Below, in pieces: positions 1-34,950 of a DNA stretch of 34,950 nt. The number at the start of each line of letters is the position of its first letter. Position 1 is the first letter of the stretch. The stretch covers positions 1 through 34,950 of the forward strand of contig CAIWVL010000259.1 in the NCBI GenBank assembly GCA_903916085.1, written 5' to 3'. The notes below the pieces were generated by a model that saw only the letters and a program-made list of their open reading frames with translations, made no database searches and was not told the DNA's origin. This stretch comes from an uncultured Spartobacteria bacterium (GTDB lineage: Bacteria > Verrucomicrobiota > Verrucomicrobiia > Chthoniobacterales > Chthoniobacteraceae). A program made the position numbers and the translations under genes.

Positions 1-220
1 CGCCTTTGCCGCGCATGAGCTTCGTTCTATCTCCATCAATTTTCTCCGACAGCGTGTCGTTCCAGTGATCCGCGAAGCTGCCTTTGAGAGAAGAGGCTGG
101 AATGATCGGGAAGCCAGTGTGTCTTTCCCGCTGGATGGGTTGGTCGATGGCGCCGACGCTGGCGCCTGCGCCGACGTGAAGTGGGGTTCGCGTGAAGATA
201 GTTAGGATTTTCGTAAGCAT
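1..220 (-). CDS. cmr4: Cmr4, type III-B CRISPR RAMP protein (partial, N-terminus only)
   Basis: The first 73 codons of a gene that continues past the left edge. The product starts MLTKILTIFTRTPLHVGAG and continues with an IDQPIQRERHTGFPIIPASS segment. The LHVGAG motif followed by IQRERHTGFP and SSLKG is the signature N-terminus of Cmr4, the Cas7-type backbone subunit of the Cmr effector. In characterised Cmr complexes this subunit polymerises along the crRNA and cleaves target RNA at 6-nt intervals. The ATG at 218-220 is the natural start because the family begins a few residues before the first beta strand. The gene lies 61 bp downstream of cmr3 on the same strand and is presumably co-transcribed with it. 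No clear Shine-Dalgarno sequence precedes it. Confidence 0.93.
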   Translation of the reverse strand, partial: MLTKILTIFTRTPLHVGAGASVGAIDQPIQRERHTGFPIIPASSLKGSFADHWNDTLSEKIDGDRTKLMRGKG

Positions 221-281
221 AAGAAATGCAGGTGGTGGAGGTGGATTAAAAAGAGGAAATTGAAGTGATCACTGGGTTAGG

Positions 282-1679
282 CTAGTGCGCTGACGTTGGG
301 TGAAACTCCCAAGTGCCGCACACGCCGATGCCGAACCCTTTTTCGCCCATCAAGGTGGAGCGGCGGTTCTGGAGATCTGTGCCTGCTGAATTGTTCCCGT
401 GCCAGTTGAGTGCTGCGGCGAGCTTCCTCGCCTCCTCTTGGGTGTCTGCCTCGAAGTAGTAGACCGCCCCAGCAGGCACCGCGAGATGGGTGGATTTGAA
501 GCCGCCCTTCTCTCGCTCTGGATCGCTGTTACTGGCAGTGGCGTATCCAGTGACAATGCTCGGCTTGGATACTGTGGCTGCGACAAGCCGGGCTGCAATG
601 CGTTTGCCCGGTGGACGCCCGATGCGTTTGGCCTTCAATCGGCCCGGCCCGTCGAGCAGGAGCACTGAGCCAGCGGCCACCTGTTCCCCTTCAAACGTTT
701 GATCCTGCGCGGCAATCCAGTTTGGGAGCCATCCGCCAGGGTGCGGATTAATTTTTTCTCCAGGGGAAGATTCTTTGGCGCAAATCTCCGGCCAGATGGC
801 GGGCGACAACAGGATCCACTTCACGCGGGTGCCGTGGATTTCCGCTCCGAGGGGCAGGGGCAGCTTAGATTTTGGGGAGTCGAGCAACTCTGCAGTGCAG
901 ATACGTTGCTGGCCGCCAATAACGATCTGGTGCTGGCCTTGGTCTAGGAGTTGATGAATTAAATCCGTTTTGTGGATGGGCTGGCCACGCCCTTTATCTA
1001 AGGCGCTCGCAAATACGCCAAGCCGTACGTTGTCTCGGAGGCGGAGGTAGTGCGCCGAGTAGAACTGCCCTTTGACCACCGAGTTTGTCTCAGGAGAAAG
1101 CTCAATGCCGCAGGTATGTTCGGTGTCTGAAAAGTCGTTATCTCTTTGAAACTTTTGGTCCGGTATGGAGGTGCCTTTGAGATAGGCATTCCAAGCGGCC
1201 TCGTTCCACCAACCGGGAGCGGTTGATTTGCTCGGGGGTTCCACACTTGCGACGGCGTACTTCAGCGGAAAAGGCAGGCTGGATGGGCTCTCCATTTGAA
1301 GTGGAAAGAGCGTCACTTTAGCATCGGCTGGGTGCCCTTTTTCGGGATCCTCGTCATGGGGACGGCCAGCGTCTGCGGGGCGGGGAAAGTACCAGTTCCC
1401 TTGGGCGTCTACAGGGAAGGGGCCGGCGCTCACGAGTGATCCGAACTTGCGCCCACTGCGCTGGCGGTTTTCCTCGGAATAATCCCGCACACTTGATCCG
1501 CGTCCCGGCGCGTGGAGATGCACATCTGCAAGCTCAGCGCGATGCAGGGCGGCATGGAGGGCATAGCTAATGATGTTGGGCAGGGGCCAGGCGGCGCCAT
1601 GGCCGGAGGCCGACCCTCCCATGGGACGGCCGTCTCGGAAAAATAGAACGTCTGTGGGGCGTAATAGGATGGTATTCAT
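282..1679 (-). CDS. cmr3: Cmr3, type III-B CRISPR RAMP protein
   Basis: A 465-residue protein beginning MNTILLRPTDVLFFRDGRP, then MGGSASGHGAAWPLPNIIS and a helix with LHAALH. The LFFRDGRP...WPLP pattern near the N-terminus is diagnostic of Cmr3. In known Cmr complexes this Cas5-like subunit pairs with Cas10/Cmr2 and anchors the 5' tag of the crRNA. Glycine-rich stretches such as GGFKSTHLAVPAG and the C-terminal GEKGFGIGVCG fit RAMP-type loops. Length is typical or slightly long for the family. The start lies 3 bp after the cas10 stop codon, so the two genes are likely translationally coupled. The order cas10-cmr3-cmr4 supports the assignment. Confidence 0.93.
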   Translation of the reverse strand: MNTILLRPTDVLFFRDGRPMGGSASGHGAAWPLPNIISYALHAALHRAELADVHLHAPGRGSSVRDYSEENRQRSGRKFGSLVSAGPFPVDAQGNWYFPRPADAGRPHDEDPEKGHPADAKVTLFPLQMESPSSLPFPLKYAVASVEPPSKSTAPGWWNEAAWNAYLKGTSIPDQKFQRDNDFSDTEHTCGIELSPETNSVVKGQFYSAHYLRLRDNVRLGVFASALDKGRGQPIHKTDLIHQLLDQGQHQIVIGGQQRICTAELLDSPKSKLPLPLGAEIHGTRVKWILLSPAIWPEICAKESSPGEKINPHPGGWLPNWIAAQDQTFEGEQVAAGSVLLLDGPGRLKAKRIGRPPGKRIAARLVAATVSKPSIVTGYATASNSDPEREKGGFKSTHLAVPAGAVYYFEADTQEEARKLAAALNWHGNNSAGTDLQNRRSTLMGEKGFGIGVCGTWEFHPTSAH

Positions 1680-1682
1680 GGG

Positions 1683-4436
1683 CTAGTTGCCTTTCGGCGC
1701 GGGGGGTTCGGGGCTGGTGCGGTGGGCGAAGGCAACCGTTGTGCAGAGACCAATGACTGCGGCTAACAAGGTCTGTGCGGTGGGCGCTAGCGTCCCTGTC
1801 TTAGAAGGCTGAGGAGCGGCAATTTTCCGCAAATATGTAGATAAAATGGGTCCGAGCTCTCTCTCGTTTTCCTCGGCCTTACCTTGCTCAGATTGACGTC
1901 TAATAGAGAAGGCGAACTCCTTCTCGATGAGGCTTATGACGGTTTCGACGGGAATGTCCGCACTCTGCTTCGAAAGGCCGCTGCGGGAGTTCCGATAAGG
2001 CTCAAGTAACTGGCACACACGGTGCGGAAACTTTGCGCTTAAAGCGCCGGAATCAAGGCGTGTGGCTATGGCATTATACAGCACAATTCCACCGCTCTGC
2101 CACTGGCAGCCCCATTCCGTGATTTCACCCGAGCGCTTGAAGATAGAAATGGCAACGGCGGCGCGGTGTAATTGGTTTTTCGCACGCTTTTCTGCCGTTT
2201 GTGCGGCGCGTACCACATCTTGGAGCGGTGCCTTGAAGTGGGCGATCGCGATTCCCACGGAGCAATCTGCGGCTTCTCCGGGCACGGTAAAGGGAATGAG
2301 TTCATTCCGTTCATCTCGGGAGCCATCGCTGAGAAAGCCCGGATTCACCTGAGTGAGGTCGGCGCGTTCCACCGAGCGGCCTTGAAAAGCGTCCCTGAGC
2401 GCTTGGGCGCATTCCAGAGCCTGGTTTGCAGGAAGCATGGCGAGGACATCATCGCCCCCAGCGTAAATGAGTCGGCCATCCCACTTTTCAACAACACGCC
2501 TGGCACAATGCAGCGCGAAGTTTGATAGCGACTCGCTAAATTGAAGGTGGAATCCAGGTGAGAGCGGACGCCGTTTTTGGAGGAAGTCTTTCGCGCCCGG
2601 TTGCGGAGCTTTAAATTCCTTTTGCTCAAAATAAGCCACCGCCCCTCTGCGTTCGCCATGCTCATCCCTGTAGTCAGCGAGTATCCGCTCAAAAGTTGGC
2701 GTGTTTTCACCACTGACCCAGCGTCCGATTTGGTCGCCGTCTAGGGCAAGGATGGCAAAGTGTTTTTTGTCGTTCTCGGGAACGTCATCTGCATCTTCCG
2801 TGGTATCTGCAAAGGGAGTCCCTGCGGCGATACCGTGCGTGTTTGGCATCGGAAATTCTCGGCCATGCTGCGTACGCAGAGCCCATTTCTGGTTGAGGTA
2901 GGCTAGATGCCAGACCCTTTTGACCAGGGTAATTGCGCCGACCGGAGCGGGCTTCTTGAATAGCGTTAGCCATTCTCCCTTGAGGACATGCTCGCAGCGG
3001 CTGTGCCAAGCGTCTCCACCAGCCACTGTTTCCTCGCGGCCCGTGAGAGCATCTTTTTCGTTACTGGAGGTGGCGCTCCATCCGCCTGAGTGCCAGGCTT
3101 CAAAGGCGCGTGTTTGCCTTACCGCATCTAATTTCCAACTGGCGTGCTGCACGAGTATCGACCACGCGACACCAATGTTATTGAGCTTAGCTTCGCTGGT
3201 ATTATCTGTGTAGTACCGTGAGTCCCGATGGCTCACTGGCATCTGTGTTGTCGCCATCTCGGTTACCCCCTCCACTGCGGAGGCAGCTTGGCGGATAGGC
3301 ATCCCCTCAGGAAATCCTGCGGCCGCAAGTTTCAGAGCTTCGTTGAGCGTGTTTGGCCAAGGCTCTGCTGCCCAGGAAATTTGGAGGAAGCGGTTAACTT
3401 GTCGCTCAAACCGAGGCTCAAGGACGTCTTCTGTGAGCCCCTCCTTTTCGCAGCGCTCCCAGCAAGCTCTCGCGATTGATTCCCATTCATTCTGAATAGC
3501 GTTTGCGACAAGCTTTCCAAGTCGATCTGCTTGTTGCTCGGGAACGATTGCCAAAAATACATTTGGCAGATTTGGAACGAGCAAATGATCTCTATGGCCG
3601 TCTCGATCATCGTAGCCAAATGAGTCCCAGATACTCGTGTCACCGATGGAAACCTTGCTCCAAAGCTCGTCGCGCCAGTGTAGATCAAATAAGGGTTGGC
3701 CGTGTAGATTTGGAAAAACCACGGCGTCTGGCCCGATTTCAGCACTCAATGCCTTCATTCCCGCCGCCATTAGCCACGACAACAGGTAGCTTCCACTCCA
3801 CAGGTCACGCACACTCTTTGCCGCCGCAATAAAGTCCTGCACCGGGCCGAGTTGGAATTTCAGGAAAGCGGGCCGCAAAATTGTGCCGTTGGCTGTCGTC
3901 TCTGTGCAACTGGCCAGCGCGGACACCATCCCCATGTGGTTCCAAATTGTGTGATCGGGAATCCGAGTGTCGGCGGGTAAGAAGGCGAGTCGCCGGTCCT
4001 TGGCGCTGGCTCGAGTTTTCCAAAGCCGCCAGTGGGCGAAGTAGCGGGCTCTCCATTTTTCTGGCTCGGGGAGGTCCCCAAAGTCTGACAACACAGGTTG
4101 AACGGTCTGCGTGACTTCCTCTGCGAGGTTTGCAGTTTTGAATGGCTCGAGCCTTAAAGGTTCGCCACTCAAGGGATGGCGAAAGGTGTTTTGCATTCCG
4201 TCAAATCGACATTTCAACCCAGAGGCTCTTGAACTCGGAAACGGCAGTCGATCTGCTGCTGCTGCGGTGTGGTCCGCAGCTTTTTCGTACTTCTGGATGT
4301 GTTCTTCCGGAATCTCTGCCTGGACGTAAGCGCTTCGAGCAATCTTCCAGTGTTCGGCAATGTCCAGCGCTTTGCTGGGTGGGTCGTGGAGGAAGGCAGC
4401 GAGTTTTTGGATCCAGAAGGAAGAGTCGTTGTGCAT
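1683..4436 (-). CDS. cas10: Cas10/Cmr2, large subunit of the type III-B CRISPR effector, with HD and GGDD motifs
   Basis: A 917-residue protein. Near the N-terminus is an HD motif (FLHDPPSK, His17-Asp18), the usual site of single-stranded DNA cleavage in Cas10. Cmr2-type segments follow: ADHTAAAADR (about 54-63), PADTRIPDH (about 154-162) and FLKFQLGPVQDFI (about 191-203). The Palm domain region carries LALDGDQIGRWVSG (about 563-576) and YAGGDDVLAMLP with GGDD at 660-663. GGDD is the catalytic motif that makes cyclic oligoadenylates from ATP in active Cas10 proteins. Both active sites therefore look intact, so signalling by cyclic oligoadenylate is expected. The gene begins the cas10-cmr3-cmr4 run, with about 350 bp of non-coding DNA separating it from the upstream Lon-like gene. 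Confidence 0.95.
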   Translation of the reverse strand: MHNDSSFWIQKLAAFLHDPPSKALDIAEHWKIARSAYVQAEIPEEHIQKYEKAADHTAAAADRLPFPSSRASGLKCRFDGMQNTFRHPLSGEPLRLEPFKTANLAEEVTQTVQPVLSDFGDLPEPEKWRARYFAHWRLWKTRASAKDRRLAFLPADTRIPDHTIWNHMGMVSALASCTETTANGTILRPAFLKFQLGPVQDFIAAAKSVRDLWSGSYLLSWLMAAGMKALSAEIGPDAVVFPNLHGQPLFDLHWRDELWSKVSIGDTSIWDSFGYDDRDGHRDHLLVPNLPNVFLAIVPEQQADRLGKLVANAIQNEWESIARACWERCEKEGLTEDVLEPRFERQVNRFLQISWAAEPWPNTLNEALKLAAAGFPEGMPIRQAASAVEGVTEMATTQMPVSHRDSRYYTDNTSEAKLNNIGVAWSILVQHASWKLDAVRQTRAFEAWHSGGWSATSSNEKDALTGREETVAGGDAWHSRCEHVLKGEWLTLFKKPAPVGAITLVKRVWHLAYLNQKWALRTQHGREFPMPNTHGIAAGTPFADTTEDADDVPENDKKHFAILALDGDQIGRWVSGENTPTFERILADYRDEHGERRGAVAYFEQKEFKAPQPGAKDFLQKRRPLSPGFHLQFSESLSNFALHCARRVVEKWDGRLIYAGGDDVLAMLPANQALECAQALRDAFQGRSVERADLTQVNPGFLSDGSRDERNELIPFTVPGEAADCSVGIAIAHFKAPLQDVVRAAQTAEKRAKNQLHRAAVAISIFKRSGEITEWGCQWQSGGIVLYNAIATRLDSGALSAKFPHRVCQLLEPYRNSRSGLSKQSADIPVETVISLIEKEFAFSIRRQSEQGKAEENERELGPILSTYLRKIAAPQPSKTGTLAPTAQTLLAAVIGLCTTVAFAHRTSPEPPAPKGN

Positions 4437-4541
4437 GGCGAATAGAAAGGGGGCCAGAGTTTTACTAGAGACGAAAGTGAGCGAGCTGGGGCGGGGGCTG
4501 GCGTTGAGAGAGCCGTGAAGACATAAAATGCTGGGCGCTTA

Positions 4542-4578
4542 TCTAGCGATCTCATTATTGCACAGGTATTGCGCTAGA
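4542..4578 (-). promoter_or_regulatory. Possible cas10 promoter/operator region with inverted repeat
   Basis: TCTAGCG at 4542-4548 is mirrored by CGCTAGA at 4572-4578, a perfect 7-bp inverted repeat with centres 30 bp apart (about three helical turns). Between the arms, on the minus strand, lies AATAAT (4554-4559), one mismatch from a consensus -10 box. No good -35 box precedes it. The site is about 110 bp upstream of the cas10 start. A role as an operator or as an alternative-sigma promoter is inferred from position only. Confidence 0.27.
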
Positions 4579-4640
4579 ATGAAAATTTGGCCTGAATAAA
4601 TAAAAGGTCTTTCCGAGGAAAATCTCTCAGAAATTTTTCA

Positions 4641-4740
4641 CCCTCTGTCCTCTCTGTGCCCTCCTGTTCAAAAATCAACTTCCCATTATTTCAGGGAACT
4701 CTGGGACAAATTTACAGCAGGGAGCAGAGGAGACGGAGGG
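4641..4740. repeat. Imperfect long inverted repeat, probable dispersed element
   Basis: The arm CCCTCTGTCCTCTCTGTGCC... at 4641-4668 is the approximate reverse complement of 4713-4740, which ends GAGGAGACGGAGGG. Roughly 20 of 28 positions match and a 44-bp spacer separates the arms. The pyrimidine-rich CTCTGTCC style resembles the repeat arms next to the GxxExxY gene at 16853-17050. It lies downstream of the Lon-like gene and could fold in a transcript, but there is no clean T-tract, so I do not call it a terminator. Confidence 0.5.
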
Positions 4741-4786
4741 CTGAAGGTTCTGCTCAACCCCTCGCAAAACTTCACGGGACTACCCG

Positions 4787-6799
4787 CTAATACGCAAATG
4801 CGCGTTGCGGATCTACCGAGCGATCGCCCTTAAGCCGGCGCTGCCATTTTGCTAGAAATTCAGGGTCAAATGACCTGGCTGGAATCGCAGCGAAGGCAGC
4901 GGCCAAATCTTGCGCGCTAAAGGGAGTGGCGCGGCCGGCATCGGCGAACAGTTCATTAGCCTGCAAAAGAATACTGGCCCGGATCAGTCGCAATACGGGG
5001 CCGTCTTCTTTTCCAAATAGGGCCGCTGCGGCGTGGAAATCTATCTCCGCCTCGGTGTAGTGCCCAGAAACGGCGTGCAACGTTGCGCGGTATTTCAAAG
5101 AGGTCGCCCGCAGCCAAGCGTCAAAGCCACCCGAGTTTTGGGCAAGCGGCAGTTCTGCATACCCTTGTTCGACAGTCCCGTGCAGTTTCCACAGGCGATA
5201 GGCCGCCAAAAAACGGTGCCTGCGCAGGTATTGCAGACTTACGGGATCCGCCGCATTTAGGGACTGAAGTTCGGCTTCAACGGCGGTCGTTGCAGCCGCC
5301 ATTTTTGCGGGCTCAAACAACGCCACCCAAAGCGCCTGACGAACGGCCGTTTTCGAGTACTCGAAGCGGTGGGCATCCGTGGAACCACAGTTTTTGATGA
5401 GATGCAGGGCGGCTTCAGAGGATTTTGCGAGGTACGCCCGTGCGTCGGCCTGGCAAGGTTCGCCTCCGAGGGCTTTGAAAAGCTTCACTTCCCCGCCCAA
5501 GACTCCGAATAAACTATTCTCTGAACGCAGATAGGATTCTTCAGTCTCAAAAGTGGCCGTATTGAGAGTTTGCAGCAGATCGGTAGCGACAGCCTCAGCC
5601 TCATCCAGACGCATTTGGTCAGAGAGCGACACGATGAAATGGTTCAGCGCACGGAAGCGGTCCAGAGCGCTGTGGCGCCATGAACCGGACTGGATTTCGC
5701 GGAAGTAATCATTCGCGTGGGCAGCATGACCGGTGTGGTTGTCGATTTCCGCCAGCAAAATCAGGGTCCGCAAGTAGGCGGGGCGATCGTGTTTGCCCTG
5801 CGCCTTGAGCCAAGCGTACCACTTCTTAGCGCGTGTCCGGGCAACGTCGTACGGGACTTTTTTGCGCCTGATCTGTACGCCGAGTGTTGCGAGTTGAAGC
5901 ATGATCGACGCCTCGGAAAGCGGGCCGAGGCCGTGTTCCTCCATGGCAGCCTCAACATGCCCAAGCGCTTCCGAATGCGGCATGCCAGTGGGCAGCGCCA
6001 AAACACCAGGCACCGCCTCTTCCTGAGCGACTGTGAGCCACAGCTTGGCACCCATCCGAGTGGCCAAGGCGCTCTTCTGTTCGAGGCTCTCCACCGGATT
6101 CAAGCGGCCCTCGGAAATCGCCCCTGTGGCGAGCCAATCCAGCGCACGTACTTCCCGGTTTCGAAAATGAGCGGCGATCCAGACGGGCAGGGCAAAGCTC
6201 CCTCCCACAAAAGGGCTCGAAGCTCCCGGCTGGTGGCACCTGAGATTGAGCCGCCAGCCGCCATTGCCTAATGCCGCCCAAAGTCCTGCCGCGCAGGCTT
6301 CCCAGCCATCCACACGCCGCCCTGCTGCGTCCAGGATCCGGTTCTCCTCGGTTTGGCTCCCTTGTTCCAACTGGAACGGGACGGGAAACGCGTTCCCCGC
6401 CGCGTCGACCACGGGAATAATGCCGTGCGCATTTTTGAAGGCGCGGACACGTTCTTCAAAAAACTGGATGGAGTCCGTTCCATCCTGAACGATTCGCGAC
6501 GCTAACTTCAGCGTTGTTTCAAAAAACGTCCGATCGAACGTGCGAGCATCGTTTTTATGGAACCAACTCACTGCGCCAGATGTTCCGGCATTGCCGTGTT
6601 TCAGGGCTTCCCTCACGCAGGGTGGGCAATTGTCTTGGGTTAGCCATACGCGAAAGAGCAGTTCCCCTTCCACGCATGCTTGAACGTGCGGAAATAAAGC
6701 GTGTCCGCCTAGAAGCAACGCAGCGAGGTCGTCCTCCACAAGGAAGCAGACGTCTGAGGGATGCGCCTGGATTTGGCGTAAACGGGCACGCGGTGACAT
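4787..6799 (-). CDS. Lon-type (S16-like) Ser/Lys protease domain fused to a TPR-like helical domain; CRISPR-associated CalpL-like candidate
   Basis: A 670-residue protein with no signal peptide or membrane segment. Residues about 185-265 match the Lon proteolytic fold. SPFVGGSFALP places a candidate nucleophile at Ser201. It is followed by WLATGAIS, GRLNPVESLEQKSALATRMG with a candidate Lys242, and AKLWLTV. This parallels the Lon pattern of TGE(V), G.V.PVGGL..K..AA...G. The Ser-Lys spacing of 41 equals, from memory, that reported for CalpL (Ser152/Lys193). No AAA+ ATPase domain is present. Residues about 315-640 are alanine- and leucine-rich paired helices in TPR style, with no SAVED or CARF signature that I can see. 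The start codon is 9 bp after the 309-aa gene, so the two are co-transcribed. Proteolysis of the neighbouring 309-aa protein is inferred from the CalpL/CalpT precedent. Confidence 0.68.
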   Translation of the reverse strand: MSPRARLRQIQAHPSDVCFLVEDDLAALLLGGHALFPHVQACVEGELLFRVWLTQDNCPPCVREALKHGNAGTSGAVSWFHKNDARTFDRTFFETTLKLASRIVQDGTDSIQFFEERVRAFKNAHGIIPVVDAAGNAFPVPFQLEQGSQTEENRILDAAGRRVDGWEACAAGLWAALGNGGWRLNLRCHQPGASSPFVGGSFALPVWIAAHFRNREVRALDWLATGAISEGRLNPVESLEQKSALATRMGAKLWLTVAQEEAVPGVLALPTGMPHSEALGHVEAAMEEHGLGPLSEASIMLQLATLGVQIRRKKVPYDVARTRAKKWYAWLKAQGKHDRPAYLRTLILLAEIDNHTGHAAHANDYFREIQSGSWRHSALDRFRALNHFIVSLSDQMRLDEAEAVATDLLQTLNTATFETEESYLRSENSLFGVLGGEVKLFKALGGEPCQADARAYLAKSSEAALHLIKNCGSTDAHRFEYSKTAVRQALWVALFEPAKMAAATTAVEAELQSLNAADPVSLQYLRRHRFLAAYRLWKLHGTVEQGYAELPLAQNSGGFDAWLRATSLKYRATLHAVSGHYTEAEIDFHAAAALFGKEDGPVLRLIRASILLQANELFADAGRATPFSAQDLAAAFAAIPARSFDPEFLAKWQRRLKGDRSVDPQRAFAY

Positions 6800-6808
6800 T
6801 GCTGCGCT

Positions 6809-7738
6809 TTATTCTGAAAAAGACCTGAGGTTCAGGTGGATACCGTGGAGTTCCACGACGAGTTGGCCCTTAAATAAGTGTCCGGGAATGACAAGGGAAT
6901 GGCCTTTTATCTCGCCCAGCACTTCCCCTTGAGCGCCTAAGACTCGAGCGCCCGACAGCGCCTCGGACTGGTGCCCGGTCGTGTCGGAAACATTGAGTGT
7001 CACTGGTAAATCCGCCTTTCCCACGGCGTCGACATCAATAATGAGTCCGAGGGATTCGACTTCTAATGCTTGATGGAACCGTGGTGCGCCTTCGCTCGCC
7101 ATCTTTTGGGCTAAGGCCTCCTGCCAAGCAGAGAAGAAATCCACCGGAATCACGTTAGCTGCAATAGCGGGGACGTCTTCATCACATTGGATGTGGTTGA
7201 GTTCGGCGACCAGTTCTCTGTGGAAAGCGAGGCGCGAGTCGAGTGCGTCCAGCGCGGGAATGCCAGTGACAACATCCTCGGGACAATGCCCTTCAGCGCT
7301 ATCCACCCAGTCAGCGAATTGGATGAGTTGCTGCGCCTCGGTCTCTGGGAGTCGGGTCACAAACTCGTCTAAATGGTGTGCAGTGGTAGAGACCACGTGC
7401 CCCATGGCAAAGGCGGGCGTGAACCCAAGGAGTTGCGTTGGGAGGAGGGCGTCCGTATCAAGCGCCATAACGGCGTCGGAGAGCATGGGGGCGCACCGGT
7501 AATGGACGTGGCCCTGAACGGTGGTGCGTTCTAGGATGAGAACCCAGTGAGAGGTTTGCTCGTCCGGGGGGAGGGTGGATGACGGGCGAGTGGTCCAGAT
7601 TTCGCCGGGTTGGGCGAAGAGAGGAGTGCGCTCGGGTTCGCTAAAGCAGGTGAGTTGGGACTCGCGAGGCGCGATGCTGGCTGCAAAGGCCGAGATGTCG
7701 GCGAGGGAAAGGTTCCCATGAATGGACTCGGTAGACAT
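6809..7738 (-). CDS. Possible MazF-fold protein, candidate CalpT-like sigma inhibitor and protease substrate
   Basis: A 309-residue soluble protein, about 33 kDa, not recognised with certainty. Residues about 43-125 read like a MazF/PemK-type barrel. There is an initial PGEIW motif (44-48), a hydrophobic strand HWVLILE (64-70), then VHYRCAPMLSDAVMALDTDA and a conserved-looking LLGFTPAFA segment. The C-terminal third is predicted beta-rich (LEVESLGLIIDVDAVG; ARVLGAQGEVLGEIKG). In the CalpL system the protease cleaves a MazF homologue, CalpT, of similar size, releasing a sigma factor. The gene here sits between a sigma-like and a Lon-like gene. An AAGGAA ribosome-binding site lies about 10 bases before the ATG. 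It could instead be an unrelated adaptor. The fold call rests on pattern only. Confidence 0.4.
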   Translation of the reverse strand: MSTESIHGNLSLADISAFAASIAPRESQLTCFSEPERTPLFAQPGEIWTTRPSSTLPPDEQTSHWVLILERTTVQGHVHYRCAPMLSDAVMALDTDALLPTQLLGFTPAFAMGHVVSTTAHHLDEFVTRLPETEAQQLIQFADWVDSAEGHCPEDVVTGIPALDALDSRLAFHRELVAELNHIQCDEDVPAIAANVIPVDFFSAWQEALAQKMASEGAPRFHQALEVESLGLIIDVDAVGKADLPVTLNVSDTTGHQSEALSGARVLGAQGEVLGEIKGHSLVIPGHLFKGQLVVELHGIHLNLRSFSE

Positions 7739-7762
7739 AAGGTTGTGTTCCTTTCCGAAGGG

Positions 7763-8971
7763 TCAGTTGCTGCCTTTTTCCGGGGAATGTTTCTTAGTGT
7801 GTGGCTTTTTCGCACCTGCTTTCTTAGCGGGCGACTTGGGTTTCTCTGAGACCTCGAGGCAATGATTTTTGCAAAAGTCTGCTGCCCCGTAGATTGCTTC
7901 GTGGAACAAACCAGCTCTCATGTGGTCGAGAGCAACGCTTTCCGTAGCATCTAAATGGAGGAGGCTTTTCCTGTATTCATCCATGGAGGATACATCCCGT
8001 TCTGACTGCACGCGGCCGCCTAGATTTGGCAGATAAGTGCGGAGCGTTTTTTCAATCAGCTGCACTTTTTCGTATACAGTCGAGGTCGCACCAAAGTCCT
8101 CCAACCGCACCTCGCTCATTTCCAGTTTTTTGGGGATGTAGTAATTCGTGAAAATCAAGCAAAGGCCTTTTTCGCAAAGCACTTCCCCGATCTTCTGGGC
8201 GCGCTCAAGAATCTGTTGGCGCAGGATAATCGCTCTCAGACTGAGTGTTTGAGTGTCAGCCGCCTCGGCGATCACGCGACGCTCCGAGCCGTTATTTCCC
8301 GGGGTGGGCGTCTTCTCAGAAGCCAGTACGATGTCTGGAGGCACGGGGCTTTTTTGATAGAAGGCTTTCTGAATAAGGCGCATGAAAACGGGCTGCTTCA
8401 TGTCGCTCAAAAATTTCAGGATGAACTCTTTGGCGAGGGTTGGGCTGACGAGCTTTCTGCCTGCATGGGCGGGAGGCGGGAGTGACTCCATCCCCTCCAG
8501 GACTTGCTGGAAATGGTCGTCATCCGTCTCCAAAACTTCGGCCTCTCGTGCGGAAGCGGGTGCCCACCAGATTTCTTCGCTGATCGTGAGTGGCTCAGGT
8601 TTGGTTTGGCGGAAGGCGGTGCCCTGTTTTTCCAAGGACAGCAGAGCGGTGCGCGCGATATCAAAAATCTCGCTAGAAGCTTGGTCTTTGCGCATTAGAC
8701 AGCTCACCATTTCTTTTCTGGCGAGGCTGCGCGAGCTGATGGTGAGTTTTTTACCTTCTTTGATGCGAGTGAGGAAGGCGTGAGCCAGTTCATCTGCGGT
8801 CATGTGCACGTTCTGTCCCCAGCCACTGATGACCTGGTTGGCGAGTTTGAAGACGTCTTCCCACCAGGCTATAAACTCCTCCCGCGCTTGAGTTTGGTTG
8901 GTGCCTTTTAGGTGCCCAAAATCAGTGCGAGTGATCCACTCGCGAACCATTGCATTCCAGTTGATGTTCAT
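7763..8971 (-). CDS. Divergent sigma-70/ECF-like protein with long insert and Lys-rich tail; CalpS-like candidate
   Basis: A 402-residue protein. Residues about 30-95 resemble sigma region 2: EEFIAWWEDVFKLANQVIS, then TADELAHAFLTRI, then SRSLARKEMVSCLMR. This is the layout of 'W..vy.lA...', 'DL.qe.f.rl' and 'l......l.D'. Residues about 258-306 resemble a region 4 helix-turn-helix: LCLIFTNYYIPKKLEMSEVR, LEDFGATSTVYEKVQLIEK and TLRTYLPNLG. The intervening segment of about 160 residues is unusually long, and the protein is about twice the usual ECF length. The tail from about residue 376 is Lys/Pro-rich (KPKSPAKKAGAKKPHTKK), like histone-H1-type DNA-binding tails. It is the first gene of the sigma/MazF-like/Lon-like operon. 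The sigma assignment is tentative; another helical regulator is possible. Confidence 0.42.
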   Translation of the reverse strand: MNINWNAMVREWITRTDFGHLKGTNQTQAREEFIAWWEDVFKLANQVISGWGQNVHMTADELAHAFLTRIKEGKKLTISSRSLARKEMVSCLMRKDQASSEIFDIARTALLSLEKQGTAFRQTKPEPLTISEEIWWAPASAREAEVLETDDDHFQQVLEGMESLPPPAHAGRKLVSPTLAKEFILKFLSDMKQPVFMRLIQKAFYQKSPVPPDIVLASEKTPTPGNNGSERRVIAEAADTQTLSLRAIILRQQILERAQKIGEVLCEKGLCLIFTNYYIPKKLEMSEVRLEDFGATSTVYEKVQLIEKTLRTYLPNLGGRVQSERDVSSMDEYRKSLLHLDATESVALDHMRAGLFHEAIYGAADFCKNHCLEVSEKPKSPAKKAGAKKPHTKKHSPEKGSN

Positions 8972-9021
8972 GAGGCAAGCGCGTTAGTGCCGTCATGATG
9001 CAGCCGTCTGCGCGCAAGACA

Positions 9022-9049
9022 AGTGTACCATTACTGCTCAGTAGGTAAA
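9022..9049 (-). promoter_or_regulatory. Candidate promoter of the sigma-like/MazF-like/Lon-like operon
   Basis: Read on the minus strand, TTTACC (9044-9049) and TACACT (9022-9027) are separated by 16 bp. The second box is preceded by TG one base upstream, giving an extended -10 form. The boxes lie about 50-78 bp upstream of the ATG at 8971. Each box matches the sigma-70 consensus at about four of six positions, so the call is modest. The spacer contains the sequence also found upstream of cas10. Confidence 0.35.
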
Positions 9050-9109
9050 CTTTCAGACTATTTCGGGATGCGTTTCTTGAGAAGAAGGTGTATCTACCCG
9101 TGCGAGCCC

Positions 9110-9137
9110 ACCGGTGAAGGTACTTGCGTTCACCGGT
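9110..9137. repeat. Hairpin-forming inverted repeat
   Basis: ACCGGTGAA at 9110-9118 is perfectly mirrored by TTCACCGGT at 9129-9137, with a 10-base loop. It lies between the 3' end of the sialidase-like gene and the promoter of the sigma-like operon, both on the minus strand. It could end transcription from the sialidase gene or be an operator. No T-tract follows it on the minus strand, so a classical terminator is not supported. Confidence 0.5.
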
Positions 9138-9232
9138 AGGCTAACTGCCTTTTCCTATCAACTTCCTCAAATCTGGTCCGGATGAGATAGAGATTGGTGC
9201 ACCAACTGATGGTGCTTTGCATCGTCGCTTGG

Positions 9233-12200
9233 TTATTGAGTGTCTCTGGTTCCTGAAAACTGCGGCCCGCCCGCGCCGACGTAGCCATTGCTCGCGCCAT
9301 TCGGATCAGGCGTGACCCAAAATGCGAAGAGTTGCCCATGACTGATATGAAAGCGGAAGCGCACCGGCTTGCCAGAGAACGCGGATAAGTCCGGGCGGTC
9401 GACCCATTCGAGGCGCTGTTTGGTGGTGTCGCTGCTGAGCGGTTTAGAGGTGGCCAGGACCGTGTCGTCGGCACCGAGCGCTTCGACACGCAGCTCGCCC
9501 TCTTTCGCCGCGACATTTACGAAGAGATGCCGTCCGCTGAACTTCACGGGGCGCGTGGTGAGGGTGCCGGGCTTTTCGAGCGCGTCCATCGAGGCGAATC
9601 CATCGCGGCGCAACGTCGCGAGGCCGATGCTAGCCCCGGAATACATCCCGCGAGTGCCGTTTGGTGCTGTGCCGGAGTAGGCGCAGTAGGGAAAGACGAG
9701 TTCGTCCTCTAGCACGACGCACACGCCGGTGGTGGTGTGGACGTACCCGCGATCCCAGTCACCCTCCTTGCGAGTCGAGGCGATAAAGGCGCGGCGATCC
9801 GGCCGATCCCAGTGGAACCCATCGCGGCTGAAGCCGAGTTTGAGGTCCGTGATCTTCGGGAACTTACCTTCGTCACAGATTTTGTTGTCGGGGCCAAGGT
9901 GGATCTGAAACATGCCGAGCATCACGCTCTCATAGGCAACGGCGCTGAGGCTGTAGAGCTGTGCGGGTACGCCGATTTGCGGATCAGGTTCGTCGAGACG
10001 GTCGGCGTTCGCCCAGAAAACCGACTTCGCCCAGTCCGCCCCCGCGAGGAAGTCACGCGACTCGTGATACCAGCGATTTCGCCCATGTTTGCCGCCCTGC
10101 TTGATGCTGTAGCACCAGACGTTGCGGAACGGATTGTGGAAAATGGAGCAGTAATCCCCGGCTGCACCCGTGAGTGCAGGCTCCGACCACGTCCGACCGT
10201 CGGCGGAGGTTTGCAACGAGTGTCCGGCCTTACCGCGATCTGTGAGGAACTTAAGGCGCGCGTCTTTCGACGCGAGGTCGAGCCAGACGCTGTTGTCGCC
10301 GCCCGCCTCACGGCCTTTGGCGAGCAGCAGATTGTCTTCGAGGATACCGAGATTGGGACGCGTCCATGTTTTCAAATCCGTACTCGTCGCCAAGGCTAAC
10401 GGTCCACGCCAACCTGCGGTATAGAACATCTTGAAGTGCTTCTCTGTCGGATCGTAGAACACGCCGCCATGCCCTAGGTAGGTCACGCCATCCTGACCCT
10501 TATCTCCGCTACTAGTCTCCTGGGTGGAAGATGCCTTCGACTCGTGCTTTGTCTCAGGTTTGAAGACTGGATTGCCCTCAAACTTTTTCGCTGTGTGAAA
10601 CGTGCGCTTCAGCGTCGTGTTCTCAATGAGAAAGTTGTCCACGAAAAGCTGGCGTCCGACATCAATGGGGATCGTCTTTGGCAGTCGCTTCAAATAAGCG
10701 ACAGGCATCGGCTCATTCGAGTCGGGATCCAAGAACCGTGGTGGCCAAACATCCGGCAGCTCGATGCCGTTATAGAGTTTCTCCGGCTTGGGACCGGTGG
10801 CCTTGTTCGCGAGTTGGAGCAGTTTCGCGTCCGTAGAGACGAGCTTGCCCGCAAGCACGTCTTCTTCGCGGAATTTCGCCAGCAGGATTTCGGCATCCGT
10901 GTGGCGGTTCCAATCATAGAGGATGTGGATAAGGCCGTCCGGTGACTCGAAGCCATCTGGATACGACACCGCGTTGCGTTCATCGAGTAGCAGGCCGCCT
11001 TTCCATGTTTGTCCGTCGTCCTCGGAGAGATACGCAGAGAGGTGTGAGCGCCTTTGCAGGCGTTCGGTGGGTGGGCCGTTCTTCACCAGCAGGATGCGCC
11101 CCGATTGCAGGCGACGTAGAAAGAACCGCGCGTTGATGTTTTGCACGGTTGCAGCCTGGCGCGGCTCACTCCATGTCCTCCCTTGGTCGCTGGAGAAACT
11201 CTCGAACGGCTGGCCACTCGTGCGGGCCAGCATCCACAGGCGGCCATCACGCAGCTCGATGGTCATGTGCTCGTCGTACTGCCAATCCGGAAACTGGAGG
11301 CTCCCGCGCTCCTTCCACGTCACCCCTTCATCCGTGGAGGCAAACACGCGTGCTGTCTTCTTCTGCCAATCTGAGACCGGCAGCAGCCAGTCGCCGTTCT
11401 TGAGCACCGTGGGTTTATTCAGCGTGCACCCGTCCGCAAACTGCACTGGCTCGGACCACACAGGCTCTGTCGCATCGGGGTCATCGCAACGGATGAACCA
11501 GTTTGTAATGCGCTTCTGCGGATCGCCGAGTTGCTGATCAAAGAACAGCCACAGGCGTCCCTTGGGATCGGTCCACAAATTTCCGACCAATGCACCGCTC
11601 AGTTTCTGCGCGCGTTCCGTTCGGGCACCAACGGCCAGACGCGGCTTCGACCACCGCGTCCCCTGATCATCGCTTGTTGCTAACAGAAAGTAGCCGTCCT
11701 CCTTATCTCCAGTGCCCGTCCAACAGCCCCAAAGACGTCCTTTTGCGGTCCGATCCATTCCAATGATCATGGCTCCGGGCCGTGCCTCATCTTGAAATTC
11801 CCCTCCTGGGTTCAAAATTAAAACCGGCGCCCATGGATTGGGCTCCCGCACCTGCGCGCCGTCCGAAAGCACCAACAGCACTGTCTTCTTGAACTTCAGC
11901 CGCTCACCAGCTTGGACGGATTTGCGATACAGGTTGAACCGGTTTACTTCGCCCGGGAAAAGCTGGATTTGGGGAGCGTCTACTTTTGCGAAGCCCGCTT
12001 GTTGGAGTGCTGTTTCTTGGCTGGATGAATTCAGCGGCGCCACGGGCGTGAGGGCAAAAAGCGTGCCTGGCTTTGTAACTTCCACGTCCGTCTTTTCGAT
12101 GCTTGTGCGTAAGAACGGCAGGTCGCGCAAAAGCTCTGGGAGTTCTCTGAAGACGTAGTTCCGGTCAGAGAAAATCTTCACGCCGGGCCTCGCCACATCG

Positions 12201-12292
12201 AGCGCGACGGTTGCCTCCTTGTTGTCAGCGGCTTCTGAGAGGCCGGCCAAACTGACAAAAAGGGACAGGCAGACGAGCAGGGGGAGTCTCAT
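9233..12292 (-). CDS. Secreted sialidase-like protein with two fused beta-propeller domains
   Basis: A 1019-residue protein starting MRLPLLVCLSLFVSLAGLSEA, a clear Sec signal peptide. The ATG at 12290-12292 puts the basic residue directly before the hydrophobic core, so I prefer it to the GTG at 12310. Residues about 145-480 hold four Asp-boxes of the BNR/sialidase type: SDDQGTRW (207), STDEGVTW (319), SSDQGRTW (367) and SEDDGQTW (423). After about residue 540 a second propeller-like domain starts (IPIDVGRQLFVDNFLIENTT), with repeats such as GGVFYDPTEKHFKMFYTAGW and a later SADGRTWSEP. Such proteins act on glycans outside the cytoplasm. The substrate is unknown, and I did not identify a full sialidase Arg triad. 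It appears to be a single-gene unit. Confidence 0.8.
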   Translation of the reverse strand: MRLPLLVCLSLFVSLAGLSEAADNKEATVALDVARPGVKIFSDRNYVFRELPELLRDLPFLRTSIEKTDVEVTKPGTLFALTPVAPLNSSSQETALQQAGFAKVDAPQIQLFPGEVNRFNLYRKSVQAGERLKFKKTVLLVLSDGAQVREPNPWAPVLILNPGGEFQDEARPGAMIIGMDRTAKGRLWGCWTGTGDKEDGYFLLATSDDQGTRWSKPRLAVGARTERAQKLSGALVGNLWTDPKGRLWLFFDQQLGDPQKRITNWFIRCDDPDATEPVWSEPVQFADGCTLNKPTVLKNGDWLLPVSDWQKKTARVFASTDEGVTWKERGSLQFPDWQYDEHMTIELRDGRLWMLARTSGQPFESFSSDQGRTWSEPRQAATVQNINARFFLRRLQSGRILLVKNGPPTERLQRRSHLSAYLSEDDGQTWKGGLLLDERNAVSYPDGFESPDGLIHILYDWNRHTDAEILLAKFREEDVLAGKLVSTDAKLLQLANKATGPKPEKLYNGIELPDVWPPRFLDPDSNEPMPVAYLKRLPKTIPIDVGRQLFVDNFLIENTTLKRTFHTAKKFEGNPVFKPETKHESKASSTQETSSGDKGQDGVTYLGHGGVFYDPTEKHFKMFYTAGWRGPLALATSTDLKTWTRPNLGILEDNLLLAKGREAGGDNSVWLDLASKDARLKFLTDRGKAGHSLQTSADGRTWSEPALTGAAGDYCSIFHNPFRNVWCYSIKQGGKHGRNRWYHESRDFLAGADWAKSVFWANADRLDEPDPQIGVPAQLYSLSAVAYESVMLGMFQIHLGPDNKICDEGKFPKITDLKLGFSRDGFHWDRPDRRAFIASTRKEGDWDRGYVHTTTGVCVVLEDELVFPYCAYSGTAPNGTRGMYSGASIGLATLRRDGFASMDALEKPGTLTTRPVKFSGRHLFVNVAAKEGELRVEALGADDTVLATSKPLSSDTTKQRLEWVDRPDLSAFSGKPVRFRFHISHGQLFAFWVTPDPNGASNGYVGAGGPQFSGTRDTQ

Positions 12293-12369
12293 GGGGTGCA
12301 CTCTAACCACGCCATCTAAAAGCCTGCAATAGGGTTGGCTTCAGAGAGGTGGTTAGATGAAGCGAACTG

Positions 12370-12658
12370 ATGCGTCATTTCTCACCGAACAGCCTCTTAG
12401 TAGGCTGTTCGGGCAAGAAAGTCGGATCGGTTCACTTCTGAAGCCCCAACGGGGCGAACGACGGCAGCCTAGGGCAAAGCCCTAGGTTTTGGATGAAAAA
12501 GTCCATAGCCCTATAGGGGCACCCTAAATCGAGCCATGTTTTGGGACGCCCTTACAAGGGCTGACTTCACCTGACCGGTAATCCTAGGGCGTTGCCCTAG
12601 GCTGTCATAACTCGCCCCTTTGGGGCTTAGGAGGTCCGCCTCGCATGCGTCATTTCTC
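12370..12658. mobile_element. Direct repeats bracketing the palindromic element, possible target-site duplication
   Basis: ATGCGTCATTTCTC occurs at 12370-12383 and again at 12645-12658, an exact 14-bp direct repeat. The similarity continues for several bases (CACCG and CCCCG). The copies tightly flank the symmetrical palindromic element, so the bracketed segment of about 261 bp could be a non-autonomous insertion with duplicated target. Alternatively the direct repeats are part of the element itself. Confidence 0.45.
12387..12626. repeat. Compound palindromic element with mirror-ordered hairpins
   Basis: A chain of perfect or near-perfect small palindromes. They are GAACAGCCT/AGGCTGTTC (12387-12410), GCCCCAACGGGGC (12443-12455), CCTAGGGCAAAGCCCTAGG (12468-12486), GCCCTATAGGGGC (12508-12520), GCCCTTACAAGGGC (12548-12561), CCTAGGGCGTTGCCCTAGG (12583-12601) and GCCCCTTTGGGGC (12614-12626). 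The last six form an A-B-C-C'-B'-A' order. Spacings are mirrored exactly: 12 bp between A and B on both sides, and 21 bp between B and C on both sides. The whole is therefore a large inverted repeat made of palindromes, centred near 12534. Similar dispersed elements are, to my recollection, common in PVC genomes. Confidence 0.85.
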
Positions 12659-12909
12659 CCCGTACTGGGTACTTGGTACTATTCGCCATCGAGGGCCTGT
12701 TTTCCCATCTGGAGCAGGCTGCGAATCTCAACTGGATTGTCAGACAGGCGAGTGTGCGGATGTAGAGCGAGCGCTTAGGCTGGCTTGCGTTTTTGGACCG
12801 AAAAAGCTCTTATTCCATTTACCCTTCGCCCCGCGCGAAACTCGCATTTGCAATCGTATTCGGATTTAAAGCTCGGAAGCAGATCGCTTGGATAACGCAG
12901 ATCTTCTCA

Positions 12910-14772
12910 TCATGTTCTCAGTACGGCGATTTTCGCCTGGAATACGGCTCTGTTGGTGTATTCCTGCGCATACTCATTTTGGAACTTAGCAAACTCATTT
13001 GCATACGACGATTGCAGTCGAGCCACGTTTGCTGTTATCTGCCTGCCGCGTGTCATAAGCCTAGCCACCTCTGCTTGGACCAGCTCACTCCACTTATTTC
13101 TTTCTGCGTCTGGAACCCTATTAAACGGTGGGAAGCGGAACGAACGCTCGCATTCATCTCTCCAAGCAGTAATGCGGTCTCTAAGAGCTTCTCCAAAGGA
13201 GGGAAGGGACTCAAGTCTTGCTTGATGTACGTCTGCCGCCGTTACAACGCCATGTGCCGCTAATGTGGCTTTCCGACTATTGCCAATTCCGCGAATGCTT
13301 GCTTCGTCAATTTTGTAATTCCTCAGATGCGTTTGTAAGGCTTGTTCACGTTTGAGCGCATGTAGTTTTTCAAGCGCACGCACGTTAACGCCTGACTTAT
13401 TCCTGAGCGCTTCGACAAGGTCTGGCGCGTCCTCCAAGAGTTGCTTTGCCTCGGCCTCATATCGCGAAAATAGAACGAACGCCTGCGAACGCAGCCAGTT
13501 CAAACGATCTTCTGCAATTTTCAGTTGGCTTTGAATTTCGGCGATTTGTTTGGCCACAAAGCGCTCTCGCATTCCAAACAATTGGAGATTGCCCAGCCAG
13601 CCGCCGGGTTTTTGTCCAGCCGGAAGCGCGTTAGCCACTGCTGCAGATAAGACGGCCTGCGGCGGCGCTGATAGTTGCCGCGCTTCCAGCCTTAAGTCGC
13701 TAAGTGCATCGGCCAGATCTAAGCCGTCCTGCGAGGTTGGCAATCCCACTTGGGGCGGCGAGGGGGAAGGAATGCCTTGAAATAAGTCAATGTGGGCAGT
13801 GCGCAGGACTTTGCACCAAGGGCACTGGAGGGCGCCGCTCCAGTAAATGTGGGCGGGGAGCGCGCTGCACCTTTTTAAGCTGGAGGCTAGGTTGCGCAGT
13901 TCCTCCACCCATTCGCTTGCGGTGGGCCGGGCTGAGGCCGACGCTGCGCGAAACGCACGCAAAAACAGGAGGCAGATCGCTGGCGGCAGCGATTCCAGCG
14001 GCGGTGCCCCGGGTGGAGGCTCCAGTAGGCGCACTGGTGGCGTGGGATCGAAGGCGAAAGCATGCCGCTTGATGGCCTCATCTGGGCTCAATTGCGTGTT
14101 CCCAACAGGGCGTCCAGCGAACGGATAGCGACCGGCAAAAAGCAGGAGGAAAATAAGCTGTGCGAGCCCAAACAAATCGTGATTTTGAGTGCGCATCAGG
14201 CCCTGCATGGAGATTCCCTGTAATTCAGGGGGCGTCCAAATGGGCGTGCCTAAGTCGCTCGTGAACACACGTCCGTTGTGTGAGATTTGAAAACTATCGC
14301 AGTCAATGAAGTTCAGTCTGCCATCAGGCAGCACCTTGATGTTCTGCTCGTTCACATCACCCACCACGACTCCATGGGCGTGCAGATTCTCAAATGCTAC
14401 CGCTAGATTTCGCGCTGCAGCGATCAGAAACTCAAATGTGGCATCGCCAAAATGAACCTGGCGCCCCTGCGGATTGTATAGCTCGTGAATGTTATGGCCC
14501 CCGACGAACGGCATGAACGCCGCATGGGCGTTTGAGTCGCCCTCCCGCGTAAATCCCAGACTCACAGGCAGTGCGGCGTGTCCACGAATGGCATTGGGCA
14601 GCGAACGCAAGGCGCGCAGTTTGTCCTGTTTGGCGGTCGTGAGCGGAATGGTGTGATAGATTTTGACGCAAAAATTTGGGGCTTCTACCACGCGGTGCAC
14701 CACGCCCTCGCCACCTGCGGCGATCTTTTCGCCGACGGTCCACGCCTTGCCAGATTCGTCAAAAATTGGCAT
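12910..14772 (-). CDS. YegI-like protein kinase with C-terminal helix-hairpin-helix region
   Basis: A 620-residue protein. The N-terminal 290 residues form a eukaryotic-like kinase domain. It has a glycine loop KIAAGGEGVVHRV (17-27), an ATP-site Lys in FCVKIYH (Lys37), a catalytic loop VVVGDVNEQNIKVLPDG with Asp139, a DFG equivalent FIDCDSF (Asp157), and GTPIWTPPELQG as the APE-like segment. The HRD and DFG motifs are altered (VGD and DCD), as I recall for the YegI group. A CPWC knuckle follows at about 315-318. The region from about 400 is coiled helices, then SIRGIGNSRKATLAAHGV, a helix-hairpin-helix motif. It overlaps the phosphatase gene by 14 bp and ends the three-gene operon. It presumably phosphorylates Ser/Thr in partners reset by the phosphatase. 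Length is close to E. coli YegI. Confidence 0.82.
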   Translation of the reverse strand: MPIFDESGKAWTVGEKIAAGGEGVVHRVVEAPNFCVKIYHTIPLTTAKQDKLRALRSLPNAIRGHAALPVSLGFTREGDSNAHAAFMPFVGGHNIHELYNPQGRQVHFGDATFEFLIAAARNLAVAFENLHAHGVVVGDVNEQNIKVLPDGRLNFIDCDSFQISHNGRVFTSDLGTPIWTPPELQGISMQGLMRTQNHDLFGLAQLIFLLLFAGRYPFAGRPVGNTQLSPDEAIKRHAFAFDPTPPVRLLEPPPGAPPLESLPPAICLLFLRAFRAASASARPTASEWVEELRNLASSLKRCSALPAHIYWSGALQCPWCKVLRTAHIDLFQGIPSPSPPQVGLPTSQDGLDLADALSDLRLEARQLSAPPQAVLSAAVANALPAGQKPGGWLGNLQLFGMRERFVAKQIAEIQSQLKIAEDRLNWLRSQAFVLFSRYEAEAKQLLEDAPDLVEALRNKSGVNVRALEKLHALKREQALQTHLRNYKIDEASIRGIGNSRKATLAAHGVVTAADVHQARLESLPSFGEALRDRITAWRDECERSFRFPPFNRVPDAERNKWSELVQAEVARLMTRGRQITANVARLQSSYANEFAKFQNEYAQEYTNRAVFQAKIAVLRT

Positions 14773-15571
14773 GGGAGTGCGTCACTAATGCAATGGATTT
14801 GTCGTCGTCTGTACGTGAACAGACTTGTTCAGAGCTCAGGAAGTCTTGCAACTGCTCTCGAAACTCCTGTTCTCCTGCCGCGAGTGCTTTACCTGCCGGG
14901 AGAAAAAATCCTGCCGCTGGAAGTTGCGTGCGGAATTCGAGAAGGAGGCGCTCCAATCCGTCTGTAAATCCAGCCAGTAGGGTGGGCGCAGTTTTGAGAT
15001 GCACCATCTGGAGGGCGTCTTCTGCTGCAAACGAGGTCGCGAAGGTGGTTTGGCCGGCGAACTCTCCAGAAGTTGGCCAAGTCAGGCAGCCGAGAATGCC
15101 TTCGCCGAGTACGCCATTAACTTGGGCAACCCAAGCGCCATCGCCGACCTGGGCTACGAGCGTATGCGTAGGCGTGAGGACGGCCCCTAGGAGCGTTGCG
15201 GATAACTCTGAGGGCTCAGTGCCAAGTTCCCGGGCCTCGCTAACAACTTCTTCCCGGATGGATCGCAGGAGCCCGATCATCTCCTCGCGCTCAAACTCGG
15301 CCAGCAGGCGAGCGGGATCGGGATTTTGGTCCAGAAGCACACGAAAGGTGTCCAACCACTGCCGAACTACGATTTTCGCTCCCTTATCGGCGTGGGCCGC
15401 CGAGCCTGCGCCATCAGAGAGGGCGAGGAGGAGGATTTCCTGCTCGGGGCCCAGTGTTTCTGCGCCGGAGGCATCCTGGCAAGGCAGGCCACTTTGATGG
15501 TGACTCGTGCCTATGGCCGACGTACACGCGTGGTTCCACCGGATTTTAGGTTTCGATCGTAATCCAGGCAT
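14759..15571 (-). CDS. PP2C-family Ser/Thr phosphatase, YegK-like
   Basis: A 270-residue cytoplasmic protein with the metal-binding motifs of PPM/PP2C phosphatases. These are GTSHHQSGLPCQDAS (Asp33), LALSDGAGSAAHADKGA (Asp53), QVGDGAWVAQ (Asp144) and GFTDGLERLL (Asp204). The DGAGSA version of the usual DGMGG motif is typical of the group paired with vWA and kinase genes, such as E. coli YegK. It overlaps the vWA gene upstream by 26 bp and the kinase gene downstream by 14 bp, strong evidence for coordinated translation and a shared pathway. It probably reverses phosphorylation by the neighbouring kinase. The target proteins are unknown. Confidence 0.88.
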   Translation of the reverse strand: MPGLRSKPKIRWNHACTSAIGTSHHQSGLPCQDASGAETLGPEQEILLLALSDGAGSAAHADKGAKIVVRQWLDTFRVLLDQNPDPARLLAEFEREEMIGLLRSIREEVVSEARELGTEPSELSATLLGAVLTPTHTLVAQVGDGAWVAQVNGVLGEGILGCLTWPTSGEFAGQTTFATSFAAEDALQMVHLKTAPTLLAGFTDGLERLLLEFRTQLPAAGFFLPAGKALAAGEQEFREQLQDFLSSEQVCSRTDDDKSIALVTHSHANF

Positions 15572-16235
15572 TAGGGCTAGGCAGTTGTAGTTTGGTGCCA
15601 GGGCTTGAGGTTGACACGCCTTTGAGTGAGGAGGAAAGCCAGCGGAACATTTCTCCGAAATGAATTCCCTTAAGTTTTACTGAAGGTCGCTGCGGAGGGC
15701 ACAACGAGTCGAGCATACGCTGGTTGGCGTCGTTGACTGCTACGCCAAAGAAGAGCAGGCGCTTGGCTGCTTCTCCCTCGTGGACCGCTTTGATTGCGCG
15801 TGTCCAGGACTCAGAGTCGGCATCGGTGGGTTCGCCGTCTGTGATTAAGAGCATCCAAGGCCGGTAGTATTGAAGGCCAGCTTGGCGGTATTCGGCTTTT
15901 CGAGCTTCCAGAAGTTGGCAGCCGCGTAGCACTGCTTCACCCATCGGTGTGGGGCCATCTGCGGAAAAGTGCGGGGCGATGAAGGCGCTGGGCGGGGTGA
16001 AGTCGCAGGCGATTTGCACGGTGGTGCCGAAGGTAACCACGGCGAGTTCCACCCGCTTGCTGGCGAGACTGTCTTGGCTGAGCTCGTCCATGAGTAGTTG
16101 GACGCCCAGGTTGAGTTCCTCGATGGGGGCACCGCTCATGGAACTGGAGGTGTCCAGTAGCAGCACACACGGGCACCGTGGTTCAGGGTTTGTCGCTAGG
16201 CTAAGAGAGGAGTGGAAGGGAGTTTGTTCGGACAT
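15546..16235 (-). CDS. von Willebrand factor A domain protein, YegL/TerY-like
   Basis: A 229-residue protein that is almost entirely one vWA domain. The metal-ion-dependent adhesion site is complete: LLLDTSSSMSG (Asp28, Ser30, Ser32), DGPTPMGEA (Thr96) and LLITDGEPTDAD (Asp133). There is no signal peptide or membrane segment, so it acts in the cytoplasm, probably as a scaffold binding protein partners. It starts the vWA-phosphatase-kinase operon. Such 'TerY-P' triads have been described by comparative genomics next to stress and conflict systems. The 26-bp overlap with the phosphatase gene ties the products together. What signal it senses cannot be read from the sequence. Confidence 0.88.
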   Translation of the reverse strand: MSEQTPFHSSLSLATNPEPRCPCVLLLDTSSSMSGAPIEELNLGVQLLMDELSQDSLASKRVELAVVTFGTTVQIACDFTPPSAFIAPHFSADGPTPMGEAVLRGCQLLEARKAEYRQAGLQYYRPWMLLITDGEPTDADSESWTRAIKAVHEGEAAKRLLFFGVAVNDANQRMLDSLCPPQRPSVKLKGIHFGEMFRWLSSSLKGVSTSSPGTKLQLPSPNAWITIET

Positions 16236-16418
16236 GAGGCGTTCGTTCTTGGTGTGAAGTCGGCTAGATTTCAGGCAGCGGTGCAGGGGCGGGTTGAATG
16301 GATAAAGGTCATTTTAGCACGAGTTCCGTCGCCTTTGCGGGGGGAGAGGTGAACTTGCTAAACTTTTTCCGTTTTTTATGCGCCTTCCGTGTCTTCCTGC
16401 GGATCCGTTTTCTAAGGC

Positions 16419-16892
16419 ATGAGACAACTGGATCAGATCACGGGGGAGATTGTAGACGCGGCGCTGAAGATTCACATGGAACTAGGACCGGGTTTGTTGG
16501 AATCGGTTTATGAAGTGATCCTAGCCAAGGATTTGGAGAGACGAGGTGTGCGTGTCGAGCGTCAGAAGCCCATCAGATTTGAATACGACGGGATGATTTT
16601 TGAGGACGGTTTTCGTATGGATCTCCTCGTAGACTCTCGCGTGGTTGTGGAGGTGAAGTCCGTGGAGAAGTGCACGCCGGTTCATTCCAAGCAGGTTCTG
16701 ACGTACCTTCGCTTGACGAAGTTGAACGTCGGTTTGCTGATCAACTTTGGCGGCGCGACGCTCAAAGAGGGGCTACATCGCATCGTAAATCAGCTTTCAC
16801 GCGTCGATTCACCGGGCCTGCGCGTGAACCAAGTCGATGCGCCCAGCGGAAGTTTCACGCGGAGGCGCGGGGAGCGCGGAGAAGAGTTTTAG
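16419..16892 (+). CDS. GxxExxY protein, PDDEXK-like nuclease fold of unknown role
   Basis: A 157-residue protein. The family motif appears as GPGLLESVYE (about residues 23-32). The later FRMDLLVDSRVVVEVKSVEK provides the Asp...Glu-x-Lys pattern of PDDEXK nucleases, and VLTYLRLTKLNVGLLINFGG closes the domain. GxxExxY proteins are numerous in PVC genomes and their biological role is unknown. Typical members are about 125-135 residues. The last 20 or so residues here (ending GSFTRRRGERGEEF) are translated from an intergenic inverted-repeat arm, so the C-terminus is probably accidental. The ATG at 16419 is chosen because the family starts a few residues before the first helix. Confidence 0.85.
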   Translation: MRQLDQITGEIVDAALKIHMELGPGLLESVYEVILAKDLERRGVRVERQKPIRFEYDGMIFEDGFRMDLLVDSRVVVEVKSVEKCTPVHSKQVLTYLRLTKLNVGLLINFGGATLKEGLHRIVNQLSRVDSPGLRVNQVDAPSGSFTRRRGERGEEF

Positions 16893-17050
16893 GAAATCCC
16901 AGAAGTCGCTAGAACAATCGTTTCAGGTAGATGCTGAACGCCGCCTCTTGGCGTGCACTGTAAGCTTGGCGACGACGACGGCCGTTTTCGCGGAATCTGG
17001 TAATCAACCCCAGTTGTCTTCCTCCGCGTTCTCCGCGCCTCCGCGTGAAA
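16853..17050. repeat. Inverted repeat at the 3' end of the GxxExxY gene
   Basis: The arm TTTCACGCGGAGGCGCGG... at 16853-16885 is matched by the reverse complement of 17017-17050. The outer 18 bp are identical and the rest is near-identical (GGAGCGCGGAGAAGA against AGAACGCGGAGGAAGA). A spacer of about 131 bp lies between the arms. The left arm is inside the end of the GxxExxY coding frame; the right arm ends 26 bp before the tRNA-Pro gene. I recall that GxxExxY genes in related genomes carry similar arms, but this could not be checked here. Confidence 0.8.
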
Positions 17051-17075
17051 TAATCTTCCGTGTTAGAACATTCTC

Positions 17076-17152
17076 TGGTCGGGCCGGCGAGATTCGAACT
17101 CGCGACCTCTTGAACCCCATTCAAGCGCACTACCAAGCTGTGCTACGGCCCG
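17076..17152 (-). tRNA. tRNA-Pro (anticodon GGG)
   Basis: Read on the minus strand, the acceptor stem CGGGCCG pairs perfectly with CGGCCCG. The D-stem is GCAC/GTGC. The anticodon stem CTTGA/TCAAG holds the loop ATGGGGT with anticodon GGG. A five-base variable loop follows. The T-stem GCGAG/CTCGC holds the TTCGAAT loop. The discriminator base is A and a 3' CCA is encoded (17076-17078), giving 77 nt in all. GGG reads proline codons CCC/CCU. Confidence 0.96.
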
Positions 17153-17311
17153 ACGTAAGAGGGCGGGTACCATGCAGCGGACCCACCCGCCTTGGCAAGT
17201 GTCTTTTACGAAAAAGGAAGTCTCGAAAAATCGGGAGGTGTGCGGATGTGCTGAGAAGTGAGCTGAGAGCCGCGTTTCGGAGAATTCGGGCAACATGCGG
17301 CAACAAAAATA

Positions 17312-17755
17312 ATGGCGAACAAGCCGTCCCTGAAACCGACAAAAATCAACCATGCACGCAAAAGCCAGTGGAAGGTGGAAATCCCCGAAAGTCTCTCCCC
17401 GACGGGAAGGCGAAAGCGGTATTTCTTCAGCACAAAAGTGGAAGCGCAACTTTTCGCACGGCAGCAGAAAGGTGGGCTTAGAATGTACGGTGTTCAGGGT
17501 GGAGGCATCCTGCCTCCAATCCTACAGGAACAGGCCTGCAATGCGTTGGAGGCTATCAAACCGTTTGGCGTGCCTCTTGCCCGCGTTGTTGCCGACTGGA
17601 TCGAACGGCAGCAGGAGGAAAAGAAGTCCCTTCGGGTTGAAGAGGCAAAGGGCCACTTTATCGCCAGTCGACAGCGGAGTCCGAGCTACCACGCGAGTCT
17701 CAGGCAGACACGCAATAAGGTGAAGTCCTTCATAGGCACCAAGGCACTCTTCGAT
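17312..17755 (+). pseudogene. Truncated tyrosine-recombinase-like integrase (N-terminal arm only)
   Basis: An open frame begins MANKPSLKPTKINHARKSQW and runs through VEIPESLSPTGRRKRYFFST, EAQLFARQQK, then IKPFGVPLARVVADW and SYHASLRQTRNKVKSFIG. This is the layout of the DNA-binding arm and start of the core-binding domain of PVC phage-type integrases. The catalytic domain with its Arg-His-Arg-Tyr residues is missing. After about residue 148 the frame continues only as antisense of the adjacent toxin gene, to a stop at 17920. It starts 160 bp from the tRNA-Pro gene, on the 5' side of the tRNA. It is presumably a remnant of an integrated element. The identification is by style, without an alignment. 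Confidence 0.55.
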
Positions 17756-18129
17756 CAAAACCCAGCGGCGTCAGCAAGCTTGCGCATCCCATTTACAGCT
17801 AACTTCGCCACAAGCCATCCGAGCAGGGCGATAAGCAGCCCGCAGGAAAGTACGCCAATTGTTATTTCCTGTATGAATGGCCCGTCGACAACGTGGGATC
17901 GGGTCTTAATGACCAGATAGGCACACGAGATTACGAACAGGTGAACGAATGCCCGACGACACTCAACGATGAAGACTGGAAAAATCTCTGGATGTTGCCG
18001 TATTAAAGTCAGCCCATCTTGGACAGAGCTTAAAAAGTGTTCCCCGAGTCCATGCTCTTTGGCTTGGTACCAATTGTAGGCATTGAGCAAATCATCCTCG
18101 GCATCGTCTGAGATGCTCAAATCAAGCAT
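17755..18129 (-). CDS. RelE/ParE-family toxin with unusual hydrophobic C-terminus
   Basis: A 124-residue protein whose N-terminal 70 residues fit ParE toxins: ISDDAEDDLLNAYNWYQAK, then LGEHFLSSVQDGLTLIRQHPEIFPV and CRRAFVHLF. After that the usual pattern (an RFPY-type strand, then a final 'vlavlH..R' strand) is only weakly recognisable, as FVISCAYLVIKTRS and EITIGVLSCG. The protein then continues with a strongly hydrophobic stretch, LLIALLGWLVAKLAV, that ParE proteins normally lack. At 124 aa it is 20-30 residues longer than usual. It overlaps the antitoxin gene by 8 bp. It may be a decayed or run-on version, and activity is doubtful. ParE-type toxins act on gyrase and RelE types on ribosomes; the target here is unknown. 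Confidence 0.68.
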   Translation of the reverse strand: MLDLSISDDAEDDLLNAYNWYQAKEHGLGEHFLSSVQDGLTLIRQHPEIFPVFIVECRRAFVHLFVISCAYLVIKTRSHVVDGPFIQEITIGVLSCGLLIALLGWLVAKLAVNGMRKLADAAGF

Positions 18130-18343
18130 GCTGCCCAGTGATTCTTGCCTTTACCTGCTCCCAAGTGCGGGCTTTTGACGGGTCTTGTTCGAAAGCCTCT
18201 TCCCTACGGTTGAGTTCATCAATTTTCCACTGCGCCAGTGGCTGCTGGGACTCCTCTTGGGCGATGCTGTCCCACAGTTCCTCTACGAGTTGGAGCTTCT
18301 CTTCCCTGCTCAGCTGAAGAATTGGGGCCAGTTCAGGACTCAT
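18122..18343 (-). CDS. Addiction module antitoxin (unstable antitoxin family, PF09720-like)
   Basis: A 73-residue acidic protein. LSREEKLQLVEELWDSIAQ followed by a Trp-containing QWKIDELNRREEAFEQDPS and a final TWEQVKARI is the standard layout of the 'addiction module protein' antitoxins (TIGR02574 type) found upstream of ParE/RelE toxins. The gene precedes the toxin and overlaps it by 8 bp, the normal antitoxin-first order. It should bind and neutralise the toxin. Its promoter must lie in the 162-bp gap shared with the divergent second toxin-antitoxin pair. Confidence 0.85.
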   Translation of the reverse strand: MSPELAPILQLSREEKLQLVEELWDSIAQEESQQPLAQWKIDELNRREEAFEQDPSKARTWEQVKARITGQHA

Positions 18344-18377
18344 GGCTGGAGTCTATTCCATCACTGAACGCAACGCA

Positions 18378-18401
18378 ACCAGCCCCTGCATTGGGGCTGG
18401 T
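18378..18401. repeat. Perfect inverted repeat between the two divergent toxin-antitoxin pairs
   Basis: ACCAGCCCC (18378-18386) and GGGGCTGGT (18393-18401) form a 9-bp perfect inverted repeat with a 6-base centre. It lies 35 bp before the PF09720-like antitoxin start and about 105 bp before the ribbon-helix-helix antitoxin start. An operator for one of the antitoxins is plausible by position; an extrinsic hairpin is the alternative. Confidence 0.5.
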
Positions 18402-18505
18402 GATCGGTCAACTCGGATGGGCACATTTCGGCGGCCCCAGCTTCGTTTTGGCGCCCTCTGATCACTCAGTTTGAAGTCTAGACGTTTTGACGCTAGAGTC
18501 GCCCC

Positions 18506-18727
18506 ATGAAACGGGCCACAATTTACCTCGACGAAGACATCCATCGCGCCCTGAAGCTGAAATCCGCAGAAACGGACCTAACCATCTCTCATCTGGTCAA
18601 TGACGCCATCAGGACCACGCTCGCTGAAGACCTAGACGATCTCTCGGACATCGAAAGCCGGAGTAAAGAAAAGACCATTTCGTATGAAGACTTTTTAAAG
18701 GAGCTAAAAGTTCGTGGCCAAATTTGA
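18506..18727 (+). CDS. Ribbon-helix-helix (CopG-like) antitoxin
   Basis: A 73-residue protein starting MKRATIYLDEDIHRALKLKS, the short beta strand and first helix of ribbon-helix-helix DNA-binding proteins. It is followed by ISHLVNDAIRTTLAEDL as the second helix. The C-terminal part (SYEDFLKELKVRG) is the toxin-binding tail expected for RelE-type partners. The gene is upstream of the RelE-like toxin gene and overlaps it by 14 bp. It likely represses its own promoter through the N-terminal domain. Confidence 0.88.
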   Translation: MKRATIYLDEDIHRALKLKSAETDLTISHLVNDAIRTTLAEDLDDLSDIESRSKEKTISYEDFLKELKVRGQI

Positions 18728-18971
18728 ATTAGTCTTCAAGGAGTCCGTCTCCAAAGATCTAAAGGATGTCCCAAAACAAGACGTCCAACGGATTATAGAA
18801 AGAATCAATTTACTCAGAGATGACCCACATCCTACTGGCAGTGTGAAACTGTCTGGGAAAGGCTATTATAGAATCCGCCAAGGGAATTGCCGGATAATCT
18901 ACGAGATTCAAGACATCCAACTGGTCATCATTGTGATTAAAGTTGGCTATCGACGAGAAGTTAACAGGTAA
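18714..18971 (+). CDS. RelE/ParE-family toxin
   Basis: An 85-residue protein with the full RelE layout: FKESVSKDLKDVPKQDVQRI, then LRDDPHPTGSVKLSGKGYYRIRQGNCRIIYEI and a last strand LVIIVIKVGYRREV. The KLSGKGYYRIRQGNCRIIY motif with its Arg residues is typical of RelE mRNA interferases, which cut mRNA in the ribosome. Length is normal. It overlaps its antitoxin gene by 14 bp. Unlike the neighbouring toxin at 17755-18129 it looks complete. Confidence 0.9.
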   Translation: MAKFELVFKESVSKDLKDVPKQDVQRIIERINLLRDDPHPTGSVKLSGKGYYRIRQGNCRIIYEIQDIQLVIIVIKVGYRREVNR

Positions 18972-19224
18972 AATAAGACTTCCAAAAAGCACCTAGGAAG
19001 ATGAGCTGGCTATGTCGCATCATGCTTTCCATCAGGTATTTGTCGTCTTATTCTGAAGTGCCAGTCGTGCTTCGCGGCAGCCAACCCGCCACATAACAGT
19101 CGCGGCTCATCTCGGGCGTTGCGCATTGAGGACGACTTGATTACATCACTACCTCTCACTTTTTCCCGCCTAATACTCGGCCTCGTTTCCAGTTGACCTC
19201 CTGCCGACCGCGTTACGCCTCCTC

Positions 19225-22200
19225 ATGAAAACACCTTCTTTCCTCAGTTTGGGTCTGCTCCTTGTTGCGTCAACGCACTCCTCCGTGGTTGGCGCTCCCC
19301 CAGTGCCGCCCGTGCTCAACGATCCAGAGCTGAAGCTTGAGCTGTTTGCCTCTTATCCCGAGGTAGAAACGCCAACCACGGTCGCGGCCTCGCCCGACGG
19401 AGCCGTGTTTGTCGGGAATGACCCACGCGACTCGCGGCTTAACACGAAAAATCCAGAGTGTACCGTGGTGCGGTACAGTGGTCTTGGAGCGGACCGCAAA
19501 AAGACGGTATTCGCGGAAAAGCTCTACTCCCCTGCGGGAATGCTTTGGCACGACGGTTGGTTGTATGTAGCTCACAATCCGCTTCTGACCCGCTTCAAAG
19601 ACACCACAGGGAGTGGTGTTGCCGACATCCGTGAAGACATCGTCACTGATCTTGGTCAAAGCCCTAGTGAGGGCCTCAACGACCATGTCGTGAGCGGCTT
19701 CACGCTCGGGATGGACGGCTTTTTTTACATCAGCGTCGGAGACAAAGGCGTGTATCACGCCAAAGGCAAAGACGGCTCGGAAGCCACGCTGCTCGGGGGC
19801 GGGATTGTGCGTTGCCGTCCGGATGGCACGGGGCTGGAAGTTTACTCGGGTGGAACTCGCAACCATCTTGAAGTCAACCTCGACGCGCTGGATCGTCCGT
19901 TCACCCTTGATAACACCGACGATGGGAACGGTTGGTGGACCCGCCTCGAATACCACGTCGAAAGCGGCTACTACGGATACCCGTACTTTTACAAAAACGA
20001 CGAGACCAACGGCCTCCTCGCACCCGGTCCACAGAAAGCACAGCCGTTTCCGGGAGCCCCGGCCATTAACGAACGTATTTTGCCTTCGCTCACCGACTTT
20101 GGTGGAGGCTCTCCAACTGGCGGGCTGTGTTACATGAGTGATGGGCTTCCCGAAAAGTATCGCGGCCTGCAAATGTTCAGCGAATGGGGGCAGCGAAAAC
20201 TTTCCGTCATCGAGGTCGCCCGAGATGGGGCAGCGTTTAAGCACGTTAAGAATGAGGCCCTTCTTGAGGACAAGACCGGCAACTTCCGGCCCATGGAATT
20301 GTACGTCGCTCACGACGGCTCGCTTCTGGTTTCGGACTGGGGTTTTTCGGGTTGGAAAACTCCGAGGCAAGTCGGCAGCGTGTGGCGGGTCAGTTGGCCC
20401 AATGCGAAGCCTGCGCCGCGCCTTCCGGATGCGGAAAAAGCTTCTGTTGCGGACCTCGTAGCGGCTCTCAACCACCCCGATCGAGATCAACGTTTGCGCG
20501 CTCAATGGGCGCTCGTACACCGTGGGGCACCGGTTGTTGAAGCGGTTACCGCTTTGGCCAAAACGACAAGCGCTCCTGTCATCCAGCGTGCACACGCCCT
20601 GTGGACTCTGGACCTGCTCGGAAATGCCTCGGCGGCACTCCGCACTCAAAGCACTGCTGCGCTGTTGTCTCTGCTAGCGGACTCTCATCCGGAGATTCGT
20701 GCGCAGGCCATTCGCGCATTGAGCACCCATTGGGTGAAGGCAGCCGCTCCTCAAATCGCCTCCCTTGTCAAAGACCCTGATGCTGAAGTGCGCATGCAGG
20801 CGGCGATTGCGCTTGGACGCATCGGTGTGCCAGAACAAGCCGGCGCCCTTGTCGCCACGCTTTCTGACGAGGATCGTTGGGTGCGTTTCGTCGGCCGCGC
20901 TTCGCTTGTAAAACTTGGGGGATGGCACCTCGTGGAACCTTTGCTTAAGTCCCCCGACGCCCGCATTCAGGAACAGGCATGGCTCCTCTTTACCGATGTG
21001 GCCGATGCTCGCGCCGTGGCTATTCTGGCGAAGTTGGCCGCCGATCCAGAAGCAGCAGTGCGCACGCGGGCGGTCGATGCGCTTGGTCGCGCAGCCTACC
21101 TTCCTGCGGAATGGGATGGGCACTGGTGGAGCACGCAACCCGTAAAGAATGCGCCGCCTCTGAACAGTGTGGTTTGGGAGGGAACTCCTGCTGCGATCGC
21201 CTCGTTGAGTACTGCGCTTGCTGATTCCTCGGTAAGCGTGCGTCTGGCGGCTGCCAAAGGACTCGCCTATGGCCTCGGCGCCGATGCTCTCCCCGCACTA
21301 CGGCTTCGACTCACTGCGGAAAGCGATCCAGTGGTGCGTCGCCAGGTTGTAGAAACACTGGGCATCCAAAAGGATCAGGGCGCGCTCCCTGTATTTACGA
21401 AGATAGCTCTCGATACCACCGTGGACGCCGAGTTTCGCGACACGGCAATTATGGCGGCTGCAAACATTGGCGGTGAAGAGGCCAAGCAGATGATTGCCAC
21501 TTTAGCCGAAGCGTCACTTTCTCCTGCGGCTACGTTGAAAGTGGTACAATCGGCTGGCGAATTGAAGGTTATCGAGGCGGTACCTGCCCTCAAGCGGCAC
21601 GTTCAAAGCACCGACAAGGCTCTGCGGTTGGCTGCGCTCAAATCGTTGACGGCATTTGGGTCTCAAGCGGATGCGCTTGATGTATTCATTGGCGCCCTTG
21701 CAATTAAGGACAACGACACACTGATTGCGGCACTGGAAGCCCTTGCCAAATTACACGACAAACGCGCTCTTCCTGCGCTGCTCGAACTGACCACAAGAAA
21801 GGGAGTCCCCGTGCGCTCCCTTGTTCAGGCAATGGCGGGCATTCAGGATCCCGAGACGATTCCGTTCCTGGTATCGGCATTGAAGGAAAAAAACACGGGC
21901 GCGCGTAACACTGCGATTGGAGCGCTCAAGAAAATGAGGGCGCAGAGTTGGCCCTTAATCGAGCAGAACATCACCTCCGGGGCGATTCCTCCGGAGTTTG
22001 TCGCCGAGATCCGGTACGCTTTTGATAGCGGGATTATCGCAAAGTGGAAGGTCGTAGGACCCTTTGAAAATGTGTGGGGCGCTGTGCATCCGCCAGAAGA
22101 AGAGGCTCTCAAAACGGAGGGAAAACCGGATCTCAATGCTAGCCACCTCAATGCCGAAGGCAAAAATGTGGCGTGGCACGAGCAAACAAGTTCGCCTCAG

Positions 22201-23031
22201 GACGGCCTAATTGACCTTGGGCAAATCTTCAAAAATGAAGGGATGGTCTGCGCCTATGCCTACACCGAAATTGAAGCCAAAGAGGAAGTAGACACAAAAC
22301 TCTTCTGCGGCAGCCGTGGGCAGATCGCCCTATGGCTCAATGGCAAGAAAGTCCACGACGTGCCCACGCCCTCGCGTCCTTTCAACCCAGATAGCGACGA
22401 AGTGTGGCTCCATCTCAAGGCTGGCGTGAACCGGGTCCTTGTGAAAATCGGAAACCAGAGTGGATCGTGGCAGTTTGCAGCGCGTGTTCCAGGTTTGGAG
22501 GGGAACCGATTTGCGGTTTCACGCGAGGCAGCACCCGACGCCAAACAGCGCGCATTTGCGCTCCTTACCAACCCCGATGGGTCCTTCACGAATCCAGGTA
22601 ACGTGGCCCGTGGAGAGAAGATCTTTCAGGACCCGACCGGCCCGCTGGGAGCAATCTGCGCCAATTGCCACGCCGTGGGAGGTAAAGGCGGCCAGATCGG
22701 ACCAGATTTGAGCGCGATTGCTGTGAACTATAAACGGGCTGACCTCATCACGAGCATTCACGAGCCGAGCAAAACCATCGCGTTGGGATTTGAGCAATTC
22801 CTGATCAACACGAACGCCGGTGACCTTTTCGCAGGCGCAATTCGGCAGGAAACCAACGACGCCATTACGGTGCTCGGCGTTGATGGCCAACCGCATGTCG
22901 TGAAAAAAGCGGACATCAAAGCACGCACAGCAGTGGAAATGTCGCTGATGCCTGCAGGGCTCACTCTGGGACTTAAGCCTGAAGAATTCACCGATCTCTT
23001 GGCTTATCTGGAAAGTCTGAAGGGAAAATAG
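19225..23031 (+). CDS. PVC-type haem-binding protein: propeller dehydrogenase-like domain, HEAT repeats, C-terminal CxxCH cytochrome domain
   Basis: A 1268-residue secreted protein with a signal peptide (MKTPSFLSLGLLLVASTHSS). Residues about 35-395 form the PVC 'membrane-bound dehydrogenase' propeller (VETPTTVAASPDGAVFVGN; LYSPAGMLWHDGWLYVAHNP; GFTLGMDGFFYISVGDKG). Residues about 405-920 are HEAT-type repeats (HPEIRAQAIRALS; DAEVRMQAAIALGRIG; DSSVSVRLAAAKGLAYG). A beta-sandwich module begins at about 935 (IAKWKVVGPFENVWG; RGQIALWLNGKKVHDV). The C-terminal cytochrome domain has CANCH at 1145-1149, then GGKGGQIGPDLSAI, the TIGR02603-type haem domain. It probably transfers electrons from an oxidised sugar-like substrate in the periplasm. 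The substrate is not evident. It opens the plus-strand haem-protein cluster. Confidence 0.88.
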   Translation: MKTPSFLSLGLLLVASTHSSVVGAPPVPPVLNDPELKLELFASYPEVETPTTVAASPDGAVFVGNDPRDSRLNTKNPECTVVRYSGLGADRKKTVFAEKLYSPAGMLWHDGWLYVAHNPLLTRFKDTTGSGVADIREDIVTDLGQSPSEGLNDHVVSGFTLGMDGFFYISVGDKGVYHAKGKDGSEATLLGGGIVRCRPDGTGLEVYSGGTRNHLEVNLDALDRPFTLDNTDDGNGWWTRLEYHVESGYYGYPYFYKNDETNGLLAPGPQKAQPFPGAPAINERILPSLTDFGGGSPTGGLCYMSDGLPEKYRGLQMFSEWGQRKLSVIEVARDGAAFKHVKNEALLEDKTGNFRPMELYVAHDGSLLVSDWGFSGWKTPRQVGSVWRVSWPNAKPAPRLPDAEKASVADLVAALNHPDRDQRLRAQWALVHRGAPVVEAVTALAKTTSAPVIQRAHALWTLDLLGNASAALRTQSTAALLSLLADSHPEIRAQAIRALSTHWVKAAAPQIASLVKDPDAEVRMQAAIALGRIGVPEQAGALVATLSDEDRWVRFVGRASLVKLGGWHLVEPLLKSPDARIQEQAWLLFTDVADARAVAILAKLAADPEAAVRTRAVDALGRAAYLPAEWDGHWWSTQPVKNAPPLNSVVWEGTPAAIASLSTALADSSVSVRLAAAKGLAYGLGADALPALRLRLTAESDPVVRRQVVETLGIQKDQGALPVFTKIALDTTVDAEFRDTAIMAAANIGGEEAKQMIATLAEASLSPAATLKVVQSAGELKVIEAVPALKRHVQSTDKALRLAALKSLTAFGSQADALDVFIGALAIKDNDTLIAALEALAKLHDKRALPALLELTTRKGVPVRSLVQAMAGIQDPETIPFLVSALKEKNTGARNTAIGALKKMRAQSWPLIEQNITSGAIPPEFVAEIRYAFDSGIIAKWKVVGPFENVWGAVHPPEEEALKTEGKPDLNASHLNAEGKNVAWHEQTSSPQDGLIDLGQIFKNEGMVCAYAYTEIEAKEEVDTKLFCGSRGQIALWLNGKKVHDVPTPSRPFNPDSDEVWLHLKAGVNRVLVKIGNQSGSWQFAARVPGLEGNRFAVSREAAPDAKQRAFALLTNPDGSFTNPGNVARGEKIFQDPTGPLGAICANCHAVGGKGGQIGPDLSAIAVNYKRADLITSIHEPSKTIALGFEQFLINTNAGDLFAGAIRQETNDAITVLGVDGQPHVVKKADIKARTAVEMSLMPAGLTLGLKPEEFTDLLAYLESLKGK

Positions 23032-23140
23032 CCCCAGCATCATTGCCAAACACACCCACTGCGCGCGTTTATCCGTATCCAGGCGGGCCCAGTGGGCGGT
23101 GTCGACGGTCGTCTTCCTTCTCGCCTGCTCTTAAAGTCGC

Positions 23141-24427
23141 ATGAAAACATCCTCCTCCATGTCCCGACGGCAACTGCTTCGTGTGGGAGTGGGCAGTTGC
23201 CTGAGCCTTCCGTTGGCGCAGTATCTTTCTTTGCAGGCAGAGGAAGGCGTCGTAGCACCCGTGGCAAAGGCGAAGGCGGTGATCCACATCTTTTTGCCTG
23301 GGGCGCTCGGCCAGCATGAATCGTGGGACCCGAAACCGGATGCAGCGGCGGAGTATCGCGGCGAGTTTGGTGCGATTGGGACGAAGGTGCCAGGGATGCA
23401 GCTTTGTGAATTGCTGAGCAAAACTGCGGGGATTGCGGACAAGCTAACCCTGCTGCGCGGGGTTTGGCATACGGAATCTGCCCATGAGCGCGGGCAAATG
23501 ACGATGCTCACGGGTTGGCGGCCGAGTCCGGCGGTGGTGTATCCGAGCATGGGCAGCATCGTGTCGCATGAGCTGGGGAGTCTGAAAGATCTGCCGCCCT
23601 TTGTGAGCATCCCGTCTACGCCGGCGCAGGCGGGCACGGGTTATTTGAGTCCGACCTTTGGAGCATTCAGCGTCGGGGGCGATCCGAGTCAACCGGGTTT
23701 TACGGTGCAGGATCTTGCTTTGCCGGCTGGAGTTGACCACCCTCGCTTCGACACGCGCCGTTCCTTGAAGGAGGTCGTGGACGCTCACTACGCGCATCTG
23801 GCTCGAAGCGGTGCAGTGGAACCGATGGGTAAGTTTTACCAGAACGCCTATTCGATGATTTCATCACCTGGGGCGCGGGAAGCGTTCAATTTGAAGGCGG
23901 AATCGAATGCGGTGCGCGAGAGCTACGGGCAGAATTTAGCGGGGCAGGGGCTTTTGATGGCCCGGAGGTTGGTGGGCGCGGGTGTGCGTTTTGTAACGGT
24001 GTCGTATGGGTCTTGGGATCACCACCAGAATTTGAAGAAGGGCGTCATGGACCAGTTGCCGCAGTTTGACCAGGCATTTGCGGCGCTCATCGCCGACCTT
24101 GCCGCGAGCGGGATGCTGGATGAAACGCTCGTAATGGTCTCCACGGACTTCGGGCGCACTCCAAAGATGAATAGTGCTGGAGGACGCGACCACTGGGCAA
24201 AGTGTTTCAGCGTGGCATTGGCGGGTGGCGGAGTGAAGCGGGGCCTCGTGCATGGCGTCTCGGATGCCACGGGTGCAGAGCCGATGGAAGGTGCTGTCGC
24301 GGCGGAAGATCTGGCCGCGACCATTTTTCATCTCATGGGTATTTCCCCAGAAAAGAGGCTGATGGCTATGGGTACACGTCCGATCGCCATTAACGGCGGC
24401 AAAGTGGTGCAGGACATCCTTGCTTAA
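23141..24427 (+). CDS. DUF1501 domain protein (sulfatase-like fold), Tat-type signal
   Basis: A 428-residue protein. The N-terminus MKTSSSMSRRQLLRVGVGSC has a twin-arginine motif (SRRQLLRVG) before a hydrophobic stretch, suggesting folded export. The body matches DUF1501: AVIHIFLPGALGQHESWDPK, MQLCELLSKTAGIADKLTLL, GVWHTESAHERGQMTMLTGW, VTVSYGSWDHHQNL and VMVSTDFGRTPKMN. DUF1501 proteins share the alkaline-phosphatase/sulfatase fold. They are usually encoded beside DUF1549/DUF1553 cytochrome proteins in PVC bacteria, as here (26646-29078). Their reaction is not established. It is 109 bp after the haem/HEAT gene and 20 bp before the PPC-domain gene. Confidence 0.9.
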   Translation: MKTSSSMSRRQLLRVGVGSCLSLPLAQYLSLQAEEGVVAPVAKAKAVIHIFLPGALGQHESWDPKPDAAAEYRGEFGAIGTKVPGMQLCELLSKTAGIADKLTLLRGVWHTESAHERGQMTMLTGWRPSPAVVYPSMGSIVSHELGSLKDLPPFVSIPSTPAQAGTGYLSPTFGAFSVGGDPSQPGFTVQDLALPAGVDHPRFDTRRSLKEVVDAHYAHLARSGAVEPMGKFYQNAYSMISSPGAREAFNLKAESNAVRESYGQNLAGQGLLMARRLVGAGVRFVTVSYGSWDHHQNLKKGVMDQLPQFDQAFAALIADLAASGMLDETLVMVSTDFGRTPKMNSAGGRDHWAKCFSVALAGGGVKRGLVHGVSDATGAEPMEGAVAAEDLAATIFHLMGISPEKRLMAMGTRPIAINGGKVVQDILA

Positions 24428-24447
24428 CGCCCTGCGTTTGGACTCGC

Positions 24448-26631
24448 ATGAAGCGTATCCTTCAACATTTGTGCGTGTTAGCCGCCTTGCTTCCCATCAC
24501 GCCTACGTATAGCGCGGAAACGGGCTCCCCTATTTTGTTTGGAATCGAGCCACCGTGCGCGCAAGCGGGCACGCGTCAGGAGGTAGTGCTCCGTGGTGTG
24601 CGCTTAAGCGACATCGAGGAGGTCATGTGCCGCAACACCGGAGTGCGGGTCCAGCGCATCGGTGAAAAGAAAATCATTCCTAGTTCCGCTAAGACGCCCG
24701 AAAAAGACGAGGTGTCCGTGGAGTTGGAGTTTGCTGCCGATTTACCCGTGGGAAATGTGGCGCTGCATGTGCGCACCCGAACCGGTATTTCCAATCCGCG
24801 TACGCTGCATGTCAATCGTCTCCCCATTGTGGCGGAGACCCCGGCCACGGCGAAACGCGAGACCGCCCAGCTTATACCGATGGACCGAACGGTCTGGGGG
24901 CACATCATGGGTTCGGAGACCGACTGGTACGCGGTGGACTTGGCACAGGGGCAGCGGTGCAGTCTGGAGGTGCTGGCGTATCGCATCTCTCCGACGGATT
25001 TGGATGCAGTGCTTCAAGTGTGGGCGCCGGATGGAAGCCTGTTGCACGAGAAAGACACTTCGCAGCTCTACTACCACGATCCGGCGCTTAGTTTTGTCGC
25101 ACCGCAGGCAGGGCGGTATACGCTTGCGCTACGCGATTCGCTCAATGGTTCTCACCAAAACGATGCGCGGTATGGCATGGGGAGCGAGTGCCTTTATGTG
25201 ATGCACGTTGGCGATTATCCGCAGGTCACGAGCGTTTTTCCACTGGGCGGGACCACAGGCCAAGCGCTTGAGGTTGAGATGGAGGGCGATGTCCGCGGCG
25301 TCATCCGGCAAACGCTCAAGCTGCCCGCTTTGCCGACGTTTAACTTCTCGCCTTTGGGACGACAGAACGGCAGCTGGGTTTTCGATAGGCCGGACACCGT
25401 TTTGCCGAGGGATGACAAGGGTGCTGGCACGGGGCCTGTCTTCATGATGGTCAGTTCCCAGCCTAGCCTGCGTGAGGTGCTGGAGCACCACACTCGCGAC
25501 GCAGCGCAGGTCTTGTCGGAGCCACCCTTTGCGATAGAGGGACGTATTGAAAAAGTGGCGGAGGAGGACTGGTACCGTTTTCGTCTGCCCAAAGATAAGT
25601 CTTGGCGCGTGGATGTTTTCGCCCGCCGTCTGCGTTCGCCGTTGGACTCCAAGCTCACCGTGTTCTTAGCCGATAAGTCTGTGGCTCCCTTGGAGAACGA
25701 CGACCGGTCGCCGTACGACATGGATTCTACGCTCATCGTAAAAGGAACCGGCGAAGAGGTTCATGTCCGTGTTACCGATACTCGGGGACAAGGCGGAACA
25801 GATTTTGGCTACCGACTGGTGGTGGAGGAAGCGCTCCCACAGGTCAATTTGACGACGGCTTCCGTGGAAGTGATGACGCTTCTGCCGCTCTTCAAAACAG
25901 GTCATAGCATCAGCGTTCCGCGCGGAGGCTATGGCTTGCTGTTGCTGGAAAAGCAGGGAGACGCGACGCTTCCGCCGGAACCCTTGGACATTCGCCTCAC
26001 CGGGTTGCCTCCCGGCGTAAAGGCGGACGTGGCGAAGTTGCCGGTTGCGAGCGGCTATTATCCCGTAGTGCTGAGTGCCGAGAGTGATGCCGCGCTCTCA
26101 GGCAGCTTCGCAAAACCCGCCGGCAAAGCTCCCGGCCATGACGGGACGGAGGTGCCTTTCGAGCAGCGCCTTGGCATGGTTTATAGTCACCCGGCCTACA
26201 CCGCTTGGCACACGGAGAGATTTTCCTCCGTGCCCGTGGCTGTGGTGGAGAAATTGCCGTACGCCATAAAAGTTGCCGCTAACTCGCAGACCGTCGAAGC
26301 GGGAAAAAAAGTCGCGTTGACCCTCACTGTAACGCGCAGTCCCAATTCACCTCCGCAGGCTTTGACGGCCATGTTTCCCACGCTGCCACCCGGCGTGGTG
26401 CACGGCAGGGTCGAAATTCCCGGCGACGCCAGTGAGGTTTCCTTCGAGCTTGAAATCCCGGGTACTTGCCCGCCCGGCGAATGGCCCCTTGCAGTGGTGG
26501 TGTGCGACTCGGACGCAGCCCATCTGCGCAAAGAAGGCTGGCCGTACTATCAGTATGCCGCTGTGCAAGGGCACCACTGGACCTGTGCCCCGCTGACGTA
26601 CTTGCGGATACTGCCCGTTGCGAAGCTCTGA
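24448..26631 (+). CDS. Secreted protein with two pre-peptidase C-terminal (PPC) type domains
   Basis: A 727-residue protein with a signal peptide ending near TYSAETG. An N-terminal IPT-like beta domain (LFGIEPPCAQAGTRQEVVLR) is followed by a PPC-type domain at about 145-250 (ETDWYAVDLAQGQRCSLEVL; LSFVAPQAGRYTLALRDS). A second is at about 350-460 (IEGRIEKVAEEDWYRFRLPK; DMDSTLIVKGTGEEVHVRVT). The C-terminal part is further beta-rich. No catalytic motif is visible, so it is probably a binding or structural partner of the secreted cytochrome proteins around it. It lies 20 bp after the DUF1501 gene and 14 bp before the DUF1549 gene, so it is very likely in the same operon. Confidence 0.82.
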   Translation: MKRILQHLCVLAALLPITPTYSAETGSPILFGIEPPCAQAGTRQEVVLRGVRLSDIEEVMCRNTGVRVQRIGEKKIIPSSAKTPEKDEVSVELEFAADLPVGNVALHVRTRTGISNPRTLHVNRLPIVAETPATAKRETAQLIPMDRTVWGHIMGSETDWYAVDLAQGQRCSLEVLAYRISPTDLDAVLQVWAPDGSLLHEKDTSQLYYHDPALSFVAPQAGRYTLALRDSLNGSHQNDARYGMGSECLYVMHVGDYPQVTSVFPLGGTTGQALEVEMEGDVRGVIRQTLKLPALPTFNFSPLGRQNGSWVFDRPDTVLPRDDKGAGTGPVFMMVSSQPSLREVLEHHTRDAAQVLSEPPFAIEGRIEKVAEEDWYRFRLPKDKSWRVDVFARRLRSPLDSKLTVFLADKSVAPLENDDRSPYDMDSTLIVKGTGEEVHVRVTDTRGQGGTDFGYRLVVEEALPQVNLTTASVEVMTLLPLFKTGHSISVPRGGYGLLLLEKQGDATLPPEPLDIRLTGLPPGVKADVAKLPVASGYYPVVLSAESDAALSGSFAKPAGKAPGHDGTEVPFEQRLGMVYSHPAYTAWHTERFSSVPVAVVEKLPYAIKVAANSQTVEAGKKVALTLTVTRSPNSPPQALTAMFPTLPPGVVHGRVEIPGDASEVSFELEIPGTCPPGEWPLAVVVCDSDAAHLRKEGWPYYQYAAVQGHHWTCAPLTYLRILPVAKL

Positions 26632-26645
26632 TCTTTCCCTCAAAC

Positions 26646-29078
26646 ATGACGGCCTGCTCGCGAATCCTTCGTTTACTCCCTCTGATTTCGGTACTTACGC
26701 TGAGCCACGTTGCGTGCGCAGACATGCTGCGTATTTTCCCTGAGCAGATTGACATGCATCCACTTGCGGCCAGCCAACGGGTCGTTGTGACGCTTACGGA
26801 TGCGCGTGGCCTGACACGCGATGTGACGAGCGAGGCGGACGTCACCTTGGAGGATCCACGCTTTGCCAGGTGGCAGGATGGTGTGCTCCATCCTTTAGCC
26901 TCGGGCGAGACGCGTATGCTGGTCCAGCACGAGGGACTCCGCGTGAAGGCGGACGTCAGGGTTAACCGCTCTGCAGAGCCCAGTGGGCCTTCGTTTAGAA
27001 ATGAAGTAGTCCCGGTGCTCATGCGTTACGGCTGCAGTTCTGGGGGATGCCACGGCGCAACCCGGGGCAAGGATGGATTCCGCCTATCGCTTTTTGGTTA
27101 TGACCCCGATGCCGACCACTTTCGACTCACCCGCGAATTCGTGAATCGCCGTGTGAACGTGGCCCTCCCAGAGGACAGTCTGCTGCTTAAAAAAGGCGCC
27201 GGCACAGTGCCGCACGGGGGCGGTAAAAAGCTCACGCCTGCTGATCCGAACTTCGCCCTTTTGCAGGAATGGATCGCAACTGGCGCTCCGAAAAGCCCAG
27301 CCGATGAGGCGCACATGAGCAGCGTAAGTGTGTATCCTGCCAATCTAGCCTTGGATGCAGAAGGCCAGAACCATCGGGTTGTCGTGATGGGCAGCTTCAC
27401 CGATGGCTCGCAGCGCGAGGTCACGCACCTTAGCATTTTAGAAAGTTCCGATGACTCCGTTGTCAGCGTTACGAGGGACGGCGTCGTCCGCAGTCACCGG
27501 CGGGGCGAGGCTTTTATCTCGGTGCGCCTGCCATCGTTTATCAGCGGCGTGCGCGTGGATGTCGTGCCGGGCAAGCAAGTGCCCACGCCGCTTGCGCAGG
27601 GTTGGAACTTCATTGATGAAGCGGTGTATGCACGGCTATCCAAGTTGCGCATGACACCCGCAGAGGTGTGCAGCGATGACGAGTTCGTGCGCCGGGTGTT
27701 CATCGACACGATCGGCCTGCTGCCGACCCTTCAAGAGTACGCGTTCTTTAAGAACGACACTCGCACCGACAAACGTGCGCAACTCGTTGATCGCCTGCTT
27801 GCACGCCCCGAATTTACGGACCTCTGGACCATGAAGTGGGGCGAGCGACTTCAGGCACGGAGTGTCGTCTCCGCCTCCGCTTCTCATCAAAAAGCCACGG
27901 TGCGCTACACGGAGTGGCTGCGGCGACAAATCGAAAGCGAGACGCCGATGAACGCAGTCATCCACCGTCTTGTGGCGGCGAAAGGCACGTGGATTGAAAA
28001 CCCGGAGAGCAACTTCTACCGCGAGCGCGACCCGAAAGTGCTCATGGAAAACATGGCGCAACTCTTCCTCGGAGCACGCATCCAGTGCGCGCAGTGTCAT
28101 AATCATCCGTTCGATCGCTGGACCCAGAACGACTACTACGGCATGGTCGCCTTTTTTGCGCGAACGCAGAAGAAACAGTGCGAAGACATGATGGACGTGC
28201 TCGTCTACGAGGCCCCCAACGGCGAGACGATCCATCCTGTGACCCAGAAGCAGGTTGCGCCGAAATTTCTTGGTGGTGACCAAGCCACCACTGCCGAGCG
28301 TGAACGCCGCACTGTCCTTGCTGACTGGCTCACCTCGCCGGACAACCGCCTAGTCGCGCGTAACCTCGCCAACATTTATTGGCAGCATTTCTTTGGCGTT
28401 GGAGTCATCGACCCAGTCGACGACGCCCGCGTTTCAAACCCTCCTTCAAACCCGGAACTGCTCGATGCCCTCGCCGCTCGCCTTGTCGCCGTCGACTTTA
28501 AGCCGCGCGCGCTGATCCGAGACATCTTGCTCTCCCGCACCTATCAACATTCCTCCGTGGATAACGAGACCAACCGTGCTGATACGCGTAATTTTTCACA
28601 CGCCTACCCACGCCGTATGCTCGCGGAAGTGTTGTGGGACTGCCTCACGCAAGCCACGGGATACTATGATGACGGTTTTTACTTTGAGCGTCCCGGCACC
28701 CGAGCGGTGCAGATAGGCGATGGCGGCATCAGCACAACGTTCCTGTCCACCTTTGGCCGCTCCAAGCGCGAGACGCCGTGCACCTGTGAGGTCAAAGCGC
28801 AGCCCACGCTTTCTCAAGCGCTCAGTCTTATCAACGGAAGCAACATCACCCGTTGTATTGAGCGCGGCAAGAGCCTAAAGACGTGGGAAGCTGAGGATAA
28901 AGACCCTGCGAAAGTCATCCGCAGTCTCTATCTCACCAGTCTTTCACGGTTGCCCTCTGACTTAGAAAACGCCGCCTTCGCCGAAACGCTCCGGACGCAC
29001 GCCGGCGGTCCCGGGGTGGCGCTACAGGACATCTTTTGGGCCGTGTTGAATTCAAACGAATTCCTCTTCAACCACTGA
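26646..29078 (+). CDS. DUF1549/DUF1553 cytochrome-type protein with Big-2-like domain
   Basis: An 810-residue secreted protein. I start it at the ATG at 26646 because MTACSRILRLLPLISVLTLS is a good signal peptide; an in-frame start at 26466 lies inside the preceding gene. An Ig-like segment follows at about 30-105. Next is a haem-type segment, RYGCSSGGCHGATRGKDGF (Cys130, Cys135, His136, the CX4CH form common in this family). Then come DUF1549 (FIDEAVYARLSKLRMT; RRVFIDTIGLLPTLQEY), a canonical CAQCH at 481-485 followed by NHPFDRW, and DUF1553 (VLADWLTSPDNRLVARNLAN; HFFGVGVIDPVDDARVSNPP). The family is confined largely to PVC bacteria and is of unknown reaction. It pairs with the DUF1501 gene of the same cluster. 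Confidence 0.9.
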   Translation: MTACSRILRLLPLISVLTLSHVACADMLRIFPEQIDMHPLAASQRVVVTLTDARGLTRDVTSEADVTLEDPRFARWQDGVLHPLASGETRMLVQHEGLRVKADVRVNRSAEPSGPSFRNEVVPVLMRYGCSSGGCHGATRGKDGFRLSLFGYDPDADHFRLTREFVNRRVNVALPEDSLLLKKGAGTVPHGGGKKLTPADPNFALLQEWIATGAPKSPADEAHMSSVSVYPANLALDAEGQNHRVVVMGSFTDGSQREVTHLSILESSDDSVVSVTRDGVVRSHRRGEAFISVRLPSFISGVRVDVVPGKQVPTPLAQGWNFIDEAVYARLSKLRMTPAEVCSDDEFVRRVFIDTIGLLPTLQEYAFFKNDTRTDKRAQLVDRLLARPEFTDLWTMKWGERLQARSVVSASASHQKATVRYTEWLRRQIESETPMNAVIHRLVAAKGTWIENPESNFYRERDPKVLMENMAQLFLGARIQCAQCHNHPFDRWTQNDYYGMVAFFARTQKKQCEDMMDVLVYEAPNGETIHPVTQKQVAPKFLGGDQATTAERERRTVLADWLTSPDNRLVARNLANIYWQHFFGVGVIDPVDDARVSNPPSNPELLDALAARLVAVDFKPRALIRDILLSRTYQHSSVDNETNRADTRNFSHAYPRRMLAEVLWDCLTQATGYYDDGFYFERPGTRAVQIGDGGISTTFLSTFGRSKRETPCTCEVKAQPTLSQALSLINGSNITRCIERGKSLKTWEAEDKDPAKVIRSLYLTSLSRLPSDLENAAFAETLRTHAGGPGVALQDIFWAVLNSNEFLFNH

Positions 29079-29084
29079 GCACGC

Positions 29085-30467
29085 ATGAGACTAGTCGCCA
29101 CCTTTTTCAGCCTTGCTTCGCTCTGCATGGTCCCCGCGTTTGCCGCCGAACCACGCAATTTTGAAGACCACATTCTGCCGCTCTTGCGGGAGCATTGCGC
29201 GAACTGCCATCGCCCCGGGAAAACCCGTGGCGGGCTGGATGTCACGACTTTGGAGGCACTGGAGAAAGGCGGCTCTGCAGGTCCTTCCGTCACTTCTGGT
29301 CTTGCGGAAAATAGCCCTTTATTCCGTGCGATCGCCCACATCGGCAGCGAAGAGGCAATGCCTCCCGAGCAGGACAAGCTCCCACCGCACATCCTTGCTT
29401 CGTTCAAGCTGTGGATCGAGGGTGGACTCAAGCCCAATGCCAGCGGGCGCGCTAGGGAGACCCGTGCCGTGGTGCAACTCACCGTGGATACGGCCACACT
29501 AGGCGCACCGACCACACCGCCCGCATTCATTCGGAGTTTGCCTCCGCGAACCGATGCGCCTCAGCTCCTACGAGCCCTTCCAGTGATGGCTCTCGCCGCA
29601 AATCCTTGGGCACCCATCATCGCCGTGGGTGGCCAAGGCGAAACTGTGCTCCACGACCTCTCCGACGGACATCGCATCGGCGCACTGCCCTTCGCCGCCG
29701 GCGAAGTTCGCGTGTTGCGATTTAGTCGCAATGGACAAGTGCTTCTCATAGGCGGTGGACGGCCTACCTCTTCAGGCAAAGTGCAGCTCATCGAACTCAA
29801 GACGGGAAAGCCGCTTACAACGGTTGGGGACGACTTCGATGTCGTGCTCGCCGCGGATCTGAGCCCCGATCAAAGCCTCGTTGCCACCGCTGGTCCCGAA
29901 AAGCTCGTGCGCGTTTATCGAGTGGCTGATGGCGCCCTCGTCTGGACCATGAAGAAACATGCCGACTTCATTACGAGCCTCGAATTTTCGCCTGATGGCA
30001 AACACCTCGCCAGTGCAGACCGCGCAGGCGGGATTTTTATCACGGACGCCGCCACCGGAGAAAATCCACGTCTTCTAGCGGGTGCGACGGATGCGGTGAA
30101 TCAACTAGCGTGGCGTAGCGATGCCCGCTCCCTTGCAGCGGCCTGTGGCGACGGTCAGGCGCTTCTCTACGACCCCGAAAGTGTCCGTCTCGTGGGTAAG
30201 TGGGCAGCGCATGAGGGCGGTTGCCTCAGCATCGCTTACAGTCGCGAAGGCAGTGTGCTCACCGGCGGGCAGGATGCCACTGCAAGCCTCTGGGAGGAAG
30301 GAGGTAAGAGGATTGCTAAGTTCAAGAATTGCGATACCGCAGCCTTTCGCGTCGGATTCACGAGCGCCCAAAACCCTCTGGTTGGCGACTGGTCCGGCGA
30401 CGTGCGTGAGTGGACACCGACGGGCGAAGAGGTGCGTGTGCTCTCCGCGCGGGTGCGCAGTTTTTGA
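29085..30467 (+). CDS. Secreted CxxCH cytochrome domain fused to WD40 propeller
   Basis: A 460-residue protein. The signal peptide is MRLVATFFSLASLCMVPAFA. A short PSCyt1-type haem domain follows directly (HILPLLREHCANCHRPGKTR, with Cys38, Cys41 and His42), then GGLDV and a C-terminal GGLKPNASGRA. From about residue 170 there are WD40-type blades: VLRFSRNGQVLLIGGGRPTS, AADLSPDQSLVATAGPEKLV, SLEFSPDGKHLASADRAGGI, LAWRSDARSLAAACGDGQAL and IAYSREGSVLTGGQDATASL. The gene starts 6 bp after the DUF1549 gene stop. The cytochrome-WD40 protein closing a DUF1501/DUF1549 cluster is a familiar PVC arrangement. Its likely place is the periplasm, as an electron-transfer or scaffold protein. Confidence 0.88.
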   Translation: MRLVATFFSLASLCMVPAFAAEPRNFEDHILPLLREHCANCHRPGKTRGGLDVTTLEALEKGGSAGPSVTSGLAENSPLFRAIAHIGSEEAMPPEQDKLPPHILASFKLWIEGGLKPNASGRARETRAVVQLTVDTATLGAPTTPPAFIRSLPPRTDAPQLLRALPVMALAANPWAPIIAVGGQGETVLHDLSDGHRIGALPFAAGEVRVLRFSRNGQVLLIGGGRPTSSGKVQLIELKTGKPLTTVGDDFDVVLAADLSPDQSLVATAGPEKLVRVYRVADGALVWTMKKHADFITSLEFSPDGKHLASADRAGGIFITDAATGENPRLLAGATDAVNQLAWRSDARSLAAACGDGQALLYDPESVRLVGKWAAHEGGCLSIAYSREGSVLTGGQDATASLWEEGGKRIAKFKNCDTAAFRVGFTSAQNPLVGDWSGDVREWTPTGEEVRVLSARVRSF

Positions 30468-30473
30468 ACGGAG

Positions 30474-30526
30474 CGCGGGTTTCCCAACCCGCGTCTTGTC
30501 CAGACAGGCGGACTGGAAAGTCCGCC
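30474..30526. repeat. Tandem hairpins directly after the cytochrome-WD40 gene
   Basis: CGCGGGTT/AACCCGCG (30474-30493, 4-base loop) is followed by GGCGGACT/AGTCCGCC (30507-30526, 4-base loop). Both stems are perfect 8-bp. They start 7 bp after the stop codon of the plus-strand cluster and could end transcription or stabilise the 3' end. No T-tract follows, and the 'GGCGGACTGGAAAGTCCGCC' form is, from memory, a dispersed PVC repeat. Confidence 0.6.
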
Positions 30527-30800
30527 CTCCTGTTGAATGCCTCCATCTTGTTCTTGAAGAAAACCTTTAGTCTAAAAACGGCAATAGAAGAAAGGTCAGC
30601 AGGTCGGTACTGGCCATGCGGATGTGAGCTGGTCGACAGGAAAATTGAACTCACCCACCGGGTGAGCCTGAAGCGACGGCTTCTCAAGCTATAGGCCGCT
30701 TTATAGTAAGGCATTGTGTCCAATCTAGCATGCATTCATCGTCGTATTTAGGTTAACTGATGCCGTGGTATGAGCGGATTAGCCCGACTGTGTTTGGAAT

Positions 30801-30860
30801 CACGATGCCCAGACGAGGGCATCGTGCCTGAATCCGTCGCTGGCACCCCTGCCGGGGTGC
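30801..30860. repeat. Two perfect hairpins
   Basis: CACGATGCCC (30801-30810) pairs with GGGCATCGTG (30817-30826) around a 6-base loop. GCACCCC (30843-30849) pairs with GGGGTGC (30854-30860) around TGCC. They lie just left of the larger symmetrical element at 30881-31019 and may belong to the same repeat family. Confidence 0.6.
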
Positions 30861-30880
30861 GGCCCTTGTAGGCGTGTGTT

Positions 30881-31019
30881 CCGGTGGTGTCGCTTCGCTC
30901 AACCACCGGCTACCCGCCGGGAACCCTTCGGGTTCAAGGAGATCTGTCTATTCTATCAGGCGCGAACCCGGAGGGTTCATAGCAGGTGGCCGGTGTTCGA
31001 GCGTCAGCGATACCACCGG
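30881..31019. repeat. Second compound palindromic element with mirror-ordered hairpins
   Basis: The order is CCGGTGGT...ACCACCGG (30881-30909), GAACCCTTCGGGTTC (30921-30935), a 28-bp centre, GAACCCGGAGGGTTC (30964-30978) and CCGGTG...CACCGG (30990-31019). The gap between outer and inner hairpin is 11 bp on both sides and the whole is symmetric about 30950. The reverse complement of the right half aligns well with the left half. It differs in sequence from the element at 12387-12626 but follows the same design. Confidence 0.85.
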
Positions 31020-31100
31020 ATCAATGCATGCGCACCGACGCACTCCGTCAATGCGTGCCGCTAGTGTCCCTTTGTCCCTTTGAGCTGCCGCTGCCTTGGG

Positions 31101-31150
31101 AAAAATAGACGAAGCTCTCAGAAGGAACTCGGAGTGGAGTTCCTTCTGAG
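31101..31150 (-). terminator. Rho-independent terminator of the Gfo/Idh/MocA oxidoreductase gene
   Basis: CTCAGAAGGAACTC (31117-31130) and GAGTTCCTTCTGAG (31137-31150) form a perfect 14-bp stem with a 6-base loop. On the minus strand the stem is followed within about 10 bases by TATTTTT. It lies 27 bp after the stop codon of the oxidoreductase gene at 31177, which reads in this direction. Confidence 0.78.
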
Positions 31151-31176
31151 CTTAGTGGTCGGCTTACGATGGGGCT

Positions 31177-32340
31177 CTACGCCTCAGTCGGGATCTTTGT
31201 CCACGCCGCGTTGTGTTTGCTCGAAGCAACCACCGCTTCAATGAACGCCATGCCGCGCACTCCGTCTTCGATCTTGGGGTAATCTAACACCAAAGGCTCA
31301 GGCTCTACCCCAGCGAGTTTGGCACGGATGTGACCGGCAAAATTGCGGTAGATGTTTGCAAATGCTTCCAGATAACCCTCGGGATGCGCCGCCGGGGTGC
31401 GCGAATTCGCCGCCGCCGCTGCGCCTAGATAGCCGTTAGCCGTGCGCAAGACTTGCGTGGGCTTGTCCAGAGACTTCACCAGAAGCGTGTTGGGTTCATT
31501 CTGGTGCCATTCGAGGCCGCCCTTTTCACCGTACACGCGGATGTTGAGGTTGTTTTCCTCGCCCACACTGATTTGGGAGCAATGGAGCACGCCCTTTGCG
31601 CCGCCTTCAAAACGCAGAAGAATGTTGGCGTCATCATCAAGCTGACGTCCTTCCACGAAGGCCGTGAGATCTGCGGCGAGTTCGTGGATTTTGAGGCCGG
31701 TGATGTATTCGGCGAGGTTTTCGGCATGTGTACCGATGTCGCCCACGCAACCTGCTGCACCAGAGCGTGCTGGGTCGGTACGCCAGGCTGCCTGTTGTTG
31801 GCCGCTTGCTTCGAGTCGGGTTGCTAGCCAGCCCTGAGGATACTCCACGACTACCTTCCTGATCTTGCCTAGCAGACCTTCGTGCACCATTTCACGGGCC
31901 TGCTTCACCAAGGGGTAGCCTGTGTAGTTATGAGTGAGTCCGTACAGTTGGCCTGTGCGATGGACGATCCCCGAGAGTTCACGGGCCTCGGCCAGGTTGA
32001 AGGTGGCGGGTTTGTCGGACAACACGTGGAACCCGTTTTCCAAAGCGAGCTTCGCGGGTGCGAAGTGCATGTGGTTGGGAGTCACGATGGAGAGGAAGTC
32101 CATCCGTTTGTCTGCGGGAAGGGCCTTCTCTGCGTGGATCATTTCTTCAAACGATCCATAGCAACGCGCCGGATCCAGGAAGAAGTCGGCACCTGAAGCC
32201 TTGGACTTTTCGGGGTCCGAGGAGAATGCGCCGCAGACCAGTTCGATTTGGCCATCAATGTTTGCTGCAATTCGGTGGACCGCGCCAATGAAGGCACCGC
32301 GGCCACCGCCAACCATTCCGTAACGGATTTTTCGACTCAT
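31177..32340 (-). CDS. Gfo/Idh/MocA-family NAD(P)-dependent oxidoreductase
   Basis: A 387-residue cytoplasmic protein. The Rossmann loop is [17 protein letters not shown] (Gly11-Gly13). The family signature DKP is present in [11 protein letters not shown] (109-111), where most members have EKP. A substrate-site segment [18 protein letters not shown] provides Asp201 and His205 in the expected spacing. The C-terminal beta-sheet domain has [20 protein letters not shown] and [15 protein letters not shown]. Family members oxidise or isomerise sugars and cyclitols such as inositol; the substrate is not readable here. It is monocistronic by appearance, with a terminator after it and 120 bp separating it from the peptidase genes. 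Confidence 0.92.
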
Positions 32341-32460
32341 AAAGGGGTGCAGGATGAAGAGTGTGGAAGCAATGTTGAAGCAGGAAAGGGGCGGCGTTCC
32401 TGCCGTTGAGTAGCTGAGCAGAGGGCCCCACCACTGGCGAAGGTCGCCCTTTGTGCGGGG

Positions 32461-33909
32461 CTACGGCTTTGGGTTGAGGTCCGTATCGAAGACGCTCACG
32501 GGGCCGATCGTTTCCAGGGCAGCCTGGATCTCTTTTGCCTCGCCCACGACTACGATGCAGACGTTGTCCGCGTTCAGATGGGTTTGGGCCGTGGCCTGCA
32601 TAAGAGCTGGAGTCACGCCGCCCATACGCGACGCGTAGGTTTTATAGAAGTCAGCAGGCAACCCGTACAGATCAATGTCCTGGACGCGCTGAACTGTGCG
32701 TTCGCTCTTCTCGAGGCTGAGGAAATAGTTGCCTACGTTGTACTCCCGTTGCAGGGCGAGTTCTTTTTCAGGCACTGGCTCTTTGCAGATCCGACTGATC
32801 TCATTGAGAATCTCGGTGACTGCGGGGGCGGTGACTTCATTGCGTGTGGCCGCGGAAGCCTCAAAGGAGCCTGCGTCCCGGCGCGGATCGAAGGCGGAGT
32901 AGGCGCCGTAAGTCCAGCCGTGGGCTTCGCGCAAGTTCTGGAAGAGTCGTCCTGAGAAGCCACCGCCTAGGGTGGAGTTGAGCACGAGTACCTCGGGCAA
33001 ATCGGGTGTGTTCCGGCGAGGTCCACGGCTGCACACGGCGATGTTGCTCTGGACGGAACCTGGGCGGTCCACAAGGTAGACTTTGCGTCCCTTGATTTCG
33101 GGAAGCGGGTCCTCGTGCATTTCTGGCACGGCATCCTTTTCCCAAGAGCCAAACGCCTGTTCAATCAGCGGCAGTGCTTGTTCGAAGGTAATGTCGCCGA
33201 CCACGGCCAGCGTGGCATTGCGGGGGCGGAAATGATCTTCGTGAAACTTCACGAGATCTTCTCTGTCAATGGCTTGCACGCTCTCAGGAGTAACGGTCCT
33301 GCCGTATGGATGGGTGCCGTACACCACCTTGGAGACCATCTTCGCGAGCAGCGCCTCGGGCTGTTGCTTTTGTGCTTCGAGGTTCGAGAGCGTGATCTTG
33401 CGCGCCTTGTTGAGTTGATCTTCAGAAAACACGGGGTTGCGCGCTGCGTCGGACATGAGGTCCAAGAGCTGGCCTGTGTACTTGTTAAGCGAACTGGCAA
33501 TGAGGGAGATGGAGTCAGGACCGGCGGCCGCCTCAACGCGGGAGCCGAGGTAATCAGCTTCCTTGGCGAAGGCTTCAGCAGAGCGGGAGTTCGTGCCCCG
33601 GTTGAGCAAGTTAGCGGTAAGGGCGGCGGTTCCGGGTTTGGCGTTATCGGCGGAGGCACCGGATTTTACCACGAGCCGAAAGGTCACCATGGGGCGCCGC
33701 TCGTCGGGAATGAAGAAGACGCGGAGCCCGTTGGGAAGGGTGAAGTCCTTGAACTCGGGGAAGGAGGCGGCTGGGGCTGGGCCGGGTTCTGGTTTCTGAG
33801 AGCGATCCACAGCAGCGTTCATGGTGGGATTAAGGCAGGCGAGCAGGGCGGCGCACAGGCCGGCCTGGGAGAGGAATGCGTTGGTGCGGGAAAGGGAAGG
33901 GGAGCGCAT
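32461..33909 (-). CDS. M16-family peptidase-like protein lacking the zinc-binding motif
   Basis: A 482-residue exported protein (hydrophobic AGLCAALLACL near the N-terminus). The M16 fold is clear: FTLPNGLRVFFIPDERRPMV, NKARKITLSNLEAQKQQPEA, HPYGRTVTPESVQAI, FHEDHFRPRNATLAVVGDI and LGGGFSGRLFQNLREAHGWT. The position where active subunits carry HxxEH reads GTAALTANLLNRGT, so it cannot bind zinc in the usual way. Heterodimeric bacterial M16B peptidases pair one such inactive subunit with an active one. The adjacent gene upstream (33965-34950) is the natural partner, separated by 55 bp. The arrangement suggests a periplasmic M16 heterodimer. Confidence 0.9.
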   Translation of the reverse strand: MRSPSLSRTNAFLSQAGLCAALLACLNPTMNAAVDRSQKPEPGPAPAASFPEFKDFTLPNGLRVFFIPDERRPMVTFRLVVKSGASADNAKPGTAALTANLLNRGTNSRSAEAFAKEADYLGSRVEAAAGPDSISLIASSLNKYTGQLLDLMSDAARNPVFSEDQLNKARKITLSNLEAQKQQPEALLAKMVSKVVYGTHPYGRTVTPESVQAIDREDLVKFHEDHFRPRNATLAVVGDITFEQALPLIEQAFGSWEKDAVPEMHEDPLPEIKGRKVYLVDRPGSVQSNIAVCSRGPRRNTPDLPEVLVLNSTLGGGFSGRLFQNLREAHGWTYGAYSAFDPRRDAGSFEASAATRNEVTAPAVTEILNEISRICKEPVPEKELALQREYNVGNYFLSLEKSERTVQRVQDIDLYGLPADFYKTYASRMGGVTPALMQATAQTHLNADNVCIVVVGEAKEIQAALETIGPVSVFDTDLNPKP

Positions 33910-33964
33910 AAACAGGGCGTTTACCGAGTGAAACAGGAGTGCCGGGTTGGGAGGGCGGTAAGCC

Positions 33965-34950
33965 TTACTTGGACTCCGGCGTAGGATAGCGAAGCACGAA
34001 TTTGCCCTTGGGCGTGAAGTACTTTTGAGCCACGCGCTGGAGATCTTCCCGCTTTACGGCTAGGTAGCGCTCTAGCTCGGTATTGATGAGGCTCGTGTCT
34101 CCGAAGAACATGGAATAGTGCGCTAGCGACCTAGCTCGGTCAGACATCGTCCCGCCCGATTGTGCGAATTGGCTTTCCATGGCGTTTCGTGCCTTTTGAA
34201 ACTCCTCTTCGGTAACGCCGTTAGCGACAACGCCTTGAATTTCCTCGGTCAAGGCTTGGTCCAATTCCTCCAGCGTTGAGCCAGACTGGCCGGTGACCGA
34301 AATGGCCAGCATCCCCGTTTTTTCCAAGAGATAGCAGTAAGGGCTCACACTCATGGCGACCCCTTTCTTCTCCACAAGGCTTTGGTACAGCCGGGAGGAA
34401 CGGCCTTCGCCCAAGATGTGGGAAAGCATTTCTAGCGGATAAGCGTCCGAATCAGTCTCCGCTGGCGCGCGCCATGCCTGGACGAGGGCGGGCAGCGGCG
34501 TGTTCTTCTTGAGCACATCCTTGGATTTGCCCTGCACATCTAGATTCCACTCAAAGGTCGGCCTTGGAATGGGTTCCCCATTTGGGATGGAGCCAAAATA
34601 GTCTTCAACGAGCTTTCTCGTATCAGATCCTTGGAAATCACCTGCAACGACGAGTGTGGCGTTTTCTGGTCGGTAAAAGGTTTGGTGAAAAGCCCGGAAC
34701 TCTTCGATCTTGGCCTGATCGATGTACTGGAACGAGCCAATGGGAACCCACTGGTAAGGAGTGCCTTCAAAGACAAGAGAGGACAATTCCTCGAACAGGC
34801 TGCCGTAGGGCTGGTTGTCGTAAGAGCGCCGTCTTTCTTCCTTCACCACGGCCCGCTGGGTTTCTACTCCAGCCTCATCAATGCGCGGATGGAGCATGCG
34901 CTCGCTTTCAATCCAAAGCGCTAGTGGCAACTGATGGGCAGGCAGGTTGA
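33965..34950 (-). CDS. M16-family peptidase, probable active subunit (partial)
   Basis: 328 codons are visible. The frame is open to the right edge of the window, so the N-terminus is missing. The segment ESERMLHPRIDEAGVETQRA followed by VVKEERRRSYDNQPYG corresponds to the region just after the zinc site, with the downstream Glu of M16 enzymes expected in VVKEER. Further features are FHQTFYRPENATLVVAGDF, LSHILGEGRSSRLYQSLVEK and a C-terminal VAQKYFTPKGKFVLRYP. The HxxEH motif would lie beyond the window. It is transcribed before the zinc-less M16 gene at 32461-33909 and likely forms a heterodimer with it. Confidence 0.9.
   Translation of the reverse strand, partial: NLPAHQLPLALWIESERMLHPRIDEAGVETQRAVVKEERRRSYDNQPYGSLFEELSSLVFEGTPYQWVPIGSFQYIDQAKIEEFRAFHQTFYRPENATLVVAGDFQGSDTRKLVEDYFGSIPNGEPIPRPTFEWNLDVQGKSKDVLKKNTPLPALVQAWRAPAETDSDAYPLEMLSHILGEGRSSRLYQSLVEKKGVAMSVSPYCYLLEKTGMLAISVTGQSGSTLEELDQALTEEIQGVVANGVTEEEFQKARNAMESQFAQSGGTMSDRARSLAHYSMFFGDTSLINTELERYLAVKREDLQRVAQKYFTPKGKFVLRYPTPESK

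Follow-up and report, generated by a model that had tools for sequence, protein, structure and literature searches.

The window analysed here, a 34,950-nucleotide stretch of verrucomicrobial DNA, contains three minus-strand open reading frames (P1, P2, and P3) that form a single operon, as first read from the sequence, with gaps of 24 and 9 bp between genes (Table 1). Downstream of P1-P2-P3 are cas10, cmr3, and cmr4, with 350 bp separating P3 from cas10; Pfam and PADLOC matches, together with motif reading, identify this locus as type III-B with a GGDD-bearing Cas10. Simple repeat scans of the window found no CRISPR array. The 350-bp interval contains one terminator-like site, which is not above shuffled expectation, and its length allows for separate transcription of the trio and cas10. 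The gene set is conserved in other genomes, and a chance arrangement of open reading frames can therefore be ruled out.

Table 1. Genes and domains of the P1-P2-P3 locus and its surroundings, in window coordinates.
Feature	Position	Strand	Description	Basis
P1	7763..8971	-	402 aa, putative regulator (proposed CalpS-like role)	ORF call; family A7
P2	6809..7738	-	309 aa, MazF fold plus C-terminal beta domain; proposed CalpT-like substrate/inhibitor	
P2 MazF/PemK-like barrel	7289..7630	-	residues 37-150; MazF's catalytic Arg and Thr not retained	
P3	4787..6799	-	670 aa, Lon-type Ser/Lys protease with TPR-like C-terminal region	
P3 Lon protease core	6020..6247	-	residues ~185-260; Ser201 and Lys242	alignment, hhalign, PDB matches
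P3 TPR-like helical region	4790..5812	-	residues ~330-670	PDB profile matches
cas10/cmr2	1683..4436	-	917 aa; HD-type motif (LHDPP) and GGDD cyclase motif	Pfam Cmr2_N 4.7e-30, PADLOC
cmr3	282..1679	-	465 aa	Pfam Cas_Cmr3 3.4e-35
cmr4 N-terminal fragment	1..220	-	gene cut by contig end	sequence reading
Protein kinase gene	12910..14772	-	TerY-P-like triad member, possible partner	Pfam Pkinase 1.2e-7
PP2C phosphatase gene	14759..15571	-	triad member	Pfam PP2C_2 1.9e-37
vWA (TerY-like) gene	15546..16235	-	triad member	Pfam VWA 4.1e-10; PADLOC TerY 5.9e-5

The assignment of P3 to the Lon-type proteases, already made in the sequence-only reading, is borne out by its relatives and by structural databases. 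An alignment of 18 P3 sequences shows Ser201 without exception, and all 17 sequences readable at Lys242 have that residue or carry it one column away; the P3 profile matches Lon proteases in the PDB (E = 0.005), and comparison with E. coli Lon (hhalign P = 1.8e-4) aligns the Ser and Lys. PADLOC matches on P3 are weak (E ~0.01) and confined to the Lon core (residues 196-253). Profile positions 317-436 match TPR proteins in the PDB (E = 0.0009-0.024); a direct hhalign comparison with one TPR protein was not significant, and Pfam returned no TPR match in the window P3 itself. Neither SAVED nor CARF was matched by Pfam in P3, and a scan for SAVED-Lon proteins in 190 genomes of the phylum gave no match, the control genomes likewise giving none. 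The link to SAVED and cA4 that a Calp-type module would imply is not borne out: a TPR-like region stands where SAVED would be, and direct activation of the window P3 by cyclic oligoadenylate is therefore not indicated.

For P2, the MazF-like barrel that had been tentatively proposed is supported by an AlphaFold model (pLDDT 61.7; VIA Z 11.5 over 110 residues, rmsd 3.0) and by similarity to PemK (hhalign P = 4.5e-5). None of the 17 aligned P2 proteins retains either the Arg or the Thr of MazF. In several loci, a small gene (P0) whose product is weakly PemK-like (hhalign P = 0.0013) precedes P1; this gene is not present in the window.

Regions resembling sigma regions 2 and 4 had been suggested for P1, but these were not confirmed. 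P1 is predicted to be all-helical, with a weak sigma region-4-like segment at approximately residues 273-315; searches of Pfam, NCBIfam, PADLOC, and the PDB returned nothing above noise for this protein, and no sigma fold or DNA-binding domain was recognized in it. Its AlphaFold model, built from three alignment rows, is poor (pLDDT 53); the closest structural neighbors of the model, Cmr5-like helical bundles (Z ≤5.4), are uninterpretable. The sigma-70 profile match was not significant: comparison with the genome's own sigma factors gave hhalign P values of 0.11-0.2, with reversed controls scoring alike in a first trial, and the P1 sigma score was matched by 2 of 60 column shuffles. On these grounds, P1 was not accepted as a canonical sigma factor. 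Proteins occupying the P1 slot in other loci gave weak hhalign matches to sigma factors (L053, P = 0.0023; L028/L040, P = 0.017), with scores reached by none of 60 column shuffles in either case. A sigma factor identity for P1 is only weakly suggested.

Besides the window, 18 places in the phylum were identified as having P3 relatives, with P2 adjoining P3 at 17 of these (18 of 19 with the window included). A gene occupies the P1 slot at 17 of the 19 places; eight of these are demonstrably P1 relatives, while the slot genes in about half of the loci have no detectable kinship to P1. The P1 family (A7) comprises seven trio relatives and three loci in which Lon is fused to a CARF domain. The weak P3 matches G649, G632, and G560 were left out of these counts. 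A scan of genome contigs recovered only three already-known loci, and no relatives were found on plasmids or in viral contigs. One 4.1-kb contig (G267, L026) carries a patatin ORF overlapping a partial P3 frame; this probably reflects a frameshift and was excluded as evidence.

These relatives support a conserved gene set with repeated linkage to type III CRISPR systems. Most relatives of the Lon-TPR trio nonetheless lie away from CRISPR genes, an outcome that the sequence-only reading had named as counting against its proposal: 3 of the 19 Lon-TPR loci adjoin CRISPR effector genes, namely the window (III-B), G297 (III-C), and G203 (cas13b), and at the other 16, no CRISPR effector gene was recognized beside the set within the DNA examined. 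At loci away from CRISPR, the set is accompanied by kinase/PP2C/vWA genes, by STAND ATPases, or by proteins with a DESG motif. G297 has the set embedded in a III-C operon whose genes overlap or nearly do so (cas6-P0-P1-P2-P3-DESG-cmr1-cmr6-cas10c-cmr5-cmr3) and whose Cas10 lacks GGDD; G203 has a same-strand run of cas13b-cas1-P2-P3, with only short gaps between the genes. The three CRISPR loci do not form one group in the P3 tree, which points to repeated recruitment. Judging from these sequence contexts, P1-P2-P3 is apparently a general conflict-system cassette, because most of the Lon-TPR trio relatives are not beside CRISPR genes, and one that CRISPR systems took up more than once.

The same P1-P2 pair also precedes a different protease. 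In three loci (L109, L110, and L111), relatives of P1 (HMM E = 1e-51 to 1e-29) and P2 (9e-26 to 5e-21) are followed, in the same order, by a Lon-CARF fusion; CARF is matched by PADLOC in all three (CARF_LON, 2.3e-5, in L109) and by Pfam in L111 (CARF_Card1, 6.2e-6). CARF-Lon effectors have been predicted previously (PMC9704534). In two of the three loci (L109 and L111), type III-D Cas7 genes lie directly upstream of the cassette. The Lon part of these fusions has only remote similarity to P3 (hhalign P = 0.0028), and the fusions carry CARF, whereas in the window P3 the Lon core is accompanied by a TPR-like region and no CARF is matched outside that core. These loci, two of which belong to type III-D operons, provide the best support for a Calp-like logic.

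Type III CRISPR systems are known to have two attached protease relays, Calp and CASP, which are seemingly unrelated. In the first, CalpL, CalpT, and CalpS are a Lon-SAVED protease, its anti-sigma substrate, and an ECF sigma factor (PMC11417357, PMC12751052); the second is Cas7-11-Csx29/Csx30/CASP-sigma (PMC10028731). Like CalpL/T/S, the window set combines a Lon-family protease, a MazF-fold middle protein of ~33 kDa, and a third protein of possible regulator type, and adjoins a type III-B locus with a GGDD Cas10. Where CalpL has SAVED, P3 has a TPR-like region; unlike CalpS, P1 is 402 aa long and has no proven sigma fold; and the relatives of the set lie mostly outside CRISPR loci, one of them by Cas13b and one by a III-C Cas10 without the cyclase motif. 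The evidence supports the earlier proposal of a divergent Calp module in composition and logic, but neither its sigma call nor a link to SAVED/cA4. As in CASP, where Csx29 is a TPR-CHAT protein, a predicted TPR-like region and a protease share one protein, linked to a candidate substrate and a possible regulator, and activation of P3 without a cyclic nucleotide is conceivable. However, P3 is a Lon Ser/Lys protease and Csx29 a CHAT cysteine protease, the effector genes in the window are cas10, cmr3, and cmr4 rather than the Cas7-11 of type III-E, and the substrates show no sign of kinship. The set also resembles STAND/peptidase conflict systems, in which peptidases are coupled to NTPase or vWA components with variable partners (Kaur et al., 2020, PMC7159879); assigning the set to that paper's vWA-MoxR/peptidase systems was considered and rejected, as Lon and MazF were unmatched in the main text. 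P1-P2-P3 is best read as a sensor-swappable Lon relay that would work like CalpL/T/S and Csx29 while belonging to neither system. No earlier description of this cassette was found in the open literature searched.

On balance, P1-P2-P3 is probably, if by no means securely, a proteolytic signaling relay triggered by an invader-sensing partner, most likely the Cmr complex in this genome. P3, with its TPR-like protein-docking tail, would be switched on by such a partner; in the window, the trigger would most likely be the neighboring type III-B Cmr complex upon binding target RNA. We infer that active P3 would then cut P2, a non-catalytic MazF-fold protein holding P1, so that P1 is released, or P2 changed, and transcription or another cellular process is altered as an immune arm; P1 itself would act on transcription. 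We likewise infer that the trigger would be the Cmr complex and not the nearby kinase/PP2C/vWA triad. Counting against this reading are the lack of a recognized sigma fold or DNA-binding domain in P1, the P1-slot genes without detectable kinship to P1, the interval before cas10, and the many Lon-TPR loci away from CRISPR genes.

The kinase/PP2C/vWA triad is the basis of an alternative that we consider unlikely but deserving of weight, under which the trio is a general defense regulator whose only tie to the Cmr genes is a common island; it would in fact be partnered by the triad (12910-16235), and P1 may control the expression of neighboring defense genes. The triad is on the same strand as the trio, 4 kb upstream, and directly follows P3 in G132 (L012); in G203, the cas13b operon is closely preceded by kinase and PP2C genes. 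The distance between P3 and cas10 and the 16 loci without a recognized CRISPR effector gene alongside fit this explanation as well. In the window, however, a 3-kb sialidase-like gene parts the trio from the triad, whereas the sets in G297 and G203 either lie within CRISPR effector operons or adjoin them without a break, and P1-P2 with Lon-CARF is continuous with type III-D genes.

Two further explanations concern the output and the trigger. The MazF fold of P2, and the weakly PemK-like P0 before P1 in several loci, could indicate a toxin-like effector, with cutting by the protease releasing an active, growth-arresting RNase of the MazF type and P1 serving as an antitoxin-like partner; CRISPR-T was first read in toxin-like terms (PMC9704534). 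The loss of the catalytic residues throughout the aligned P2 proteins, the absence of P0 from the window, and the later assignment of CalpT as an anti-sigma factor (PMC11417357) make this improbable. It is less probable still that P3 is activated exactly like CalpL, by cyclic oligoadenylate from the adjacent Cas10 acting on an unrecognized sensor region. The window Cas10 does keep its GGDD, and the Lon-CARF versions of the cassette bear a recognizable sensor. Outside the Lon core, however, P3 has no CARF or SAVED match, and the region behind it matches TPR proteins; the III-C Cas10 beside the G297 relative lacks GGDD, and Cas13b, which lies beside the G203 relative, is not known to make a cyclic-oligoadenylate messenger.

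The preferred reading of P1-P2-P3 as a protease relay may extend beyond the window. Somewhat short of probable, in our estimate, is the broader proposal that the sensor-swappable cassette was taken up on several occasions by unrelated RNA-targeting CRISPR systems (III-B, III-C without the cyclase motif, III-D with CARF, and VI-B/Cas13b) as well as by STAND immune ATPases, with Lon switched on by protein contact through the TPR-like region, without a cyclic nucleotide. The cassette combines features of Calp and CASP, its protease carries CARF or a TPR-like region, and in one genome it lies directly behind cas13b. If these readings are correct, protease signaling would be a portable module common to many bacterial alarms, the cassette would supply new RNA-triggered proteases and give a Cas13 system an RNA-guided protease arm for the first time, and Lon domain activation without an ATPase or cyclic nucleotide would become testable in small proteins. 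Two loci encode a fusion of Lon with a STAND ATPase, indicating that a sensor can sit directly on Lon.

The trio beside cas10-cmr3-cmr4, consisting of a putative regulator (P1), a MazF-fold protein (P2), and a Lon-type protease with a TPR-like tail (P3), has a type III-B setting in the window, which is an entire contig. Gaps of 24 bp (P1-P2) and 9 bp (P2-P3) separate its genes; 350 bp downstream of P3 lies Cas10/Cmr2, with both an HD-type motif and GGDD, followed by Cmr3 and a cmr4 interrupted by the contig start. No CRISPR array was found within the window. HMM searches of genomes of the phylum found 18 further occurrences of P3 outside the window, and P3 is present in 5 of 289 genomes of an even phylum sample; these counts describe samples of the phylum rather than a full census. 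P2 adjoins P3 at 18 of the 19 places (the exception is a 4.1-kb contig), and a gene fills the slot upstream of P2 at 17 of 19, being a homolog of window P1 in 8 of these 17, the window counted. In several loci, P1 is preceded by a small gene (P0, about 140–210 aa) missing from the window, whose product is weakly PemK-like (hhalign P 0.0013). The relatives' genomes are all draft assemblies, with several short contigs and some genomes incomplete or slightly contaminated, and genes at the other loci were called simply as the longest ORFs. Neither plasmids nor viral contigs yielded any relative.

Features of the window and of related loci (L, loci; G, genomes of the phylum)
Feature	Location	Strand	Description
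P1	window 8971-7763	minus	ORF, 402 aa
P2	window 7738-6809	minus	ORF, 309 aa
P3	window 6799-4787	minus	ORF, 670 aa
Sialidase/BNR-repeat-like ORF	window 9233-12310	minus	1025 aa
P0	L028:4701-5336, L027:12001-12519, L051:3371-3820, L109:2045-2563, L111:4552-4998 and others		
III-C operon	G297		cas6-P0-P1-P2-P3-DESG-motif gene-cmr1-cmr6-cas10c-cmr5-cmr3
Lon + STAND/NACHT-type ATPase	L029:10253-13582, L053:3315-9293		one polypeptide; L029 also with TPR repeats
Array and adjoining gene	L097:1-3485 (G297:C105)		
LeoA-like dynamin homolog	L097:5800-7539		
Genes behind cas13b-cas1-P2-P3	L011:1-7191 (G203:C349)		
Genes after P3	L028:9964-18735 (G298:C11)		

Pfam, NCBIfam, and PADLOC gave no name for P3. 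A profile of 14 relatives matched Lon proteases of the PDB (E 0.005), the alignment pairing the catalytic Ser and Lys; C-terminal to the protease domain, it matched TPR proteins (E 0.0009–0.02). The Ser is retained in 18/18 sequences and the Lys in 17/17 readable sequences, with a one-column shift in some, bearing out the Lon-type Ser/Lys protease proposed in the sequence-only reading. Hhalign returned P 1.8e-4 against E. coli Lon alone and P 0.064 against the Lon-related, non-proteolytic ComM domain. The TPR assignment is less secure than the Lon assignment; Pfam found no TPR match in window P3 itself, and direct hhalign against one TPR protein gave no significant match.

AlphaFold models of P1 and P2 were built from 3–4 sequences each. 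That of P2 is moderate (pLDDT 61.7); its residues 37–150 resemble MazF structures (VIA Z 11.5, 110 residues, rmsd 3.0; Foldseek probability 1.0), and a C-terminal beta domain follows. The P2 family (18 members) also matched PemK proteins of the same order (hhalign P 4.5e-5), so the suggested MazF-like fold is supported. Two MazF residues, the Arg of the RP motif and the Thr, are missing in 17/17 aligned members, which makes an RNase role for P2 unlikely. The P1 model is helical and of poor quality. A sigma factor had been tentatively proposed here and is unconfirmed: the best sigma-70 match, on the region-4 helix-turn-helix, is non-significant (P 0.11; reversed controls 0.38–0.75), its score equalled in 2/60 column shuffles. 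Sigma signals are somewhat stronger in the P1-slot proteins of L053 (P 0.0023 across regions 2–4) and L028/L040 (P 0.017 across region 4), whose scores were reached by 0/60 shuffles; these proteins have no detectable kinship with window P1.

A P1-based search identified three more loci, L109, L110, and L111, without Lon-TPR. Each encodes relatives of P1 (E 1e-51 to 1e-29) and P2 (9e-26 to 5e-21) and, after them, a protein that joins a Lon-like Ser/Lys region to a CARF domain at its C terminus. The CARF match clears the Pfam cut-off in L111 (6.2e-6), and those in L109 and L110 are weaker. The cassette genes in L109 and L111 come after type III-D cas7 genes with a small gap or none; L110 is a short contig. 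The same kind of P1-P2 pair thus occurs with two kinds of protease, bearing either a cyclic-nucleotide sensor fold (CARF) or a TPR-like region. Mainly because the pair is shared in this way, we read the trio as a relay whose input, the protease, can be exchanged while its output, P2-P1, stays constant. On the model of CalpL/T/S (PMC11417357, PMC12751052) and Csx29/Csx30/CASP-sigma (PMC10028731), a sensing partner would switch on P3, which would then cleave P2 and set P1 free. The trio had been proposed as a divergent Calp relative; its composition supports a Calp/CASP-like working, whereas membership in either system is not supported, since neither the SAVED of the CalpL/T/S protease nor the CHAT protease of CASP (Csx29) was found in P3, where SAVED/CARF searches gave only weak matches within the Lon core. 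Full-text searches of the open literature, which includes only a minority of subscription papers and bioRxiv preprints, turned up neither a Lon-TPR/MazF-fold cassette nor a Cas13b locus with an adjacent Lon protease.

Three Lon-TPR loci are CRISPR effector loci: the window; G297, whose III-C operon carries the set in the stretch from cas6 to cmr1 and encodes a Cas10 without GGDD; and G203, where cas13b-cas1-P2-P3 share one strand (Cas13b, PADLOC 2.3e-28; HEPN motifs RNYFSH and RNAIFH). The P3 tree places G297 with G298 (100/100) and G203 with G438/G452 (99/98), the window's placement being unsure; the three remain ungrouped, suggesting that CRISPR linkage of the cassette probably arose more than once. 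Elsewhere, a STAND-type ATPase is next to P3 (G124, G196, G526) or fused to Lon (G353, G624), and DESG-motif proteins, DUF3800-like by motif alone, occur in the G298 and G452 loci.

The partner of P3 in the window is most likely the Cmr complex. A serious alternative is the kinase/PP2C/vWA triad, which lies 4 kb upstream; such genes are directly behind P3 in G132, and a kinase and PP2C lie upstream of the cas13b operon in G203. If CRISPR triggers the G297 and G203 relatives at all, their activation should proceed without cyclic oligoadenylate, because the III-C Cas10 is without the cyclase motif and Cas13b is not known to make any.

Between trio and triad, the window encodes a sialidase-like protein with several Asp-box-like SxDxGxTW segments (by eye), seemingly out of place among defence genes. 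The G297 contig opens, some 15 kb away from its III-C operon, with a short CRISPR-like repeat array (GTCTCAATCCCCTTGGGGCG...) adjoining a 977-aa protein with reverse transcriptase (PADLOC 1.3e-65) and PrimPol (5.2e-45) matches; the same contig carries the LeoA-like homolog (PADLOC 5.5e-64). Genes behind the G203 cas13b operon encode a weakly TPR-like protein of 841 aa, another protein of 434 aa, a PRTase-CE protein (5.1e-18), and an HD protein (6.6e-14); they may form an additional effector or biosynthetic arm. In G298, P3 is followed by a 712-aa DESG-motif protein and then by 181-, 1443-, and 531-aa proteins with weak matches only, to the PADLOC candidate systems PDC-S27 and PDC-M34B; this may be an undescribed defence operon.

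Follow-up and report, generated by a model that had tools for sequence, protein, structure and literature searches.

The window, that is, the whole 34,950-nucleotide stretch analysed here, carries type III-B CRISPR genes on the reverse strand at 285-4436, comprising Cas_Cmr3 (285-1679) and Cmr2/Cas10 (1686-4436) by Pfam. On the same strand, genes for a protein kinase, a PP2C phosphatase and a VWA protein stand in a row at 12913-16235. Such kinase/PP2C/VWA triads are often part of stress or conflict systems; this one adjoins the element that is our subject, an ORF-less unit of nested palindromes inside terminal inverted repeats (TIRs; Table 1).

Table 1. Features of the element and its immediate left neighbour, in window coordinates
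Feature	Position	Strand	Basis
Full IS630-type MITE (shell and core), including the terminal TA on the left	12398..12674 (right end approximate)	.	TIR ends; extent of homology among the 13 aligned near-full copies
Left TIR and subterminal sequence of the MITE shell	12398..12442	+	
Right subterminal sequence and right TIR, containing the right 14-bp repeat	12627..12674	-	
Solo TIR of left type from a second copy, abutting the full element back to back and containing the left 14-bp repeat	12359..12397	-	
Left 14-bp direct repeat ATGCGTCATTTCTC, part of the solo TIR	12370..12383	.	
Right 14-bp direct repeat ATGCGTCATTTCTC, part of the element's right TIR	12645..12658	.	
Outer palindrome, the junction of two back-to-back TIRs	12385..12412	.	
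Core of six hairpins: Acido-Lenti-1 arms in an inverted dimer without a gene	12443..12626	.	RF01687 matches, palindrome positions, core copies in family genomes
Left arm: RF01687 match, 38.7 bits (cut-off 37)	12442..12486	-	
Right arm: RF01687 match, 40.5 bits (cut-off 37)	12583..12627	+	
GCAG, tag-like tetranucleotide 5' of the CCTAGGGC hairpin	12464..12467	+	
Palindrome B	12443-12455		
Palindrome C	12468-12486		
Palindrome D	12508-12520		
Palindrome D'	12548-12561		
Palindrome C'	12583-12601		
Palindrome B'	12614-12626		

The core consists of six palindromes in mirror order, with gaps of 12 bp between B and C and between C' and B', and of 21 bp between C and D and between D' and C'. The tag-like GCAG also has its mirror image, CTGT at 12602-12605, which reads ACAG on the other strand. 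Folded as single-stranded DNA, positions 12384-12645 reach -76.6 kcal/mol, compared with a mean of -40.4 for shuffled sequences (z -9.5), and none of 200 shuffles folded as well. A preliminary description made from the letters alone had reported the mirror order with equal gaps and proposed a structured strand; the order holds at exact positions. A seventh palindrome stands outside the six at 12387-12410; the stretch around it, the outer palindrome at 12385-12412, folds on its own at -13.1 kcal/mol (z -7.9).

The unit is dispersed through its own genome. Searched against that 3.70-Mb, 379-contig assembly, the 289-bp stretch at 12370-12658 yields 65 matches at E<=0.001, which by manual count represent about 38 separate places, which rules out a single-copy sequence; 13 places cover at least 190 of the 289 bases. 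Identity of the other near-full copies to the window copy is only 81-93%. Aligned with their flanks, the 13 near-full copies define one unit, with ends TAGTAGGYAGTTCGGTGAGAAATGACGCAT... and ...ATGCGTCATTTCTCACCGAACTACCTACTA. The multicopy repeat foreseen in the preliminary description is thus real, but its limits were misplaced: the left 14-bp repeat lies outside the unit. The two copies of ATGCGTCATTTCTC, taken there for a target duplication, are segments of TIRs, one belonging to the element itself and one to an abutting solo TIR (G000:C259:12359-12395:-) with a 95% match to the left TIR in the reverse orientation. In other copies this sequence, the inner part of the TIR, lies on the right, and the left TIR contains its reverse complement. 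There is therefore no 14-bp target duplication.

The ends are those of an IS630-type MITE. A TIR-like end is present on at least one side in all 13 near-full copies and on both sides in 6, under lenient matching that allowed up to 4-5 mismatches and with a weak end at one place (L005). The termini common to the dispersed copies read C/TA-GTAGGCAGT.CGG...CCG.ACTGCCTAC-TA/G, the slashes marking the element's limits. The base preceding the left TA is C in 8 of the 11 near-full copies with a recognisable left end, and the base following the right TA is G in 6 of the 8 with a recognisable right end, which fits a TA within CTAG, the setting that IS630 elements prefer; the window copy's own ends are degraded to T/TA and TT/G. 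Insertion at TA with duplication of the TA is described for the IS630 family in the available text on ISY100 (PMC2170065). The pattern TAGTAGGYAGTNCGG, with one mismatch allowed, occurs 38 times in the genome versus 4 times for a reversed-pattern control, and 30 of these 38 places were examined for what adjoins the ends. No empty site was seen between close relatives. Two core-less shells, L137 (G000:C358:7454-7544) and L138 (G000:C135:15898-16000), could be ancestors of the composite unit or products of deletion, as each retains a single outer hairpin B.

Several other small repeat families in the same genome (L085-L114) have TAGTAGGCAGT.CGG ends around different interiors, and at four places (L012, L013, L014 and L104) other small elements seem to have inserted at CTAG inside the CCTAGG palindromes of the core. 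Scarcity of CTAG was considered as a cause of nesting, the window holding 61 occurrences versus 131 expected from base composition; a Markov model expects 58, and the idea was dropped for that reason.

The same ends occur on IS630 transposase genes. Transposase-like starts lie behind shell-type ends in the element's own genome, most clearly on contigs C83 and C2, and an IS630-type transposase remnant there has 18 of 18 terminal bases in common with the shell TIR (C83:28629-28646). In a genome of the same genus (G010), a two-ORF IS630 element, L144, lies between CTAGTAGGCAGTAACG and its inverse; its ORFs score 55.6 and 143.9 bits against the NCBIfam IS630 model (cut-off 100), and the protein search that led to it found matches in 4 of 197 genomes of the order. 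IS630 copies in two further genomes (G112 and G013) have other TIRs in the same CTAG setting. A DDE_3/IS630 gene on contig C239 (L084) was rejected as the parent: it has its own ends, GTATC.., and the adjacent TAGTAGG end belongs to another element. We found no intact IS630 transposase with these ends in the own genome, where the parent transposon looks dead; given this and the low identity between copies, the MITE family looks old. As judged from these sequence comparisons, the element is a MITE, probably amplified in its own genome by IS630-type ends. It resembles IS630/Tc1-mariner MITEs in its short TIRs common with an IS630 transposase, its TA ends inside CTAG, its lack of an ORF and its dispersal, and differs from them in carrying inside it a complete dimer of what appear to be another transposon's ends.

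Acido-Lenti-1 (RF01687), a family found in proximity to group II introns, supplies the identity of the core. Both inner arms exceed the Rfam cut-off and stand head to head, and the 12-nt linker of the Rfam model is the 12-bp gap of the mirror array; in sequence and in both hairpins with this linker, the arms resemble the RNA as given in the available text of its original report (PMC2864571). The own genome has 35 RF01687 matches at E<=1, including 7 '-+' pairs with gaps of 95-102 bp. Among the matches listed for the bacterial family to which the organism belongs, 29 of 40 genomes have RF01687 at E<=0.01 and 17 have it over the cut-off, and the core occurs in family genomes without the TAGTAGG shell. 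One genome, G037, contains Acido-Lenti-1 cores in a second, unrelated shell with GGGYGYRATTAAAAGTGGT ends (L261, L269-L273, L070 and L080).

In relatives, the arms flank genes for transposases of the HUH/Y1 kind, whose substrates are folded single strands. At one locus, L069, arms lie on both sides of a 150-aa ORF that scores 91.8 bits against Pfam Y1_Tnp and 70.9 against the NCBIfam IS200 model (cut-off 55), and only 23.4 against the REP-associated REP_Tyr model (cut-off 80). This Y1 unit (L069:1501-2140) has part of a DNA-methylase-like frame on either side, which looks like an insertion in or close to that gene. A search with the L069 protein found matches in 28 of 40 family genomes. For 12 of the best 150 RF01687 matches in the family genomes, a Y1 gene is no more than 300 bp away, against 0.06 expected; the nearest of the 67 Y1 matches in those genomes is at most 138 bp from each of the 12. 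The window's own genome has no enzyme of the L069 type at E<=1e-5 in the protein search; the REP-type or other trans-acting enzyme that the preliminary description proposed to look for was not found there in matching form. The genome has three other Y1_Tnp matches, one below the cut-off, and on inspection by eye the two IS200-like genes on contigs C348 and C168 do not look like the matching type.

A contig scan with a Y1 alignment returned 579 relatives, the best 80 of which serve as named loci, mostly from records of Verrucomicrobia, Planctomycetes and Bacteroidetes with some other phyla, labels that in MAG records may be wrong. A Rfam scan of these loci (449,153 bases) gave 17 RF01687 matches in 8 of the 80, all 11-345 bp from the Y1 ORF, where the zone within 400 bp of the ORF makes up 15% of the non-ORF sequence; the only other Rfam matches were one tRNA and one DUF3800-VIII. 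RF01687 proper, at the Rfam cut-off, is confined to these 8 loci because most arms have diverged beyond the model; the remaining Y1-flanking arms are structurally alike and divergent in sequence. Inverted repeats between the two flanks exceed the 99th percentile of controls in 65 of 77 loci versus 10 of 987 controls, three of the 80 having flanks too short for this test. AG precedes strong flank hairpins in 92 of 185 cases, 8 of the 185 being N-run artefacts, versus 4 of 29 far-flank controls. At one locus (L238:2691-2952), the upstream side of a Y1 gene has a series of four RF01687 copies, one every 72 bp.

The spacing of paired arms ties the gene-less dimer to the transposon. Among the best 150 RF01687 matches in the 11 other genomes behind the Y1 loci, we counted 28 consecutive '-+' pairs less than 1 kb apart and 20 pairs in other orientations. 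The '-+' gaps in these listed matches are bimodal, with 23 pairs at 64-122 bp, 5 at 474-602 bp and none between; the long class has a gene between its arms and the short class has none. The Y1 protein search had already turned up three of the five long pairs. Spacing alone led to the other two (L289 and L290), and in each a Y1 gene with Y...Q..HH lies between the arms. The dimer without an ORF, the form seen in the window, thus corresponds to the transposon without its gene.

By their signature motifs, the enzymes in question fall in TnpA-Y1 subclass 1.2, for which no DNA partners are known according to its description. The available text of Quentin et al. 2018 gives DH[IV]H, WQ and Y...Q..HH as the signature of this subclass (PMC6006769), and the 80 named proteins have DH[IVL]H (or EH) in 77, WQ in 80 and Y...Q..HH in 78, of which only the first and last are informative because WQ was part of the retrieval pattern. 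They also agree with the subclass in length, about 148-150 aa (PMC6006769). The same text places subclass 1.2 close to IS200 transposases, with REP scored 'no' and generally without terminal secondary structures, and describes it mostly from Cyanobacteria and Bacteroidetes (PMC6006769), whereas here most loci have arms and many of the records are from Verrucomicrobia and Planctomycetes.

Parallels to the core exist among systems with repeats around tyrosine transposase genes. Like REPIN/BIME and the REPtrons of TnpA-REP (RAYT), the arms are tagged palindromes, dispersed in inverted pairs and flanking a Y1 transposase in relatives, but there are three hairpins per arm here and the tag is NNAG rather than GTAG, as far as the available text on RAYT goes (PMC8266576). 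The window itself has GCAG and ACAG in place of GTAG or GTGG at the hairpin foot, and the L069-type enzyme falls above the IS200 cut-off and below that of REP_Tyr. For Sm RAYT, the same partly available source reports that the last two bases of GTAG are essential for cleavage and proposes that the CT cleavage site pairs with the AG of the tag (PMC8266576). RF01687 ends in CU, and by analogy this end and the AG of its tag may parallel the CT/AG pairing. The available text of Di Nocera et al. 2013 describes TIRtrons, in which long inverted repeats bearing a GGGGWSAS motif flank a tyrosine transposase gene and in some cases also form dimers at other places (PMC3733652), so the flanking-repeat architecture as such is already known. 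That text makes no link to RF01687 (PMC3733652), and most TIRYTs are assigned to subclass 2.1, not 1.2, in the part of the classification available (PMC6006769).

Could the core instead be a genuine trans-acting or cis-regulatory RNA, its location in a mobile element being secondary? Rfam classes RF01687 as an sRNA and both arms pass its gathering score; any transcript through the core would fold; and the table of Weinberg et al. 2010, as available, scores Acido-Lenti-1 'y' as RNA and 'n' as cis-regulatory (PMC2864571). We nevertheless consider this improbable. Head-to-head pairing at fixed spacing, both in the own genome and in the 11 others, is a symmetry more easily explained by the two strands of a DNA element than by a single RNA, and RF01687 matches flank transposase genes. 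Of the functional RNA offered as an option in the preliminary description, the match to an RNA family thus stands, whereas the genomic context points to DNA ends. Acido-Lenti-1 is thus probably not a dedicated small RNA but the REP-like terminus of a widespread family of transposons that TnpA-Y1 subclass 1.2 enzymes mobilise; its gene-less dimers appear to have been captured repeatedly by unrelated MITEs, an IS630-type one here and the second shell in G037.

Taken together, the locus is most likely a two-layer mobile element: an IS630-type MITE shell around a gene-less pair of Y1 subclass 1.2 transposon ends, the Acido-Lenti-1 of Rfam. An IS630-family transposase acting in trans would have mobilised the shell in double-stranded form and inserted it at TA in CTAG. 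The core would be an inverted, gene-less dimer built from the end of another transposon, one that belongs to an IS200/IS605-like subclass 1.2 Y1 (HUH) transposase; in relatives each end carries three hairpins, the middle one preceded by an NNAG tag, and the two ends bracket the transposase gene. From these comparisons we infer that the Y1 enzyme most likely works like TnpA-REP in binding and cutting the folded single strand, and that it rejoins the strand at the arms, an action that would spread gene-less dimers, solo arms and full units alike. In this lineage, a dimer would then have entered an IS630-type MITE and been multiplied by the IS630 transposase; the core, here without a matching enzyme, would be copied as a passenger of the shell. 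The preliminary description had envisaged a transposed unit recognised as a structured single strand, and its multiple copies, together with the HUH/Y1 transposases flanked by the arms' family, favour that reading on sequence grounds; overall its multicopy mobile unit survives, its target duplication does not, and no matching Y1 transposase turned up in this genome at E<=1e-5.

There are two other accounts of the element. The core might have been spread in this genome too by a Y1 transposase, and the TAGTAGG ends would then simply be repeats beside it or part of the target. In relatives the core is mobile together with Y1 genes, and a 379-contig MAG may lack a transposase gene. This, too, we regard as having little probability: the 13 near-full copies have shell and junctions in common, the shell ends recur on other, core-less families and on IS630 remnants, and a subclass 1.2 gene is absent from this genome at E<=1e-5. 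It is scarcely credible that the element is just an IS630 MITE of the usual kind, without a Y1 link and with internal palindromes that owe their origin to chance or to stability: the shell alone would explain the multicopy spread, and MITEs often contain inverted repeats, but the core recurs in many genomes outside this shell, also within the other shell of G037 and around Y1 genes, and this, together with the '-+' spacing, largely refutes the idea.

The two-layer reading, with the REP-like end at its centre, seems new as far as the link of Acido-Lenti-1 to a Y1 transposase is concerned. No tie between the RF01687 motif and a transposase was found in the open full-text literature as far as available, nor did the accessible literature on subclass 1.2, on RAYT with Rfam and on chimeric MITEs contain an RF01687-transposase link. 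If true, an orphan Rfam family would gain a cause and an orphan transposase subclass a substrate, both testable in vitro. Acido-Lenti-1 matches are still treated as possible regulators in recent work, for instance those next to Tannerella proteases (PMC13298647). The folded ends of one transposon would ride inside the shell of another, and hairpin elements that are not autonomous may in this manner persist after the loss of their enzyme.
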